Position numbers and translations under genes: made by a program | Notes under the pieces: generated by a model | The model's input: only the letters and a program-made list of their open reading frames with translations | Told to the model about the DNA's origin: nothing | Databases searched by the model: none | Shown: positions 1 through 64,000 of the stretch, piece by piece | Position numbering within the stretch: the first letter of the stretch is position 1 | How the letters are laid out: every line of letters starts with the position of its first letter | Source of the DNA: Niabella drilacis | Lineage (GTDB): Bacteria; Bacteroidota; Bacteroidia; Chitinophagales; Chitinophagaceae | Length of the DNA stretch: 64,000 nt | Direction of reading: 5' to 3' | Assembly (NCBI RefSeq): GCF_900101395.1 | Contig: NZ_FMZO01000008.1 | Coordinates: forward strand, 62,001 to 126,000

Positions 1-165
1 GTAGTTTCTGCAAGGAACAATCGCCCATTGACACACCCTCTGATTATCAGACATAAAAATAGATCTAATGTCAAACATTAAATGTCAAACAAAAAACCTA
101 TCCGTGGTCGGGGAGATGTGAAACACGGATCTAACCTGAAACTTTAAACCTGAAACACAATAACC
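1..165. repeat. Intergenic leader with a dispersed repeat module
   Basis: No gene is visible before the first ATG at 166. Positions 121-160 hold a module of the form ACGGATCTAACC followed by TGAAACTTTAAACC. The same module, partly rearranged, recurs at 15267-15315 on this strand and at 10888-10920, 10970-11010 and 53229-53289 on the other strand. Just upstream, 61-90 contains two nearby copies of ATGTCAAAC. I see no clear TAnnTTTG promoter box here. Confidence 0.5.
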
Positions 166-621
166 ATGATTAAAAAACAACTACTACCCCTGGGCCTTGC
201 ACTTGTTTTTTTTGCCTGTAAAAAAGATACAAAAGTGAACGATCCGCTTTTAGGAAAGTGGTATTATGCCCGGTCGGTGATTTATTCCGGAAAGGATGGT
301 AAAGTACTAAAGCAGACCGAGGGAGACGCCTGCGAAAAAAAGACCTATTACGAATTCTTATCCGGGGGTGTTTTGAACAATGAGGGATATGCGCAAATAG
401 GCGCTAAGTGTGAGTCTACGGGTTTTGGTCTGGATCATTATAAGTACGATGCCTCTGCAAAAAAAATGATCGCCTGGTTTGAAGAAAATGGTGCGGATCA
501 TCCCACTTATAATGAGCCGGTGCACAGCATTGCTGCAACGCAACTGGAGCTTCAATGGAATCAAAAAGATGCGGATGGTGATGGGGTAGCTGATTTGTAT
601 GTGAATGTGTATGTAAAGTAA
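166..621 (+). CDS. Small lipoprotein, lipocalin-like
   Basis: The 151-residue product has a short hydrophobic start ending in a lipobox with Cys18 (FFAC), so it should be an outer-membrane-anchored or periplasmic lipoprotein. The mature part opens with LLGKWYYARS, the kind of G-x-W start seen in lipocalin-like lipoproteins of Bacteroidota, and contains two further Cys that could form a disulfide. Near the C-terminus is an acidic DADGDGVAD stretch that resembles a calcium-binding loop. It stands alone, followed by a convergent operon. The lipocalin link is an inference from a short motif; the ligand is unknown. Confidence 0.6.
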   Translation: MIKKQLLPLGLALVFFACKKDTKVNDPLLGKWYYARSVIYSGKDGKVLKQTEGDACEKKTYYEFLSGGVLNNEGYAQIGAKCESTGFGLDHYKYDASAKKMIAWFEENGADHPTYNEPVHSIAATQLELQWNQKDADGDGVADLYVNVYVK

Positions 622-674
622 CAGGGCGGAAAATAGACCGCTGCCCGGAACGGAACAGTTGCCTGGTAAAAGAG

Positions 675-1232
675 TTATCCTTTGGTATGCGCCAGGATAA
701 ATGCCTTGCGCAGATCAGGCGTTCCTGTTGGCACGTCCAGCACCTGGTAGCGATAACGGGTATAAATGGCTTTCATTTGTCCGTACGTTAAAACAGCTTC
801 TTTCCAGTTTTGTTTGCGTTCTTCATCAGTAGTGTAAATTTCCTTCCAGGGAGGCAGGATGAACACGGTGTTGTTGTATAAGTGCGCGCGCGCGATGGCG
901 TCCATTGCAGCCGAAATGCCCTGCCCCGTCATAACAGCGTGGCATAAAGTATCTGGTATGCCACGGTCAAAAAAGAAAAGGCTTTCTCCGCTACTCTTTG
1001 CCTGTTCCTTTACTGCCAGGTAACTTTGTACAGACCGGTGCAGCATCTGTTCGGTGTAAAGCTGCTGGTTGGTCCAGGGCAGGGCGGTTCCTCCGGTCAG
1101 CACCTGTTCCTGTATAATGGCCCGCGCTACTTCAGCCACCGTATTAAAGCCGGCTTGTTCCAGGGCTGTAAGCAATGTGGTCTTCCCGGAGCCGGGCCCA
1201 CCTGTAAGGATATAAAAACGGTCGGTGATCAT
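675..1232 (-). CDS. P-loop NTPase, AAA_28 / TTD14-like
   Basis: The 185-residue protein starts with a Walker A motif, GGPGSGKTT at residues 11-19, and has a Walker B-like FFFDRGIPDTL around residues 87-97. This fits the small soluble AAA_28-type ATPases, which look like nucleoside or nicotinamide-riboside kinases but mostly lack a proven substrate. Its ATG overlaps the stop of the upstream dipeptidase gene by the four bases ATGA, so the two are translationally coupled. There is no signal peptide, so it is cytoplasmic. The family assignment is good; the reaction is unknown. Confidence 0.8.
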   Translation of the reverse strand: MITDRFYILTGGPGSGKTTLLTALEQAGFNTVAEVARAIIQEQVLTGGTALPWTNQQLYTEQMLHRSVQSYLAVKEQAKSSGESLFFFDRGIPDTLCHAVMTGQGISAAMDAIARAHLYNNTVFILPPWKEIYTTDEERKQNWKEAVLTYGQMKAIYTRYRYQVLDVPTGTPDLRKAFILAHTKG

Positions 1233-1924
1233 CGGCTCAGTTTATTGAGTTGACGAAATGAAAGGTCCAGCACATCAAAGTTACCGGTTGCGTAGGTATA
1301 ATGCCACCATTCTGAATCCAGCGCTTTAAATCCATGCTGCTGCATTACGGTTCTCAATTGCTCCCGGTTGCGGAGCACCTGCGGCGGCAATGCGGTAAAG
1401 CTGTGATGCGCACTGTCGGTAAAATTGTCAAACCCTGTACCCATCGGCAGTTCCTTCCCTGTTTTCAGATCCGTTAATGTAAGGTCCACTGCCGTTCCGC
1501 GGTTGTGATTGCTTCCTTTTGCCGGATTGGCCACATAGCGTTCGTCCTTTACCAGCTCCCAGAATTTTTCGGAAACGGAAAAGGGACGGTAGGCATCAAA
1601 GATTTTAAGCCCCAATCCCTGCCGGTTCAATTCTTTCTGCACGGCGGCCAATGCTTCGGCTGCCGGCCTGCGCATGAAGGTAGTACGGGTGCGGTGCGGG
1701 TACATTTGCCGGTGCATAAAATTATGGGTGGTGGCATAGCGGAGGTCGTAAACCAGGCCCGGTATATGGCTTTTTAATTCCAGCATACGGTTATCCGCGT
1801 TTTTGCGAAGGGCCTCCCGGTAATCTTCACCAGACCGCAGCACCCTGAAGGAATAGGACTGAGCCGGGCACCAGAGTGCCATGCAACAGGCGATAACAAA
1901 ACAGGGCCATTTGTAAAAAGACAT
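1229..1924 (-). CDS. D-alanyl-D-alanine dipeptidase, VanX/DdpX family (M15D)
   Basis: The 231-residue protein has an N-terminal signal sequence (hydrophobic to about residue 22) and the zinc-peptidase signature of family M15: SNHNRGTAVD carries the first His and Asp ligands, and EWWHY carries the catalytic Glu and last His ligand. The VanX-type Arg lies in the YDLRYAT segment. These enzymes cleave D-Ala-D-Ala in the periplasm. Outside vancomycin-resistance clusters they serve peptidoglycan turnover, which is more likely here because there are no van ligase genes nearby. It is the first gene of a two-gene operon with the P-loop NTPase. The precise dipeptide substrate is inferred. Confidence 0.88.
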   Translation of the reverse strand: MSFYKWPCFVIACCMALWCPAQSYSFRVLRSGEDYREALRKNADNRMLELKSHIPGLVYDLRYATTHNFMHRQMYPHRTRTTFMRRPAAEALAAVQKELNRQGLGLKIFDAYRPFSVSEKFWELVKDERYVANPAKGSNHNRGTAVDLTLTDLKTGKELPMGTGFDNFTDSAHHSFTALPPQVLRNREQLRTVMQQHGFKALDSEWWHYTYATGNFDVLDLSFRQLNKLSR

Positions 1925-1976
1925 TATTGCTTGATTATATTTCAGGATCTGCGGCTGCAGGATACAGCAGCGGTTA

Positions 1977-1984
1977 CAAATTTA
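1977..1984 (-). promoter_or_regulatory. Candidate -7 box for the dipeptidase operon
   Basis: Read on the minus strand this is TAAATTTG, a full match to the Bacteroidota -7 consensus TAnnTTTG, about 50 bases before the dipeptidase ATG. No good -33 TTG is visible at the usual distance, so the call rests on one box. Confidence 0.4.
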
Positions 1985-2710
1985 TAAAAATTATGGTTGC
2001 GGAATATTTTAATAGGGGGTATCACATTTTTCAAAAACAAATATCTTCCATTGGCCCAGCGGGGAAGGGTATTCCACCTCCGCCAGCGACGATCATGCGG
2101 ACACATCTTTTGAAATGTGATACAACAATTTGATCATAGCAAAGGATTCCTCAATTATGCTGAGCGGATGCCTCCCCATTGTTGTGCCGGGCTTTTCATA
2201 AGTAACATAACTATCAAAACGGCGATGATGAAGACTTCAGAGAAATCAGAATGAAGCTTTTTCTTTTCGACGCTTCTGATAAATCGCATATGCGTCAAAT
2301 TAGTGAACATAACCTTAAAGACCCATATTGTTAGATCAAGAACGGTTGCTGAAATTTCTGCTTTCAATCCCGGGATTAGTGCTCCGGATGGAGCATCGTG
2401 TTTATAGCAATGTTTCATTATTGGGGTCGGGCTCCTGGGACGCCCCGTGTTGCGCGGCACCCTATGGGGCCGGTTGCTCTATGATTACGGTTCTATAAAC
2501 ACGTGGCGCCCACATCCTTATATACCGGTTTTATACCTTTCACCTTAAACTGGTTCTTTGAATGTTTTTGCCCTTCATTATTTTATCTTAGTTGAACAAA
2601 CGCTTTATTAGAAGCATCCGTTAAAAAATATTATGCACCCTTTTAATAAAGGACCTGATACCTGAACGGTGGCTGGCAGGCCCCGTTGACTAAGGGAAGA
2701 AGTATACGCC
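1985..2710. other. Gene-free stretch holding a degraded repeat copy
   Basis: More than 700 bases carry no convincing gene. Short open frames exist on both strands (for example 1927-2133 and 2155-2460), but they have no recognisable product, and the longer one runs through repeat DNA. The only structured part is the degraded palindromic element at 2381-2503. The far right, 2520-2700, is AT-rich and featureless. Confidence 0.6.
2381..2503. repeat. Degraded copy of the palindromic element
   Basis: This segment shares the core of the two intact elements at 33509 and 62279. It has a GCTCC/GGAGC hairpin (2381-2394) and the 11-base arm CGTGTTTATAG at 2397-2407, with its exact reverse complement at 2493-2503. 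Between the arms is different GC-rich hairpin DNA. I could not find the 16-bp terminal repeats or a target duplication, so it is either a decayed copy or a related shorter unit. Confidence 0.6.
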
Positions 2711-3592
2711 TTACTTTTCTAATTCCTGCAAAACAAGTGTTCTGTTTGCAGAACCGGCAATACCCAGCCCGTTTACGATATTTGAATAGATGGTCACCTT
2801 TTCATAAAGGGGGTCGTCGTTGCGCAACTGCTGCAATTGTATACTTTTAAAATACAGGTACGCCTCTTTTGAAAGTGCGGATAATTGGATGGCGATCTTA
2901 TCAAAATCACCGGGATACCTGCTTTTAACTTGAACGGTAAATCTTTGTCCGTTGAAGGGACCATCATCAAAATAATGAGCGCCTGCCGGATCGGGTGTGA
3001 TAAAATCGTCAAAGATGCCGCCTTCCTGTGTTTTTAAGTTTTCGATAATAAAGGCAACCGGTTTTTGGCGGTCCGGAACTCCGTTGTGCACCGGGAAAAT
3101 GTGCAGCTGGTAGTAATCATGTGTGCCGGCCCGGTCATTTATTGTAAAGCTGATCTTATACGTTTTATTACCGAAACCGTCTCCTTCGGTCCGGTAGGCC
3201 CTGCCCGGGATGGCTTCAGGCTTTGCAGGAATGATCGTTGTCCCGTTAAGGAGCTGATCTTTCAGCTTTGCCTCTATGCGCAGTTTTTGCCCGGCTGCTG
3301 GCTTATAGGTTGAAAAGTACTGGTAAGATTGCGGGGTTTCCCGGCCGGTCAGCGTTTCTGTAAAAACATCGTCTACAAATAAGCGGACCGTTGCATCTTT
3401 AATAGCAGGATAGTCTTTACCGGCCTCAAGGACGGGCCTGGAATACGACAGGTCTGCAGCAAAGGTCGTGTCGCTGGTGATGATCGTGGTCATTACCGGC
3501 ATTGCCCTATCGGGCGGGATGTTGATCCTTACTCCTTTTGTGCAGGCGGCCAGAAGGCTGCAACCAACTAAAAAGGGAACATATGCTCTCAT
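2711..3592 (-). CDS. DUF4249 lipoprotein, partner of TonB receptor
   Basis: This 293-residue protein belongs to the DUF4249 family, which in Bacteroidota is regularly encoded right after a TonB-dependent receptor with a carboxypeptidase-like domain. The upstream neighbour here is exactly that. I place the start at 3592. From there the product begins MRAYVPFLVG and reaches a lipobox with Cys17 (LLAAC). An upstream in-frame ATG at 3619 would overlap the receptor gene and put charged residues before the signal. The protein is likely a surface or periplasmic lipoprotein that works with the receptor in uptake or sensing; no ligand is known. Confidence 0.82.
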   Translation of the reverse strand: MRAYVPFLVGCSLLAACTKGVRINIPPDRAMPVMTTIITSDTTFAADLSYSRPVLEAGKDYPAIKDATVRLFVDDVFTETLTGRETPQSYQYFSTYKPAAGQKLRIEAKLKDQLLNGTTIIPAKPEAIPGRAYRTEGDGFGNKTYKISFTINDRAGTHDYYQLHIFPVHNGVPDRQKPVAFIIENLKTQEGGIFDDFITPDPAGAHYFDDGPFNGQRFTVQVKSRYPGDFDKIAIQLSALSKEAYLYFKSIQLQQLRNDDPLYEKVTIYSNIVNGLGIAGSANRTLVLQELEK

Positions 3593-3602
3593 AACGCTTT
3601 TT

Positions 3603-5981
3603 TTAAAATTTAAATCCATAACTGATGCTGGGCATAAAAGGAAAGATCCCGGTGCCCTTTAGCACTTTTGCATTGCGCATAAAATCCTGGTCAAAAGAAT
3701 AGATAACAGGATTTTTCCGGTTGTACAGGTTGTAAAAGCTGAAATCCCAGTACTTTTCAAAGCTCCGTTTCTTTTTAGACCAGGTAAAACCCATATCGAG
3801 GCGGTGATAATCCAGTAACCGGAATGCATTCCGGCCGCTGATGTATTCCCCCGAAATATAGGGAGAATAGGACTCGGGGTTAATGACTTTGTAAGTGGAT
3901 GTGGGTAGGGTAAAAGGCGCACCCGATTGAAACACCCAGTTGGCGCTAAACCGCCAGTGCTGGTTAAAATGATACATAAATACCAGGTTAAAAGCGTGTG
4001 GCCGGTCGTATTTGAAGGGGAACTCTTTGCCGTTATTGATGGTGGGAAACCGGCGGAGGGAGCGGCTGTAGGTATAGCTGGCCCAGCCGGTGGCCCGTCC
4101 GAATTTTTTCTGAAGAAACAATTCGATGCCATAGGCCTTGCCGTTACCGGTTTCTACCACCTGCTCCCAGTTTTTTACGGAGGAGCTTAAATAGCTTTCC
4201 CCGTCGAGGTATTCCGTAACGCCTTTGAAGGTTTTATAATAGGCTTCTACGCCCAGGTCCACGTCATTGTCGGTCAGGGAAGTGTTTACGCCCAGTGAAT
4301 ATTGCCGGGAGAAAAGGGGTTGGATCTGAGGGGTGGCGGGTACCCAGATATCGGTAGGTAATGAAACAGAATTATTGGCCAGTAAATGAATGTACTGGTT
4401 CATTTGAGAGTAGGCGGCGCTGATCCTTAAATTGCGGATTGGCGTGTAGTTAAGCGAAACACGCGGCTCCAGGCTTTTGTACCAGGTAGCGCCTGCTTTG
4501 AAGGTGCTGGCCCGCAGACCTGCATTGGCATTGAGTTGCTCAGAAATGGATAGATGATCCTCTGCATACACCGCAAGCTCCGGCGAGCTCTGGCGGCCGT
4601 TTGCCGTAGCCCTGGTTTGGGTAACCGTTCCGTCTGTGGTGGTTTTACGGGAGCTGGAACCGGGGCGGAATTGTTTGTAAGAGGCCGCCGCTCCAAACCG
4701 CAGTGCATGAAGGCTGCTTCGCCTGTATTCAAGATCTGTTTTAACACCGGCATCGCTCACCTGCGACCGGTACTGGCCATCCTCGATAGTACGCACATTT
4801 TTATCAAGGGCATTATTGTAATAGTCCGTGCGGATCTTATAATCCGTGGCATACACCGTGGTGTTGGCAAAGATCCGGGGGGAGAATACATGGTTCCACC
4901 GGAGGCTGCCGCTGATATTTTGCCAGCCCATACGGGCAATGTTCTCATCAAAATGATCGTAGTTTTTCAGATCCGTGGTCGTTTTGAACCGATAGTTGTC
5001 GTTGCTGGTAAAAAAGCTGGCATATAACCGGTCCTTGGGCGATAAGATATAATTCAACTTTGCATTGATGTCATAAAAATACAAACCCATTTTACGTTTT
5101 TCTTCTGCAGTGTTGGTAAGCCCGATAATGGGCGCTGCCAGCAGGTCCCAGTAGGTGCGCCTTGCGGAGATGAGGAACGAACTTTTGTCTTTTTGAACCG
5201 GTCCTTCAAATAAAACCTTTGACGCCAACATACCCACCGATCCTTCACCGGCCAGTTTTTTCATGTTGCCATCTTTGGTGGCGAGGTCAACAACGGATGA
5301 TAAGCGTTCTCCGAAACGCGCGGGGAAGTTCCCTTTGTAAATGCTTACATCTTTTATGGCATCGCCGTTAAAAGGAGAGAAGATCCCGCCCAGGTGCGTG
5401 GGATTGTACACCGGGATGCCATCCAGTAAAAAAAGCGTCTGATCGGGGCTGCCGCCTCTTACGATCAGCCCGGTAGTGCCTTCCATACCCTGGGTGATGC
5501 CCGGCAGTGTTTGCATGACTTTTAACGGGTCGTTATCGCCCAGGAATTTCGGCATCTTTTTTACCAGGCTGCCCGAAAGCTTTAGCTGGCCGATATTGTT
5601 GGTAGCGATGCGGTTTTCGTTGCTGGTTACGATCACTTCATCTTCCTGTACCACCTCCGGCACCAGTTTTACAATAACCGTTTTTAACCCTGCCGGATCA
5701 ATAGTGATCGTTTTGCTTTCATAGCCGGCATAGCTGCAGGTAAGTACGAGGCTGCTGCCATGCGGAGCCGTTAGCGAAAAATACCCGAACGCATTGGTTG
5801 TGGCAACCGGTTTGCTTTGATCCGTGGTCGCCGATAAGGTTGCACCAATAAGCCGTTCCCCGGTTACGGAGTCCTCTACATAACCGTAGAGGGAGATGCG
5901 TGGCGTTTGGGCAGGGCAGATCAACGTATTCAATGCAGCAACGGTTATTAACAAAGTGAACAGTGCTGTTTGCGGTTTCAA
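3603..5981 (-). CDS. TonB-dependent receptor with carboxypeptidase-like domain
   Basis: The 792-residue protein has a signal peptide (to about residue 25), a CarboxypepD_reg-like beta-sandwich at roughly residues 30-110, a plug domain at about 120-240 (with LIVRGGSPDQTLFLLDGIPVY), and a long beta-barrel ending in an aromatic residue (SYGFKF), as expected for BAM-inserted proteins. It should be an outer-membrane active transporter. It is shorter than SusC proteins and lacks a SusD partner; instead the DUF4249 gene follows. It is separate from the two PULs in this window. Substrate cannot be read from sequence. Confidence 0.9.
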   Translation of the reverse strand: MKPQTALFTLLITVAALNTLICPAQTPRISLYGYVEDSVTGERLIGATLSATTDQSKPVATTNAFGYFSLTAPHGSSLVLTCSYAGYESKTITIDPAGLKTVIVKLVPEVVQEDEVIVTSNENRIATNNIGQLKLSGSLVKKMPKFLGDNDPLKVMQTLPGITQGMEGTTGLIVRGGSPDQTLFLLDGIPVYNPTHLGGIFSPFNGDAIKDVSIYKGNFPARFGERLSSVVDLATKDGNMKKLAGEGSVGMLASKVLFEGPVQKDKSSFLISARRTYWDLLAAPIIGLTNTAEEKRKMGLYFYDINAKLNYILSPKDRLYASFFTSNDNYRFKTTTDLKNYDHFDENIARMGWQNISGSLRWNHVFSPRIFANTTVYATDYKIRTDYYNNALDKNVRTIEDGQYRSQVSDAGVKTDLEYRRSSLHALRFGAAASYKQFRPGSSSRKTTTDGTVTQTRATANGRQSSPELAVYAEDHLSISEQLNANAGLRASTFKAGATWYKSLEPRVSLNYTPIRNLRISAAYSQMNQYIHLLANNSVSLPTDIWVPATPQIQPLFSRQYSLGVNTSLTDNDVDLGVEAYYKTFKGVTEYLDGESYLSSSVKNWEQVVETGNGKAYGIELFLQKKFGRATGWASYTYSRSLRRFPTINNGKEFPFKYDRPHAFNLVFMYHFNQHWRFSANWVFQSGAPFTLPTSTYKVINPESYSPYISGEYISGRNAFRLLDYHRLDMGFTWSKKKRSFEKYWDFSFYNLYNRKNPVIYSFDQDFMRNAKVLKGTGIFPFMPSISYGFKF

Positions 5982-6035
5982 GAAGCTGGTTTTAGGTGAT
6001 CAATTAAAATTTATGTACGGGGAACTCCTGAAAGC

Positions 6036-6602
6036 TTAAAAACGATACTTAAGACCGATGCCGGTAGTCCACTGTGGCTGTTTGAGATATTGATTGCCAT
6101 AGATGCCGGCTTGCGGATCTAAAGTGAGGCGTTTATTCAACCGGACCGGTTTGCTCGCCTTTAATAAATAGCCAAGAGCAGGTTGGCCGGGATCTTTTTT
6201 CATACCCTGGGAAAGAGCTGCTGTTTTACTGCCGGGGGGAAGGCTTGTTTGGATATTTAAGGAAGGGCCTGCTGCAACGTCTATGATCTTTGTGTGCAGC
6301 CGGTAGAGCAGAGGAAGGGTAAACAGATGGTAATAGGTTTTCTTCGGTTTAAGATCCGTGCCGCCTGTTGTGGCAGCGGCTACCAGGCTTGCGTAACTGA
6401 CTCCGGTTTCTATGCCGCTATAGAACGAAATACGATGCTCATAACTGATATGGAGCGAAGGACGTGCACCCATTCCATCAATCCATTGAACCCCGGGGCT
6501 GATGCCGATGCTGTTCTTTTGAAGCTCCGTTTGCGCACGGGCGTTAAAGGAAAACAGGGATAGCCCCAATAAACAGAAAGCAGGAAATAGTAATTTCTTC
6601 AC
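6036..6602 (-). CDS. Small outer-membrane beta-barrel protein
   Basis: The 188-residue product has a clear signal peptide with an ARAQ cleavage site near residue 24, alternating beta-strand pattern throughout, and a C-terminal KYRF, the aromatic end typical of outer-membrane barrels. Its size fits an eight-strand barrel. It lies 54 bases upstream of the TonB receptor and may share its transcript. A 19-base motif upstream (6715-6733) matches one in front of the DUF5683 gene. No specific function is recognised. Confidence 0.7.
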   Translation of the reverse strand: MKKLLFPAFCLLGLSLFSFNARAQTELQKNSIGISPGVQWIDGMGARPSLHISYEHRISFYSGIETGVSYASLVAAATTGGTDLKPKKTYYHLFTLPLLYRLHTKIIDVAAGPSLNIQTSLPPGSKTAALSQGMKKDPGQPALGYLLKASKPVRLNKRLTLDPQAGIYGNQYLKQPQWTTGIGLKYRF

Positions 6603-6714
6603 AAGTTTTAAGTTTTGAAAAAGTAAATGATTGTTCGTTTCAGATCAGCAGCGGTTCTTCAAAAATGCTGCCGGGCAAAAATATGGGCAAAAGATAAATA
6701 GTGACCGAAAGGAT

Positions 6715-6733
6715 ACTGAAAAACTAAGTTAAA
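6715..6733. promoter_or_regulatory. Shared 19-base upstream motif, copy 1
   Basis: The sequence ACTGAAAAACTAAGTTAAA lies 113 bases before the ATG of the small barrel gene at 6602. It agrees in 18 of 19 positions with a second copy at 7635-7653, which sits 124 bases before the DUF5683 gene in the same orientation. The core AACTAAGTT is a palindrome. On the minus strand it also contains TAGTTTTT, close to a -7 box. Confidence 0.5.
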
Positions 6734-6818
6734 ATCTGTGTACTCCTTTAGCTGCTTCATTCCGGTAAATTTAACGGAGGACACCGGCTGCGATGGTGAA
6801 GATGACGATGTGATTTTT

Positions 6819-7511
6819 TTATTGAAGCTGCATTGCCAGGCCTATTCCCATTTTGGTATCCTGGTTTAAAGGTGGCGGTTGTACTTGTAAAGATAATTTA
6901 GAGCCAACATTAAAGCCGCTCAGGTGCGCATCAACGGTTGCATCCACAACATTTAAAGCCCAACCTATTAAAAAGAATACGAGCGCATAATCCATGTCCT
7001 GCCTGAATGCACCTCTTCTGCTCTGAAGCCCGTTCCCATTAATTCCGCCCGTTAAAAAGAACGGCCGTTTAAGCCGCTCATATACCTTCGCAAAATTGGG
7101 CCCGGTAAGACTATCGGTTCCGTTTTGAATATTAAACGCAACGTTATAGGCGTATTGAAAGCGTTTAAACCATTTATAATTATAAACAAAAAGGCCTGCA
7201 GTGGTGCCTAATTCTGCATAAACAATAGGTGCTTTCCAGGCTTTCCGATTATAAACCTGCCCCCAGCCCGGCAAAATAATGGAGCGCCACATGGCCTTAT
7301 TGGGGTCCCGGAATCCCGGGTCTTTCAGGGCGATACTATCAATATAAATATCTTTGTTTCTTCTTTTTGATGCGTGTATTCTGGTTGCAGGAAAAACAGT
7401 ATGCCCGGGTTTATGGGCGGAGATTAATGAGTCTGCACTTTGAGCGTTTGTATTCAAACTCACAAGCGAAGTAAACGGGAAAAGAAATAATAATTTATAA
7501 GGTTGCAGCAT
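6819..7511 (-). CDS. DUF5683 domain protein
   Basis: The 230-residue protein has a signal peptide (cut near residue 23) and the DUF5683 core, with the segment DPNKAMWRSIILPGWGQVYN at about residues 70-90, followed by two hydrophobic helices. Members are widespread envelope proteins of Bacteroidota without a proven role; many lie near cell-division or chromosome-partition genes, but not here. It is transcribed away from the TetR gene at 7791, with one copy of the shared 19-base motif between them. Confidence 0.8.
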   Translation of the reverse strand: MLQPYKLLFLFPFTSLVSLNTNAQSADSLISAHKPGHTVFPATRIHASKRRNKDIYIDSIALKDPGFRDPNKAMWRSIILPGWGQVYNRKAWKAPIVYAELGTTAGLFVYNYKWFKRFQYAYNVAFNIQNGTDSLTGPNFAKVYERLKRPFFLTGGINGNGLQSRRGAFRQDMDYALVFFLIGWALNVVDATVDAHLSGFNVGSKLSLQVQPPPLNQDTKMGIGLAMQLQ

Positions 7512-7634
7512 GATAGATCTGAAATTTATTCCGCCACCCGGATGGTTCCTGAACAGGCATCACTCATGATATATGAAGATGGATCTGCGGCGAGGACGAA
7601 AATATTGGGAAATTTTATAAGTTCCCGGTTGGGC

Positions 7635-7653
7635 ACTAAAAAACTAAGTTAAA
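7635..7653. promoter_or_regulatory. Shared 19-base upstream motif, copy 2
   Basis: ACTAAAAAACTAAGTTAAA lies between the divergent DUF5683 and TetR genes. It differs from the copy at 6715-6733 at a single position. The palindromic core AACTAAGTT could be an operator for the neighbouring TetR protein, or the site may be a shared promoter. Confidence 0.5.
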
Positions 7654-7747
7654 TTTGAATTGCGCAATAAAGGTCCGGGCACTTTTTCGTGGTATAGGTA
7701 ACGCACTCCGGAATTGTTTTTGCAGCACGAGTCAACAGTGAGTACGA

Positions 7748-7769
7748 TATCTTTACACGTTAAATGTGT
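7748..7769 (+). promoter_or_regulatory. Candidate TetR promoter and operator
   Basis: TATCTTTA at 7748-7755 matches the -7 consensus TAnnTTTG in seven of eight positions. It runs directly into ACACGTTAAATGTGT (7755-7769), a 15-base imperfect inverted repeat with ACAC/GTGT ends, 21 bases before the TetR ATG. The placement fits autorepression, but no second copy of this palindrome was found. Confidence 0.35.
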
Positions 7770-7790
7770 GGACCATAAACAGGACAAAAA

Positions 7791-8432
7791 ATGACAAATA
7801 AGATCAGGATCCGCGACAAAGAGCGGACGCGGCAAAAGCTTATTAAAACCGTTGGTAAGATACTTGCTAAAGAAGGGCATGCTGCTTTAAAGATCAATAA
7901 GATCGCTTCCGTTTCCGGGGTGAATAAAAAACTCATTTATGATAATTTCGGGAGCCTGGACGGGTTACTGAAGGCATACCTTCAGCAGGTTGATTTCTGG
8001 AAAATTGAGGAGCAAAAAATGCGGACTTCAGACGGAACAATACTGCCGGAAATTACAAAGGATTTTATGTACTCCCTGCTGAAATCGGACTTTGAATATT
8101 TTGCAGCCTCAAAGGAAATGCAGAAGATCGTGCTTTGGGGGATCAGTGAGCCTAACAAAATTATCCGGGCATTAACGGATGAACGGGAAGCGCTGGGTGA
8201 AAAGGTATTTGAAAAAGCAGATCCCATTTTCCGGGATTCAGCAGTGGATCTCAGGGCGGTTACCGGTATACTGGTTTCGGCGATCTACTATATGGTATTA
8301 CATGCCAGGACAAATGGGAGTAAGATCTGCGGAATTGATCTGTCCCGGGAAAGCGGGCGGCACCGCATCCTGGATGCGATGGGAACGATCCTTGATCATA
8401 CGTACCGGCAGGCAGAACAGGTCGGCGGATAA
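7791..8432 (+). CDS. TetR/AcrR family regulator
   Basis: The 213-residue protein has an N-terminal TetR helix-turn-helix at about residues 10-55 (INKIASVSGVNKKLIYDNF is the recognition region) and an all-helical ligand domain after it. Such proteins are usually ligand-released repressors of themselves and of neighbours. Candidate targets are its own promoter (palindrome at 7755-7769) and the divergent DUF5683 gene. The effector is unknown. Confidence 0.85.
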   Translation: MTNKIRIRDKERTRQKLIKTVGKILAKEGHAALKINKIASVSGVNKKLIYDNFGSLDGLLKAYLQQVDFWKIEEQKMRTSDGTILPEITKDFMYSLLKSDFEYFAASKEMQKIVLWGISEPNKIIRALTDEREALGEKVFEKADPIFRDSAVDLRAVTGILVSAIYYMVLHARTNGSKICGIDLSRESGRHRILDAMGTILDHTYRQAEQVGG

Positions 8433-8502
8433 TTAAACGGGGCCGTTTTGCAATACACATTACGCAGTGCTTCTGTGGCAGGAAAAAAGCCCCGGCTCTG
8501 GA

Positions 8503-8534
8503 TTTTGATCTTTCCTCTTATATACATACCTTTG
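8503..8534 (+). promoter_or_regulatory. Promoter of the esterase gene
   Basis: TTTTG at 8503-8507 and TACCTTTG at 8527-8534 match the Bacteroidota -33 and -7 boxes with a 19-base spacer. Transcription should start near 8541, giving a leader of about 55 bases before the ATG at 8598. Confidence 0.6.
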
Positions 8535-8597
8535 ATATGTTCTACATAATTACATAATATATTATGCAATTCTTCACCAGGTAATTAACGATCGTAT

Positions 8598-9518
8598 ATG
8601 AAGCCTTGTTTATTGGTCACTATTTTATGGTTATCGGTATTCCCGGGATGCCGGGCGCAGCAGGTAGTTCCTTTATACCGGGTGGTACCAAATTCCATTA
8701 AGACGGCGGTTATAACGGAGCGCCGGGATACTACGGCTACGGGCCGGATCCTGGTGCGATCGGTTACGGCTCCATCCATAACTGCATATTTTCCTTCAAA
8801 AGAGAAAGCCACCGGTACCGCAGTGGTGATCTGCCCCGGCGGCGGCTATTCTTATTTGGTGATCAACCAGGAAGGAACGGATGTGGCAAAAGCATTTGCT
8901 GAGAATGGTGTTGCTGCTTTTGTTTTGAAGTACCGTTTGCCGGACGACAGGATCATGATCAATAAAACCATCGGGCCATTACAGGATGCGCAGCAGGCGA
9001 TCAGGACCATAAGAGAGCGGGCCTCCGAATGGCATATCAACCCGGAACGGATCGGCATTATCGGTTTTTCTGCCGGCGGGCATCTCGCTTCTGCAGCATC
9101 CACGCATTTTAATGACCAGGTAATTGATAACCCCCGGCATACCCGCCTGCGCCCGGATTTTTCTATATTGGTTTACCCGGTTATCAGCTTTACGGAGCCA
9201 CTTGCACATAAGGGTTCAAGACGCGCTTTGCTGGGAAAGGATACAGCGGTATCGGCAAAAGCGGATCAGTATTCCAGTGAAAAGCAGGTAACAGCGGAAA
9301 CCCCGCCTGCTTTTCTGCTGCACAGTTCAGATGATAAAGTGGTGCCCGTGGCCAATAGCATTGCTTATTACCAGGCGCTGCAGGCTGCGGGCGTAAAAGC
9401 CGAAATGCATATTTATGCTGCCGGTGGCCACGGGTATGGACTCAACAATAAAACCAGTGACGATCATTGGTTCGAAAGATGTTTGAACTGGATGCGGGCG
9501 GGTGGCTGGCTAAAGTAA
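8598..9518 (+). CDS. Secreted alpha/beta-hydrolase esterase (BD-FAE-like)
   Basis: The 306-residue protein has an export signal (lipobox-like Cys near residue 18, or cleavage after CRAQ). It has the alpha/beta-hydrolase features of the bifunctional feruloyl/acetyl-xylan esterase type: oxyanion-hole CPGGGYS, nucleophile elbow GFSAGGH, acidic HSSDDKVV and C-terminal catalytic GGHGYG. It probably removes acyl groups from polysaccharide or small esters in the periplasm. It is monocistronic, with its own promoter, and is not part of either PUL. Substrate is inferred from the family. Confidence 0.8.
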   Translation: MKPCLLVTILWLSVFPGCRAQQVVPLYRVVPNSIKTAVITERRDTTATGRILVRSVTAPSITAYFPSKEKATGTAVVICPGGGYSYLVINQEGTDVAKAFAENGVAAFVLKYRLPDDRIMINKTIGPLQDAQQAIRTIRERASEWHINPERIGIIGFSAGGHLASAASTHFNDQVIDNPRHTRLRPDFSILVYPVISFTEPLAHKGSRRALLGKDTAVSAKADQYSSEKQVTAETPPAFLLHSSDDKVVPVANSIAYYQALQAAGVKAEMHIYAAGGHGYGLNNKTSDDHWFERCLNWMRAGGWLK

Positions 9519-9586
9519 GCGGTGTTTAACCTCTTTTTAGTATTGCAAATTCTTTGTTTCCGCGCCTCTGTGGCAACACGGTATCT

Positions 9587-9594
9587 TATCTTTG
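9587..9594 (+). promoter_or_regulatory. -7 box in front of the flavoprotein gene
   Basis: TATCTTTG is a perfect TAnnTTTG box only 14 bases before the TTG start at 9609, so the transcript should have a leader of a few bases at most. No -33 box is seen at the usual spacing. Confidence 0.45.
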
Positions 9595-9608
9595 GTAAAA
9601 ATTAGAAA

Positions 9609-10844
9609 TTGGCAAAAACGGTTTATATCATCGGGGGCGGCGCCTCGGGTTTTTTTTGTGCAGTGAACGCGGCCCGTATGGATCCGCAGCTGAAAGTGGT
9701 GATAATTGAAAAAAATAATAAACTGCTGTCCAAGGTAAAAATCAGCGGAGGCGGTCGCTGCAATGTGACTCACGCCTGCTTTGAGATTGCGGAAATGGCC
9801 AAAAGGTACCCGCGGGGCGGGCATTTTGTGAAGAAGCTTTTTCACCGGTTTTTTACAAAGGATACGATTGAGTGGTTCCGGCAGCGGGGGATATCGTTAA
9901 AGACGGAAGCCGATGGAAGGATGTTCCCGGCTACCGATACATCACAAACGATCATCGATTGTTTGCTGGAGGAAGCCCGGCGTTACGGCGTGGATATCCG
10001 GATGCAGTGCGCGGTTACCGCTATTGAGCCGGCGGCACCGGGTTTCAGGATCCATACGGCAAAAGGAGCGGTGTTCCACGGCGATTATGTCTGTGTCGCC
10101 TGTGGCGGCTTTCCCAGGGAGGCACAGTTTCAATGGCTGAAGGACCTGGGGCATTCCATAGAAGCGCCTGTTCCGTCTTTATTTACGTTTAACAGTCCCC
10201 GCCATCCCATAAGCCGGTTAATGGGGGTGAGCGTGGAGGATGCTAAGGTTACCCTGGCGGGAACAAAGCTGCAACAGCGGGGGCCCCTGCTGATCACTCA
10301 CTGGGGCATCAGCGGCCCGGTGGTGTTAAGGCTGAGCGCCTGGGCGGCCAGGGAGCTGGCGGGTGTGCAATGGGAGTTCCGGGCGTTGATCAACTGGTTG
10401 CCCGAGCTTCCGGAGCCGGTATTGAGGGCGCGCATGGGGGCATGGCGGTCAGAAAAAGCAGGGCAAAAGACCGGGGGAAAAAATGAGCTCGGGTTGCCCG
10501 GCCGGCTCTGGCAGTTCCTGCTGGCTCATTCCGGAATTGATGAGCAGAAACGCTGGGCGGATCTGCCTTCAAAGAATCTGAATCAACTGATCAAAAACCT
10601 GCTGGAGCTGGAGCTGCCGGTACAGGGTAAAACAACCTATAAAGATGAATTTGTTACGGCTGGCGGCGTTGCTTTGGCGGAGATCGATGCCCAAACGATG
10701 ATGAGTAAAAAAGTTCCGGGGCTTTTCTTTACCGGTGAAGTGATCGATGTGGACGGGATCACCGGGGGGTATAATTTTCAGAATGCCTGGAGCACGGGGT
10801 TTGTGGCGGCATTGTCGATAGTGGCAATGGCTGCCGGAACCTGA
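9609..10844 (+). CDS. Flavoprotein, HI0933/BaiN family
   Basis: The 411-residue protein has an N-terminal dinucleotide-binding motif (IIGGGASG, residues 7-14), the family motif SGGGRCNVTH near residues 45-54, and the C-terminal flavin-contact block GGYNFQNAWSTG. The HI0933/BaiN family are NAD(P)/FAD-dependent oxidoreductases of broadly unknown substrate. Translation must begin at the TTG at 9609, because the nucleotide-binding strand starts at residue 4 and no upstream ATG is in frame close by. The gene is alone, and a gap rich in dispersed repeats follows. Confidence 0.87.
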   Translation: MAKTVYIIGGGASGFFCAVNAARMDPQLKVVIIEKNNKLLSKVKISGGGRCNVTHACFEIAEMAKRYPRGGHFVKKLFHRFFTKDTIEWFRQRGISLKTEADGRMFPATDTSQTIIDCLLEEARRYGVDIRMQCAVTAIEPAAPGFRIHTAKGAVFHGDYVCVACGGFPREAQFQWLKDLGHSIEAPVPSLFTFNSPRHPISRLMGVSVEDAKVTLAGTKLQQRGPLLITHWGISGPVVLRLSAWAARELAGVQWEFRALINWLPELPEPVLRARMGAWRSEKAGQKTGGKNELGLPGRLWQFLLAHSGIDEQKRWADLPSKNLNQLIKNLLELELPVQGKTTYKDEFVTAGGVALAEIDAQTMMSKKVPGLFFTGEVIDVDGITGGYNFQNAWSTGFVAALSIVAMAAGT

Positions 10845-10874
10845 TGCTATGCCTGCACCGGAATACCGCAAGGC

Positions 10875-11108
10875 CACTCCTGTGTTCGTTTAAAGTTCAA
10901 GGTTCAACGCTAAATCCGTTGAATGTGGTTGATAACTGAATGCTGATGGCTGAAGACTTCTATGTTTGTTTAAAGTTTAAGGTTTCAAGTTTCACGGCAG
11001 ATCCGTGTGGGTCCCCTCAACGATCACAGGTGGGTTCCTGGTTTAACGTGGTTGATTATTGTTGAATGTGGTTGATAACTGAATGCTGACAACTCTGATA
11101 ACTGGCAG
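10875..11108. repeat. Modular intergenic repeats, block 1
   Basis: The gap between convergent genes is built from degenerate modules seen elsewhere in the window: GTTTAAAGTTCAAGGTTC and GTTTAAAGTTTAAGGTTTC (reverse of the TGAAACTTTAAACC module), GTTGAATGTGGTTGATAACTG (twice), and CTGAATGCTGA (twice). The same modules make up 53060-53400. No gene or promoter is seen. Confidence 0.6.
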
Positions 11109-11109
11109 G

Positions 11110-11898
11110 TCATAGTTTTCTTGCATACTCGGTGGGAGTCATGCCAAACTGTTTATGAAAATTGCGGCCAAATTGGGTAAGGGAACTGTACCCTACAGAC
11201 TCTGCAACCTCGTTCATCCGGTGGTGGCCTTCGCTGATCAGTGCGGCGGCTTTTTTTAGCCGGGTAAGGTTGATCATTTCGTTGGGCGACAGGTTGGAAA
11301 TGGATTTGATTTTGCGGTACAGGGTAGGGCGGCTCATATTCAGCTGCTGCGCCAGGAACTCCACATCCAGCTGGGTGTTGGGCAGGTCTGCCTCAATGAG
11401 CTGCTGCAGCTTTTCCAGGAATTGTTCGTCCATTTTCGTATGCGCCATCGTTCTGATATGGGCGAGCGGGGACTGGGCAAAATAGTCCTTGAGTTTCATC
11501 CGGTTGCTGAGCAAACTGGCTACCTGTGCATTCAGATGCTCGGGCGAGAACGGTTTTTCGATATACGCATCGGCTCCTGCGGTGAGCCCCTCGATCTTTG
11601 ATTGCAGCGTGTTCCTGGCAGTGAGCAGTATGATCGGGATATGGCTTAACTCGAAATGCGCTTTTACATAGTCGCAAAACTCCAGGCCGTCCATACCGGG
11701 CATCATAATATCACTGATGATCAGGTGAACAATATGTGTTTCGAGCTGCTGCAGGGCTGCGTGCGCATGGATTGCAGTTAACACCACATACTTTTCCCCA
11801 AGATCGTCTGCAAGAAATTCCAGTATATCTTCGTTATCATCTACAACCAGTATTGTAAATTTTGGTACGTCTTCTGTGAATATTTCTTTGGGCTTCAA
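11110..11898 (-). CDS. Response regulator with AraC-type HTH (PUL 1 activator)
   Basis: The 262-residue protein has a receiver domain at about 15-130 (acidic DDNED pocket, phospho-acceptor Asp63 in ISDIMMPG) and a C-terminal AraC-type double helix-turn-helix at about 165-262. In Bacteroides hybrid two-component systems these domains are fused to the sensor kinase; here they are a separate frame just 17 bases after the kinase stop. The only start is TTG at 11898, since a TGA lies in frame two codons upstream. It most likely activates susC at 15452 through the 21-bp-spaced direct repeat at 15338-15372. A frameshifted fusion gene is the alternative. Confidence 0.87.
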   Translation of the reverse strand: MKPKEIFTEDVPKFTILVVDDNEDILEFLADDLGEKYVVLTAIHAHAALQQLETHIVHLIISDIMMPGMDGLEFCDYVKAHFELSHIPIILLTARNTLQSKIEGLTAGADAYIEKPFSPEHLNAQVASLLSNRMKLKDYFAQSPLAHIRTMAHTKMDEQFLEKLQQLIEADLPNTQLDVEFLAQQLNMSRPTLYRKIKSISNLSPNEMINLTRLKKAAALISEGHHRMNEVAESVGYSSLTQFGRNFHKQFGMTPTEYARKL

Positions 11899-11915
11899 AA
11901 TTCAAAAACAGGGGT

Positions 11916-14900
11916 TTATAATTGCGGGTGCCGGATGGGGAACAGCGTTTCAAATGTAATTAAATTCCCTGTTGAAACCAAACGGATGCTGCCTTGGTGA
12001 AGGTCGACCAGCGATTTGGCCAGGGAAAGCCCGATGCCGGCTCCGGAAATGCTTTCCGTAAACCGGGAACGGAAGAAGAGCTCAAAGATCCGGTCGCGGT
12101 CCTTTTCAGGAACAGGCTCCCCGTCATTGCTGATCCTTATTGAAAAGGTTTGATCCCCTTTTTCGAGGACTGTGATCACTTTTTGTTTGCAATATTTGAT
12201 GGCATTATCAAGCAGGTTGCTGATGATCTTGGTAAAAGCTTCGGGGTCAATGGCCGCATGAAAAGGCTCCGGCGGAACACTCAGTTCAAAGATAACGCCC
12301 CGTTCTTCTGCAGTTGGCTGAAAGTTGAGCCAGATCGATGTCAGCAGTTCGGGTATATTAACGGGAACAAAATTTAATGAGAACTGTTCCGATTCAGCCT
12401 TCCGGAAGTCGAGGAGCTGATTGCTCAGCTCCAGCAGGCGGTCGGTATTCCTGTTCATGCTTCGCAGGTACTTTTCCGTTTGCGGTGTTTGCCGGATCAG
12501 CTTCGTGATCTTTTCCAGTGGCGCTTTTATCAGTGTAAGCGGGGTCCGGATCTCATGTGCCACTTTTGTAAAGAAATCGATCTTGGCATCGATCAGCTCT
12601 TTTTCTTTTTGTACGGCATACAGCTGCATTTTCCGTTGCTGTTTGCTCGCCTGGTTCCTCCGGTACGTTTTCATCACAAGAAAACCTGCCGTGGCCAGCA
12701 GCAGCATATATAAAAAATAGGCAAGCGGGGTTTTCCAGGCGGGCGGATTTATGGTGATCCGGATCCGCTGCTCATTATACTGCCAACGGCCGCTGCTGTT
12801 GGTTGAGCGTACCTTAAATACATATTCACCATGCGGAAGGTTGGTGAAATAAACGCTCCTGTTTGTTTTGATATGGTTCCAGTCCCGGTCGAGGCCCTCC
12901 AGTTTATAGGCGTACTCCACATTATCAGGTGCGGTAAAATTGAGGGCCGCAAAATCAATATTGAAAGTGGACCGGTTGTAGGGGAGGGTAATGTGGCGTG
13001 TGATGAGTACCGATTGCTTCAGCGGCCCGTTTTGTGGCGATATGGGCAGCGGGGTGTTGAAGACAGAAAAATCAGTGATATAAAGCGGGGGAATATAGTT
13101 GTCTGCCTTTAACAGTGCCGGGTTAAAACTGATCATGCCTTTTACGCTGCCATAATAAATGTTGCCATCTTTGCTGCGGTACAGCGAGGAATAGTTGAAC
13201 TGGTCTCCCAGCAGGCCGCTTGTTTTGGTAAAAGTGCGGAGGATATTACCCTGCTGGTCCAGCAGCACCAGCCCTTTGGAGGTAGTGATCCAGTGGCGAT
13301 GCAGATGGTCTTCGGTTATCGTGTAAATGAGGTTGCTTGGAAAACCTGTTTCTGTTGTATAGATCTTGAGCTTTTTAGCAGGCAGATCAAGTTTGTATAA
13401 GCCATCCTCTGTAGCGACCCAGAGCTCTTTTCCGGAAGACTCATGGATGAAAGTGATCCGGTTTTGCGAAAGCCGGTCTTTATGCTGCTGCAGGATCTGC
13501 AACCTGCCGGCAATATGCTTGCGGGGATTGTAATAGTGCAGCCCGTCCTGGAAAGTGCCTGCCCAGATGGTTCCGTCCGATGCTTCAAGAATGCATGCGT
13601 AAAAGCTGTTTTTGGGAAAGAAAGGCAACTCCTTAAAATCGCTGGTTCCCGGGTTGTAGATATAGATCCCGTTGGACGTGCCCAGCCAGATACGGCGATC
13701 GGTGCTTTTGTAGATGCTGTGGATGAAATTGCTTTTCAGGTCGTATGGGCCCGGCCCTGCATTGAAATGCCGGATCACCTTTTCGCTCCGGAGGTCCATA
13801 ATATCCAGCCCGTGTTCAAATGTTCCGATCCATAAAGAATCGCCGTCGCAAAGAAGCCCGTGGATATTGGTATTGGCAATGCTGGAAGGAGTTCCGTCGG
13901 GCCGGAAGTTTTTAAACAGCCCTGTTTGCAGATCCAACCGGTTTAAACCGGCATCTTCTGTACCGATCCAGAGGTGGCGGGCATTGTCGGCTACAATCTC
14001 CCGGATGGCGTTGCCCTGTATGGAATGATCATCCTTGCCTGAAAAGTATTTTTCAAATGGAGGATTTTCATTGGAATAGTAATTCAGCCCTCCAAAATAG
14101 CTCCCGATCCATATTCCGCCTTCCCGGTCCCTGCAAAGGGAATAAATGGCATTGTCGCTGATGGCATAAGGATTCTGGTAGTTCTTTTTGATATTGGTAA
14201 ATTGGCCATTTTCGTCGTTGTAAATGTAAATACCACTTTCTGTAGCGATCCAGAATTCGTTCGCTTTCGTTTTAACGAAGTCTCTTGCAAAGATCTCAGT
14301 CTTGTCATTATTGTAGGTCAGCAGGTCTTCATAGCTGCGCTCGTTGATGTTGAATTTTTTTATTCCCTGGTTGGAGGTGCCGATCAGGAAATAACCCTTT
14401 CCGGTGTCATAGATCCGCTCGATCCAGTGAGAAACGGCAGGCTTTGAATGCGAGAAGACGGAATAGAACCGGAACAGACCTTTCTCCTGGTCATAGTTGG
14501 CAAGGTCGCCGCTCATATTTCCGATCCATAACTGGTTGTTTGCCGATACGGTCAGGGCAGAGCATGACTGGAGCCCCTGCTGGGTAAAACGGGTTACCCG
14601 GAGGGTACGGCTGTTCCATTGATACAATTGAAAACCGATGATCATCCAGATATTTCCCTCATTATCTTCAGCAATATCACGCACCTGTTTTGCCGGGGTA
14701 TTCTTTAAGAATGAGAACCGCTCGGTTGTTGGATCAAACAGGTACATGCCCCTTTCGGTGCCTACCCACAGGACCTGGTTCCTGCCTTCGTGTACTTTCC
14801 AGATAGAATTGTTGCCCAGTTGCAGGTAGCTGTCCGTTTTTAGTTTAAAAACCTTGAAATTGTAGCCGTCAAACCGGTTAAGCCCGTCCTTGGTGCCTAC

Positions 14901-15056
14901 CCAGATAAATCCTTTCCGGTCCTGTATTACAGCGGAAACCGTGTTGTTGGACAAGCCGTTTTCGGTCTGGAAATGCTGGAAGTAATATCCCTCCGAATAA
15001 CAGGGGAAATGAGTGACCGATACCAACAGGAAGAACAGGAAAAAATAGCGCCTCAA
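11916..15056 (-). CDS. Two-component propeller sensor histidine kinase (PUL 1)
   Basis: The 1046-residue protein has a signal peptide, about fourteen Reg_prop blades forming two seven-bladed periplasmic propellers (repeats of the type IWVGTKDGLNRFD, residues ~30-680), a Y_Y_Y domain (~690-760), one membrane helix (~775-800), a HisKA domain with phospho-acceptor His834 in HEIRTPL, and a HATPase domain ending GAGIGLSLAKS. It should bind an oligosaccharide from the target glycan in the periplasm and signal to the cytoplasm. It reads away from susC, sharing a 395-base control region. It ends after the kinase domain, with the receiver and AraC parts in the next frame. Confidence 0.92.
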   Translation of the reverse strand: MRRYFFLFFLLVSVTHFPCYSEGYYFQHFQTENGLSNNTVSAVIQDRKGFIWVGTKDGLNRFDGYNFKVFKLKTDSYLQLGNNSIWKVHEGRNQVLWVGTERGMYLFDPTTERFSFLKNTPAKQVRDIAEDNEGNIWMIIGFQLYQWNSRTLRVTRFTQQGLQSCSALTVSANNQLWIGNMSGDLANYDQEKGLFRFYSVFSHSKPAVSHWIERIYDTGKGYFLIGTSNQGIKKFNINERSYEDLLTYNNDKTEIFARDFVKTKANEFWIATESGIYIYNDENGQFTNIKKNYQNPYAISDNAIYSLCRDREGGIWIGSYFGGLNYYSNENPPFEKYFSGKDDHSIQGNAIREIVADNARHLWIGTEDAGLNRLDLQTGLFKNFRPDGTPSSIANTNIHGLLCDGDSLWIGTFEHGLDIMDLRSEKVIRHFNAGPGPYDLKSNFIHSIYKSTDRRIWLGTSNGIYIYNPGTSDFKELPFFPKNSFYACILEASDGTIWAGTFQDGLHYYNPRKHIAGRLQILQQHKDRLSQNRITFIHESSGKELWVATEDGLYKLDLPAKKLKIYTTETGFPSNLIYTITEDHLHRHWITTSKGLVLLDQQGNILRTFTKTSGLLGDQFNYSSLYRSKDGNIYYGSVKGMISFNPALLKADNYIPPLYITDFSVFNTPLPISPQNGPLKQSVLITRHITLPYNRSTFNIDFAALNFTAPDNVEYAYKLEGLDRDWNHIKTNRSVYFTNLPHGEYVFKVRSTNSSGRWQYNEQRIRITINPPAWKTPLAYFLYMLLLATAGFLVMKTYRRNQASKQQRKMQLYAVQKEKELIDAKIDFFTKVAHEIRTPLTLIKAPLEKITKLIRQTPQTEKYLRSMNRNTDRLLELSNQLLDFRKAESEQFSLNFVPVNIPELLTSIWLNFQPTAEERGVIFELSVPPEPFHAAIDPEAFTKIISNLLDNAIKYCKQKVITVLEKGDQTFSIRISNDGEPVPEKDRDRIFELFFRSRFTESISGAGIGLSLAKSLVDLHQGSIRLVSTGNLITFETLFPIRHPQL

Positions 15057-15069
15057 TCAAAAATTTTGT

Positions 15070-15077
15070 CAAACTTA
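15070..15077 (-). promoter_or_regulatory. Candidate -7 box for the sensor kinase
   Basis: Read on the minus strand this is TAAGTTTG, a full match to TAnnTTTG, 13 bases before the kinase ATG. The leader would be very short. No -33 box is evident. Confidence 0.4.
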
Positions 15078-15337
15078 CATAAAACGGGGGAGAGGGTGTG
15101 GGATTTGAAGATTTGAATTCCGACCTGCCCGTAGCCGCAGCGTGGCGGGAATCTTTTTGGGAAAGGCTTATATTACGGGTGCGCAGCACCTCTATTGCAT
15201 CTTGTGTCCGTTGCTAAAAAGAACAACGTTGCCCGAGCCTGTCAGTGCGCCATAGAATCACAAGCAGAAAACGGATCTAACCGCCCGGCGGGCAGGCCTT
15301 CAACCTGGAACAAAGTGGCCCAACCCCATTAACCCCC

Positions 15338-15372
15338 GTTTGAGACAAATTGATGAAAGTTTGAAACAAATT
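15338..15372 (+). promoter_or_regulatory. Direct-repeat operator for the PUL 1 response regulator
   Basis: GTTTGAGACAAATT (15338-15351) is repeated as GTTTGAAACAAATT (15359-15372), 13 of 14 identical, with a 21-base period. Two helical turns between same-direction half-sites is what a dimer of AraC-type domains would need. The site ends about 40 bases upstream of a -7-like TAACGTTG (15413-15420) and 80 bases upstream of the susC ATG, a normal activator position. Confidence 0.6.
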
Positions 15373-15451
15373 TCGCTTGATGGACAGGCGGGCGGATTTA
15401 TTTTCACAGCTGTAACGTTGCTTCGTTTTTTACAATCTAAATCAAAGCTGT

Positions 15452-18400
15452 ATGAAATTAAAGATCCTTGTATTTCTTGTACTTGTTTCTGCGGGTTTGT
15501 CGGCCCAGACTTTAATTTCCGGGAAGATAACAGATGAAAAAGGAGCGCCGCTTGCCGGTGCCAGTGTTACTTTGCAGGGAACCACCACCGCTGCTGCCAC
15601 TAACGAGCAGGGCATGTACCAGATTACTGCGCCTCCAAACGGGACCCTGTTATTTACATCGGTCGGTTACGGTGAGCAGCAGGTGGCTGTAAATAACCAG
15701 CAGACCATTAATGTATCGCTTACCGTAAGTACCTCGGACCTGGGCGAGATCGTAGTGGTGGGGTACGGGTCCAAGAAAAAAGCAGACATTACCAGCGCTA
15801 TCGCATCGGTGAGTGCGGATGATATTGCCCGGGTACGGGGCGGGTCTACCGTAGGTACGGCCCTTGCCGGTAAAATGGCCGGTGTTTCCTTCCGGATGCC
15901 CGATGGCCGGCCGGGCGCCAGCGCCAACATCCAGATACGCGGAATGGGCGCTCCCCTGTTTATTATTGACGACATCCAGCAGGATGCCGGCCAGTTTAAC
16001 AACCTGGCGCAGGATGATATTGAAAGCATCACCGTTTTAAAAGATGCCGCCGCATCTATTTATGGCAGCCGCGCTGCAAACGGCGTGGTGCTGGTAAAGA
16101 CCAAGAAAGGACGCACCGGTCAGAAAAGTAGGGTAAATGTAGGTGGTTATTACGGGTGGCAGAACTGGTCGCGGTTTCCGCATACGACCAATGCCTATGA
16201 ATGGATGGTAGGGAAGGCCGACGCAGAAATGACTTTTTACGGGAAAACAGATATTACCCAGGCCGAGCTGGATAAATGGAAGGCGGGTACCGAATACGGA
16301 TACTGGAACGAAGACTGGAGAAAGCTGATCATTGCAAAAAATGCACCCCAGTATTCCTTTAACGTAAATGCGACCGGCGGTAGCGAAAAAGTGAATTATT
16401 ATGTGTCGGTTACGCATCTCGACCAGAAGGGCGTATATGGAACCGACAGGGAGTTTGATTTTAACCGTACCAATATTCAAAGCAATATTGACGCGCGGAT
16501 ATCGGAGCGGTTGAAAGTAGGACTTCAGATCAACGGGCGCATCGAAACGCGGGATCAGCCGGGTGTGCCGGGGGTAGATGATTACTGGGCTGCGCGGTTC
16601 GCATTATTCCGGAACCGCCCCATGGAGCTGGCTTATGCCAACAACAATAAATTGTATCCTAATGACATCGGTCATAATGCGGAGAACTGGGCGGTACAGT
16701 CGAAGGCATTAACCGGCTACTGGAGGTCCGACTGGCGGGTGTTGCAAAGCAATTTCAACGCCGAGTACCAGGTGCCGGGTATTAAGGGCCTTACGGCAAG
16801 CGGGAAGTATTCCTACTACCTGGCAGATAATGTTACCAACGGGCATGAGTATACCTATGATGTATATACTTATCACCCCGAATCCGATACTTACGAAAAG
16901 AAAGTGGGGAGCTCTAACCCCTACAGGGAGCGGATCCTGGAAAAAGTGTTCAATAATGTTTTCCAGGCGCAGCTGGATTATTCCCGCTCTTTTGGCGATC
17001 ATAATATAGCCGCTTTGTTTCTGAATGAGCGCATCGAACGGAAACATTTGAGAACGTTCCAGCATGCAGTGCCCAAAGTGAATGGTCTGCCCATTATGTT
17101 CTGGAATGATATGGACGGGCAGAACTTTGCAGACATCCAGGAGGAGGAAGCCCGTGTGGGGTATGTATTAAAGCTAAACTATAACTATGCTTCCCGGTAT
17201 TACCTGGAGTTTGCCGGGCGAAGGGATGCTTCCTGGAAATTTGCCCCCGACCGCCGGGTAGGTTACTTCCCTTCTGTGAGTGCCGCGTGGCGGCTTACCC
17301 AGGAGCGGTTCTTTCAGAACCTCATCGGGGAGAACTCCGTATTGAATGAATTGAAGATCCGCGGGTCCTATGGCATCCTTGGAGATGATAATATCGGCAT
17401 CGGCCCCTTTGACTATTTAGTAGGCTATCAGTATAATACGGGTGTTGCTATACTGGATGGGGTGCCCATTACCACGTCTACGCTGCGGAATTCGGGAATT
17501 AAAGTAGACAATGTGTCCTGGTTCGAGAGCCGGATCACGGATCTTGGCGTCGATCTTGAGTTTTTTGATCATAAACTGCAGGCTTCAGCCGATTATTTTT
17601 ATCGTAAAAGGACCGGGCTGCTCGGAACCAAGTATGATATCCTGCTGCCCAGCGAGATCGGTTATGGGTTGCCGCGCGAGAATGTGAACAGCGATGCACG
17701 CTTTGGCGCGGAGGGATCGGTAAAATATTCCAATAACAGCGGGAAGCTGGGGTATTCGGTAGGTGGCAATATTTCCATTTCCCGCGCCAAATTCCTGGAG
17801 TCCTACAAACCCATCTTCTTTAACTCCTGGGACCAGTACCGAAACTCTGCCGAGAGCCGGTATTCCGATATTTTCTGGGGGTATGAAGTTACAGGCCAGT
17901 TCCGCTCATTTGAGGAAATTAATAACTATCCTGTAAATATAGACGGCGAAGGCAACCGCACCTTGCGTCCGGGCTCCTTTATCTACAAAGACCAGAACGG
18001 TGATGGATCGATCAATGAACTCGACGAGCGGCCCATCGGGTATACCACACAGGGACAGCCCAATATTCAATATGGGTTACAGATCGGACTCAATTACCGG
18101 AACTTTAACTTCAATATTGATTTCTCCGGCGGAGCGCTATACTCCTGGAATCAGAACTGGGAAATGCGCTGGCCTTATCAGAATACGGGAGCGCTTCGCT
18201 CCGAAATTTATAATGACCGCTGGCACCGGGAAGATATTTTTGACCTGAACAGTGCCTGGATCCCCGGGAAATACCCGGCCATTAGCTTCAATGAAAGCTG
18301 GAGGAGCGATTATAATAAAAACTCAACCTTCTGGCTGCACAATATCAAATACCTGCGTGCAAGGACCATTGAACTGGGCTACAGTCTTCCGCAACAGCTT

Positions 18401-18568
18401 ATCAAAAGATTGAAGATTAACGGGGCCCGGTTCTATATCAATGGGTATAACCTGTTTTCGATCGACAATATAAAGAAGCTGGAAACGGATCCTGAAATTG
18501 CAGACGATAATGGTCTTCAATATCCCCAGAATAAGTTTGTAAACATTGGTTTTAATCTATCATTGTAA
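15452..18568 (+). CDS. SusC/RagA-type outer-membrane transporter (PUL 1)
   Basis: The 1038-residue protein has a signal peptide (to ~19), a CarboxypepD_reg-like domain (ISGKITDEKGAPLAGASV, ~25-100), a plug domain (~110-230; it contains IQIRGMGAP and a YGSRAANGVVLV segment typical of SusC) and a long beta-barrel. It is the TonB-driven importer of the locus and should form a lidded pair with the SusD protein 13 bases downstream. The plug has FIIDD in place of the more usual Y/FVIDG. Regulation is probably by the kinase/regulator pair next door through the direct repeat upstream. The imported glycan is probably an arabino-oligosaccharide, inferred from the enzymes downstream. Confidence 0.95.
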   Translation: MKLKILVFLVLVSAGLSAQTLISGKITDEKGAPLAGASVTLQGTTTAAATNEQGMYQITAPPNGTLLFTSVGYGEQQVAVNNQQTINVSLTVSTSDLGEIVVVGYGSKKKADITSAIASVSADDIARVRGGSTVGTALAGKMAGVSFRMPDGRPGASANIQIRGMGAPLFIIDDIQQDAGQFNNLAQDDIESITVLKDAAASIYGSRAANGVVLVKTKKGRTGQKSRVNVGGYYGWQNWSRFPHTTNAYEWMVGKADAEMTFYGKTDITQAELDKWKAGTEYGYWNEDWRKLIIAKNAPQYSFNVNATGGSEKVNYYVSVTHLDQKGVYGTDREFDFNRTNIQSNIDARISERLKVGLQINGRIETRDQPGVPGVDDYWAARFALFRNRPMELAYANNNKLYPNDIGHNAENWAVQSKALTGYWRSDWRVLQSNFNAEYQVPGIKGLTASGKYSYYLADNVTNGHEYTYDVYTYHPESDTYEKKVGSSNPYRERILEKVFNNVFQAQLDYSRSFGDHNIAALFLNERIERKHLRTFQHAVPKVNGLPIMFWNDMDGQNFADIQEEEARVGYVLKLNYNYASRYYLEFAGRRDASWKFAPDRRVGYFPSVSAAWRLTQERFFQNLIGENSVLNELKIRGSYGILGDDNIGIGPFDYLVGYQYNTGVAILDGVPITTSTLRNSGIKVDNVSWFESRITDLGVDLEFFDHKLQASADYFYRKRTGLLGTKYDILLPSEIGYGLPRENVNSDARFGAEGSVKYSNNSGKLGYSVGGNISISRAKFLESYKPIFFNSWDQYRNSAESRYSDIFWGYEVTGQFRSFEEINNYPVNIDGEGNRTLRPGSFIYKDQNGDGSINELDERPIGYTTQGQPNIQYGLQIGLNYRNFNFNIDFSGGALYSWNQNWEMRWPYQNTGALRSEIYNDRWHREDIFDLNSAWIPGKYPAISFNESWRSDYNKNSTFWLHNIKYLRARTIELGYSLPQQLIKRLKINGARFYINGYNLFSIDNIKKLETDPEIADDNGLQYPQNKFVNIGFNLSL

Positions 18569-18581
18569 ATCCTGAAGTATA

Positions 18582-20471
18582 ATGAAACACATTACTATAT
18601 ACCTGTTATTGTTTACCGTCGTATTGGCTGCAAGTTGCAGGAAGGATTCGGATTTTTTAGACCGGAAACCTACGGATGTGGTTGCTCCGGAAGAGGTTTG
18701 GAAAGATAAGAACCTGGTGTTATCCGTATTGGCGGGCTTTTACGACCGTTTTCCGGATTACCAGCGGATTGACCGCTGGTGGGAGTTCTCCAATTTTGAT
18801 GAAGCTTTTCCTTCGGCTGCGGGTGATTACTGGCGTATCCAGAGTACGGATTGGGCCTATGACTGGTGGTCTTCCTGGGATTATGCATTTATCCGGGATC
18901 TGAATATGTTCATCCAGGCCGGCAACGCGGCTACCGAGCTGGACGCAATGGATAAAGACCGTTTCCTGGCTGAGGCCCGGTTTATAAGGGCATCTGTTTA
19001 TTTTGACCTGGTAAAGAAGATGGGCGGGGTTCCCCTGATCCTGGAGCCAATGGATTACGATTTTAGCGGCGATCCTACCTATTTGAGGCACCCCCGCGCT
19101 AAAGAGAGTGAAGTATATGATTTTGTACTGGGCGAGCTGGAAGCCATAAAAGATCAGTTGCCCGAAGACGGAACGCAGACAAGAGCTACCTGGGGCGCAG
19201 CACTGGCTACAGAAGCCCGGGCTGCATTGTATGCCGGCTCGGTAGCTAGATATGGCGCTGCTACTCCCGAGGTTTCATTGCCGGGAGGTGAAGTGGGCAT
19301 CCCCAAGGAAAAAGCCGAAGCCTATTATGAAAAGGCTTTTGCTGCTGCAAAAGCGATCATTGATTCCAAAACCTATTCACTATATCAAAAAAAAGATGAT
19401 CTGTCGGAGAATTTTGCCTCCCTGTTTACCGACAAGGCAGGTAACCCGGAAGTGATCTTTGCCAGGGATTATCTAATAAAAGCCGGCAAAACACATGGAT
19501 ATACCTTAAGCAATCAGCCCCGTACTTCTGCAGAAGAACAGCAGGGCGGAAGGCTGAACCCCTCGCTGAACCTGGCAGAAGAATTTGAATTGCTCAATAA
19601 CACGTTTGCCCCTTTTAAAACAAATGAAGCTGCCGGTGGGTTTGCATTTTATAACAATATTGGCGACATCTTTGCCGGTCGTGATGCCCGGCTGCGGGGC
19701 ACCATTATTATCCCGGGTGACCAGTTCAAGGGGATCACCGTAGACATCTGGGCGGGCTGGCAGCTTGCGAACGGATCCGTGATCACCGGTGATCAGTTCG
19801 GACAAATAAAGGACAAGGTATTACCGGGAGACCCCAAAGCGGTTCAGGTGGTGGGAAAAGACGGCCCCATTGATGCCCTGGAATTTGGCGCACAGACCGG
19901 CTTTTTTGTACGCAAGTATATGGACCCGAATGTAGGGTCCGGGCGTATCGGTACCCAAAGCGATGTCTGGTGGATCCGTTACCGGTATGCAGAGGTATTG
20001 CTGAATGCAGCCGAGGCGGCATTTGAGCTGGGAAATAAAGACGTGGCTGCCGGGTACCTGAACGAGGTACGAAAAAGGGCCGGGCTGGTAACACCGTTGA
20101 CTGCGGCCGGCATCACTTTTGACCGCATTGTGCATGAAAGGAGGGTGGAGCTTGCCTTTGAAGATCATATTCTATGGGACCGCAAAAGATGGCGCATTGC
20201 GCATAAGACCTGGAACGGAGAGGCATTGAATGCCACCACCGTCACACAGGATTTAGGAAGCGCCACCAGGATCAATACCATGGTCTTTGGCCTGTGGCCC
20301 TATAAATATTACGACCCTTCCGGACCCAATAACGGGAAGTATATTTTCAAAGTGGTAAAGCCCAGCAGGGTTTCGAAGGCTCATAATTTCAGGATGGGTA
20401 ATTACTATTCGCTGATCAATGCTTCCATTACATCCAACAACCCATTAATAGTAAAACAACCCAATCAGTAA
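18582..20471 (+). CDS. SusD/RagB-type surface glycan-binding lipoprotein (PUL 1)
   Basis: The 629-residue lipoprotein (lipobox Cys19, LAASC) has SusD family features: N-terminal FLDRKPTD, helical TPR-like units through the middle (RFLAEARFIRASVYFDLV), and the C-terminal block with ADEVLLNAAEAAFELG-like and NEVRKRAGL sequences. It sits as the lid on the SusC barrel at the cell surface and binds the glycan. It is 13 bases after susC and 21 bases before the DUF3823 gene, clearly one operon. Confidence 0.95.
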   Translation: MKHITIYLLLFTVVLAASCRKDSDFLDRKPTDVVAPEEVWKDKNLVLSVLAGFYDRFPDYQRIDRWWEFSNFDEAFPSAAGDYWRIQSTDWAYDWWSSWDYAFIRDLNMFIQAGNAATELDAMDKDRFLAEARFIRASVYFDLVKKMGGVPLILEPMDYDFSGDPTYLRHPRAKESEVYDFVLGELEAIKDQLPEDGTQTRATWGAALATEARAALYAGSVARYGAATPEVSLPGGEVGIPKEKAEAYYEKAFAAAKAIIDSKTYSLYQKKDDLSENFASLFTDKAGNPEVIFARDYLIKAGKTHGYTLSNQPRTSAEEQQGGRLNPSLNLAEEFELLNNTFAPFKTNEAAGGFAFYNNIGDIFAGRDARLRGTIIIPGDQFKGITVDIWAGWQLANGSVITGDQFGQIKDKVLPGDPKAVQVVGKDGPIDALEFGAQTGFFVRKYMDPNVGSGRIGTQSDVWWIRYRYAEVLLNAAEAAFELGNKDVAAGYLNEVRKRAGLVTPLTAAGITFDRIVHERRVELAFEDHILWDRKRWRIAHKTWNGEALNATTVTQDLGSATRINTMVFGLWPYKYYDPSGPNNGKYIFKVVKPSRVSKAHNFRMGNYYSLINASITSNNPLIVKQPNQ

Positions 20472-20492
20472 AACTCTAAAACTGTATTTCAG

Positions 20493-21206
20493 ATGAACTA
20501 CATAAAATTTTATAGCCGTTTATGGATGCTCTGTCTGACCCTGGTGATGGCCTCCTGTGCAAAAGACAACTATGCGCCGCCCTCCTCGGCATTTACCGGG
20601 AGGATCGTGTACCAGGGCACGCCCCTGGGAACGGAAGATGGGCAGGTGTATTTTGAATTGTGGCAGCCGGGTTTCGGAAAAAGTGGTTCCATTAATGTAG
20701 CGGTAGCACAGGATGGCAGTTATTCAGCAATGTTATTTAACGGCAGCTATAAGCTGGTGCTGCCGGGTGGCCAGGGGGCTTTTATGGGAAAAAACCTTTC
20801 CAATGGAATACCGGATACATTGCAATTGGATATCAGCGGTAACAAATCGCTGGATCTTGAAGTAACCCCCTATTATATGATACGGAACCAGCAGATCACC
20901 GCCTCCGGGAAAACAATAACGGCAACCTGCGCACTCGAAAAGATCATCACCGATGCCAATGCAAAGAATATAGAGCGGGTTTCACTGTACATCAATAAAA
21001 CACAGTTTGTGGCAGCCAGCGATACCCGGAAGATTGCGAATGCCGATCTTGGGGGAGGTGCTATCACGGATATGAACAATATTTCGCTATCTGTTGCAGT
21101 CCCGGATATACAGCCCACCCAGAATTATGTTTTTGCCCGTATTGGTGTAAAGATTGCGGGTGTGGAAGATATGCTTTACGGACCGTTACAGAAGATAACT
21201 TTTTAA
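20493..21206 (+). CDS. DUF3823 surface lipoprotein (PUL 1)
   Basis: The 237-residue lipoprotein (lipobox Cys22, VMASC) matches DUF3823, whose members sit directly after susD in PULs of many Bacteroidota. It has an N-terminal transthyretin-like beta-sandwich (FTGRIVYQGTPLG onward) and a second beta-rich C-terminal half. It is probably an extra surface glycan-binding protein. It lies in the operon between susD and the first enzyme. No binding site can be named from sequence. Confidence 0.87.
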   Translation: MNYIKFYSRLWMLCLTLVMASCAKDNYAPPSSAFTGRIVYQGTPLGTEDGQVYFELWQPGFGKSGSINVAVAQDGSYSAMLFNGSYKLVLPGGQGAFMGKNLSNGIPDTLQLDISGNKSLDLEVTPYYMIRNQQITASGKTITATCALEKIITDANAKNIERVSLYINKTQFVAASDTRKIANADLGGGAITDMNNISLSVAVPDIQPTQNYVFARIGVKIAGVEDMLYGPLQKITF

Positions 21207-21237
21207 GCCCATTGGTTTTTGCACCCCGCGTTTGATT

Positions 21238-22254
21238 ATGAAGTATACGCAGATCGTTTTTTTGTTTTTTTTATTTTGCCGGCCCGCAGGGGAAGCGGCA
21301 GCCCAGGGGGGCGTTTCTTTGCGGGCAGCGCCTGCGCCGCTTTTCAGGGACCCCGTTACGGACGGCGCTGCAGACCCGGTGATGATTTATAATGAACAGG
21401 AAAAAAGCTGGTGGATGCTTTATACGCAGCGCAGGGCCAACCAGGAACTGCCGGATGTGGCTTTTTGCTATGGAAACCCCATTGCTATAGCATCCACAGA
21501 CGATCACGGTAAAACCTGGGTATACCGCGGAACAATTGACCTGGCTATTGAGCCCGGCACCAATACGTTCTGGGCTCCGGATGTTGTATATAAGAACGGG
21601 GTATATCATTTATTTGTTACCTATATCCGGGGCGTACGCAGCCATTGGGGGGGCGATTCGCAGCTGGCGTACTATACCAGTAAAGACTTGTGGCACTGGA
21701 AATTTCAGCAGTTCATAAACGTGGGGGTTAAAAATGTTATTGACGGCTGCATTATGGAAAAGCCCGGAGGCGGATGGCGGATGTGGTACAAGGGGCCGGG
21801 AGCGCATACTTATGCTTCCGACAGCCGGGACCTGAAGCACTGGACACCGCAGGACAGTGTGGTGATCGACGGCGCGCCGCATGAAGGACCCAATGTGTTT
21901 GCGTTTGCCGGGTACTACTGGATGCTTACTGATGAGTGGTCCGGGATGCGTGTATACCGGTCCTCCGACCTGGAAACCTGGGAAAAGCAGGGAATGATCC
22001 TTTCAGAAAAAGGCAGACGACCCGATGACAGTCCCACTGGTGCGCACGGAGATGCCGTTGTGGCTGGAGGCAAAGCCTATGTGTTCTATTTCACACACCC
22101 GGGGCGCAAAACACATTTTGAAGCAAAGATGAATGCCAGTGGCATCTACCCCTTTGAAGAGAGACGCTCCTCCATCCAGGTAGCAGCCCTGGTATTTAAA
22201 GAGGGAACCCTGGTAGCCAAAAGAGATGAACCGTTTGATTTCTGGCTTCCGTAG
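21238..22254 (+). CDS. GH43-like five-bladed propeller glycosidase (PUL 1)
   Basis: The 338-residue secreted enzyme has the furanosidase five-blade propeller layout: a first Asp in AADPVM (Asp46), a mid-chain Asp in VIDGCIM (Asp169) and a Glu in HEGPNVF (Glu216), which match the base, pKa-modulating and acid positions of GH43. The blades carry YTSKDLWHWK-like repeats. The match to canonical GH43 is looser than in the later genes, so GH117 or another clan GH-F family is possible. I start at the ATG at 21238, not the TTG at 21232, since it leads straight into the signal peptide. Confidence 0.72.
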   Translation: MKYTQIVFLFFLFCRPAGEAAAQGGVSLRAAPAPLFRDPVTDGAADPVMIYNEQEKSWWMLYTQRRANQELPDVAFCYGNPIAIASTDDHGKTWVYRGTIDLAIEPGTNTFWAPDVVYKNGVYHLFVTYIRGVRSHWGGDSQLAYYTSKDLWHWKFQQFINVGVKNVIDGCIMEKPGGGWRMWYKGPGAHTYASDSRDLKHWTPQDSVVIDGAPHEGPNVFAFAGYYWMLTDEWSGMRVYRSSDLETWEKQGMILSEKGRRPDDSPTGAHGDAVVAGGKAYVFYFTHPGRKTHFEAKMNASGIYPFEERRSSIQVAALVFKEGTLVAKRDEPFDFWLP

Positions 22255-22305
22255 CATTAGAAACCGGATCTTTGTAGAAGATCATTCTGAAGATAAATTG
22301 AAAAT

Positions 22306-24366
22306 ATGACTGGTATTAAAAAAGGCTGGATAGCAGGGCTCCTGTTCCTTACTGTAACAGGATATGCACAGCAAAAGACTGCTGCTGATATTGTATCCAA
22401 TGTGGACCGTCCGGATAATGCGGCAACCAATAACTTTTATGCAGGCAGCAAAAAGCCGTTGCAACCACTGCATTTTATAAAATTGCCGGTTGGTGCGGTA
22501 CGGCCCAATGGCTGGCTGCTGAAGTACCTGGAGCTCCAGCGCGACGGCCTTACCGGGCAATTGGGAGAGATCAGTGCCTGGCTGGCAAAAAAGGACAATG
22601 CCTGGCTGAGCACGGATGGCAAAGGGGATCATGGCTGGGAGGAAGTTCCCTATTGGCTAAAAGGATACGGGAACCTGGGATATATACTTAACGACCCCAA
22701 AATAATAGCAGAAACAAAGACCTGGATCAACGCGGTTTTAGCCAGCCAGCGCGCAGACGGATATTTTGGACCGGAGATCCTCAAAAACGGCAGGCCGGAT
22801 CTTTGGGGAAATATGATCATGCTCTGGTGTTTACAGTCGTACTATGAATATTCCAATGATAAAAGAGTATTGCCATTTATGGAACGTTACTTTAAATGGG
22901 AGTACCGGTTGCCGGACAGCCTGTTCCTGAAAGACTACTGGGAGAACAGCCGCGGGGGCGATAATCTTTTAAGCGTGTACTGGCTGTACAACCGTACCGG
23001 TAATAACGAATGGCTGCTGGAGCTGGCAAAGAAAATTGACCGGAATACGGCCAACTGGCGTCAGAAAGAAAGCCTCCCCAACTGGCATAATGTAAATATT
23101 GCCCAGTCTTTCAGGGAGCCGGCTACCTATTTTCTTCAAACCGGTAACCCGTCCGATCTGGAAGCTACCTATAACGATTTTCACCTGGTAAGGGACCGGT
23201 TTGGAAACGTACCGGGGGGGATGTTTGGGGCAGATGAAAATGCACGAAAGGGCTATGCAGATCCCCGGCAGGGCGTGGAAACCTGTGGTATGGTAGAGCA
23301 AATGGCCTCCGATGAGATCCTGCTCGGAATTACCGGTGATCCGTTTTGGGCAGACAACGCCGAAGACGTTGCTTTGAACACCTATCCTGCAGCGGTAATG
23401 CCCGATTTTAAAGCGCTGCGGTATATCACCAGCCCAAATATGTCGATCAGCGACAGTAAGAATCACCATCCGGGCATCGACAATAAGGGCCCCTTCCTGA
23501 TGATGAATCCTTTCAGCTCCCGGTGCTGTCAGCACAATCATGCACAGGGCTGGCCCTATTATGCAGAACACCTGTTTATGGCTACACCGGACAAGGGACT
23601 GGCAGCACTGCTGTATGCTGAGGCCGTAGTGAATGCCCGGGTAGGCAATGGAAACCCTGTACAGGTGAAAAGCACGGGAAAATACCCGTTTGATGAAAAA
23701 ATGAATTTCGTAATAACCACCGCATCTGCAAACCGGTTTCCCCTTTATTTACGGATACCGGGCTGGTGTACCGATGCGGCAGTTTTGATCAATGGCAAAA
23801 AATCGGCACAACATTTTAAACCCGGCTCTTATATCCGGATCGAACGGACATGGAAGACGGGGGATAAGGTAGAACTGGAGCTGCCGATGGAGATAAAAGT
23901 GCGTGAATGGGCAAAGAATAAGAACAGCATCAGTGTTGACAGGGGCCCGCTGACGTATTCCCTAAAGATCAAAGAGCGGTATATAAAGGCCGACAGTAAG
24001 GCCTCGGCCATCGGCGACTCCAAATGGCAGGAATCGGCCGACCCTGAAAAATGGCCTTCGTATGAGATCGTGCCCGCTTCTGACTGGAACTACGGCCTGA
24101 TGTATAATAAGGGAAACAGCGGGTCGCTTTTCAGTATCACAAAAAAGCAGTGGCCCCGCAATAATTTCCCTTTTACGCCCGAACAGGCGCCGGTTGTTTT
24201 GCACGCCAGGGCTAAAAAGATCCCCGGCTGGAAGATAGACGGGAATGGGCTTACAGATGTATTACCCCAAAGCCCGGTAACTGCGGCGGGCAAAGAGGAA
24301 ACGGTAGAACTGATCCCGATGGGAGCCGCCCGTTTACGTATTTCGGCTTTTCCTGTTGTGCATTAG
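22306..24366 (+). CDS. GH127/GH146-like beta-L-arabinofuranosidase (PUL 1)
   Basis: The 686-residue secreted protein is a DUF1680-type enzyme: an (alpha/alpha)6 barrel followed by beta-sandwich domains. The zinc-thiolate catalytic set of this clan is present: Glu325 and Cys327 in ETCGMVE, and Cys407-Cys408 in SRCCQHN. In characterised GH127 enzymes the first Cys of the CC pair is the nucleophile. It should remove beta-L-arabinofuranose, or a related sugar, from side chains. It has a paralogue eight kilobases downstream (30104). Family membership is firm; GH127 versus GH146 cannot be settled by eye. Confidence 0.85.
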   Translation: MTGIKKGWIAGLLFLTVTGYAQQKTAADIVSNVDRPDNAATNNFYAGSKKPLQPLHFIKLPVGAVRPNGWLLKYLELQRDGLTGQLGEISAWLAKKDNAWLSTDGKGDHGWEEVPYWLKGYGNLGYILNDPKIIAETKTWINAVLASQRADGYFGPEILKNGRPDLWGNMIMLWCLQSYYEYSNDKRVLPFMERYFKWEYRLPDSLFLKDYWENSRGGDNLLSVYWLYNRTGNNEWLLELAKKIDRNTANWRQKESLPNWHNVNIAQSFREPATYFLQTGNPSDLEATYNDFHLVRDRFGNVPGGMFGADENARKGYADPRQGVETCGMVEQMASDEILLGITGDPFWADNAEDVALNTYPAAVMPDFKALRYITSPNMSISDSKNHHPGIDNKGPFLMMNPFSSRCCQHNHAQGWPYYAEHLFMATPDKGLAALLYAEAVVNARVGNGNPVQVKSTGKYPFDEKMNFVITTASANRFPLYLRIPGWCTDAAVLINGKKSAQHFKPGSYIRIERTWKTGDKVELELPMEIKVREWAKNKNSISVDRGPLTYSLKIKERYIKADSKASAIGDSKWQESADPEKWPSYEIVPASDWNYGLMYNKGNSGSLFSITKKQWPRNNFPFTPEQAPVVLHARAKKIPGWKIDGNGLTDVLPQSPVTAAGKEETVELIPMGAARLRISAFPVVH

Positions 24367-24672
24367 GGGAGCTCATACAGATAATGAATTTAGTAAAAAG
24401 TTGCTATTGATTTTATTGAAATGTTTCCGGAAGGTTTATGCGGGCACAAATGGCTGCGGCGCCCCGGCCGGTATTGCTACCAGCCATCAGGCAGGGGGCA
24501 GAAAAGAGGTACAGTTGATTTTGACGCCGGTTCATTATCAGCACTCCGGCAGATCGGGTTGCTGCGAAAATCAGCGGTACCCTCTGCGCTCATCAGCGGA
24601 ATGCCCGTACTGCGCCCCGGGCTCCACAATAGAAATTTAAAATAATCCATAACTCAAAACAATCATCAAATC
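24367..24672. other. Gap inside PUL 1 without a supported gene
   Basis: About 300 bases separate two enzyme genes. Overlapping open frames of 74-94 codons exist (24356-24640, 24421-24645), but their products are rich in Arg, Cys and Pro, match nothing I know and have no export signal. No promoter box or strong hairpin stands out. It may be decayed coding DNA. Confidence 0.45.
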
Positions 24673-25839
24673 ATGAATCGGGTATTTAAAAAAGTAAAGT
24701 TTATGGGGCTGGTCACTATTGTGGGAGCTCTCTTTGGGGTCTCGTGTACCTCGCAGGAACAGAATGACGAAGCGGATGCAGAGCCGGATATACGGGAAGT
24801 CTGGACCGTGCAGCAGGCCAATAACTGGTATGCCGCACAGCCCTGGTATGTAGGTGCAGACTTTTTACCCAGTACGGCTATTAACCAGCTGGAGATGTGG
24901 CAGGCGGAAACGTTTGATACAGCAACGATCGATAAAGAACTGGCGATGGCAGAGTCGATCGGTATGAACGTAATGCGGGTTTACCTGCATGACCTGGTAT
25001 TTAAAAATGATGAGCAGGGTTTCTATGACCGGATCAATAAATTCCTGGAGATCGCAGACCGGCATAAAATAAAAATATTGTTCACCATTTTTGATTCCTG
25101 CTGGGATCCTTTTCCAAAAGCCGGGAAGCAACGGGATCCCAAACCCTTTGTGCATAACTCCGGCTGGGTACAAAGCCCGGGGCAGGAGGTGTTAAAGGAC
25201 TCCACGCAATACCCGGGGCTGGAACGGTATGTAAAAGCCCTGGTGGGCAAATTTGCCAATGACCAGCGGATCATAGCCTGGGACGTATGGAATGAACCGG
25301 ATAATATGACCGGGGCATCCTATGAAAAAGTGGAGATCCCCAATAAGGTAGACCTGGTACTGCCGCTGCTTAAAAAAACATTTGAATGGGCCCGGAGTGC
25401 CAACCCTTCGCAGCCCCTGACCTCAGGTGTATGGGCCGGCAACTGGGAGGCGGACAGTACCCTGAAGCCGATCGAGCGCCTGCAGCTGGAAGAATCCGAT
25501 ATCGTATCTTTCCATTGTTATGACGACTCGCTGACGCTAAAGAAAAAGATCCAGCAGCTTCAGCGCTACCATAAGCCGCTCTGGTGTACTGAGTATATGG
25601 CAAGACCCAATAAGAGCACGTTCCAGAGCTCATTGCCGGTTGCAAAAGAAAATAAGGTGGCGATGATCAACTGGGGGTTTGTAGATGGCAAATCGCAAAC
25701 CATTTATCCCTGGGACAGCTGGACAAAAACATATACCGGCGAACCGCCACTTTGGTTCCATGATATTTTCAGGAAAGACGGATCCCCCTATAAACAGGAG
25801 GAAGTAGACTTTATAAAATTAATGACCGGGAAAAAATAA
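24673..25839 (+). CDS. Clan GH-A glycoside hydrolase lipoprotein (PUL 1)
   Basis: The 388-residue lipoprotein (Cys25, FGVSC) has a TIM-barrel glycosidase pattern: IGMNVMRVYLHD in an early strand, the acid/base Glu208 in WDVWNEPDN and the nucleophile Glu307 in LWCTEYMARP. This is the clan GH-A arrangement (GH5-like; homologues are often labelled 1,4-beta-xylanase). In this locus it may open the backbone or an inner side chain, for example a beta-galactan or arabinan-linked core. The activity is not determinable from sequence. It is likely anchored at the outer membrane. Confidence 0.78.
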   Translation: MNRVFKKVKFMGLVTIVGALFGVSCTSQEQNDEADAEPDIREVWTVQQANNWYAAQPWYVGADFLPSTAINQLEMWQAETFDTATIDKELAMAESIGMNVMRVYLHDLVFKNDEQGFYDRINKFLEIADRHKIKILFTIFDSCWDPFPKAGKQRDPKPFVHNSGWVQSPGQEVLKDSTQYPGLERYVKALVGKFANDQRIIAWDVWNEPDNMTGASYEKVEIPNKVDLVLPLLKKTFEWARSANPSQPLTSGVWAGNWEADSTLKPIERLQLEESDIVSFHCYDDSLTLKKKIQQLQRYHKPLWCTEYMARPNKSTFQSSLPVAKENKVAMINWGFVDGKSQTIYPWDSWTKTYTGEPPLWFHDIFRKDGSPYKQEEVDFIKLMTGKK

Positions 25840-26010
25840 CAGCCCGTTCCCTGATATCATTACCCTGTTCTGTCAATGATCGGTCAATGGATATCGGGCG
25901 CCCTTTCCGAAGAGGTCCCCTTGAACGTTTATCCGGGGGATTCCTTTGGAAATAAAGGTGCGGGCTTCCGGGGGTAAAAGTATTGCAGGCAGAACAAAAG
26001 AAAAAGATAT

Positions 26011-26964
26011 ATGTACCGTATTTTTTTAATGATCCTTATTGTTTCATTGTATTGCGCGTCACCGTTAAGAGCGCAAACGGAAGACGGGCAAAATCCGCTG
26101 ATGGCAGACCCCGCTATTTTTTTTCATAATGGGGTTTATTATTTGTATGGCACAAATGGCAGGGGAGCGGATAACGGCTTTATTGCTTATACATCCACAG
26201 ACCTCCGCTCCTGGAAGGCCGCCGGGAAAGTACTGACCCCGGGAGATGCATTTGGGACCCGGGGCTTTTGGGCGCCCCAGGTCTTTATGTATAAAGGCCG
26301 GTTTTATATGGCTTATACGGCAAATGAGCATATTGCCATCGCCGTTGCCGGTCACCCGCTGGGACCGTTCAGACAGGAAAAACAGGTGCCTTTAGAGGGA
26401 CCGGTGCGGATGATCGACCCTTTTGTGTTTTTTGATAAAGGAAAGATCTATCTCTATCATGTGCGCCTCCGGGAGGGCAACCGGATCTTTGTAGCAGAAA
26501 TGGATAGTGAACTGACAGCAATCAAAGAGAACACCGCAAGGGAATGCATCTATGCTGAGCAGGGCTGGGAAAATACGGAGGATGCTAAATGGAGCGTTAC
26601 GGAAGGCCCGACGGTTTTCAAAAGAGGAAGTCTTTATTATATGCTTTACTCGGCCAATGATTTCCGCAATCCTGATTATGCCATCGGCGTTGCCACCAGT
26701 ACATCGCCCCTGGGCCCGTGGACGAAGGACCCGGCTAACCCGGTGATTTCTAAAACCACGGTGGGTATGAACGGTACCGGGCATGGGGATCTTTTTAGAG
26801 ACGCAAACGGTAACTGGCAATATGTACTGCATACCCATTTTTCCGGTACAAAGGTTGGCCCCCGAAAAACAGCGATCATACAATTGCTGTTTTCAAAAAA
26901 GAAAAACGATCCATTAGTGAAAGCAGCTCCCGAAACGTTCAGATTTTTAAACAACATAAAATGA
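26011..26964 (+). CDS. GH43 enzyme, arabinofuranosidase/arabinanase type (PUL 1)
   Basis: The 317-residue secreted protein is a single five-bladed propeller with the GH43 triad: Asp33 in MADPAIF, Asp136 in MIDPFVF and Glu198 in TEGPTVF. Other family hallmarks are YTSTDLRSWK and FWAPQVF. GH43 enzymes of this size act on alpha-L-arabinofuranosyl or beta-xylosyl linkages; with its neighbours, an arabinose-releasing role is favoured. Its last four bases overlap the next gene (ATGA), so the two GH43 genes are translationally coupled. Signal peptide cleavage is probably after LRAQ. Confidence 0.88.
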   Translation: MYRIFLMILIVSLYCASPLRAQTEDGQNPLMADPAIFFHNGVYYLYGTNGRGADNGFIAYTSTDLRSWKAAGKVLTPGDAFGTRGFWAPQVFMYKGRFYMAYTANEHIAIAVAGHPLGPFRQEKQVPLEGPVRMIDPFVFFDKGKIYLYHVRLREGNRIFVAEMDSELTAIKENTARECIYAEQGWENTEDAKWSVTEGPTVFKRGSLYYMLYSANDFRNPDYAIGVATSTSPLGPWTKDPANPVISKTTVGMNGTGHGDLFRDANGNWQYVLHTHFSGTKVGPRKTAIIQLLFSKKKNDPLVKAAPETFRFLNNIK

Positions 26965-28010
26965 TCCGATTTTTTTCTATTCTTTTTATTACCGCGTTTA
27001 TAGCGGCATGCTCCGGTTCAAAAAACGCAACTGCATTGCGGACGTTTACCAACCCGTTGCTTCCATCCGGGGCAGACCCCTACAGTTTTTATAAGGACGG
27101 GTATTATTATTATACCCATACCACGCAAAACAGGCTGGTGTTGTGGAAAACCAGGAACCTTTCGGACCTGAAAGATGCAGAACAGAAAACCATCTGGACG
27201 CCTCCGCGCAATACCATGTATTCAAAAGAACTTTGGGCCCCGGAGATCCTGTTCTTAAGAGGAAAATGGTATATGTATTTCGCCGCGGATAACGGCAATA
27301 ATCATAACCATCGGATGTATGTACTTGAAAACAGTGCGGCTGATCCGATGCAGGGCGAATGGGTGTTTAAAGGAAAGATAGCGGACCCCTCTGATAAATG
27401 GGCCATCGATGGAGATGTATTTGAGTATAAGGGGCAACTGTACATGATCTGGTCCGGGTGGGCAGGTGATGCCAACGGGCAGCAGAATATTTATATTGCA
27501 AAAATGAGCAACCCCTGGACGATCGAAGGGGAGCGGGTACTGATCTCGGAGCCGGAGCACAAATGGGAAAAATACGGGTATCTCAAAGGCGAAACTCCGG
27601 ATCATGTTTATGTAAATGAAGGTCCGCAGTTCCTCATCCGCAACAACCGCATTTTTATTGTGTACTCTGCCAGCGGCTGCTGGACGGAAAATTATACCCT
27701 GGGCATGCTGTCTCTTAAAAAGAACAGTGACCTGTTGAACCGGGCCAACTGGGTAAAGAGCCCGGAGCCGGTATTTAAGGCAGCCCCGGAAAACGGGGTA
27801 TATGCAGCCGGGCATAATTCGTTCTTTAAATCGCCGGACGGTAAGGAAGACTGGATCCTGTATCATGCCAATCCCCGGCCCGGGCAGGGGTGTGGCGGGC
27901 ACCGTTCGCCCCGTGCGCAGCGGTTTACCTGGCGCAGGGATGGAACCCCGGATTTCGGCCGCCCCCTTCCAACAACCGAACCACTGCCGGAGCCTTCCCA
28001 AAAGAAGTAA
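26961..28010 (+). CDS. GH43 lipoprotein, exo-arabinofuranosidase type (PUL 1)
   Basis: The 349-residue lipoprotein (IAACSGS lipobox) has the GH43 triad at Asp39 (GADPYSF), Asp150 (AIDGDVF) and Glu220 (NEGPQFL), plus the late AAGHNSFF and GQGCGGHRSPRAQ segments seen in exo-acting alpha-L-arabinofuranosidase-type GH43 enzymes. It overlaps the previous GH43 gene by four bases, and the next gene starts one base after its stop, so the three form a tightly packed unit. Confidence 0.88.
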   Translation: MIRFFSILFITAFIAACSGSKNATALRTFTNPLLPSGADPYSFYKDGYYYYTHTTQNRLVLWKTRNLSDLKDAEQKTIWTPPRNTMYSKELWAPEILFLRGKWYMYFAADNGNNHNHRMYVLENSAADPMQGEWVFKGKIADPSDKWAIDGDVFEYKGQLYMIWSGWAGDANGQQNIYIAKMSNPWTIEGERVLISEPEHKWEKYGYLKGETPDHVYVNEGPQFLIRNNRIFIVYSASGCWTENYTLGMLSLKKNSDLLNRANWVKSPEPVFKAAPENGVYAAGHNSFFKSPDGKEDWILYHANPRPGQGCGGHRSPRAQRFTWRRDGTPDFGRPLPTTEPLPEPSQKK

Positions 28011-28011
28011 A

Positions 28012-30045
28012 ATGAAAAAACTGCTTTGCTTTTTGATCCTGCCGGCTGCTTTGCAGTTGAGTGCACAGTCGCCCGCGATCGCTACCGATTTTCCCGATCC
28101 TACGGTGATCACTGCCGGGGGGAAATACTATGCATATGCCACCAATTCCGGACCAGCAGCTAAGTTTATGAACATCCAGGTTGCCGTATCGGATAATTTG
28201 AAAGACTGGCGCATTATTGGCGATGCCTTGCCGGAGAAGCCCTCCTGGGGATACCGCGATTTTTGGGCTCCTCATGTGCTGTACCAGGAGCAGTTAAAAA
28301 AATATGTACTTTTTTATTCTGCGGAAACCGTGGATACTTCAGCTGGCAAAGCCATTGGCGTGGCTTTTGCCGACCGGCCGGAAGGCCCCTTCCGCGATTC
28401 CGGCAGCCCCCTTATCGTAGGACCGGGCTTTGAAGCCATTGACCCAATGGTGATCCGGGATCCCCGGTCGGGGAAGTACTACATGGTATGGGGTTCTGGT
28501 TTCCGGCCCCTGCAGATCCGGGAAATGGATCCTTCCATGACGGCATTTGCAAAGGATGCTGAAACATATGCTGTTTTGCCGGCCGGGGCCGATAAAGACT
28601 ACGGGAGGCTCGTGGAAGGTGCATGGATCGATTACCGGAACGGGTACTATTATCTGTATTATTCCGGCGATAACTGTTGTGGTGTGGAGGCACACTATGC
28701 CGTGATGGTGGCCCGCGCAAAAAATATTACGGGTCCGTATATCCGCAGGGGCGCCGTGGCGGCAAATAAAAGTAGTGTGATTCTTGAGCGTGACGCTATG
28801 ATGGTTGCACCAGGGCATAATTCCGTGATTGAAGACCGGAACGGGAAAACCTGGATCGCCTATCACGCCATTCCGCGGGCAGCATACGACAGGAAAAATT
28901 ATGGCCGCATGCTATACCTGGACCGTGTTGAATACAGGAACGGGTGGCCTGTAGTTGTAAAGGAAATGCCTCCCGCAATAGCTGTCCGCTGGACAGACAG
29001 TGTGACCATCAGCGCAGGTTACAGGCAAACGGCCGCCGGTGAAAAATTACCGGTATATGGCGCGCAATATCCCAGGCTGCTAAAGCTTTCAACAGGAAAA
29101 TGGCTGGCCGGCTATACGGTACTGCGCAACAGGGGATACAAAAAAGATGCCCATGGCGGGCTGGAACTGGAAATTTCGGAAAGCTCCGATAATGGTAAAA
29201 ACTGGAAACCGATCAGCACTATTGCCGACCCCGGACGGGATCTGGACAATGCACAACTGGTGCAATTGCCCGGAGGGGATGTACTGCTGGCAGGTCGTTC
29301 AGTGCGCTGGCAGGAATCATACCGGCTGCCGGTTTATAAAAGCAGCGATGGGGGAAAGAGCTGGCAGTTCCTGAGTATCATCGATGCTAACGAAGGCGCC
29401 CCGGGTACTTTGGGCACACCGGATAAAGGAATGTATGAACCTCATTTTTATTTTTTAAACGACGGGCGGCTGGCGGTAATGTATGCCACAGAAAAGCATG
29501 TAACGGAATCGCCCTCCTACAGCCAGGTTATTGCGCAACGTATTTCACCGGATGCCGGAAAGACCTGGGGCAAGGAAACCTGGGTGGCCCATACACCAGG
29601 ACATCCGCAATCGAGGCCGGGAATGCCGGTAGTGGACCGCATGCTGAACGGGAGTTATATCGTGGTTTACGAGGTTTGCGGACCAGAGGACTGCGGCATC
29701 TATTATAAAACCAGTGCCGATGGCATCAACTGGAAGGAAGGGCTGGGCACCTTCATCCCCGGTCATCAGGGCGCTCCTTATGTGCTGGCGCTTCCCAATG
29801 GCAACCTGCTGTTATCATCCAACAGGGGTACGGTTTCTGTAAGCAGGGATTTTGGCCGTACCTGGAAAGAACAGGACATGCCCTGGAGGCACAGTGCGCC
29901 TTTTGAAGCCGACTGGCATCAGACCATCTGGCAAAGTATCTACCTGTTTGGAAACGATACTATCGGGATTGTAACCTCACGGAAAAATGCGCCGGCAGGG
30001 CATGCCGTAAAGATCCGTTTTGGAAGGATCGAAAAAGCCCGGTAA
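28012..30045 (+). CDS. Two-domain enzyme: GH43 plus GH93-like propeller (PUL 1)
   Basis: From the ATG at 28012 the product is 677 residues. An upstream in-frame extension to 27802 only overlaps the previous gene and lacks a signal, so I reject it. After a signal peptide, residues ~20-310 are a GH43 propeller (Asp29 in FPDPTV, Asp144 in AIDPMV, Glu202 in VEGAWI). Residues ~335-677 are a sialidase-like six-bladed propeller with SSDNGKNWK and SSDGGKSWQ boxes. It also has MYEPHF (Glu476) and RPGMPVVDRMLNGSYIVVYE (Glu554), which I read as GH93 exo-1,5-alpha-L-arabinanase-like. If correct, one protein both debranches and exo-cleaves arabinan. GH43 is firm; GH93 is inference, and GH33-like is the alternative. 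Confidence 0.8.
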   Translation: MKKLLCFLILPAALQLSAQSPAIATDFPDPTVITAGGKYYAYATNSGPAAKFMNIQVAVSDNLKDWRIIGDALPEKPSWGYRDFWAPHVLYQEQLKKYVLFYSAETVDTSAGKAIGVAFADRPEGPFRDSGSPLIVGPGFEAIDPMVIRDPRSGKYYMVWGSGFRPLQIREMDPSMTAFAKDAETYAVLPAGADKDYGRLVEGAWIDYRNGYYYLYYSGDNCCGVEAHYAVMVARAKNITGPYIRRGAVAANKSSVILERDAMMVAPGHNSVIEDRNGKTWIAYHAIPRAAYDRKNYGRMLYLDRVEYRNGWPVVVKEMPPAIAVRWTDSVTISAGYRQTAAGEKLPVYGAQYPRLLKLSTGKWLAGYTVLRNRGYKKDAHGGLELEISESSDNGKNWKPISTIADPGRDLDNAQLVQLPGGDVLLAGRSVRWQESYRLPVYKSSDGGKSWQFLSIIDANEGAPGTLGTPDKGMYEPHFYFLNDGRLAVMYATEKHVTESPSYSQVIAQRISPDAGKTWGKETWVAHTPGHPQSRPGMPVVDRMLNGSYIVVYEVCGPEDCGIYYKTSADGINWKEGLGTFIPGHQGAPYVLALPNGNLLLSSNRGTVSVSRDFGRTWKEQDMPWRHSAPFEADWHQTIWQSIYLFGNDTIGIVTSRKNAPAGHAVKIRFGRIEKAR

Positions 30046-30075
30046 TTTTTAAACCCGCAGCAGTGCCGGTTATTG

Positions 30076-30083
30076 TATATTTG
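30076..30083 (+). promoter_or_regulatory. Candidate internal promoter in PUL 1
   Basis: TATATTTG fits TAnnTTTG exactly and lies 20 bases before the ATG at 30104, in the 58-base gap after the GH43/GH93 gene. It may give the last two genes their own transcript. No -33 box is clear. Confidence 0.4.
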
Positions 30084-30103
30084 ACACTTATTAATGATTG
30101 CGT

Positions 30104-32137
30104 ATGCGCCTGCTTATTTATTATGGGACCTGCTCCCTGTTTTTGGCCACCGGTGTGCTGGCACAGGTAAAGCCCGCTGTGCCGGGAGAACGCCTGCATT
30201 ATGCTCCAAGGGTATTCAATACTTTCGATATTGGCGCTGTAAAGCCGGAGGGCTGGTTGCTGGATCAGCTTCAGACGGTAGCAGCGAATTCCACGGGCCA
30301 CCTGGATGAAACACACGGGAAGATCAAAAACGACAATGGCTGGCTGGGCGGCAACGGCGACGGCTGGGAAGAAACGCCTTACTGGCTGGATGGTGCGGTG
30401 CCTGTAGCCTATCTTTTAAATGATCCGCGGCTGAAGGCAAAGGTACTGCGGTATATCAACTGGACCCTGGATCACCAGCGGCCTTCGGGATATTTTGGTC
30501 CTTTAACCCCGTATGAAAAAGAAACGGGGAAATCCATCACCATTGCAACGGCAGAAAAAGGGGAGGACTGGTGGCCCAAGATGGTCATGCTGAAAGTACT
30601 GCAGCAGTACTACAGTGCCACCAGCGATAAACGGGTTATCCCGTTTATGCTGCGGTATTTCCGCTACCAGGAGGCGGCGCTGCCAAAGGCCCCGCTTTCG
30701 AAGTGGACGGAATGGGCTGTTTCGAGAGGTTCTGAGAATATGCTGGTGGTACAATGGCTCTATGGGATCACTAAAGAGCCGTTTTTGCTGAGGCTTGCCG
30801 CTACCATCCGCGATCAGTCCCTGCCCTGGAGCACGATGCTGGGTGGGCGCGACTGGGTGATGCAGGCAGCGGCTTTTCAGAATAATAAAGCCTGGATGAC
30901 GCGTCATGGAGTGAACGTAGGAATGGCTATTAAAGAGCCGGCACTTAACTATGAGCGTACTTCGGACAAAAAGTATATTGACATATTGAACAGGGGCTGG
31001 CAAGATATTATGGTGCTGCATGGGCTGCCCAACGGGATCTTTTCAGCGGATGAAGACCTGCATGGGAACCTGCCCACCCAGGGCACGGAACTGTGCGCGA
31101 TCGTGGAAACAATGTTCTCCATGGAAGAAGCTCTTTCTATTACAGGCGACCTCCGGTTTGCCGATGCCCTGGAGCGCATGACCTTTAATGCGTTTCCGCC
31201 GCAGACCACGGCCGATTTTAATTATAAACAGTATTTCCAGATAGCCAACCAGGTAGATGTGAACCGGGGCGTGTATGATTTTTCATTGCCGTTTGACCGC
31301 CAGATGAATAATGTGTTTGGCGCGCGTAGCGGCTACACTTGCTGCCTGGCCAACATGCACCAGGGCTGGCCCAAGTTTGTCCGGAACCTTTGGCACCGCG
31401 CCGGCGAGAGGGGCATTGCAGCCCTCGTTTATGCTCCAAGCAGGCTCACCACCCGTATCGGGTCTGTGCCGGTAACGATCATTGAAAAAACAGACTACCC
31501 GTTCAGTGATGAGATCCTGTTTGAAGTAGCTGCGGGAGCGGCTGTTGATTTCCCCCTTTTACTCAGGATCCCCGGCTGGTGCAGGAAACCGGAGCTGCGT
31601 GTGAACGGCATGGTTCAGGCTGCGGAACCGCAACAGGGATTGATCACTCTGAAAAGGACCTGGAAGCAGGGCGATCAGATCCGGCTCCGGTTGCCGATGG
31701 AGGTTCAGCTCTCAAACTGGGGCCGCAACTCAAGAACCGTGGAAAGAGGTCCCCTGGTTTATGCCTTAAAACTGAAGGAACAGGTAACCGGGGGAACAGA
31801 GCCAGCGGAGGGCGCATATGAGACCCTTTCAACCGGTGATGCCTGGAATTATGGACTGTTGAAGCAGATCGCCGATAACCCCGGAAGTCTAAAGGTGACG
31901 GAACATTCACTAAAACCGGGTTTCAAATGGACGCAGGATTTTGCCCCGGTTGCCATTACAGCCGCGGGAAGGCAGATCCCCGGATGGAAGTCGGAAGCCG
32001 GAAAGGTAGCGGATCAGCCCGTATCGGACCGGGAAGGGATCTATAAAGGCCGCGTGGAGCCGGAACTCCGCTCGTTTACGCTGATCCCCTATGGGTTCAC
32101 CCGTTTGAGAATTGTAGCTTTCCCGGTAGTGCCCTGA
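30104..32137 (+). CDS. Second GH127/GH146-like beta-L-arabinofuranosidase (PUL 1)
   Basis: The 677-residue secreted protein is a paralogue of the enzyme at 22306. It has the same order of barrel and sandwich domains and the same catalytic set: Glu329 and Cys331 in TELCAIVE, and Cys413-Cys414 in YTCCLAN. Both end in a GFTRLRI/AARLRISAFPVV-type segment. I start at ATG 30104, since the TTG at 30098 only adds two residues. Two members in one locus suggest two different linkages or positions on the side chain. Confidence 0.85.
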   Translation: MRLLIYYGTCSLFLATGVLAQVKPAVPGERLHYAPRVFNTFDIGAVKPEGWLLDQLQTVAANSTGHLDETHGKIKNDNGWLGGNGDGWEETPYWLDGAVPVAYLLNDPRLKAKVLRYINWTLDHQRPSGYFGPLTPYEKETGKSITIATAEKGEDWWPKMVMLKVLQQYYSATSDKRVIPFMLRYFRYQEAALPKAPLSKWTEWAVSRGSENMLVVQWLYGITKEPFLLRLAATIRDQSLPWSTMLGGRDWVMQAAAFQNNKAWMTRHGVNVGMAIKEPALNYERTSDKKYIDILNRGWQDIMVLHGLPNGIFSADEDLHGNLPTQGTELCAIVETMFSMEEALSITGDLRFADALERMTFNAFPPQTTADFNYKQYFQIANQVDVNRGVYDFSLPFDRQMNNVFGARSGYTCCLANMHQGWPKFVRNLWHRAGERGIAALVYAPSRLTTRIGSVPVTIIEKTDYPFSDEILFEVAAGAAVDFPLLLRIPGWCRKPELRVNGMVQAAEPQQGLITLKRTWKQGDQIRLRLPMEVQLSNWGRNSRTVERGPLVYALKLKEQVTGGTEPAEGAYETLSTGDAWNYGLLKQIADNPGSLKVTEHSLKPGFKWTQDFAPVAITAAGRQIPGWKSEAGKVADQPVSDREGIYKGRVEPELRSFTLIPYGFTRLRIVAFPVVP

Positions 32138-32185
32138 AGATGATAATCGTTAATTTTAAAACCTGAAAATAATCAAATCAATAAA

Positions 32186-33385
32186 ATGATCAACATGAAT
32201 CAAACTCTTAAGACGGCAGCGCTGGTGGTGTTGGCAGCGGGAGCAATCGCCTGCAACAACCCGGAAAATAACGAGGAGACGCAAAAAACGGCTGATTCCG
32301 CCCAGGTAGCCGGTGCTGACAGTTCAGGGGCGCTGAACCCCGCAAATTTTGAGGCAACGATCGACGGTAAGAAAACCGGGTTGTATACCTTAAAGAACAA
32401 TAACGGGATGCGGGTGGCTATTACCAGCTATGGTGGCCGTATTGTAGGGCTTTGGGTACCGGACAGATCCGGCAAGTCCACGGATGTGGTTATCGGCTTA
32501 AATAGTGTGGATGGCTACAGGAACGCAACTGAAGCCTACCTGGGTGCAACCATCGGGCGTTACGGAAACCGTATAGCCAAAGCCCGGTTTAAACTGGATG
32601 GCAGGGAATATACACTGGCCGCCAATAACGGGCCTAACAACCTGCATGGAGGTAAAAAGGGATTCCAGTATGTAGTATGGGACGCTGCCCAGCCCAACGA
32701 CAGTACCCTTGAGCTGAGCTATACCAGCCCGGATATGGAAGAAGGCTTCCCGGGTGAACTGAAGGTAAAAGTTACCTATAGTGTTACTGCAGACAACGCC
32801 ATAAAAATGGAGTACCAGGCAACATCCAGCAAGAACACGATTGTGAACCTGACCAACCATGCTTATTTTAACCTGAATGGGGAGGGAAGCGGCGATATCC
32901 TGCAGCAGACTGCCCAGATTTATGCAGATCAGTATACACCGGTGGATTCTACACTGATCCCGACCGGTAAGCTGGACCCTGTTGCCGGAACGCCTTTCGA
33001 TTTTACAAAACCGGTTGCGATCGGCGCGCGTATCGGGGAAGACAATACGCAGCTGAAATATGGAAGAGGCTATGATCATAATTATGTACTGAATGGTACA
33101 AAGGGCGATTATGGGTTAACACATGCTGCCACTTTTACCGGTGATCAATCCGGCATCGTAATGGATATTTATACCCAGGAACCGGGATTGCAGTTTTACA
33201 GCGGTAATTTCAATGAAGGGAAGAATACCCTGAAATCCGGGGCAAAGGATATTCATCGCGGAGCTTTTTGCGCAGAAACGCAGCATTTCCCGGATTCGCC
33301 CAACCAGCCTGCATTCCCGAGTGTGGAATTAAAACCAGGTACTGCTTATCATACGGTTTCTTACTATAAATTTTCGGTAAAGTAA
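32186..33385 (+). CDS. galM: Aldose 1-epimerase, exported lipoprotein (PUL 1)
   Basis: The product (399 residues; an ATG nine bases later is equally good) has a lipobox (AGAIACNN) followed by an aldose 1-epimerase domain. The catalytic His lies in NHAYFNLNG and the catalytic Glu in CAETQHFPDSPN. It interconverts alpha and beta anomers of sugars such as arabinose or galactose released by the upstream enzymes, here apparently in the periplasm or at the membrane rather than the cytoplasm. It closes the PUL and is followed by a strong terminator. Confidence 0.9.
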   Translation: MINMNQTLKTAALVVLAAGAIACNNPENNEETQKTADSAQVAGADSSGALNPANFEATIDGKKTGLYTLKNNNGMRVAITSYGGRIVGLWVPDRSGKSTDVVIGLNSVDGYRNATEAYLGATIGRYGNRIAKARFKLDGREYTLAANNGPNNLHGGKKGFQYVVWDAAQPNDSTLELSYTSPDMEEGFPGELKVKVTYSVTADNAIKMEYQATSSKNTIVNLTNHAYFNLNGEGSGDILQQTAQIYADQYTPVDSTLIPTGKLDPVAGTPFDFTKPVAIGARIGEDNTQLKYGRGYDHNYVLNGTKGDYGLTHAATFTGDQSGIVMDIYTQEPGLQFYSGNFNEGKNTLKSGAKDIHRGAFCAETQHFPDSPNQPAFPSVELKPGTAYHTVSYYKFSVK

Positions 33386-33408
33386 TACAGGAACTGATTC
33401 AGAATACA

Positions 33409-33441
33409 GGAGTACCGCCACAGGCCGGTGCTCCTTTTTTT
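33409..33441 (+). terminator. Rho-independent terminator of PUL 1
   Basis: GGAGTACCG (33409-33417) pairs with CGGTGCTCC (33426-33434) with one G-T pair, followed by seven T residues. It lies 24 bases after the galM stop and marks the end of PUL 1. Confidence 0.8.
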
Positions 33442-33508
33442 ATGAGGCCTGCCGTAATAGAACTCCGGCAGCAACCTGCAAAAAGCTTGCTTGGATCTGA
33501 TCAATAAT

Positions 33509-33706
33509 CAGGGCAAACGCATCTGGTTTCAGCATTGCTCAGCTCCGGCGGAGCTGCGCGTTTATAACAATGTGCTGTTTTGATCACCCCGGCTCCTGCA
33601 GGAGCCGGGGTTTCCGCTTTAATACCTTGCTATAAACACACGGCATACAATGCCTGAAAATGTTCCTGGTGCGCTCTTTTTACCCAATTTAGATGCGTTT
33701 GCCCTG
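33509..33706. mobile_element. MITE-like palindromic element, copy 1 (198 bp)
   Basis: The ends are perfect 16-base inverted repeats, CAGGGCAAACGCATCT (33509-33524) and its complement (33691-33706). The element is flanked by a perfect 10-base direct duplication, GATCAATAAT, at 33499-33508 and 33707-33716. Inside are four paired regions: CAGCTCC/GGAGCTG (33540-33556), a perfect 24-base palindrome (33587-33610), a TTTATA/TATAAA long-range arm and GGCAT/ATGCC (33642-33654). It encodes no protein. It is about 200 bp, like copy 2 at 62279-62478, and must have been moved by a transposase in trans. Confidence 0.9.
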
Positions 33707-33738
33707 GATCAATAATGACCGTTTAAGACAAAATGCTG

Positions 33739-33746
33739 TAAGTTTG
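33739..33746 (+). promoter_or_regulatory. Candidate promoter of the phosphoesterase gene
   Basis: TAAGTTTG is a full TAnnTTTG match just outside the mobile element, 151 bases before the ATG at 33898. It would give a leader of about 145 bases. No -33 box is clear. Confidence 0.4.
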
Positions 33747-33897
33747 TAACCGCCGCAATGAAAATTGAGGCTTTCAGAACGATTAAAAATGCCTGGGATC
33801 TGAGTAACAGGATACCTGCGGATCAGGTTCCGGTAAGCTCTTTAACCAGCCCCATACATCTTTTATTAATTATTAAATCTTCAAAAAGGAAAGCAGG

Positions 33898-35244
33898 ATG
33901 TCTATACAACGGTTTTTTTTTATCTTCCTTATTGTTTTCGGGATCAGCAGTTGCGGAACCAGCAAAAAAGCCCAGCGAGGGGATGTTTCATTTGACGAGG
34001 GGATCCGGCAGATCAACCACCTGGTGGTGATTTATATGGAAAACCACAGCTTTGATAACCTGTATGGTGAGTTCAAAGGAGTAAACGGAATCCGGAACGC
34101 CCAACGGAAAAAAATTGTACAGGTAGATGCGAAGGGGATCCCTTATAAGTACCTGCCCGAGATTCCGAGGAACAATGCCTTTCCTACCAACCTGCCCAAT
34201 AAGCTTTTTAATATCGATCAATACGTACCTTCTGATAAAAAAACGCCGGATGTTACACACCGGTTTTATCACAACCAGTTGCAGATAAATGGGGGCAAGA
34301 TGGATCAGTTTGCCGCCTATAACGATTCCAAAGGGCTGGCAATGGGTTACTACAACACCAGGAAGCTGCCGTTGTACCCGATAGCCCGGCAATACACGTT
34401 ATGCGATAACTTTTTTCAGAGCGTATTCGGCGGCTCCTATTTTAACCATGTATACCTGATTGCGGCAGCTGCACCCGTTTGGCCCAACGCTCCCAAATCG
34501 ATGATCGCCGAGGTAGATGCAGCGGGCAGGATGAAAAAAGACGGGATCGTTACGCCGGATGGTTATGCGGTCAATCATGTGCTGTCCCGGAACTGGCCCT
34601 ATCCCCTGAAATCGGATACATCCAAATTATTGCCTTCCCAAACGATGCCGACGATCGGAGACCGGCTGAGCGAGAAAGGCGTATCCTGGGCCTGGTACTC
34701 GGAAGGATGGGATGATGCAGTGGCCGGGCGGAAGAATAATTTTGCATATAACCACGAGCCCTTCCTGTACTTTGCCAAATACGAAGAAGGCACAGAAGGA
34801 CGGAAGCATCTGAAAGACCAGAACGATTTTATAAAAGCAGCAAAAGAAGGTACATTGCCCAGCGTTTCATTTGTGAAACCCGGGGGCGGAAATGACGAGC
34901 ACCCGGGCAGTTCCGATGTATATTCTTCAGAGCAGCTGGCTGTGAACCTGATCAACGCGGTGCTGGAGGGGCCCAACGCAAAGGATGCGCTGGTGGTACT
35001 GACCTATGATGAGTTTGGCGGTTTCTTTGATCATGTACCTCCGCCGGTTATCGACCGATGGGGACCCGGAAGCCGTATCCCGGCCATTGTTATCGGGCCC
35101 TTCGCAAAGAAGAACCATGTAGACCATACCCAGTATGAAACGGTAAGCATTCTTTCTTTCATTGCACATAGATGGGGCACAGCTCCGCTGGCCGAACGGG
35201 ATAAGAATGCAAGCCCGTTCAGGAATGCCCTCATCTTTAAATAA
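33898..35244 (+). CDS. Phosphoesterase lipoprotein (phospholipase C / acid phosphatase type)
   Basis: The 448-residue lipoprotein (Cys19, ISSC) belongs to the PF04185 phosphoesterase family. It starts with the metal-site motif VIYMENHSFDNLYG near residues 45-58 and has the late blocks PGGGNDEHPGSSD and TYDEFGGFFDHVPPP. The family includes non-haemolytic phospholipase C and AcpA-type acid phosphatases; which one cannot be told here. The di-haem peroxidase gene follows 27 bases after its stop, so they are probably co-transcribed. Confidence 0.83.
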   Translation: MSIQRFFFIFLIVFGISSCGTSKKAQRGDVSFDEGIRQINHLVVIYMENHSFDNLYGEFKGVNGIRNAQRKKIVQVDAKGIPYKYLPEIPRNNAFPTNLPNKLFNIDQYVPSDKKTPDVTHRFYHNQLQINGGKMDQFAAYNDSKGLAMGYYNTRKLPLYPIARQYTLCDNFFQSVFGGSYFNHVYLIAAAAPVWPNAPKSMIAEVDAAGRMKKDGIVTPDGYAVNHVLSRNWPYPLKSDTSKLLPSQTMPTIGDRLSEKGVSWAWYSEGWDDAVAGRKNNFAYNHEPFLYFAKYEEGTEGRKHLKDQNDFIKAAKEGTLPSVSFVKPGGGNDEHPGSSDVYSSEQLAVNLINAVLEGPNAKDALVVLTYDEFGGFFDHVPPPVIDRWGPGSRIPAIVIGPFAKKNHVDHTQYETVSILSFIAHRWGTAPLAERDKNASPFRNALIFK

Positions 35245-35271
35245 CCACGGTTGACCCGGGGGAGCTGTGTT

Positions 35272-37110
35272 ATGTATAAAGCGATTGGAATAGCAGCGTT
35301 GTTGTTTACAGGGCTACTTGTTGTAAGCTTTTCCTCTTTTTATCCGGGTTGGGATCATGCGGCAGCGGGCCCGCGCGAACGGAAAATCCAGGCAACCGTT
35401 TTTAACCAGATCGTTTTCTTCCGCAATTATGTAAAAGATACCCTGCTTGTGGAGGTCAGCAAAAAAAAGCCGGACCTGCAAAGACTGCAGCAGGTGTTTT
35501 TGAGATCAAGACTATTATTTAAGGAATTTGAATGGGCTGCCGCCTATTTTGCGGCAGACCTGACAGAACGGTTAAACGGACCGCCTGTAGAGGAGATCGA
35601 GAATGCCGACCTGTTGGACCCATCGCTGGCCCGCGCTATTGATCCGATGGGGTTGCAGATGATCGAACAGCTGATCTACCCGGTATACGATACTGCGGGG
35701 AGAAAGGCGCTGATCAGTGAAGCAGAACATCTGGTGACCAATACGGGATACCTGGTTGCTTATTTTGCTGATCACCCGCTGGCTGACTGGCGGATACTGG
35801 ACGCTGCCAAACTGGAAATATTCCGGGTCATTTCCCTGGGCATTACCGGGTATGACAATGCGCTTTCTTTGAACAGTATGGAGGAATCGTCGGTGTCGTT
35901 AAAAAGCCTGCGGGATGTCCTCACCTGGTATACCGGTAAAAAGCAGCAAACGCCCCTGTTGTCTGATCTGGATGCTGCTATTGCATACCTTCATCAAAAC
36001 CCCGGTTTTATTGCCTTTGACAGAGCGGCATTCATAACCCGTTTTGCCAATAAGATCAGTACCGGCATCGCCCTGCTGGAGAAAGCATTGCCGTCTCCGG
36101 GGATCCAGTACAACCGGATGCTCCGGCAGGAGGCAGGAACCTTGTTTGACCCCGATGCGTTCAATGTGAATGCATTTGCCCCGGGACCGGAATTTCATAT
36201 AACCGATGCCAAAATAAGATTGGGTGAAAAACTCTTTTTTGATGCATCGTTGTCGGGTACCGGCACCCGGAGCTGCGCCTCCTGTCACCAACCCGAACGG
36301 GCATATACAGACGGTCTGGCCCGGCCGGCTGATATCCGCGATCCTGCAAAACTGTTGGAAAGAAATGCGCCAACCCTGCTTAATGCCGCCCTACAGTCGA
36401 ACTACTTCTATGACATGAAAGCGCTTACCCTGGAGGACCAGGTGCGGGATGTGATCTGTAACAAAGCAGAAATGGATGGCTCCATGGAGGCTGTCATAAA
36501 ATATATTGCGGGGAATGGCAGCTACCGCCCCTTGTTGGCAAAGGCTTTCCCTGCAAAGAAAGAGCCGGATATTCATCCGGATGAGGTAACGAATGCGCTG
36601 GCTTCCTATGTACGCAGCCTTACAAGGCTTAACAGCCGGTTCGATGCCTATATGCGCGGTGATGACGGCGCTTTGTCGGGGCAGGAATTGAGGGGTTTTA
36701 ACCTGTTTGCGGGAAAAGCAAAATGTGCTACCTGTCATTTTATTCCTTTGTTCAATGGAATCGTTCCTCCCAAGTATGTTGGAAGTGAAACAGAGGTATT
36801 GGGCGTTCCTGCTTCGCTTACAGATTCCACACTGGACCCGGATCCTGGTTATTACAGGGTGATCGGCATCGATTCCTATAAAAATGCATTTAAGGTTCCC
36901 GGCGTCAGGAATATTGATAAGACGGCGCCCTACATGCATAATGGAGTATACCAGACCCTGGATCAGCTACTGGAGTTTTATAATAAGGGAGGGGGTGCGG
37001 GTTTGGGGATCTATCTGCCCAATCAGACGCTTCCCCGGGAAAATCTGCATCTTACCGAGAACGAAAAAGAAGATATTATTGCCTTTATGAAGAGCCTGGA
37101 AAGTAAGTAG
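35272..37110 (+). CDS. Long di-haem cytochrome c peroxidase family protein
   Basis: From the ATG at 35272 (a TTG at 35251 would add seven unlikely residues) the product is 612 residues. The C-terminal ~310 residues hold two haem-binding CxxCH motifs, CASCH (335-339) and CATCH (485-489), in the CcpA/MauG arrangement. The N-terminal ~270 residues after the signal anchor are helical and resemble an imelysin-like domain, as in a subgroup of Bacteroidota peroxidases. It would act in the periplasm as a peroxide-reducing or maturation enzyme. Standard CcpA proteins are only about 320-350 residues. The imelysin reading is tentative. Confidence 0.83.
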   Translation: MYKAIGIAALLFTGLLVVSFSSFYPGWDHAAAGPRERKIQATVFNQIVFFRNYVKDTLLVEVSKKKPDLQRLQQVFLRSRLLFKEFEWAAAYFAADLTERLNGPPVEEIENADLLDPSLARAIDPMGLQMIEQLIYPVYDTAGRKALISEAEHLVTNTGYLVAYFADHPLADWRILDAAKLEIFRVISLGITGYDNALSLNSMEESSVSLKSLRDVLTWYTGKKQQTPLLSDLDAAIAYLHQNPGFIAFDRAAFITRFANKISTGIALLEKALPSPGIQYNRMLRQEAGTLFDPDAFNVNAFAPGPEFHITDAKIRLGEKLFFDASLSGTGTRSCASCHQPERAYTDGLARPADIRDPAKLLERNAPTLLNAALQSNYFYDMKALTLEDQVRDVICNKAEMDGSMEAVIKYIAGNGSYRPLLAKAFPAKKEPDIHPDEVTNALASYVRSLTRLNSRFDAYMRGDDGALSGQELRGFNLFAGKAKCATCHFIPLFNGIVPPKYVGSETEVLGVPASLTDSTLDPDPGYYRVIGIDSYKNAFKVPGVRNIDKTAPYMHNGVYQTLDQLLEFYNKGGGAGLGIYLPNQTLPRENLHLTENEKEDIIAFMKSLESK

Positions 37111-37455
37111 CACAGTGTTGTTTTTTGCGGGCTATTTCAGCGGTAGGTACCGCATACAAAGCAGGTATGTTTTCTGCCAGGTAAAAAATAAGAGGGGTGT
37201 ACGACGGTCTGGAAAGATTACGAACCCCACTCTTAGCCCTCTAAACCGCTGTAAAGATATTGCGTGAAAATGGTTCCTACATATTGTGGGTGCTGGTATT
37301 CGATGGAATGCCGTTCTCCTTAGCCGGGACCGGCAATAGCATCGGTAAAATAATGTCCGGAAGCGGGTTCAGATACGGTTGACCTGGCCTTTTGCTACTT
37401 TTTACCCCGGGTTTTTAATTATTGTGGTAGATTTGTGGGGAAGGATCATGTGAAT
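37111..37455. other. Gap upstream of the cysteine genes with hairpins
   Basis: No gene is supported. It holds a perfect hairpin GCGGTA-gg-TACCGC at 37140-37153 and an imperfect longer one, AAGAGGGGT (37190-37198) with ACCCCACTCTT (37224-37234). Neither has a T-run after it. They could belong to a leader RNA, but I do not recognise a known riboswitch. The promoter box at 37428-37435 lies downstream of both, so they may not be in the cysE transcript. Confidence 0.4.
37428..37435 (+). promoter_or_regulatory. -7 box for the serine acetyltransferase gene
   Basis: TAGATTTG fits TAnnTTTG and ends 20 bases before the ATG at 37456. This supports that ATG over the GTG at 37435, which lies inside the promoter box. 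Confidence 0.5.
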
Positions 37456-38262
37456 ATGGACAAACAATTTTACCAACAGATATTTGAATCGCAAAAAGGA
37501 GTGCCCGCAGTGCCTCCGAATCATGTTATTGCCGCCTGGGCAGATGCGCTGATCTGCCTGCTGTTTCCTGAGCGTGCTGATTGTTTTCCTATCAGCATAG
37601 ATGAGGTGCATCATAAGCTGGAGCTCCGGGAAAAAGAACTGAAGGCCATTATGGAACTTACTGATACCTGTGAGCAGGTATCAAAAAAAGCAGGCAGCTT
37701 CTTCAGGCGGTTACCCGAATTGTATCGCTTATTGAACACGGATATTGAAGCAATTCTTTCCGGTGATCCCGCGGCCAAAACAAGGTTCGAAGTGATCCGC
37801 GCTTATCCCGGCTTTTTTGCCATTGCTTATTACCGTATAGCCCATGGGCTGTTAAGCCTGCAGATCCCGCATCTGCCCCGCATTCTTACCGAGCATGCGC
37901 ATGGCATTACCGGTATCGATATCCATCCCGGCGCCACCATCGGTGCGTATTTCTGTATTGATCATGGCAGCGGCACAGTGATCGGGGAGTCGACCCTCAT
38001 TGGTGCGCATGTAAAGATCTACCAGGGCGTTACCCTGGGCGCCCTTAGCGTGGATAAGAGCCTTATGGACCGCAAGCGCCATCCTACAGTAGAAGATGGC
38101 GTGGTGATCTATTCCAATGCCACCATACTTGGGGGTGACACGGTGATCGGCAGCAACAGTATTGTGGGCGGGAACGTATGGCTTACGCGGAGTATACCGC
38201 CCAATTCAAAAGTATACCACCGGCCGTCCATCGACCTGGTGGAGCAGGAAATACTGGAGTAG
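37456..38262 (+). CDS. cysE: Serine O-acetyltransferase
   Basis: The 268-residue protein has an N-terminal helical domain and a C-terminal left-handed beta-helix of hexapeptide repeats, with the catalytic region IHPGATIG, IDHGSGTVIGE and VKIYQGVTLGA. It makes O-acetylserine from serine and acetyl-CoA, the first step of cysteine synthesis. The next gene, cysM, uses this product. It is of the EpsC-like longer type common in Bacteroidota. ATG 37456 is chosen because the longer GTG form begins inside the promoter. Confidence 0.9.
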   Translation: MDKQFYQQIFESQKGVPAVPPNHVIAAWADALICLLFPERADCFPISIDEVHHKLELREKELKAIMELTDTCEQVSKKAGSFFRRLPELYRLLNTDIEAILSGDPAAKTRFEVIRAYPGFFAIAYYRIAHGLLSLQIPHLPRILTEHAHGITGIDIHPGATIGAYFCIDHGSGTVIGESTLIGAHVKIYQGVTLGALSVDKSLMDRKRHPTVEDGVVIYSNATILGGDTVIGSNSIVGGNVWLTRSIPPNSKVYHRPSIDLVEQEILE

Positions 38263-38428
38263 CGATCTGCTCCTGTATCTGTTTCAGGTGTTTCCCCGAT
38301 GGCTATCGGAATCAACGGTACAGGGTTTTATGTTGAATGCTGAAACTTTGTGCCTGCTGCTCGGATAGCCGACAGCTAATGGCTGGAGGCCAACAGCTGG
38401 ATTTTGTAATTTTAGAATTTGTTTCGAT

Positions 38429-39301
38429 ATGGCTTCTTTACTGGACCTGGTGGGCAATACCCCCATGGTGGAACTCAGAAAACTTAATCCCAACCCTCAA
38501 GTTAAGGTATTTGCCAAACTGGAGGGCAATAATCCCGGTGGCAGCGTTAAGGATCGTGCGGCTTTAAATATGATCGCTTCGGCGTTGGAACGGGGCGCTA
38601 TAAAACCCGGGGATAAACTGGTGGAAGCCACCAGTGGAAACACCGGTATTGCCCTGGCCATGATAGCACGGTTTTATGACCTTGAGCTGGAGCTGGTAAT
38701 GCCCGATACTTCTACCCGGGAGCGGACATTGACCATGGAGGCTTTTGGTGCCCGGGTAACATTGCTGACAGGAATGGAAACCTGCCGTGACTATGCAGAA
38801 GCGAAAGCTGCCGAAGGGGAGGCTTTTATCTTAAACCAGTTTGCGAACGATGATAACTGGGGCGCGCATTATAAAACCACGGGTCCCGAAATATGGAGGG
38901 ATACCGGCGGCGCTGTTACACATTTTGTAAGCGCGATGGGGACGACCGGTACCATTATGGGATGCTCCCGGTTTTTAAAGGAGCAAAACCCCGATGTACA
39001 GATCATTGGATGTCAGCCAACCGAAGAGGCTTCCATTCCCGGTATCAGGAGATGGCCGGAAGCCTATCTTCCCAGGATATTTGATCCAGGGAGAGTAGAC
39101 CGCGTAATGGATATTACCGAGGCAGAAGCTGTCAGTTATACACGGAGGCTGGCAAAAGAGGAAGGGGTATTTGCAGGTATGAGCACCGGGGGTGCGGCTG
39201 CTGCGGCCTTCCGGATGGCATCAGAGATACAGGAAGGAACCATTGTGTTTATTGCCTGCGATCGTGGCGACCGGTACCTGAGCAGTACGCTTTTCGGATA
39301 A
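38429..39301 (+). CDS. cysM: Cysteine synthase B type (O-acetylserine sulfhydrylase)
   Basis: The 290-residue protein is a fold-type II PLP enzyme. It has the Schiff-base Lys41 in NPGGSVKDRA, the substrate loop EATSGNTGIA and the C-terminal cofactor phosphate site MSTGGAAAA. It joins O-acetylserine with sulfide (or thiosulfate) to make cysteine. Its short length and the NPGGSVKDR motif favour CysM over CysK. It follows cysE after 166 bases that contain a short stretch of AACAGCTGG-like intergenic repeat, so it may have its own start of transcription. Confidence 0.9.
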   Translation: MASLLDLVGNTPMVELRKLNPNPQVKVFAKLEGNNPGGSVKDRAALNMIASALERGAIKPGDKLVEATSGNTGIALAMIARFYDLELELVMPDTSTRERTLTMEAFGARVTLLTGMETCRDYAEAKAAEGEAFILNQFANDDNWGAHYKTTGPEIWRDTGGAVTHFVSAMGTTGTIMGCSRFLKEQNPDVQIIGCQPTEEASIPGIRRWPEAYLPRIFDPGRVDRVMDITEAEAVSYTRRLAKEEGVFAGMSTGGAAAAAFRMASEIQEGTIVFIACDRGDRYLSSTLFG

Positions 39302-39308
39302 GCTTTCA

Positions 39309-39345
39309 GGGCCGGGCCCGTTTTTACACTTGATGAACCCGGCCC
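39309..39345 (+). terminator. Hairpin after cysM
   Basis: GGGCCGGG (39309-39316) pairs perfectly with CCCGGCCC (39338-39345), just after the cysM stop. The following GTTGTTTG is a weak T-run. It may stop transcription from both sides, since the symporter gene ends a little further on. Confidence 0.55.
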
Positions 39346-39447
39346 GTTGTTTGGGACAAAGTTATCTCACTTTTCGTCAACTACCAGTGGATGTAAGGGC
39401 TCCCGTTTAAAAAGCCGGTAAGAATGATGCTGAAGTATTTTTCACTA

Positions 39448-41382
39448 TTACTGGTACTTCTGCTGGCCTTGCTGCCGTTCCTCCCCGCAGTTGCCCTGCT
39501 CCCCGGAAGGCTCTTTTATCAGGGTCTTCATAAACAGGTTGTATGCTTCTTCTTCGCGGTTCATTTTATCGTACCAGTTCTTTTTCAGGATCCAGGTGGT
39601 AATGCCCAGGACGAGGATCGTATTGAACAGGGATAACTGTTGCTGCAGCACAATGTACATGGGGATCAGCGTAAGGCAGCATTGCCAGATGATGCCAACG
39701 GCCACGTTTAGCATATCACGCCCGAAAGCGGTATTGGTCCTGAGCCCGGGATAGCGGTTGCAGGCTTCTTCTGCCACCGGCTTCCAGAAACCCCAGGGAC
39801 GTACTTTTACATAAAAGCGGACCAGGGTATCCATGTCTGTCGGCTTCGACGTAAGGGTGCCTGCAATACAACCGGCAAGAGACAGGAGCAGCAGCACCGG
39901 GAAATAATAGAGGGGCAGTGTATCCGGGAAAAATTCCGGGATGATCATGGCTGCGGCAATGCCGGTGAGCATTCCCCAGAAAAACCCATTGCCATTAAAA
40001 CGCCACCAGTACCACTTTAATACGTTGGCTGCAATATAGCCACCATATAAAGCAGAAACGATCCATTGCAGCACGGAGTTAATGTTGTGGATGTAAATGC
40101 CGATAATAGTGCTGAAGACGACCACTGCTACTGCAATGACGTAGCTGGCGCGTATCTGTACCCTGGAGGAAGCATCCGGGTTGATGTATTTCAGGTATAC
40201 ATCATTGATGAGGTAGGCCGGAGCTGCGTTGACGGTGGAGGCAAAGGTAGACATAAAGGCAGACAGGAGGGCGGCCAGCAACAAGCCCGTAAGTCCCACG
40301 CCCAGGAACTGGTGAATGGCCCTGGGGAGTATGGTTTCGAAATCAATGCCGGTGCCCTGCAGGCGGAAATCACTACTGAAGAACACAACCGCCAGTACGG
40401 TAAATCCCATGATCATCAGGTACCGCGGGATCAGCAGGAATACAGATACCGAACCACTCATTAAAGCAGCTTCCCGGGGGCTTTTACAGGCAAGGATCTT
40501 CTGCATATCATAATTGGGTGCGGGACCGGCCATGCTGAAGAAGATGCCCTTGAATAACATCATCATTACAAAAATGGCAAAAAGACCATATTGGTCTTCT
40601 GCGATCTTATTGGTGATAACGGGCAGCAGCCGGCTCCAGTCCAGGTCCAGGGTCCATCCAAAGAATGGGGTATTCCATCCCGCAGGCGTATGGGCTGCCA
40701 GCAGTTCCGGGCTTACCCGGGTAATGGCCGTAACCGCGATCACGATCCCGGCCGTTGTTTTAATGACAAACTGGATCACATCTGCCCATACGATCCCCTT
40801 CATGCCGCCCAGCATACCATAAAAAGTGGCAATGGCCGTAAAGAAAATACCATAAAGATGCGGGGCATATTGCGGATCAATACGCAAAGGAAGATAGGGG
40901 GCCACTGAACTCCAGGGAAGAAACACTTCGATGAATTTGCCAATGCCTACAAAGCCATAGCTAAGAAACCCGATAACGCCGATAATGGCATACAGGACAA
41001 CAATAGTGTGCGAAAGCCTTGCACCTTTGCCCTGCCCAAACCGGGTACCGATCCATTCGGCGCCGGTGCGTACCCCCGAACGGCGCAGCCATACGGAGAG
41101 ATAAACCATCATAAAGATCTGGTTGAACACCGGCCACAGCCAGGGGATCCAGAGACTCTTTAACCCATAGGTAAAAGCCAGGTATACCAGCCACATGGTT
41201 CCGGAAATATCAAACATGCCGGATGAGTTGGAGAGCCCCAGTAAATAAAAGGGAAGGGTTTTTCCGCCCAGCAGGTAGGCATCCATATTCTTTGATGCCT
41301 TTTTTTTGAGCAATAGCCCGATAATGATCATTGCGATCAGGTATATGGCAACAATAGCCGCATCGATCCAATCAAGCTTCAT
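39448..41382 (-). CDS. Sodium:solute symporter, SSS family (PUL 2)
   Basis: The 644-residue membrane protein has some 13-15 hydrophobic helices and SSS family features: an N-terminal WIDAAIVAIYLIAMIIIGLL helix and GGKTLPFYLLGLSNSSGMFD, which lines the sodium-sugar site. It should import a sugar or disaccharide across the inner membrane with sodium. Since the GH130 gene sits 137 bases upstream in the same direction, the likely cargo is a mannosyl-glucose-type disaccharide or a product of the same glycan. More often Bacteroidota pair GH130 with an MFS carrier. Confidence 0.88.
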   Translation of the reverse strand: MKLDWIDAAIVAIYLIAMIIIGLLLKKKASKNMDAYLLGGKTLPFYLLGLSNSSGMFDISGTMWLVYLAFTYGLKSLWIPWLWPVFNQIFMMVYLSVWLRRSGVRTGAEWIGTRFGQGKGARLSHTIVVLYAIIGVIGFLSYGFVGIGKFIEVFLPWSSVAPYLPLRIDPQYAPHLYGIFFTAIATFYGMLGGMKGIVWADVIQFVIKTTAGIVIAVTAITRVSPELLAAHTPAGWNTPFFGWTLDLDWSRLLPVITNKIAEDQYGLFAIFVMMMLFKGIFFSMAGPAPNYDMQKILACKSPREAALMSGSVSVFLLIPRYLMIMGFTVLAVVFFSSDFRLQGTGIDFETILPRAIHQFLGVGLTGLLLAALLSAFMSTFASTVNAAPAYLINDVYLKYINPDASSRVQIRASYVIAVAVVVFSTIIGIYIHNINSVLQWIVSALYGGYIAANVLKWYWWRFNGNGFFWGMLTGIAAAMIIPEFFPDTLPLYYFPVLLLLSLAGCIAGTLTSKPTDMDTLVRFYVKVRPWGFWKPVAEEACNRYPGLRTNTAFGRDMLNVAVGIIWQCCLTLIPMYIVLQQQLSLFNTILVLGITTWILKKNWYDKMNREEEAYNLFMKTLIKEPSGEQGNCGEERQQGQQKYQ

Positions 41383-41519
41383 GCAAAGTTTTTTTAACCT
41401 TTTATATCGTCAGATAAGCAAATATCGGCTTCCTGTTCCTTATTGACGGCATAGAAAGGCTGTTTTCTTTGCAAAGTAATGCCGGGTTCACCGGGGCGAC
41501 GGCTCAAAAAAGCTTTCTT

Positions 41520-42704
41520 TTATGCATACCGTTCCAGGAAGGCATTGTTTTTATCGATCAGCTCATTGATCCGTTTTACCGATTCTGCCGACCGGAAGCC
41601 GTCACGGGGCGTATGCAGGCAGTAATCCAGCAGCCGGTCAATGGTCGATACGGCCACATGCATGCGGGTGTCGCTGGATGCATAGTAAATGTACACGGTG
41701 CCATCATCATCGGAGATCCAGCCGTTGGAGAACAACACGTTGGATACATCACCGGTGCGCTCCTCATTTTCGGGTGCGAGCAGGTATCCCCCGGGCTCCG
41801 CAATTAACCTGGAAGGATCATCGAGCGCAGTCAGGTAAATATACAATACATAACGCAGACCTGAAGCACAGCTGCGCACTCCATGCGCCAGGTGTAGCCA
41901 GCCCCTGGCCGTTTTAATAGGCGGGGGGCCTTCACCGTTCTTCAGTTCTTTGATGGTATGGTACTGCCGGCTGTTAATGATCTTCTCCGAATGAATGACG
42001 GGGGAGCAAAGATCATCGATCAATGCCCAGCCAATGCCTTCGCCGTTGCCGGCAAGAATGAAACTGTCCTGCGGCCGGGTATAGAGTGCATATTTCCCGT
42101 TCACAAATTCGGGGTGCAGTACAACGTTCCGTTGCTGGCTTGCTGCACTGAAGTTGGGCAACCGTTCCCAATTGACAAGGTCGCGGGTACGTACAATGCC
42201 TGAGGCGGCAAGGGCGGCCGAATGGTCGCCGGGGGCGGCTTCCGGATGGTGCCGCTCGCTGCAAAAGATGCCGTAGATCCAGCCGTCTTCATGTACTGTA
42301 AGCCGGATATCGTAGATATTTGTTTCCGAAGGTGACAGGTCCGGTAATGATACCGGTCTTGGCCAGAAGCGGAACTGGTCGATGCCGTTGGGACTTTCGG
42401 CTATAGCAAAAAAGGATTTGCGGTCAACGCCTTCCACCCGTACCATCAGCAGGTACCGGCCCTTCCATTTAATGGCTCCGGAGTTGGATGTGGTATTCAC
42501 GCCTATGCGCTCCATGCAAAGCGGATTGGTGCAGGGGTCCAGGTCATAGCGCCAGGCAACCGGAACATGCTGCCGGGTAATAACGGGGTTCCGGTATCTG
42601 CGTACAATGCCATTGTAGTCGCTCAATGGCGTGTTTATTTTTGAGATCAGTTGTTCCTGTTCGCGGATGATCGTTTCCAAACGTTGCTCAAAATGTTCTG
42701 TCAT
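41520..42704 (-). CDS. GH130 enzyme, mannosylglucose phosphorylase type (PUL 2)
   Basis: The 394-residue protein has no signal peptide, so it is cytoplasmic. It is a five-bladed propeller of family GH130, with the subfamily 1 start [20 protein letters not shown] and [16 protein letters not shown], and the likely catalytic Asp in [10 protein letters not shown]. Subfamily 1 enzymes phosphorolyse 4-O-beta-D-mannosyl-D-glucose to mannose 1-phosphate and glucose. No 2-epimerase gene, the usual partner in mannan loci, is in view. It lies between the arylsulfotransferase-like gene and the symporter. Confidence 0.87.
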
Positions 42705-42742
42705 AATTGCTGTCTTTCTTACAGGAGGCTCTTAAAGCATTG

Positions 42743-44566
42743 TCAGAGCGTCTCCGGGTAAAGGGGCATACGGTTCACCCTGTGAAATGCGGTACCGCTG
42801 GGCGTAGCGATCTCCATTTCAAATAGCACCTCGTTGGTTGTGGGATCTATTTCGATGATACGCCCGCCGGATCCGATGGAAGTGGGTACCCCCATCCCCG
42901 GGCAGAACAATACGTGCCTGGTCTGGGGCAGGAGCTGTACCCCGGAAATAGCCTGTGAAAAGCCCTCTGCGCCCCGTTCTTTGCCAAAGGACCAAACCTG
43001 CTGTACAGTCTTTTTATTTTCATCGATCCGGTACTCCACTACGCGGCTGTAGTTGGTGACGCCCGGGCTAAAATTGGGTATCCAATTACGGTTATACCCG
43101 TTGTCAAATACCAGGATATGGTCATCGGCTATCACAACAGGAGTATGCGGGCCCCAGGGCCAGTCGAAGCCTGCTGTATGCGCATCGCCGTTAATAACGG
43201 CCGGGTCCGTTACCGGAAGGCCGTTTTCATCCACCGGGTTTAACAGGTAGGGTTGATAGGCGGCTCCCCAGTATTTATGAGGAGAGATGATCCACCGGAG
43301 TTTGCCGGCATGGGTAAAACGGAAAATACCCTGGTACCTTGCGGTGGCCAGCAGGTCATTTCCGATTTCATTAATTGAATTATTATGTGCCCAGTTTGTA
43401 GGGTTCTGGGAGTATTGCGGAGGCGTGATCCCATCAGGTTTTACATAGCGGGCGGTATCGAGCAGGTTGGCAAGATCCCATTCACTGACCAGTGCGCCGG
43501 ACTCCGGGTTCAGCTCGATGATATGGTCATTGATGCGTGGCTGCCCATTCGTTAAACGTGCTGCAGGACTGGTAACGGTGATCAGGAAATTTCCATTGGC
43601 CGCTTCTTTGATTTCGTGATGAAAGGTATAGCCTGGCTTTTGAAGATCCCATTGATGCAGCAGGTTCCCGAACATATCAAGTTCTACGATCCTTGGCTGC
43701 AATTGGTCCCCGGCGATGAAGGTTCCTTTTTTTGTGCGCTTTAAGCCGATGGATGTGGAAAGCTTTTGCAGGTTGGGCGATGATTTTAAAAGCAATAACC
43801 ATCGTAACTCCCCTTCGTTGTCGATCATATAAGGCAGCGACACATCTGCTTCCGACATCCCGGGATAGTTAACCAGATTGATCCCCGGCTCCATTTTTCC
43901 CGGCTGGCTTTTTACCAGTTTCCATTTGGGAAAATCCTGTACGGTAAGCGGCGTTGTTCGGATATGGATTGTTGTGCTGCCGCGCTCCCGGCCTTCCCGG
44001 TCGGTAAAGGTAAGATCTACTGTATTGTCGTAGCCGGCATACAGGCCAAAAACAGGCACGCTCTGGCGTGGCTTATCCTCGTGGCACAGGTGTGTAATGG
44101 TGCCCGCCTCCCCGTTTTTACCGTGTACGGTTACCTTTACCCGGCCATAAGTGGGCAGCCATACATTTACGAGGGCGGCGAGTGGGTTGTAACCTGACGG
44201 GTTAAGCGTTATATCCTCCACTATATAGTCGAGGCTGGTACCTTTGGCAGGGATAACCAGCCCGGAGCCGTCGCTAAAGGTGATCCCGGTGCGCCAGCGT
44301 TCAGGCTCGGGTACAATCTTTGTAATGTCCTGTACCGGAACCTGCAACGATCCCTGTTCAAAATTAAAAATATATTCCCCGTTATTCCTGGAAATATCGA
44401 GCAATAAGTCCCCCTGATCTGCCCTGTCGCTCAGGGATTGTTTTGATGGCATGTTTGTAAGCCCATCATCACGGCGTGTACAGGAAAATAGCAATAGCAC
44501 CAGTCCTAATAACAGGCCGGGGACTATACGATTCCTTTTTAAGTGACGGGAGCGGGTTATCAGCAT
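42743..44566 (-). CDS. Arylsulfotransferase-like lipoprotein (PUL 2)
   Basis: The 607-residue lipoprotein (Cys29, LLFSC) matches the bacterial aryl-sulfate sulfotransferase (ASST) family: an N-terminal beta-sandwich (~60-200) followed by a six-bladed propeller. It has His-rich loops FHHEIKEAANGN and NWAHNNSINE, plus a late HTAGFDWPWGPH segment. True ASST enzymes move sulfate between phenols through a covalent His intermediate in the periplasm. In a PUL it may act on a sulfated or phenolic decoration, or have lost that activity. It follows susD after a strong hairpin. Confidence 0.8.
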   Translation of the reverse strand: MLITRSRHLKRNRIVPGLLLGLVLLLFSCTRRDDGLTNMPSKQSLSDRADQGDLLLDISRNNGEYIFNFEQGSLQVPVQDITKIVPEPERWRTGITFSDGSGLVIPAKGTSLDYIVEDITLNPSGYNPLAALVNVWLPTYGRVKVTVHGKNGEAGTITHLCHEDKPRQSVPVFGLYAGYDNTVDLTFTDREGRERGSTTIHIRTTPLTVQDFPKWKLVKSQPGKMEPGINLVNYPGMSEADVSLPYMIDNEGELRWLLLLKSSPNLQKLSTSIGLKRTKKGTFIAGDQLQPRIVELDMFGNLLHQWDLQKPGYTFHHEIKEAANGNFLITVTSPAARLTNGQPRINDHIIELNPESGALVSEWDLANLLDTARYVKPDGITPPQYSQNPTNWAHNNSINEIGNDLLATARYQGIFRFTHAGKLRWIISPHKYWGAAYQPYLLNPVDENGLPVTDPAVINGDAHTAGFDWPWGPHTPVVIADDHILVFDNGYNRNWIPNFSPGVTNYSRVVEYRIDENKKTVQQVWSFGKERGAEGFSQAISGVQLLPQTRHVLFCPGMGVPTSIGSGGRIIEIDPTTNEVLFEMEIATPSGTAFHRVNRMPLYPETL

Positions 44567-44705
44567 GTCGGATGTTGTTTAATGTTGCTTTTAAACTGCC
44601 GGATCGTTTGCCATACCGGGCAGTAATCAAATGACCTTTCTGTTGGAGAGATAAAAACGAAACAGATTACCGGACTAAAACCATTAAGGGCCAGCTGCCG
44701 GAAAT

Positions 44706-44739
44706 GCGCGCTGCCGGCGGGTTGTGCCAGGCAGCGCGC
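44706..44739 (-). terminator. Strong hairpin between susD and downstream genes of PUL 2
   Basis: GCGCGCTGCC (44706-44715) pairs perfectly over ten bases with GGCAGCGCGC (44730-44739) in the 201-base gap after the susD stop. There is no T-run on the minus strand, so it is more likely a 3' stabiliser or partial terminator that keeps susCD message above that of the enzyme genes. Confidence 0.55.
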
Positions 44740-44767
44740 TTATCTTCCATCCTGTAGTATGACTTGT

Positions 44768-46399
44768 CTAACGCCACAATGTGTGCTGTTGCACTGCTGT
44801 ATTGGTATTTATCTCCGATTCGGGAATGGGCAGATAGTAGTGCTTGGGCTGGAAATTATTGGCGCCCTGCTTTTGATTGGTCACAAAGATCTGCTTCATT
44901 TCGGCCGGTGTGTACCAGCGTTTCAGGTCAAAGAAGCGATGCCCTTCAAAGAAAAACTCCAGTTCATTCTGCCGAACCACTTCGTTCATCAGTTCACCGG
45001 CACCTGCCCAGGTTTTGTTTTCGTTAAGCCCGGCGCGTTTCCGGATGCGCTTCAGATCGGTGATCGCGTCCTGCAGGTTCCCGTTTTTAATACAGGCTTC
45101 TGCATGAAGCAACAGGACCTCGGCAAAACGGATCACGCGCAGGTTATTATTGTTATTGGCCGCATTGTACATACTGTTGGCGCCCTCTTCGTTCTTGTAA
45201 AAATTGGTGTATTTTTTTAACAGGAAACGTCCGGCCTTATCACCTATTTTCGGATAGGTCAATCCTGTGTTTACCGACATTTTTGCCTGGGCTTCATGCC
45301 AGAGCCAATCGAAATCATGATTGCCAAACCAGGAGCCATCGGTCAACCCTGTTTCATAATCGGAGTACTTCCAGAAGAAGCTGGTGTACATCCGTTTGTC
45401 GAAACGGGTATCAGAGCCTGCGGGACGCTCTTCGCTTACAAAATCGCGTACAATGGATATACCCGGCACTAATTTAAACCAGGCGCCGGTACCAGCCGGT
45501 CCGCAAAAATTGGGTAATGCAAAACCCAGCTGGCAGGAGGCGCAATCATTGCCCCATATTCCGCCGGAACCCAAAAATCCATCATAGGATAATTCAAATA
45601 CCGACTCTTTGTTAAACTCGGTGGTTTCTTTAAAATTGTCTTCAAAGTTCTCCGTTAAATCATAGTTATAAGGTGCGGTGAGCAGGGCCTTTAACTCGGT
45701 CTCGGCCTCGGGGTATTGTTTGGTATATACCAGGGCCTTACCCAGGTATGCGATAGCTGCGCCCCTGGTAACCCGGCCTTTCTCGCCGTCAGGTCTGCTC
45801 ACAGGCAGGTTCTCCTTGGCTACCTTAAAATCTGCTATAACCTGCTTCCATACATCCGCTTCCGGTGAGGAGGGCTTATTACCGCCGTCCGGATCATCGC
45901 CTGCGGGCAACAATCGCAGCGGCACATCGCCAAAATTGGCAGCCAGCAAAAAATAGTACATGCCCCGTAAAAAGCTTACCTCACCGATCATCTGTTTCTT
46001 CTTACCGTCATCCATTTTTACCCGGTCAATATTTTTCATAAATACATTGGCCCTGTTGATCCCTTTGTACAGGTCTCCAAAATTGCTTCCCGCGGTACCG
46101 GCGGAGTTAAGGAAATTAACATACTCCCAGGTAAAGGGCTCTTCACCAATCAGGAACCACATGTCATCGGCCCTGTTCAGGGTCTGATAGCCGGAATAAG
46201 CACCGAAATAGCCATCCATTTGATTGCGGATGGGTGAATAAATGGTAGGAATGGCAGCCAGTGCATCAGACTCCGTTTGCCAATAGGTTGCTTCTACGGG
46301 AAGGTTGGGGTTGACTTTGTTTAGAAAATCTTTGTTACAGCCACCCAGGAACAACAGAACTGCTGCCGCCGCTGTATATTTTTTTATTGAAAGCCTCAT
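44768..46399 (-). CDS. SusD/RagB-type surface lipoprotein (PUL 2)
   Basis: From the ATG at 46399 the product is 543 residues with a lipobox at Cys21 (LGGC). The open frame extends to 46555, but that part overlaps the susC end and lacks a signal. SusD features are the FLNKVNPNLPVEATYW start, helical middle with SFLRGMYYFLLAANFGDVPL, and the C-terminal RFAEVLLLHAEACIKNG and RIRKRAGL blocks. It is the glycan-binding lid of the transporter encoded just upstream. Sequence is distant from the PUL 1 SusD, so a different glycan is expected. Confidence 0.94.
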   Translation of the reverse strand: MRLSIKKYTAAAAVLLFLGGCNKDFLNKVNPNLPVEATYWQTESDALAAIPTIYSPIRNQMDGYFGAYSGYQTLNRADDMWFLIGEEPFTWEYVNFLNSAGTAGSNFGDLYKGINRANVFMKNIDRVKMDDGKKKQMIGEVSFLRGMYYFLLAANFGDVPLRLLPAGDDPDGGNKPSSPEADVWKQVIADFKVAKENLPVSRPDGEKGRVTRGAAIAYLGKALVYTKQYPEAETELKALLTAPYNYDLTENFEDNFKETTEFNKESVFELSYDGFLGSGGIWGNDCASCQLGFALPNFCGPAGTGAWFKLVPGISIVRDFVSEERPAGSDTRFDKRMYTSFFWKYSDYETGLTDGSWFGNHDFDWLWHEAQAKMSVNTGLTYPKIGDKAGRFLLKKYTNFYKNEEGANSMYNAANNNNNLRVIRFAEVLLLHAEACIKNGNLQDAITDLKRIRKRAGLNENKTWAGAGELMNEVVRQNELEFFFEGHRFFDLKRWYTPAEMKQIFVTNQKQGANNFQPKHYYLPIPESEINTNTAVQQHTLWR

Positions 46400-46451
46400 T
46401 ATTACTATTTTAAAAGAAATAAAAATTGTGATACAAAATGCCGTTTCAACA

Positions 46452-49400
46452 TTAAAAATTGGCCTGTATGCCAAACATAATGGTACGTGCCAGCGGAAAA
46501 CGGCCATAATCAGTACCCGCTGAAAACACACCGGTATAATCGCCGTTTTCGCCATTGCTTTGCCCCAGGTCAGGTGTATAGCCTTTGTATTTGGTAGCGG
46601 TAAACAGGTTGTCTGCTGCCAGGAAGATACGGCCGTTCTTTAATGTGGCCTTGCTTAACCACTGTTTAGGCAGCGTGTAGCCCAGTTCCACTGTTTTTAG
46701 GCGGAAGAATGCACCGCTCTCGATCCAGCGATCGCTTACCCGCCGTTTATTATCATTGGGGTCCTCCCGGGTGTAGCGGGGGATATCGGTATTGGTGTTG
46801 GAGGGAGTCCAGGAGTTCAGCAGGCTTGCTGAGTGGTTGTTTACCTCGTTGGTCTGCTCCATGCGTGCACGGGTATAATTGTATATTTTGTTGCCGTACA
46901 TGCCGTCAAAGAAGAAAGCCAGGTCTACTCCTTTGTAATCCAGTCCGCCCCGTATGCCATAAGCCAGTTTGGGGAAGGGGCTTCCTACGTACTGGCGGTC
47001 ATTGTTGTCAATTCTTCCATCACCATTAAAATCAACAAATTTAATATCGCCACCCCTTGCTTTGGGCTGTATTACGTTACCGTTGGCATCTTTGTACGCC
47101 TGCGCTTCGGCATCTGACTGAAACAGGCCGTCGGTTTTAATTACCCAGAAACCGCCGATAGGGTATCCCACTTTAGCCCAGCTCACAACGCCCTCACCCC
47201 GTGGATTAAAGCCTTCAAATTGCTGCACAGTGCCCACGGTTACGGCGCTCACTTCATTTTTAACCGTGGAGGCGTTTACACCAATAGTATAGTTCAATGC
47301 GCCAACAGCATTTCTGTACGTGGCTAAAAATTCGAAGCCTTTATTGCTGATGGTTCCGGCATTCATCACCGGTGAGCCTGTAAGTCCTGTAGAAGGGGGC
47401 TGATTGATATTGAGCAGTACCCCCCTGGTATCTCTTATATAATAGTCGGCGCTAATGTTGAGTTTATTCCTCAGAAAGGCCAGGTCCAGTCCTATATTGC
47501 TGGTAACGGTTTCCTCCCAGGTAAGGTCCGGGCGGGAAACCCAGTTGATACCGGTAATGGATCCGGGCCACAGCTTGCCGCCCTGTATGTAGTTGATGCC
47601 ATAGGTAGTGATGTTCTGCGTGGTGTAATTGGGTATTTCCTGGTTACCCAGCCTGCCGTAGCTGGCACGTACTTTCAGCTCATTTACGGTGTTTTTTGCG
47701 GCCTCAAAGAAGCGTTCATTCATCACATTCCAGCCCAGGGCGATAGAGGGGAATACCCCGTAGCGATGTCCGTCCTCGAACTTGGACGATCCGTCCCGGC
47801 GCAACGATGCCGTCAGCAGATAACGGCTGTCATAGCTATATACTAAACGGCCAAACTGAGATATGAGCGCTGCTTCCTGCAGACTTCCGGATGTAGACTG
47901 ATCGGGTAAGGCCCCTGCGTTAATAGCATCGGTTCCAGAAGGAAGATCTTTCCGGCTGGCTCCAAAGCCCCGGCTGGTATTTTCCTGGGCCGAATAACCT
48001 GCTAAAACATGAATGGTGTGCTTGTTAAGTGTGCGGTCGTAATGCAGGGTGTTTTCAATGAGCCACTGATTGTTGAAAAAAGCATTTTCGTTAAGATAGG
48101 ATTGCTGATTGGCTGTGCCATAGGTATAGGCCAGACCCCGGTCATAATTCCTGCCGGTGGTCCGGTTAATACCAACATTGAGTCTGTATTTTAACCCTTT
48201 TATAAACAGATCTGCTTCGGCATAGCCATTCAGCATAATATCCGTCTGATATACGTGCTTGTTATGCAGGTTTAAAAAACCAACAGGGTTTTCTAAATTT
48301 TTCATCCACGGGGCATAAGTGGCATAGCCCCCCAATATAGCGGGATCATAAATCGGCAGTAATGCATTCTGACGCAGCACATCGGTGATGGTCAGGTCGG
48401 AATATTTGCGGTCGCCCGATTTAATTAAGAAGGTATTACCCATGCGAAAATGATCGTTGAAAAAACTGAACGTATTTTTGGTACGTATGGTAAATGCCTT
48501 ATAGCCGGTGGTTTTTAAAATACCGTCCTGATCCATATAGCCCGCAGAAACATTGTAGGTAGATCGCTCACCTCCACCGGATACATCTAAATTTACTTTG
48601 TTGATGGGCGCCGTGTGAAACACTTCGTTCTGCCAGTTGGTATTGGCCATAAAGCTTTCTGCCTGGGCGGGCAGCAGGCCGTTTTCTTTTTCAATGGCCT
48701 TCCATTGCGGACCGCTCATTAAGTCCATTTTTTTGGGAAGGCTTTGCACCCCCGTAAAGGCATTGATGCCGATAACGGCCGGGCTGTTTTTACGTCCTCC
48801 CTTGGTGGTAACGATCACCACCCCATTGGCCGCCCGCGAACCATAGATGGCTGCGGCAGATGCATCTTTCAAAACCTCCAGGGAGGCAATATCATTGGGA
48901 TCAACCAAATTAATATCGCCAAACACCCCGTCAATAACATAAAGCGGAGCGTTGCTGCGCAAAGAGCCAAGGCCGCGGATATTGATGCTTAAGCCTGCGC
49001 CCGGCGTACCTCCTGCGTTAGAGACGGATACACCTGCTATCCGGCCCTGTAAGGCGCCTGCAGCGCTTTTGGCCAGGTTGGACTGCAGGTCTTTACCGGT
49101 TACCGAAGCAACGGCACCCGTAAGATCTTTTTTCTTAATGGTCCCATACCCGATCACCACTACTTCGTCCATCTGGCTGCCTTCGTTCAGGGATACCGTG
49201 ATGGTATTGGTGCCGGTAATGGAGGCTTCTGCGGTTTGAAGACCGGTATAGGTAAACTCCAGGGTTTGCCCTTTTTCCGCATTTAAAATGAAATTTCCGT
49301 TCTCGTCGGTTTGCGTTGCTGTCGTTGTTCCTTTTACTGTTACGGTAGCACCTGGCAGGGGATTGTTGTTTTTATCCCGTACCGTTCCTTTGACCTGTAA

Positions 49401-49466
49401 TACTTGCTGGGCCCATGTAAAATGACTAATGGTTCCTAAAAGCAGTATGAGTAATACTTTTTTCAT
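46452..49466 (-). CDS. SusC/RagA-type outer-membrane transporter (PUL 2)
   Basis: From the ATG at 49466 (MKKVLLILLL signal) the product is 1004 residues. It has a carboxypeptidase-like domain (VKGTVRDKNNNPLPGATV, ~25-100), a plug with INIRGLGSL and AAIYGSRAANGVVIVTTK, and a barrel ending GIQANF. It is the TonB-driven glycan importer of PUL 2. The upstream ATG at 49517 adds residues before the signal and is not used. No sensor kinase, ECF sigma or anti-sigma gene is adjacent, and the protein lacks an N-terminal STN domain, so control is not anti-sigma based. Confidence 0.95.
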   Translation of the reverse strand: MKKVLLILLLGTISHFTWAQQVLQVKGTVRDKNNNPLPGATVTVKGTTTATQTDENGNFILNAEKGQTLEFTYTGLQTAEASITGTNTITVSLNEGSQMDEVVVIGYGTIKKKDLTGAVASVTGKDLQSNLAKSAAGALQGRIAGVSVSNAGGTPGAGLSINIRGLGSLRSNAPLYVIDGVFGDINLVDPNDIASLEVLKDASAAAIYGSRAANGVVIVTTKGGRKNSPAVIGINAFTGVQSLPKKMDLMSGPQWKAIEKENGLLPAQAESFMANTNWQNEVFHTAPINKVNLDVSGGGERSTYNVSAGYMDQDGILKTTGYKAFTIRTKNTFSFFNDHFRMGNTFLIKSGDRKYSDLTITDVLRQNALLPIYDPAILGGYATYAPWMKNLENPVGFLNLHNKHVYQTDIMLNGYAEADLFIKGLKYRLNVGINRTTGRNYDRGLAYTYGTANQQSYLNENAFFNNQWLIENTLHYDRTLNKHTIHVLAGYSAQENTSRGFGASRKDLPSGTDAINAGALPDQSTSGSLQEAALISQFGRLVYSYDSRYLLTASLRRDGSSKFEDGHRYGVFPSIALGWNVMNERFFEAAKNTVNELKVRASYGRLGNQEIPNYTTQNITTYGINYIQGGKLWPGSITGINWVSRPDLTWEETVTSNIGLDLAFLRNKLNISADYYIRDTRGVLLNINQPPSTGLTGSPVMNAGTISNKGFEFLATYRNAVGALNYTIGVNASTVKNEVSAVTVGTVQQFEGFNPRGEGVVSWAKVGYPIGGFWVIKTDGLFQSDAEAQAYKDANGNVIQPKARGGDIKFVDFNGDGRIDNNDRQYVGSPFPKLAYGIRGGLDYKGVDLAFFFDGMYGNKIYNYTRARMEQTNEVNNHSASLLNSWTPSNTNTDIPRYTREDPNDNKRRVSDRWIESGAFFRLKTVELGYTLPKQWLSKATLKNGRIFLAADNLFTATKYKGYTPDLGQSNGENGDYTGVFSAGTDYGRFPLARTIMFGIQANF

Positions 49467-49900
49467 ACATATGGCTTGTTTGGTAAAAAAATGATGGGAT
49501 AAAACTACTGGAAACACTACCGGATGGATTTCACAATAACACCAAGTTCATTGAACAATTTTTCCTTTTATTTTGGGGGCCGCATGAGCGGTGCCCCGGG
49601 ATAGTATTGTGCTGAAAGCGTCGTAAAGAGCCCCCTTTAAAGACAGGCAACCGGGCCGGGCAGTATGGTAAAGGCAAGCGCAGAGCTCTGCAGATAAAGG
49701 ATCAACGGTGTTTTTGTTGAACGATTTGCTCAATCAGGTTGAAAAATCCGCTCAGGTCCGATGTTTTTGAGTGCAGGCATTGTCTATGGCATAAGCGTTC
49801 AGGGCGTTCCAACGGCTTAAGGCCGTAGGATGATCCTGGTTGAAGGTTATCATACCCATTTATAATATAAAGGGTAAGGACAAGCAGGCGGGCAGGGACT
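49467..49900. other. Control region of PUL 2
   Basis: No gene is supported; a 61-codon frame at 49548-49733 has no recognisable product. The region carries the direct repeat at 49716-49754, about 250 bases before susC. No TAnnTTTG box is seen on the minus strand between the repeat and susC, so the promoter is not located. Confidence 0.5.
49716..49754 (-). promoter_or_regulatory. Direct repeat upstream of PUL 2
   Basis: GTTGAACGATTTGCTCA (49716-49732) is repeated as GTTGAAAAATCCGCTCA (49738-49754), 13 of 17 identical, with a 22-base period. The two helical-turn spacing is like the candidate operator of PUL 1, but the sequence differs. A regulator encoded elsewhere may bind it. Confidence 0.4.
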
Positions 49901-50338
49901 TTATACCCTCATAGTATCGGCTTTCCAGCTCCGGATCTGTTGTTTAATAGACCGGGGAGGAAGCGCTTCCTGCAGTGTTTTCTCGATCAGCGGCAGCAAT
50001 TCTTCATCGGGGGCAAACCGCAGTGCTGCAACCTGCGAAAAAGACAGCAGTTGTTCCAGTGGGTCAAAGGGCTTGCCGGTGAGTACAAAATACCGGTGCC
50101 GCATTTCCAGCATTACCATCCGGTTTTGAAGCATAAGGGCATAATGCTGCCGCAGCATATAGGACAACCAGCCAATAAGCAGGATCAGCAGGGCGATAAA
50201 GATCCATACCGTTCTTAAAGCAGGATCACAGAAAATGTTGTAAACAGCGCCGGCTTCCAGCAGCAACAGGAAGGGATAAAAGACAAAATGATGCGGCGGA
50301 TAATACCGGACATGATTGCTGAAACGCTGGCTGGCCAT
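49901..50338 (-). CDS. DUF6526 membrane protein
   Basis: The 145-residue protein matches the DUF6526 family: N-terminal FSNHVRYYPPHHFVFYP, then two membrane helices (~20-40 and ~44-62), then a charged cytoplasmic tail with RYFVLTGKPFDPLEQLLS. It is probably an inner-membrane protein of unknown role. It stands alone, divergent from the Rrf2 gene. Confidence 0.75.
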   Translation of the reverse strand: MASQRFSNHVRYYPPHHFVFYPFLLLLEAGAVYNIFCDPALRTVWIFIALLILLIGWLSYMLRQHYALMLQNRMVMLEMRHRYFVLTGKPFDPLEQLLSFSQVAALRFAPDEELLPLIEKTLQEALPPRSIKQQIRSWKADTMRV

Positions 50339-50530
50339 AGTAGAAATTTGCCGTTAAGATAACGGAAATTTCCGGGAGCGGCGCAAGTGCATGATCTTCT
50401 TTCGCCCTGGTTGATGAAACCCGGGGGCCTGTCTTCAGACGCCTGGTAATAGAAAGGGTATGCGCCCTGTACAAAAACGCCGCACGGAAAATTTAACATT
50501 CCCGGTTTCATTTTTTCAGGCGCTTGTCTG

Positions 50531-50538
50531 TATCTTTG
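50531..50538 (+). promoter_or_regulatory. -7 box of the Rrf2 regulator gene
   Basis: TATCTTTG is a perfect TAnnTTTG box. The inverted repeat at 50541-50561 begins two bases later, covering the expected transcription start. Confidence 0.6.
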
Positions 50539-50540
50539 TT

Positions 50541-50561
50541 CTGTAATAAAAATAATTACAG
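50541..50561 (+). promoter_or_regulatory. Rrf2 operator candidate, site 1
   Basis: CTGTAAT, seven bases, then ATTACAG form a perfect inverted repeat between the -7 box and the ATG at 50563. A near copy lies in front of the next gene at 50984-51004. Bound protein would block transcription start, so autorepression is likely. Confidence 0.65.
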
Positions 50562-50562
50562 A

Positions 50563-50967
50563 ATGATCAACGGGCGTTTTGCAACAGTAATTCATATCCT
50601 TACCCTGCTGGCACAGGAAGAGGGGGCATTAAGCTCATCTTATATAGCGGGGAGCATTAACATCAACCCGGTATTGGTACGAAAGGAGATCAGCGTTCTG
50701 CGGGCCGCCGGATTTGTTGTAACGCAGGAAGGTAAAAATGGCGGAAGCAGCCTGGCAATGCCTCCTTCAAAGATCCGGTTATCGGACCTGTATAGGGTCG
50801 TTTATAAGGAGGGCCTGTTTGCTCATTCCAGGAACCTGCCCAACCAGCACTGTACTGTTGGTAAACGTATCGGCGTTATTATGGACGGTTTAAATACCGA
50901 AGCGGAACAGGCTTTGCTGAAAAGGTTTCGTTCCATTACGATCAGGGACCTGCTGGAACGGGTTTGA
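50563..50967 (+). CDS. Rrf2 family regulator, YwnA-like
   Basis: From the ATG at 50563 the product is 134 residues, starting MINGRFATVIHILTLL as YwnA-type Rrf2 proteins do. The TTG at 50524 would place the start upstream of the -7 box and is rejected. It has a winged helix-turn-helix at ~25-70 (SINPVLVRKEIS-like and GKNGGSSLA wing). It has a single Cys (NQHCTVG) and so no three-Cys iron-sulfur site as in IscR. It likely represses itself and the NAD(P)-binding protein downstream, as in the ywnA-ywnB arrangement of Bacillus. Confidence 0.87.
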   Translation: MINGRFATVIHILTLLAQEEGALSSSYIAGSININPVLVRKEISVLRAAGFVVTQEGKNGGSSLAMPPSKIRLSDLYRVVYKEGLFAHSRNLPNQHCTVGKRIGVIMDGLNTEAEQALLKRFRSITIRDLLERV

Positions 50968-50983
50968 TTTTTTTTGATTTAAA

Positions 50984-51004
50984 CTGTAATAAAAAATAAT
51001 ACAA
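50984..51004 (+). promoter_or_regulatory. Rrf2 operator candidate, site 2
   Basis: CTGTAATAAAAA followed after five bases by TACAA copies site 1 at 50541-50561: the first 12 bases are identical and the TACA half keeps the same spacing. It lies 23 bases before the ATG at 51028, so both genes can be controlled by the same protein. Confidence 0.6.
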
Positions 51005-51027
51005 TTAAATAATAAAAATAGCAGATA

Positions 51028-51678
51028 ATGAAAATTGCAATTATTGGAGCTACCGGTTTTGTAGGTAGCGCGGTCGTAAAGGAAGCTCTTGAAAGAGGGC
51101 ATGCGGTAATAGCCCTGGCACGGGATACGTCTAAACTGGGCGACATGCCGGGCCTCCTGACCCTGAAAAATGTGGATGTGACCAATGAAGCGGCACTGGC
51201 AGCTTCTTTAGCGGGCAGCGATGTGGTTATCAGTGCTTTTAATGCGGGATGGACGAATCCCAATCTTTATGAGGACTTCCTGGATGGTGCCCGGCATATT
51301 GAAGCCGTTGTGGAGAAAACCGGTCTTAAACGACTGATCGTTTTGGGCGGGGCCGGTAGTTTGCTGGTAGACGGGAAGCAGCTGGTGGATGGTCCGGATT
51401 TCCCGCGGGAATATAAAGCAGGCGCCCTCGCTGCGCGTGATTATTTGAATGAGCTGAAGGCTAACCGGCAGCTGGACTGGACCTTTTTCAGCCCGGCCAT
51501 AGAAATGAACCCGGGAGTTACAGCCGGCCGTACCGGTAAATTTCGTTTGGGCGGGGATACTCCTGTTTTTGATGCATCCGGAAGAAGTGTATTGTCCGTA
51601 GAGGACCTGGCGGTAGCGGTCATCAATGAAGCAGAACATCCGGCACATACCCGGCAGCGTTTTACGGCCGCCTATTAG
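51028..51678 (+). CDS. NAD(P)-binding oxidoreductase, YwnB-like
   Basis: The 216-residue protein has a Rossmann start, IAIIGATGFVGSAVVKEAL, and the atypical short-chain dehydrogenase (SDR_a5, NmrA-like) layout, with a VVISAFNAGW segment and LIVLGGAGSL strand. Such proteins bind NAD(P)H and act as quinone or flavin reductases or as redox sensors. It is paired with an Rrf2 regulator and shares its operator motif, suggesting induction by electrophile or redox stress. Substrate unknown. Confidence 0.87.
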   Translation: MKIAIIGATGFVGSAVVKEALERGHAVIALARDTSKLGDMPGLLTLKNVDVTNEAALAASLAGSDVVISAFNAGWTNPNLYEDFLDGARHIEAVVEKTGLKRLIVLGGAGSLLVDGKQLVDGPDFPREYKAGALAARDYLNELKANRQLDWTFFSPAIEMNPGVTAGRTGKFRLGGDTPVFDASGRSVLSVEDLAVAVINEAEHPAHTRQRFTAAY

Positions 51679-51730
51679 ACGTATAAATGATGAACAGTAC
51701 AGGAAGCTGTATTTGAGGACCGCTTTTATA

Positions 51731-51760
51731 AATCCCGCCCGGACAAATCCGGACGGGATT
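51731..51760 (+). terminator. Hairpin after the YwnB-like gene
   Basis: AATCCCGCCCGGA (51731-51743) and TCCGGACGGGATT (51748-51760) form a 13-base stem with one mismatch and a CAAA loop. It lacks a T-run. It probably ends the Rrf2 operon message or shields its 3' end. Confidence 0.55.
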
Positions 51761-51924
51761 GCCTGTACGGTAACCCGGCTCTTTTTGTTGCCGCAATGTA
51801 TATTTTATTTCCGGTATAGGGTAAGCCACGCATATGCCGGAGCCGGGCAGCACCCTGTGTCTTTGGCGGGCCGGAATCATGCTTATTATAAATCCCGTTT
51901 TATCAAAATGCGGTATATGATCTG

Positions 51925-51932
51925 TAATTTTG
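51925..51932 (+). promoter_or_regulatory. -7 box before the TPR gene
   Basis: TAATTTTG fits TAnnTTTG exactly and lies so close that transcription should start at about 51939. This favours the ATG at 51948 as the translation start. Confidence 0.45.
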
Positions 51933-51947
51933 GAGTAAATGCCAGAG

Positions 51948-53015
51948 ATGAAAGGACAATTGCTGCTCACCGGGTTCTTACTGCTGCTGTTAAAGGTACA
52001 GGGGCAGGACACCAGCAGGATCAAATTGCTGATGATGGAGGGGATCCGTTTTCATGATCAGGGACAATATGCGGATGCTGTAAAAAAATACGACAGCGTT
52101 TTGGGAATAGACCCGGATCATGTGATCGCTCAATATGAAAAATCGTATTCCCTGATGGCCTCCAAAAATTATAAGCAAGCGATCGAATTAAGTCAGGTCA
52201 TTATTAAGAGCAAACGGGCAGACAGCAGTATTATGGGGAATGCATATAGTACCTGGGGGGCGGCACTGGATGAGCAGGGCGATCATCAGAAAGCCTTAAA
52301 AGTATATGAGGAGGGGATCAGGGAGGTTCCCGGCAATAATATGCTCAACTATAACAAGGCGATCACTTATTTAAGGATGAACCAGATTGATGCGGGTATT
52401 TCAGAACTGGAAGCATCCCTCTCCAAAAACCCGGTGCATCTTTCCTCTCATTTTATGCTGGGCAGAACGATGCTGCTGAAGAACAATAAAATAGCGGCAT
52501 TAATGCCCTACATGACTTACCTGCTGCTGGATAACAGGAGTAAGCGGGCAGAGGATGCCCTTGGTGAAGTACGCCGCCTGGTAGAAGGTAATGCAAAGAA
52601 AACAGATTCCAATACCTATCATATTGAGATCTCCCGGGGCGCTTTGAAGAAACGGGGACATAAACGGCCTGCGGATGATGATTTTCAGTCGATAAGCTTG
52701 CTGTTTGAACTTGGAGGGGCAGCTGATGCTTCAAAAACAGAAGGGCTTTTGCCGGCAGACCGTTTTGCAGGCCGCCTGGCCTCAGTTATTGAATTGCTGG
52801 CAGGGCAGACGGGGCACAGCGGGTTTTATGGAAGCGTATATCTTCCGTTTTTCAGAGGGCTGCATGAACAGAAGCTTGTTGAAAGTTTTGCGCATCATAT
52901 CTTTTCGCCCTCCGGAAATGTGATGAACGAAGTCTGGATCCAGGATCACCGGGAGCAGATGGAGCAACTCCGGGTATGGACACAGGCTTATCGGTGGCCG
53001 GGGGCCGGTTTTTAG
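51948..53015 (+). CDS. Exported TPR-repeat protein
   Basis: The 355-residue product starts with a signal peptide (GQLLLTGFLLLLLKVQGQD) followed by about five TPR units (~20-190), such as GIRFHDQGQYADAVKKYDSV and YEEGIREVPGNNMLNYNKAI. The C-terminal ~150 residues are not repeat-like and I do not recognise them. It is probably periplasmic and protein-binding. An ATG nine bases earlier is possible but sits at the expected transcription start. No functional neighbours. Confidence 0.75.
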   Translation: MKGQLLLTGFLLLLLKVQGQDTSRIKLLMMEGIRFHDQGQYADAVKKYDSVLGIDPDHVIAQYEKSYSLMASKNYKQAIELSQVIIKSKRADSSIMGNAYSTWGAALDEQGDHQKALKVYEEGIREVPGNNMLNYNKAITYLRMNQIDAGISELEASLSKNPVHLSSHFMLGRTMLLKNNKIAALMPYMTYLLLDNRSKRAEDALGEVRRLVEGNAKKTDSNTYHIEISRGALKKRGHKRPADDDFQSISLLFELGGAADASKTEGLLPADRFAGRLASVIELLAGQTGHSGFYGSVYLPFFRGLHEQKLVESFAHHIFSPSGNVMNEVWIQDHREQMEQLRVWTQAYRWPGAGF

Positions 53016-53479
53016 TATCAGCTTTCATGTTTGGGGCTGTTTTTTATACCCGATCTGGTATCCCGGATCTTAATTCTCAATTCTCAAATGAGCTGGCGGC
53101 TAAGAGCTCCTATGTTTGTTTCAGGTTTCCAGTTTGAGTTATGCCGTGTTAAATGTGGCTGAACATTGCTGAATGCGGTCGAATATTGTTTAAGGGGCTG
53201 ATAACTGACAGCTGAAGACTCCTGTGTTTGTTTCAAGTTTAAGGTTTAAAGTTTCCAGCCTGCCCGCCGGCGGGTTAGAGCCGTTTCACTTTTCACTGGT
53301 TTAATGTGGTGGGACATTGTTGAATATAGTTTAATATTGTTTAAAGGACGCTATGTCCTGCCCTGATGGCCGAAAACGGATAACTCTGATAGCTAAAATC
53401 AGGATGCTCCTATGCACAGGTTTCACACAGGCACTGCGGCAGATTTCGGAGATGGCATTATAATGATTATCTTGCGTCC
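53016..53479. repeat. Modular intergenic repeats, block 2
   Basis: This 460-base gap before thyA is built of degenerate modules shared with 10875-11108: GTTTCAAGTTTAAGGTTTAA (53230-53250), a CCTGCCCGCCGGCGGG insert also found near 15280 in the opposite orientation, TTAATGTGG/GAATATTGTTTAA words repeated at least four times, and CTGATAACTGACAGCTGA. Each module appears at least twice here, so the gap looks like a tandem pair of one composite unit (53100-53200 and 53220-53400). No gene is visible. Confidence 0.6.
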
Positions 53480-54304
53480 ATGCAGCAATACCTGGATTTA
53501 CTACAACATATTTTAAATGAAGGAGTTGAGAAAACGGACCGGACTGGAACAGGAACCCTCAGCACATTTGGATACCAGATGCGTTTTGACCTTCAAAAAG
53601 GGTTTCCGGTTGTTACCACAAAGAAGCTTCATCTGAAAAGTATTATCTATGAGTTACTCTGGTTTTTGAACGGGGACACCAATATCAAATACCTGAAGGA
53701 ACATGGTGTACGGATATGGGATGAGTGGGCGGATGAGAACGGGGACCTTGGCCCCGTGTACGGAAAGCAGTGGCGGAGCTGGGAAGGCAGGGATGGAAAA
53801 GTGGTGGACCAGATAACGGACCTGATCCGGCAGATCAAAAAAAGTCCGGACAGCCGGCGGCTGATCGTAAGCGCCTGGAACGTGGGCGAGTTGCCGGAGA
53901 TGGCGCTGATGCCCTGTCATACCTTATTCCAGTTTTATGTGGCGGCTCCAAAAACAGCAGGTGAGCAACCCGGAAAGCCCCGTTTGAGCTGCCAGCTGTA
54001 CCAACGTTCGGCGGATGTATTTTTAGGCGTGCCCTTTAATATCGCTTCCTACGCCCTGTTAACGATGATGATCGCACAGGTTTGCGACCTGGAGCCGGGC
54101 GAATTCATCCACAGTTTTGGGGATGTTCATATTTACAGCAATCACCTGGAACAGGTAAAATTACAGTTATCCCGCACCCCGCATCCGCTGCCGCAAATGA
54201 AGATCAACCCGGAGATAAAAGATATCTTCCATTTTTCGTTTGAAGATTTTGAACTGGTCAATTACCAGGCACATCCCGGCATTAAGGGGGTAGTAGCGGT
54301 ATAA
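53480..54304 (+). CDS. thyA: Thymidylate synthase
   Basis: The 274-residue protein is a typical ThyA: N-terminal [19 protein letters not shown], catalytic Cys in [11 protein letters not shown], and the dUMP/folate site [20 protein letters not shown]. It methylates dUMP to dTMP using methylene-tetrahydrofolate, which becomes dihydrofolate. The reductase that recycles this product, folA, lies two genes downstream, with an unrelated four-helix-bundle gene between. Confidence 0.97.
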
Positions 54305-54338
54305 ATACTTACTAAATGTAGAATAAGGGATTTGAAAT

Positions 54339-54692
54339 ATGGAAAATACCCGGAGATATGAACTGGAAGATCCGTTGGCTCATTTTGCGGCCCTTGCGTT
54401 GAATGTTTGCGATATCTTGCCTTCAACAAAGGCGGGAAATAATCTTGAACATCAGTTGTCGAAGAACGGAACAGCATTTGCGCTGATGTATGGAGCGGTT
54501 CAGGCAGCGGAATCTCAGACCGGCTTTATTCATAAGATGAAGTGTGCCCTTAAAGAACTAAGGGAAACTAAAATTCATCTTGGGATTATAAAGGAGAAGC
54601 CGGTAGTGGGCACTGCTCTCCGGGAATGGAATGAGTTGATTGCGATTTTTGCCGCCCGCATATCTGCCGCTCAAAAAAAACGGGGTAAATAG
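54339..54692 (+). CDS. Four-helix-bundle protein, 23S rRNA-intervening-sequence (S23) family
   Basis: The 117-residue protein fits the four-helix-bundle family first found in intervening sequences of 23S rRNA: an N-terminal LEDPLAHFAALALN helix, STKAGNNLEHQLSKNGTAFA in the second, and the hallmark AESQTGFIHKMKCALKELRE in the third. In many genomes the family is free-standing, of unknown role, and often mobile. Here it lies 34 bases after thyA and 38 bases before folA in the same direction, probably co-transcribed. Whether it binds RNA is unknown. Confidence 0.85.
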   Translation: MENTRRYELEDPLAHFAALALNVCDILPSTKAGNNLEHQLSKNGTAFALMYGAVQAAESQTGFIHKMKCALKELRETKIHLGIIKEKPVVGTALREWNELIAIFAARISAAQKKRGK

Positions 54693-54730
54693 TTTAAAAT
54701 TTTCAATTCGGTGTTTAATATTCAATATTT

Positions 54731-55222
54731 ATGATCATTTCTTTAGTAGCCGCGGCATCCAACAACAACGTTATTGGTAAAGATAATAAACTGTTATGGT
54801 CGTTGCCAAACGATATGAAGCATTTTAAAAATGTGACCTGGGGAATGCCCGTGGTAATGGGACGTAAGACCTTCGAATCATTTAAGCAGCCGCTGGCCGG
54901 CCGGAAAAATATCGTCCTCAGTACCAATAAAAGCCTGAAGATCGAAAATGCTATTGTTGCCCGCAGCCAGAAAGATGTAGAACTGCTGGTAAAGGAAATG
55001 GATGTGAAGGAGCTGATGGTGATCGGGGGAGGAGAGATCTATAAATTATACCTGCCCAGGGCTAACCGGATTTACCTGACCCGGGTGGACACAGCATTGG
55101 AGGGAGATGCTTTTTTCCCTGTGTTTGATCAGAATGCCTGGACCTTAACAAGTAAACAGGAATACCAGGCAGATGAGAAGCATTTGTTTGATTATACTTT
55201 TGAGCTTTGGGAACGCAATTAG
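54731..55222 (+). CDS. folA: Dihydrofolate reductase
   Basis: The 163-residue protein has DHFR hallmarks: IISLVAAASNNNVIGKDNKL at the start, LPNDMKHFKN in the folate loop, the GMPVVMGRKTFES NADPH site and VIGGGEIYKLYLP. It reduces dihydrofolate to tetrahydrofolate with NADPH, recycling the thyA product. A short hairpin at 55263-55297 follows the gene. Confidence 0.96.
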   Translation: MIISLVAAASNNNVIGKDNKLLWSLPNDMKHFKNVTWGMPVVMGRKTFESFKQPLAGRKNIVLSTNKSLKIENAIVARSQKDVELLVKEMDVKELMVIGGGEIYKLYLPRANRIYLTRVDTALEGDAFFPVFDQNAWTLTSKQEYQADEKHLFDYTFELWERN

Positions 55223-55262
55223 GTGTAAAATATCGGGTACTCAATATTCAATGTAAAATTGA

Positions 55263-55297
55263 AGCCCTGTTATGTTCATAATGAGCCGGGCTTTTTC
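55263..55297 (+). terminator. Candidate terminator after folA
   Basis: AGCCC (55263-55267) pairs with GGGCT (55288-55292), followed by a run of T. The stem is short and the loop is long, so it may be weak. Confidence 0.5.
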
Positions 55298-55308
55298 AAA
55301 AAGGGTTG

Positions 55309-55350
55309 AATTTTATATTTTGCATTTAAAATTTTATATTCTGCATTTCC
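55309..55350 (+). repeat. 21-base tandem repeat abutting a start codon
   Basis: AATTTTATATTTTGCATTTA plus A (55309-55329) is followed at once by a second 21-base unit, AATTTTATATTCTGCATTTC plus C (55330-55350), 18 of 21 identical. The ATG of the methyltransferase begins at the next base, so the repeat is the promoter or leader. Confidence 0.65.
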
Positions 55351-56151
55351 ATGGTTTATTCTCCTTTAGTTGCCGCATCCAAATACTTTAAATACTATAT
55401 CCATGCTTCCAACAGCAAGGGACATGGAATGCACTCTCCTTTCGTCTTTGAGTTTATCACCCAGGTGATGAATGATTTTACCCGCTACCCGGATTATGAG
55501 AGAACCGAGGCGCTCCGGAAAGCGCTTTTAAAGGACCCCGGCGTTATTACCGTGGAAGACATGGGTGCGGGCTCCTCAAAGACCCGGTCCCGTATACGAA
55601 AAGTAGCTTCCATTGCAAAAAATGCAGCTAAACCTGCAAAATACGGGCAGCTTATGTACCGGATGGTCCGTCATTATGGGGCAAAGCGGATCCTGGAAAT
55701 GGGGAGCTCGCTGGGCCTTACCACTTCATACCTTGCCGCTGCTGATCCCGGCGCCCGGGTAATTACCATGGAAGGGGCGCCGTCCGTAGCTGCGCTGGCC
55801 CGGGAACATTTTTCGGGCCTGGGACTGAAGAACATTGAGATGGTAGAGGGAAATTTTGACGATACCCTTCCGGCAGTGCTGGAATCGATGCCGGAAATTG
55901 ATTTTGCCTTCATTGACGGGAACCACCGGCAGGAACCCACAGAGCGCTATTTCAGCCAGTTACTGCCACATATTCATAATGATACGTTACTGGTATTTGA
56001 TGACATCCACTGGAGCGGGGAAATGGAAGCCGCCTGGAAAAATATTGTTGCACATGAAGCCGTAACCTGTGATATCGACCTTTTTTATATTGGTATTGTA
56101 AGTTTCCGGAAAGAATTCAGGGAGAAACAGGGCTTCTCTGTCCGGTTTTAG
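55351..56151 (+). CDS. SAM-dependent O-methyltransferase-like protein
   Basis: The 266-residue protein has a Rossmann methyltransferase core beginning at ~110 (ILEMGSSLGLTTSYLAAADP, acidic end ITMEG) with FAFIDGNHRQEPT and LLVFDDIHWSGEM further on, the pattern of the class I Methyltransf_24/O-methyltransferase group. The first ~100 residues are family-specific. Substrate is unknown. The gene ends overlapping the convergent TMEM175-like gene by four bases. Confidence 0.8.
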   Translation: MVYSPLVAASKYFKYYIHASNSKGHGMHSPFVFEFITQVMNDFTRYPDYERTEALRKALLKDPGVITVEDMGAGSSKTRSRIRKVASIAKNAAKPAKYGQLMYRMVRHYGAKRILEMGSSLGLTTSYLAAADPGARVITMEGAPSVAALAREHFSGLGLKNIEMVEGNFDDTLPAVLESMPEIDFAFIDGNHRQEPTERYFSQLLPHIHNDTLLVFDDIHWSGEMEAAWKNIVAHEAVTCDIDLFYIGIVSFRKEFREKQGFSVRF

Positions 56152-56738
56152 ATCTCGCCGTTTTCGTGGTAAAACTTTTCGATCCTCTTATCAGGGATGA
56201 ACCAGATCAGCGCTACAATGGTATACAGGGAGATACTGATCCAGGTAGCTACAAAGCTGGCTCCGATGCCGGCAAGGTATAAGACTCCGGAAATTTTACC
56301 TTTGGTATCGGTCCCGACAGCCTGGGCCAGTTTACAATCAGGCCCCCCGGCTTTTATTAATTCTTTCTGAAGGATCAGGTAGGCTATGGCGGCCATTGTA
56401 AGCACAAAACCGTATACGGCAACAGGCAGCGGCTGCATATAGTTCTTGTCCATCCATGCGGTAGTAAAAGGGAAGAGCGACAGCCAAAACAGGAGGTTCA
56501 GGTTTTTCCAGAGGACCGCCCCGTTTATTTTATCAGCAAGATGGAACATGTGGTGGTGGTTGTTCCAGTAAATGCCTACATAAATAAAGCTTAATACATA
56601 ACTCAGAAACGTAGGAAGCAGCTCCAGCAGGGATTTTAGTGTGTATCCGTCTTCAGGCGGGCGCAGTTCCAGCACCATAATGGTAATTGCGATGGCCAGT
56701 ACACCATCACTGAATGCTTCAAGTCTTGATTTGGTCAT
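56148..56738 (-). CDS. TMEM175/DUF1211-type potassium channel
   Basis: The 196-residue membrane protein has the family signature FSDGVLAIAITIMVLEL at residues 9-25 and six predicted membrane helices. Bacterial TMEM175 proteins are potassium-leak channels with the FSD motif in the first helix; bacterial forms have one six-helix unit per chain and work as tetramers. It faces the methyltransferase gene, their ends overlapping by four bases. Confidence 0.88.
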   Translation of the reverse strand: MTKSRLEAFSDGVLAIAITIMVLELRPPEDGYTLKSLLELLPTFLSYVLSFIYVGIYWNNHHHMFHLADKINGAVLWKNLNLLFWLSLFPFTTAWMDKNYMQPLPVAVYGFVLTMAAIAYLILQKELIKAGGPDCKLAQAVGTDTKGKISGVLYLAGIGASFVATWISISLYTIVALIWFIPDKRIEKFYHENGEI

Positions 56739-56751
56739 ATATAAGAAGAAT

Positions 56752-56790
56752 AAAAAGGGGGATGATTTTATATAAAATTCATCCCCCTTT
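56752..56790 (-). terminator. Terminator of the thiol peroxidase gene
   Basis: AAAGGGGGATGA and TCATCCCCCTTT pair over 12 bases around an AT-rich loop, directly after the tpx stop. On the minus strand the stem is followed by a T-rich run. It lies between tpx and the TMEM175-like gene and separates their transcripts. Confidence 0.8.
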
Positions 56791-56795
56791 CGTGG

Positions 56796-57293
56796 TTAAT
56801 TTAATGCGGCCAGTGCTGCTTCGTAGTCAGGCTCTGTAGTAATCTCCGGCACCTGCTCGGTATATACTACTTCCCCATCGGGATTGGCTACGATCACCGC
56901 GCGGCTCAACAGGCCCTTCATGGGAGAGTCGGCGAAGGTTACCCCATAATCATCGCCAAAATGCCCCCTGAAGTCGGAGAGGGTTTCTACATTGCTGATC
57001 CCTTCTGCTGCACAAAAACGGTTCAGCGCAAACGGCAGGTCTTTTGAAATGTTCAGGACCACGGTATTATCAAGCGCTGCTGCTTTTTCGTTAAACTTTC
57101 TCACAGAGGCAGCACATACGCCGGTATCCACACTGGGAAAAATATTCAGTACCACTTTTTTACCGGCATAGTCGGCCAGCTTTTTCTCTGCCAGCCCTGC
57201 GTTCACCAGCGTAAAGTCCTTTAGTTTACTTCCTTTTTCAGGTAATGTTCCCACAGTTGTAACAGGGTTCCCCTTTAATGTAATTTCAGCCAT
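56796..57293 (-). CDS. tpx: Thiol peroxidase (2-Cys peroxiredoxin)
   Basis: I start at the ATG at 57293, which gives a 165-residue Tpx (MAEITLKGNPV). The longer open frame to 57656 overlaps the S41 peptidase gene and has no matching domain. The peroxidatic Cys60 lies in SVDTGVCAASVRKF and the resolving Cys94 in ALNRFCAAEGI, close to Cys61 and Cys95 of the E. coli enzyme. It reduces hydrogen and lipid peroxides in the cytoplasm with thioredoxin. Confidence 0.96.
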   Translation of the reverse strand: MAEITLKGNPVTTVGTLPEKGSKLKDFTLVNAGLAEKKLADYAGKKVVLNIFPSVDTGVCAASVRKFNEKAAALDNTVVLNISKDLPFALNRFCAAEGISNVETLSDFRGHFGDDYGVTFADSPMKGLLSRAVIVANPDGEVVYTEQVPEITTEPDYEAALAALN

Positions 57294-57456
57294 GATATAA
57301 AATTTATTATTGATTTTAAGAATTGTGTCATACAAAGAAAGCGAATTTATCCGGAACGTGGCCGGAAGAAAACCCCGGAGGCGGGGCAAGTCCTGCCCAA
57401 CCTGGTGATCCCTACGGTTAAAACTGAAAGCTAAAACTTTCCGGCAGGATCCGATT

Positions 57457-59664
57457 TTAGGGAGCATTGAGCAATTGCACTGCTTTTTCAATAAATACAT
57501 CCCGGCCTTCGGCAATATCCCTGATAGCGGGCGCTGCTCTATAGTCCGGAACCAGCCCCTTTCGTTGTGTTTCCTTTTTTTGTAAAGTGTATACTCCAAG
57601 ACCTTCCATCCGCGTAAAATAGCCGCCGGGAAATGCCACAGCAAAAGTATTGCCATTGGCGCCGGCCGTAGCTTGTCCTACCGTAATGGTCTGCGGGCGC
57701 TTTTTAAAAGCCATCACAAGTGTTTCCGCATAGCTTTGTGTATAGGCGTTTGTGAGTACTGCAATGCGGCCCTTGTATATGTCGCTGTCCGGCTGGCGGC
57801 TGATCTCCAAACCACTTTCGGTAAAGCGGAAGAGCCCCGGGGTCAGGGGATCAACAGAAGTGGCCTTAAATACCGCGGATGGCTGGTTGAAAAAATGTTT
57901 TTTTATGAGGTCCCAGGAGAGTACAGGGTAGCTCCTCAGGTCGATGACCAGGTTTTTGTAGTTTCGCACTTTTTTAAAAAGGGAACAGAAGCTGATACTG
58001 TCCGGGATAACGGGAAGGTTTAAATAGGCCGTATGCTTATTTAATTCCATAAAAGAGGTATCCACAGGCGTAAGCAATTGACTGGCTTCGGATCCGTTGG
58101 TAAGGTACTGCTGGGTGGATAGGGTCAGTGGCCGTCCGTTCCGGACAATGGAAAACGTAGTGCTGCTGTCGTCCGTGAATAACAGGGCTCTTACTGCCTC
58201 GCGGTAAAAAATGGCCGGTCGCGGGGCTGGCAGCAACCCCTTGTACTGGTTGATGCGTGTAAATACCGGTATCCCGTTGATCCGCTCAATGATATCCCCC
58301 CGATGTATGGTTTTTTCCCGTTCGTTCACTTTTGTTACCACGATCTTTCCCGCTACATTTTCAGCATAAAAGCCCAGCATTTTAGCGGGTGCCGTATACA
58401 CATCATATAAAATCGTGTGCCCGCTGTTTAAAAAGGCAACAGCTTCTTTTACGGCATGATCGTAGTCCTGCTCATTTTTGCAGGCACGGAAGCGGCTGAT
58501 ACTGTGCCGGAACTGCTGGTCTTTGTTGTTCAAAAGATACCGGTAGGCATACAGATGATCCAGGCAGGCCCAATACCGGAAAACGGCCAGCAGCCGGAAC
58601 CCGGCATCGGGGTATTTCAGGTGCGGATACGCCAGCTCGTTAAAGGGAATGGACACGGTGCTGTCGTCTGGCGTATGTCCTGAATAATATCCGGTGCTTG
58701 TTCTTTTGGCGTTTCTTACCTCCATCAAGGTCCTGTACAATGCCGGGCCCAGCTCATTTTTACGGATCCAGCCATAGTCCGGGTACATTTTTATGCTGCC
58801 GGCAACAGCTGCCTGCGGGGCGTTGCGGGTTTCGAAAGAGCCCAGGCTCCGGACCCATTCCAAAAGGAGGGCATTGCGCTGATCCCGGGTGGTGCAGCTC
58901 TTTAAAAACCGGGGGAGGAACCGGAAAAGCTCAAAGTCCCAGTTATAGCTCCCGCTACGGATTGCGGGGTGGTAGTACTTCAGAAAGCCCCAGGTTTTTC
59001 CAAGGATAAAAAGATCTTCTGTAGTTACGGATGCCGGCAGGGCATTGGTTCCTGAGCCGTTGTAATAGGGGGCCTGCTCAAAGGCGGTATCGGCCTTAAA
59101 AAGCCTGGTCCGGTCTTCGGGGGTTACCACGCCTTTGTCTGACAAAAGCGCGAAGTGTTTGAGCCGGAACCGGCCGGGACCTTTTATCCCGATAGAAAGG
59201 GTAACCGATTTGCCGCCTACGGTCCTGGCATAATCGTATTCCTTATTCAGCTCAAATGAAAACTTTTTAAACCGGCTCCCTGTATTCAGGTGATGAAACA
59301 GCTCGTTTACCGGGTTCCCCGTTATCATCCATTCGGTTTCACCGGCGATGTTTTTGATCTCCGATTCAATATAAAAGAACCCGCTGTCTGCACATACCTC
59401 TGCTTCAAACTCGATCCGGGGATGTGGCACATCTGACAGCAGCAGCTGGAGCCTGAGGCCAAATAGCTCATTATGGTCGAAGAGCGGCTTACTTGAGAGG
59501 ACCAGTACGTCATCGATGCTGTCCTGCATGGGAGGTTCCATATTGCCAAAGGTGCTCCAGGATTCGGGATAGTTGCTGAGCCGCGTTATTGTTTGGGCAA
59601 ACGGAACACGGATACCACCAAACAAAAATAGCAGGAACAGGTATATATGACGGAGCTTCATCAA
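57457..59664 (-). CDS. S41 family peptidase, exported
   Basis: The 735-residue product (or 734 from the second ATG) has a signal peptide, a ~250-residue N-terminal beta-rich region, a PDZ-like segment at ~440-500 (NEREKTIHRGDIIERINGIP) and a C-terminal S41 catalytic core. The likely nucleophile Ser lies in TNAYTQSYAETLVMAFK, with the oxyanion part VGQATAGANGNT; canonical S41 proteases have a TASAAE-like site here. The peptidase is probably periplasmic and acts on misfolded or specific envelope proteins. It is divergent from the RNA methyltransferase gene. Confidence 0.85.
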   Translation of the reverse strand: MMKLRHIYLFLLFLFGGIRVPFAQTITRLSNYPESWSTFGNMEPPMQDSIDDVLVLSSKPLFDHNELFGLRLQLLLSDVPHPRIEFEAEVCADSGFFYIESEIKNIAGETEWMITGNPVNELFHHLNTGSRFKKFSFELNKEYDYARTVGGKSVTLSIGIKGPGRFRLKHFALLSDKGVVTPEDRTRLFKADTAFEQAPYYNGSGTNALPASVTTEDLFILGKTWGFLKYYHPAIRSGSYNWDFELFRFLPRFLKSCTTRDQRNALLLEWVRSLGSFETRNAPQAAVAGSIKMYPDYGWIRKNELGPALYRTLMEVRNAKRTSTGYYSGHTPDDSTVSIPFNELAYPHLKYPDAGFRLLAVFRYWACLDHLYAYRYLLNNKDQQFRHSISRFRACKNEQDYDHAVKEAVAFLNSGHTILYDVYTAPAKMLGFYAENVAGKIVVTKVNEREKTIHRGDIIERINGIPVFTRINQYKGLLPAPRPAIFYREAVRALLFTDDSSTTFSIVRNGRPLTLSTQQYLTNGSEASQLLTPVDTSFMELNKHTAYLNLPVIPDSISFCSLFKKVRNYKNLVIDLRSYPVLSWDLIKKHFFNQPSAVFKATSVDPLTPGLFRFTESGLEISRQPDSDIYKGRIAVLTNAYTQSYAETLVMAFKKRPQTITVGQATAGANGNTFAVAFPGGYFTRMEGLGVYTLQKKETQRKGLVPDYRAAPAIRDIAEGRDVFIEKAVQLLNAP

Positions 59665-59751
59665 TGCGAATAAAAATAGATAAAAAACAACAGAAAGTTT
59701 TTAGTTTTTGCGGAAGTGCTGCGGGTTGCTGCAAATCATTAGTTTTGTCCT

Positions 59752-61116
59752 GTGCAATTACCACCTCCGTTCATACATTCATTAAGAGACCTGCCGGGCT
59801 TTGATGAGGCTGCATTTGTTGCCGTACACCAGTCGGACGTACAGGTTACATCGGTCCGGATCAATCCCCGTAAAATTGCTGCCCCGGCTTTTCAGACAGG
59901 TTATGAGCCGGTTCCCTGGACGGATCTGGGGTACTATCTGGCCAGCCGGCCCTCGTTTACTTTTGACCCGCTTTTTCATGCGGGTTGTTACTATGTACAG
60001 GAGGCCAGCAGTATGTTCCTGGAGCAGGCGCTGCGGCAGACCGTTGATCTTACAAAACCGCTGAAGGTACTGGACCTTTGTGCTGCTCCCGGTGGAAAGA
60101 CCACACATATACAGTCGCTGCTTTCGAAGGATAGTCTTTTGGTGAGTAACGAAGTGATCCGCAGCCGTGCCGCCGTGCTAAAGGATAATATAATCAAATG
60201 GGGGGCTCCTAATATCGCCGTAACCAATAATGATCCGGCCGACTTTGCGGCATTACCGGGCTTTTTTGATGTAGTGGTAGTAGACGCTCCCTGCAGTGGA
60301 AGTGGATTGTTCCGCAGGGATGAAACTGCGATTACAGAATGGAGCGAACACAGTGTGGCACTTTGCAGTCAGCGCCAGCAACGCATCCTGGCTGATATAC
60401 TGCCTGCACTCCGGGAGGGTGGGCTCCTTGTTTATTCGACCTGCTCTTATTCGAAAGAAGAAGATGAGGATATTTTGAAATGGCTCGGGACGGAGATGGA
60501 ACTGGAAGGTGTAGCATTGGATCCGGAGCCTGGTTGGAATGTGGTAACGGTAAAAGAAGGGTCGGATTTTGGATACCGTTTCTGGCCGCATCTTTTAAGG
60601 GGAGAAGGATTTTTTATGAGTGTGTTCCGGAAAAAGGGCGCTGCCGGCAGACCGGAAAAATACCGGATGAAGCAGAAACCGCTTTCGGTGAAAGAAACGG
60701 GCGTGCTTGCCAGATGGATCAGCACGGCGGAACGGCAGTTTGTTATTTTTGGTGGCCGGATCTATGCCTGGCCGGATGCGCTTTGTGAAGCATTGGATCT
60801 TTTAGCGGGGAAGATGAAGGTCGTATATTCCGGGGTACTGGTGGGGGAGCTGGTCCGTGATAAACTGATCCCCGACCACGCACTGGCACTAAGCGGGCTG
60901 ACCCCTGATACGGTGGCCCGGGCCGCTCTGTCCCGTGAAGAAGCGATCCGCTACCTGCAGCGGAAAGAGTTGGTGCTGGAAGCGACACAAAAAGGCTGGC
61001 AGCTGGCTGTTTTTGCCGGACACCCGCTGGGCTGGATGAACGTGCTGCCCAACCGGGTCAACAATTATTATCCCAGGGAATTGCGGATACTGAAAGAGCG
61101 GGCGCCGGGTGAGTAG
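59752..61116 (+). CDS. rRNA cytosine-C5 methyltransferase, RsmB/RsmF (NOP2/Sun) family
   Basis: The 454-residue protein has the m5C RNA methyltransferase core: SAM site LDLCAAPGGKTTH (~105-117), the first catalytic Cys in VDAPCSGSGLFRRD and the second in YSTCSYSKEED. It also has a C-terminal PUA-like extension ending HPLGWMNVLPNRVNNYYP, as in RsmF. It should methylate a cytosine in 16S rRNA. The start is GTG at 59752, with a perfect -7 box TAGTTTTG at 59740-59747, leaving virtually no leader; the message may be leaderless. Confidence 0.9.
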   Translation: MQLPPPFIHSLRDLPGFDEAAFVAVHQSDVQVTSVRINPRKIAAPAFQTGYEPVPWTDLGYYLASRPSFTFDPLFHAGCYYVQEASSMFLEQALRQTVDLTKPLKVLDLCAAPGGKTTHIQSLLSKDSLLVSNEVIRSRAAVLKDNIIKWGAPNIAVTNNDPADFAALPGFFDVVVVDAPCSGSGLFRRDETAITEWSEHSVALCSQRQQRILADILPALREGGLLVYSTCSYSKEEDEDILKWLGTEMELEGVALDPEPGWNVVTVKEGSDFGYRFWPHLLRGEGFFMSVFRKKGAAGRPEKYRMKQKPLSVKETGVLARWISTAERQFVIFGGRIYAWPDALCEALDLLAGKMKVVYSGVLVGELVRDKLIPDHALALSGLTPDTVARAALSREEAIRYLQRKELVLEATQKGWQLAVFAGHPLGWMNVLPNRVNNYYPRELRILKERAPGE

Positions 61117-61157
61117 CTTTCCTGTGCCCTTAAATTTAACAACCTCATACTAGGTCT

Positions 61158-62258
61158 ATGAATCAATCCCTTTCTTTTTTATCAAGACTGGCGCTGGTCC
61201 TTTTCTGTATCATCAGTATAGGATACCTGCTGATGCTGGGGCAAACTTTATTTGCACCCCTGTTTTTTTCTTTTTTGATGGCCCTGCTGTTTTTGCCGCT
61301 TGCCCTGTTCCTGGAGCGGAAATGCCGGTTTAAGAGAACCCTGGCAACCACTACGGTGGTGATCTTAATGCTATTGATTTTTGCAGGAGTAATAACATTC
61401 TTCAGTGCTGAAGCCCGTTCGTTTACGGAAGACTGGCCACGGCTTAAACAGAACGGACTGCAGGCTTTTTATAGCACACAGGATTGGATCAGTACAAAAT
61501 TCCATATCAATGCGGGAAAGCAATGGACCTATATTAACCAGGGAGCCGAAAAACTATTCTCCCAAAGTGCTACTATCGTAAGCACAACACTGTCTACCGT
61601 TTCGTCTACGCTTATTTTTCTGGGGTTCACCCTTTTGTTTACTTTTTTTATACTGAATTACCGGAAAGTGCTGTACGCGTTCCTGGTGTCGGTATTTAGT
61701 GATGCCCACAAGCAGCGGGTAGCGGAAATTGTGAAACGGGTAAAGTCCATTATTAAAAAGTATATTATAGGATTGCTGATACAGATGCTGATCGTTTCGG
61801 CGATGTTGATCGTCGTGCTTTCCCTGCTTGGGGTAAAGTACGCGATACTGCTTGGTTTTATGGGGGGCATCTTTAACGTGATACCCTACCTGGGGATCCT
61901 GACCGCACTATTGTTTAGCTGCCTGGTGACTTTTGCTACTATCGGCGGTGCGAAGGTATTGCTGGTCATTACCGCCTTTATCATCGTGCATGCCATTGAC
62001 AGCAATGTGGTAATGCCGATTGTTGTAGGTTCGAAAGTAAAATTGAACCCGATGATCGCTTTTATCGGGATCATTATCGGTGAAATGCTTTGGGGCATTT
62101 CCGGAATGTTCCTTTGCATTCCTTTCCTGGCGATATTAAAAATAATATTTGACCGTGTGGACGGCTTGCATGCCTGGGGAATGCTGATGGGCGAGGAGGG
62201 GGATCTGGAAAGAGGGCAGCGGCGGATCCTGCTGGCACGGGCACGGAGCAAAAAATAA
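61158..62258 (+). CDS. AI-2E family transporter
   Basis: The 366-residue membrane protein has the AI-2E (TqsA/PerM) family layout: two N-terminal helix pairs (to ~95), a soluble stretch (~80-150), then four or more helices with the conserved LGFMGGIFNVIPYLG segment and a C-terminal VMPIVVGSKVKLNPM motif. Members export small molecules or ions (some are Na+/H+ antiporters); the original AI-2 role does not apply to all. No partner genes. It is followed 20 bases later by mobile element copy 2. Confidence 0.87.
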   Translation: MNQSLSFLSRLALVLFCIISIGYLLMLGQTLFAPLFFSFLMALLFLPLALFLERKCRFKRTLATTTVVILMLLIFAGVITFFSAEARSFTEDWPRLKQNGLQAFYSTQDWISTKFHINAGKQWTYINQGAEKLFSQSATIVSTTLSTVSSTLIFLGFTLLFTFFILNYRKVLYAFLVSVFSDAHKQRVAEIVKRVKSIIKKYIIGLLIQMLIVSAMLIVVLSLLGVKYAILLGFMGGIFNVIPYLGILTALLFSCLVTFATIGGAKVLLVITAFIIVHAIDSNVVMPIVVGSKVKLNPMIAFIGIIIGEMLWGISGMFLCIPFLAILKIIFDRVDGLHAWGMLMGEEGDLERGQRRILLARARSKK

Positions 62259-62530
62259 CCTTGTAATCAGAGTTGCCGCAGGGCAAACGCCTCTGATTTC
62301 AGCATTGTTCAGCTCCGGAGGAGCAGCGTGTTTATAGTAATCTGCTGTTTTATCAACCCGGCTCCTGTAGGAGCCGCGTGTTTCCCCTTTAATATCTTGC
62401 TATAAACACGCGGCACTTACAGTGCCTGAAAATGCTCCTGGTGTGCTCTTTTCACCCAATTTAGATGCGTTTGCCCTGAGAGTTGCCGGCCTTCTGATAT
62501 GTTCTCTTAAGAAAAACCGTATCTTTAAGG
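62259..62530. other. Gap holding mobile element copy 2
   Basis: Apart from the 200-base element and its duplicated target, the gap has only 62489-62530, with TATCTTTA (62510-62517), a near match to a -7 box, in front of the truncated nuclease frame. Confidence 0.6.
62279..62478. mobile_element. MITE-like palindromic element, copy 2 (200 bp)
   Basis: The left end CAGGGCAAACGCCTCT (62279-62294) and right end AGATGCGTTTGCCCTG (62463-62478) are inverted repeats with one mismatch. Flanks are a perfect 10-base direct duplication, AGAGTTGCCG, at 62269-62278 and 62479-62488. Internal hairpins match copy 1 at 33509: GCTCC/GGAGC (62312-62324), CGTGTTTATAG with CTATAAACACG (62327-62337, 62400-62410), CGGCTCCTGTAGGAGCCG (62359-62376) and GGCAC/GTGCC (62412-62426). 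No protein is encoded. Confidence 0.92.
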
Positions 62531-62809
62531 ATGGCAACTATGAAAACCCCGGCGATAGCGCCGATAGGGCGCTATATCGACCCGCTAACTGATTTTGGAT
62601 TTAAAAGGATCTTTGGTTCGGAAGCTCATAAGCGGCAGCTGGTGTCTTTTTTGAATGCGTTGTTCAAAGGCCGGAAGCTGCCCCAGGAGCATAGTGGTCC
62701 TGCAAAGCATTACCGGAAGGCTGTTTTTGATGTTAGCTGCAGGGGTAACAGTTGGTTTTGTAAGGAAGGTACGCCTGGAAGCGGGAAAATAAGTTGTATA
62801 AATGAATAG
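62531..62809 (+). pseudogene. Truncated PD-(D/E)XK nuclease (Rpn/PDDEXK_2) gene
   Basis: The first ~60 of 92 residues match the start of the PDDEXK_2/Rpn-like recombination-promoting nuclease family (often labelled transposase): RYIDPLTDFGFKRIFGSE, then LVSFLNALFKGRKLP and YRKAVFDVSC. Full members are about 280-300 residues and have further catalytic residues after that point. Here the frame then leaves the family pattern and stops at 62809. I see no rest of the gene downstream. It is a remnant, possibly still expressed, since a strong terminator follows. Confidence 0.8.
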
Positions 62810-62813
62810 GGAA

Positions 62814-62844
62814 AAGCTGTTCCCCACCGGGGAATAGCTTTTTT
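62814..62844 (+). terminator. Rho-independent terminator after the nuclease remnant
   Basis: AAGCTGTTCCCC (62814-62825) and GGGGAATAGCTT (62829-62840) pair over 12 positions with one mismatch and a three-base loop, followed by a run of T. Confidence 0.85.
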
Positions 62845-63127
62845 GTTGCTACTAACAGATGGGGTTACATTACCACCTGTGGTACTTCTAATAAGGATAT
62901 AAGGCATTGCCATTCCGGATACAGGTCTTTTACAGTTGACCGGTCTTTTTAAGAATGAACAGATTTGACTAACTATTGAGACGTTTTGTGATGCCTGTTT
63001 GATTTTTTTTTAAGAATTTCGCCGGGAATTGCATTGTCATCAGGAGCAGTGCGGGATAAACGAACCCGGCACAGGAAATGGCAGACCGCCTGTTCAATGA
63101 TCACAGTATTCAATCATTAAAAACGAA
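62845..63127. other. Gap before the last gene
   Basis: Nothing is recognised in these ~280 bases. There are T-rich stretches near 63001-63015, no clear TAnnTTTG box and no frame of interest. It may hold the rest of a decayed nuclease gene, but no reading frame shows it. Confidence 0.4.
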
Positions 63128-64000
63128 ATGTATCATTTTATGCTTCAGTCAGTTTATCGGGGAGTGCGATCGTATGTCCTGTTGATGGTCCTTTTTCTTT
63201 GTGTACAGGAAGGGTATAGCCAGGAACAGAAGGCTCCCAGCTACCCCCTTATTACTCATACTCCCTATTTTAGCATCTGGAGTAATACGGATCAGCTCAA
63301 TGAATCGGTAACCACGCATTGGTCCGGCACAGAACAGTCGCTCATCGGTATCGTAAAAGTTGATGGCCGGTTTTACCGGTTCCTCGGCAGGGAACAGGGA
63401 CATTTTGCAGCGGTGGCTCCAACGAGCGAGGAAGCACCTTATAGTGTTCAATATACCGAGCAGGAGCCCGGTTCCGGTTGGAATGCGCCAGGGTTTGATG
63501 ATCGCAACTGGAAGAAGGGGGCCGCCCCCTTCTCTGATGACCGGTCGGTGGCAAAAACTTTCTGGGATACCGATGATCTTTGGGTACGCCGGACTTTCAA
63601 TGTAAAAGGCCCTGTGAAGGGTGACCTGTACCTGAAGATCAATCATGATGACAATATCGATATTTACCTGAACGGGAACCTGGTTTATCATAAGATCGGC
63701 TGGGTAAACCGGATGACCTACCTGGAGCTGAACAAGGCTTTGAGAGCGAGCCTGAAAGAAGGTAAGAATGTTTTGGCGGTACACCTGCGCAATACAGCCG
63801 GCGGACGTCACCTGGATCTGGGTATTTCGCGGAAAGTTCCGCCACCGGCATCACAGCAGGTGTTAAAAGCAACCCAGTCTAATGTTGAAGTGAAAGCCCT
63901 GCAAACGGTTTACGATTTTAAAGCAGGGGGTGTGGATCTGACCGTTCGTTTTATATCCCCGCTGTTACTAAAGGAACTGGATCTGATGGCCCGCCCCGTG
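63128..64000 (+). CDS. DUF4964/glutaminase-type secreted protein, partial (N-terminal)
   Basis: The frame is open from the ATG at 63128 to the end of the window, 291 codons, without a stop. After a signal peptide ending near CVQEGYSQ it has YPLITHTPYFSIWSNTDQLNE and LIGIVKVDGRFYRFLG, the DUF4964 start of the Bacteroidota glutaminase-like family (DUF4964-DUF5127-DUF4965-DUF1793, ~800 residues in full). A jelly-roll-like insert follows (PGFDDRNWKKG, INHDDNIDIYLNG). The family name comes from fungal glutaminase A; in Bacteroidota the reaction is largely unproven. The rest lies outside the window. Confidence 0.78.
   Translation, partial: MYHFMLQSVYRGVRSYVLLMVLFLCVQEGYSQEQKAPSYPLITHTPYFSIWSNTDQLNESVTTHWSGTEQSLIGIVKVDGRFYRFLGREQGHFAAVAPTSEEAPYSVQYTEQEPGSGWNAPGFDDRNWKKGAAPFSDDRSVAKTFWDTDDLWVRRTFNVKGPVKGDLYLKINHDDNIDIYLNGNLVYHKIGWVNRMTYLELNKALRASLKEGKNVLAVHLRNTAGGRHLDLGISRKVPPPASQQVLKATQSNVEVKALQTVYDFKAGGVDLTVRFISPLLLKELDLMARPV

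Follow-up and report, generated by a model that had tools for sequence, protein, structure and literature searches.

A repeat family in Niabella drilacis with ISAs1-type ends and, very probably, a gene-less IS200-like interior

MITEs derived from insertion sequences are usually shrunken copies of their own IS. In the part of a review considered here they are short, non-coding, multicopy units with inverted ends and a target duplication, mobilised in trans (PMC10969869), and a word search of that text returned no mention of ISAs1, RAYT or Bacteroid. Anabaena sp. 90 carries an ISAs1 element and 147 MITEs, whose repeats have, according to the section consulted, no evident similarity to the ends of its IS (PMC3542288). 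A second kind of small repeat accompanies Y1 transposases. In the REPIN/BIME systems of TnpA_REP, or subclass 1.2, paired inverted hairpins flank the Y1 gene and gene-less copies lie elsewhere; the motif Y---Q--HH marks this subclass, which is described, in the portion of the source used, as generally devoid of typical terminal IS200 structures (PMC6006769). In TIRtrons, as far as the excerpt covers them, Y1 genes have flanking inverted repeats able to form a repeat family (PMC3733652).

The element described here lies in a 64,000-nucleotide stretch of the genome of Niabella drilacis (the window, to which unprefixed coordinates refer). It occupies 198 bp (33509-33706) between a gene for an aldose 1-epimerase (PF01263) and a Phosphoesterase-family gene (PF04185), in agreement with a preliminary description that had named galM and a phosphoesterase gene as its neighbours, and none of the listed ORFs of at least 80 aa in the window overlaps it. 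Direct reading bears out the non-coding unit with perfect 16-bp inverted ends and a perfect 10-bp duplication reported there: the 16 nt at 33509-33524 are fully complementary to 33691-33706, and the same 10 bases stand on either side. The 16-mer end occurs six times in the window with up to three mismatches, against 0.56 expected, and a second full copy has one mismatch in its left end and a 10/10 duplication. The features are as follows.

33499..33508, no strand: left target duplication GATCAATAAT, by direct reading, 10/10 against the right copy
33509..33524, plus strand: left terminal inverted repeat CAGGGCAAACGCATCT, an ISAs1-type end identical to the ISAs1 ends in loci L088 and L134
33541..33568, plus strand: hairpin A (33541-33555) and its tail GCGCGTTTATAAC (33556-33568), a variant of GCGTGTTTATAG
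33587..33610, no strand: central perfect hairpin B, CCCCGGCTCCTGCAGGAGCCGGGG
33629..33654, minus strand: inverted tail GCTATAAACACACGG and hairpin A' (33642-33654)
33691..33706, minus strand: right terminal inverted repeat, which with 5 more bases makes the 21-mer AATTTAGATGCGTTTGCCCTG, common to intact ISAs1 elements
33707..33716, no strand: right target duplication GATCAATAAT, by direct reading
62269..62278, no strand: left target duplication AGAGTTGCCG of copy 2
62279..62478, plus strand: copy 2, full, 200 bp, 89% identity to the first
62479..62488, no strand: right target duplication AGAGTTGCCG of copy 2
2380..2503, plus strand: related hairpin frame, hairpin-CGTGTTTATAG ... CTATAAACACG, lacking ISAs1 ends and belonging to a second gene-less family built from the same modules

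In the 6.1-Mb host genome the 16-mer is found 81 times with at most one mismatch (44 forward, 37 reverse) and its backward control 0 times, and a DNA search returned at least 69 matching pieces, a lower bound given that 40 of 95 first-look candidates were scored. Pairing of ends within the fetched loci gave 45 pairs, of which 40 were kept, some of them decayed copies; five were dropped as re-pairings, chance or degenerate (L001 at 1182 and 477, L016 at 1501, L070 at 470, L071 at 485). The L016 pair (1501-2789) encloses 1289 bp whose translations read as a regulator-like ORF and a fragment of a dehydrogenase-like one; having neither a duplication nor a transposase ORF, it was rejected as an element and is regarded as a chance pair. 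The flanks of the 40 copies, compared at offset 10, agree at 10/10 positions in 14 copies, at 9/10 or better in 21 and at 8/10 or better in 28, the other 12 having no duplication of that quality, and when the left flank of one copy was set against the right flank of another, 3 of 1560 combinations reached 8/10. Exact flank matches at lengths of 7, 8, 9, 11, 12 and 13 numbered 0, 0, 1, 0, 0 and 0. Strong base preference is not apparent by eye in the 21 best targets.

To find empty sites, the joined flanks of six copies were used as queries against the 17 genomes of the genus. The target of the copy at C21:7071 is single and uninterrupted in G011 (L244), with 8/10 bases preserved, and that of the copy at C43:18803 is single in G010 (L262), with 9/10, both counted by eye. 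The preliminary description had attributed the element to transposition by an enzyme encoded elsewhere and had proposed a genome-wide look for inverted end pairs and for empty sites in relatives. The 40 paired copies answer the one proposal, and copy number, 10-bp duplications and the two congener empty sites together support the attribution; the other proposal succeeded for C21:7071 and C43:18803 but not for 33509-33706, since for both copies in the window the matches in the 17 genus genomes stop short of the junctions. At the level of sequence, these data demonstrate past transposition with a 10-bp stagger; the mobility that they make visible is that of past insertion events only. The plasmid records searched contained no match to the element, and a search for MITE-like DNA beyond the genus matched 2 of 195 family genomes (up to four candidates scored in each), one being the host itself and the other matching over hairpin stretches only.

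The ends point to the mobilising family. Of 39 genomes searched, 9 contain the exact end, and every one of these belongs to the genus. In G014 (whose contig C73 is, over its first 1000 bases, MKRO01000073 of Sphingobacteriales bacterium 41-5) a 1223-bp element at C56:7764-8986, without a target duplication, carries the exact end on either side and an ISAs1 transposase broken into two pieces (206 and 66.6 bits with NF033564, cut-off 70). A Chitinophagaceae MAG (L134, CANGFK010000270.1) has an intact 1189-bp ISAs1 with identical ends, a 10/10 duplication and an intact 366-aa transposase ORF (393 bits). Both classified IS-sized elements with identical ends carry ISAs1 genes, and an IS sharing the ends, which the preliminary description had suggested looking for, exists in an intact and in a broken version. 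ISAs1 matches above the family cut-off occur in 2 of the 17 genus genomes, G014 and G007, the latter with six intact copies of a related ISAs1 whose ends are CAGGGCAGACGCATTA; in each of the five copies aligned, a 10-bp duplication can be read by eye. The host assembly (G000), rated 100% complete, gave 0 matches to PF13808 and NF033564 at E 0.001, a result that is not final for a draft of 45 contigs.

IS4 was considered as mobiliser and rejected, the sole PF01609 match in the host being an IS1182 transposase; that IS1182 (L108) was rejected in turn, with one end match at 3 mismatches within the fetched 3.7 kb. Of the two families named earlier, ISAs1 accordingly stands, on the same ends and 10-bp duplications, and IS4 falls, as no IS4 element with these ends was found: ISAs1, not IS4, is the mobilising family. 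From the ends and the duplication length we infer that an ISAs1 transposase acted on this unit. Short, non-coding and multicopy, with terminal inverted repeats, a target duplication and ends common to an autonomous IS, the element has the attributes of a MITE; among those of an ISAs1-mobilised unit it has the shared ends and the 10-bp duplication, and lacks a transposase gene in the same genome.

The end itself has a wide distribution. The 21-mer AATTTAGATGCGTTTGCCCTG occurs in at least 114 stretches of species genomes under the record names Cyanobacteria, Legionella, Chitinophagaceae, Chloroflexi and others. Among 80 matches listed, a left end lies within 2.6 kb in 31 and none is in reach in 49; 26 of these 31 paired units are shorter than 300 bp, 18 of the 26 are flanked by duplications that match at 8/10 or better (9/9 in one case), and an ISAs1 transposase match is nearby in 7 of the 80. 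Because it is present in several phyla, often on short units with ~10-bp duplications, we regard it as a widespread ISAs1 end, and the earlier reading needs qualifying to the extent that, by the 21-mer scan, the end is not peculiar to the host. Short ISAs1-ended elements of 127, 174 and 259 bp were observed outside this Bacteroidota genus, with duplications of ~10 bp (8/10 in L176). They come from a cyanobacterial MAG, JAHHHE01 (L131, L147, L168, L196, L205, L207), Legionella worsleiensis (L174-L176) and a MAG named Akkermansia (L165), and apparently represent families of ISAs1 MITEs in other phyla. A single ISAs1 end in this way links short repeats across several phyla.

The interior tells a different story. 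As judged by comparison of sequences, the hairpin-GTGTTTATAG frame inside the element is not ISAs1 and matches the flanks of one IS200-like Y1 clade. Copies exist mainly in forms of ~198, 243 and 408 bp. The first half of the 243-bp form comprises an ISAs1 end, hairpin A, GCGTGTTTATAG, hairpin B, CGTGTTTG and a short centre, which is followed in the second half by TTTTACGCGG, hairpin B', CTATAAACACGC, hairpin A' and the other ISAs1 end; in the 198-bp form the two B hairpins appear to have collapsed to one. Likeness to ISAs1 elements ends, by eye, ~21 bp from the right end. The hairpin A and tail module of the 243-bp form matches flanks of Y1 transposase genes in congeners, and some of the interior matches in G005, G008 and G016 adjoin such genes, the gene replacing the centre. 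The same modules, in the same order, lie on both sides of the Y1 gene in G016 (L317) and in G008 (L289, with a broken gene frame), on the 5' side only in G005 (L277), and in G013 (L315) with both modules 3' and module B alone 5'. Scores of the interior halves beside these genes are 58 (L277, 5'), 51 and 40 (L317), 54 and 30 (L289), and 36 and 59 (L315), and on the matching sides they exceed all of 200 or 500 base shuffles; the 3' flank of L277 has no match (13, against a shuffle maximum of 27).

Flank scoring was given 34 Y1 loci, of which 23 passed a motif filter and 11 were dropped, L289 among the latter being scored separately. Three of the 23 match (L277, L317, L315); 19 of the remaining 20 lie within their shuffles, and L318 is slightly above on one side (24 versus 22). 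To cover the loci dropped by the filter, all 35 Y1 loci were also scored whole and unfiltered, with the result that L277, L289, L315 and L317 reached 36-58 and 43-59 for the two halves and the other 31 at most 29 and 31. The proteins of L289, L315 and L317 are 81-85% identical to that of L277 (L289 over 100 residues) and all others no more than 55%. Both Pfam and NCBIfam place the L277 protein as IS200-like, with 63.8 bits for the IS200 model (cut-off 55) and 28.7 for the REP model (cut-off 80); since it passes the IS200 cut-off and stays under that of the REP model, we describe the core as REP-like without classing it as REP. From module order and similarity we infer that the interior descends from a Y1 element. 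The preliminary description was right on the ISAs1 part of its family assignment and had missed the resemblance of the interior to a different transposon family.

The five Y1 matches of the host do not include the cognate clade (47% for L305, 37% each for L316 and L323, no match for L324 and L325). With no ISAs1 and no cognate Y1 clade found in the host assembly, neither enzyme is seen alongside the element. The frame without ISAs1 ends is present in the host, where L326, L327, L328 (window 2380-2503), L330, L331 and L336 align as the second family. Beyond the host, a hybrid with ISAs1 ends, an 8/10 duplication and a hairpin-CTGTGTTTATAG interior occurs in the congener G005 (L089) and, in part, in G015 (L274). 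The GTTTATAG motif was found in 1 of 9 short ISAs1-ended elements from congeners and 0 of 9 from other groups, and is missing in those examined from G001, G007, G008 and G012; as most such elements lack it, ISAs1 MITEs comprise several lineages, of which the hybrid is one. A unit with both ISAs1 ends and a Y1 gene was not found in the four Y1 loci of the clade, L289 having a weak left ISAs1-like end only (17/21, against at most 15 in 50 shuffles). In the host, the Y1 gene L316 (G000 C16:400486), which has the Y---Q--HH motif, is flanked on each side by hairpin repeats of another kind, around CCCCGCAGGGG, and hairpins similar to these lie near L331, L333 and L334; they are another repeat family, possibly cognate to a subclass 1.2 Y1 gene.

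We consider it very probable that the element is a non-autonomous hybrid in which ISAs1 ends, served in trans by an ISAs1-family DDE transposase, enclose a gene-less IS200-like (Y1, HUH) frame. The 16-21 bp ends would be what the transposase recognises; it would then cut out or copy the unit and insert it at a target cleaved with a 10-bp stagger, leaving the 10-bp duplication. Between the ends, hairpin A with GCGTGTTTATAG and hairpin B with CGTGTTTG on the way in, and TTTTACGCGG with hairpin B' and CTATAAACACGC with hairpin A' on the way out, would be the Y1 frame, with the short centre at the place of the gene. Frame and ISAs1 ends would have been joined in one ancestral unit, after which the outer ends alone would have mattered for spread, and the alignment suggests that the 198-bp form lost the centre between the two B hairpins.

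The copies have been rearranged in several ways. A 31-bp centre is recognisable in 23 of the 40 copies, and in two of these (L050, L052) it is inverted relative to the rest, between the B hairpins. L067, at C16:374995-376256 in the host, is an array of successive element-related units of ~256 bp with tandem-like spacing. Three 408-bp copies, each at a site of its own and flanked by duplications of 9/10, 10/10 and 10/10, all contain, in the same place and orientation, a 161-bp second repeat with ends GAGCCTGTTTAAA, which is most simply read as a single nested insertion after which the composite moved; of the 17 columns that vary among the three, the first hairpin B contains 8 and the nested repeat 1. 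The 161-bp repeat, with TTA-type 3-bp flanks, is also found by itself (L120-L129; C14:61472-61635, just before the window start) as well as nested in L022, L028 and L064, and across the query its 40 scored copies (from 72 first-look candidates) show 99-100% identity, which points to very recent spread. It may resemble the IS1031 group (IS5 family). A dual-system transposon, in which ISAs1 moves the whole unit (DDE) and any Y1 enzymes present act on the hairpin core as ssDNA, flipping, duplicating or collapsing the centre, would explain the flipped centres (2/23), the changeable B hairpin, the array at C16:374995-376256 and the collapse in the 198-bp form; we nevertheless hold this reading to be unlikely.

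Hairpins are common in MITEs, and the interiors of the short ISAs1-ended elements without GTTTATAG, namely all nine from other groups and eight of nine from congeners, are of other kinds, so that an ordinary internal-deletion ISAs1 MITE with hairpin-rich, chance or terminator-like padding unrelated to Y1 deserves consideration. We find it highly improbable, however, in view of interior halves that match the flanks of a single Y1 clade, on both sides in G016 and G008 and partly in G013, while 31 other Y1 loci stay below the scores of that clade, of an interior unlike ISAs1 elements beyond ~21 bp at the right end (by eye), and of a hairpin frame that recurs elsewhere in the host genome without ISAs1 ends. 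Retention of the repeats as regulatory or terminator hairpins, mobility being past history, likewise has something in its favour: the element strand folds as ssDNA far better than its shuffles (z -6.5), and, by a crude ORF caller, 1 of 40 copies lies inside an ORF and an ORF of at least 80 aa runs across the joined flanks in 10 of 40. Yet among the 34 copies with ORFs on both sides only 2 have convergent flanking ORFs, against 22 co-directional and 10 divergent, so that shared terminators are not the theme; a structured RNA identity was rejected, no Rfam family matching at gathering score (three matches were weak); and duplications and empty sites show insertion, not function. On balance this account, too, is improbable.

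Somewhat more credible, though still doubtful, is that the mobilising ISAs1 resides in the cell but is missing from the 45-contig draft, in which case the family would not be orphaned. Pieces of the element at or near contig starts (C4:1-373, C9:3-346, C30:112-297) are what is expected when repeats break contigs; on the other side, the genome is rated 100% complete and two family searches at E 0.001 turned up no ISAs1 match in it.

Returning to the hybrid reading and to the systems with which we began, the element shares with ISAs1-family IS (NF033564) its 16-bp ends, its 21-bp right end as in L134 and its 10-bp target duplication, and differs from them in having no transposase gene and an interior that is not IS-derived. 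It is like IS-derived MITEs in every general property listed for them in the part of the review cited above (PMC10969869), but its inside looks like another transposon class. With REPIN/BIME repeats it shares inverted hairpin pairs at a cognate Y1 gene, which are present in congeners (on both sides in L317 and L289, on both with module B alone 5' in L315, on the 5' side in L277) and not in the host; the canonical GT[AG]G foot of REP is not seen, the tails by eye being GCGTGTTTATAG and GCGTAAA, and the L277 protein is not a REP-associated tyrosine transposase by the curated model. In contrast to the subclass 1.2 elements as presented in the portion of PMC6006769 used here, hairpin pairs flank the clade and the core has moved inside ISAs1 ends; the clade has the very motif of the subclass reported as generally lacking such pairs. 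TIRtrons offer a parallel in their flanking inverted repeats and potential to form a repeat family, although ISAs1-type ends and a 10-bp duplication are not described for them in the excerpt consulted (PMC3733652). An ISAs1-ended element with a Y1 core was not found in titles and abstract openings, a scope outside which many subscription papers fall, and within the literature thus covered, in part, a foreign Y1 core in an ISAs1 MITE is a variant that we did not find. If the proposed origin is correct, the small non-coding repeat would be a natural hybrid of two unrelated transposition systems, neither enzyme of which was found in the host assembly, and would make it possible to ask whether DDE elements persist better when they have a hairpin core. 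As a mobile element it is ordinary, an ISAs1 MITE of known kind; the foreign core is the unusual part.
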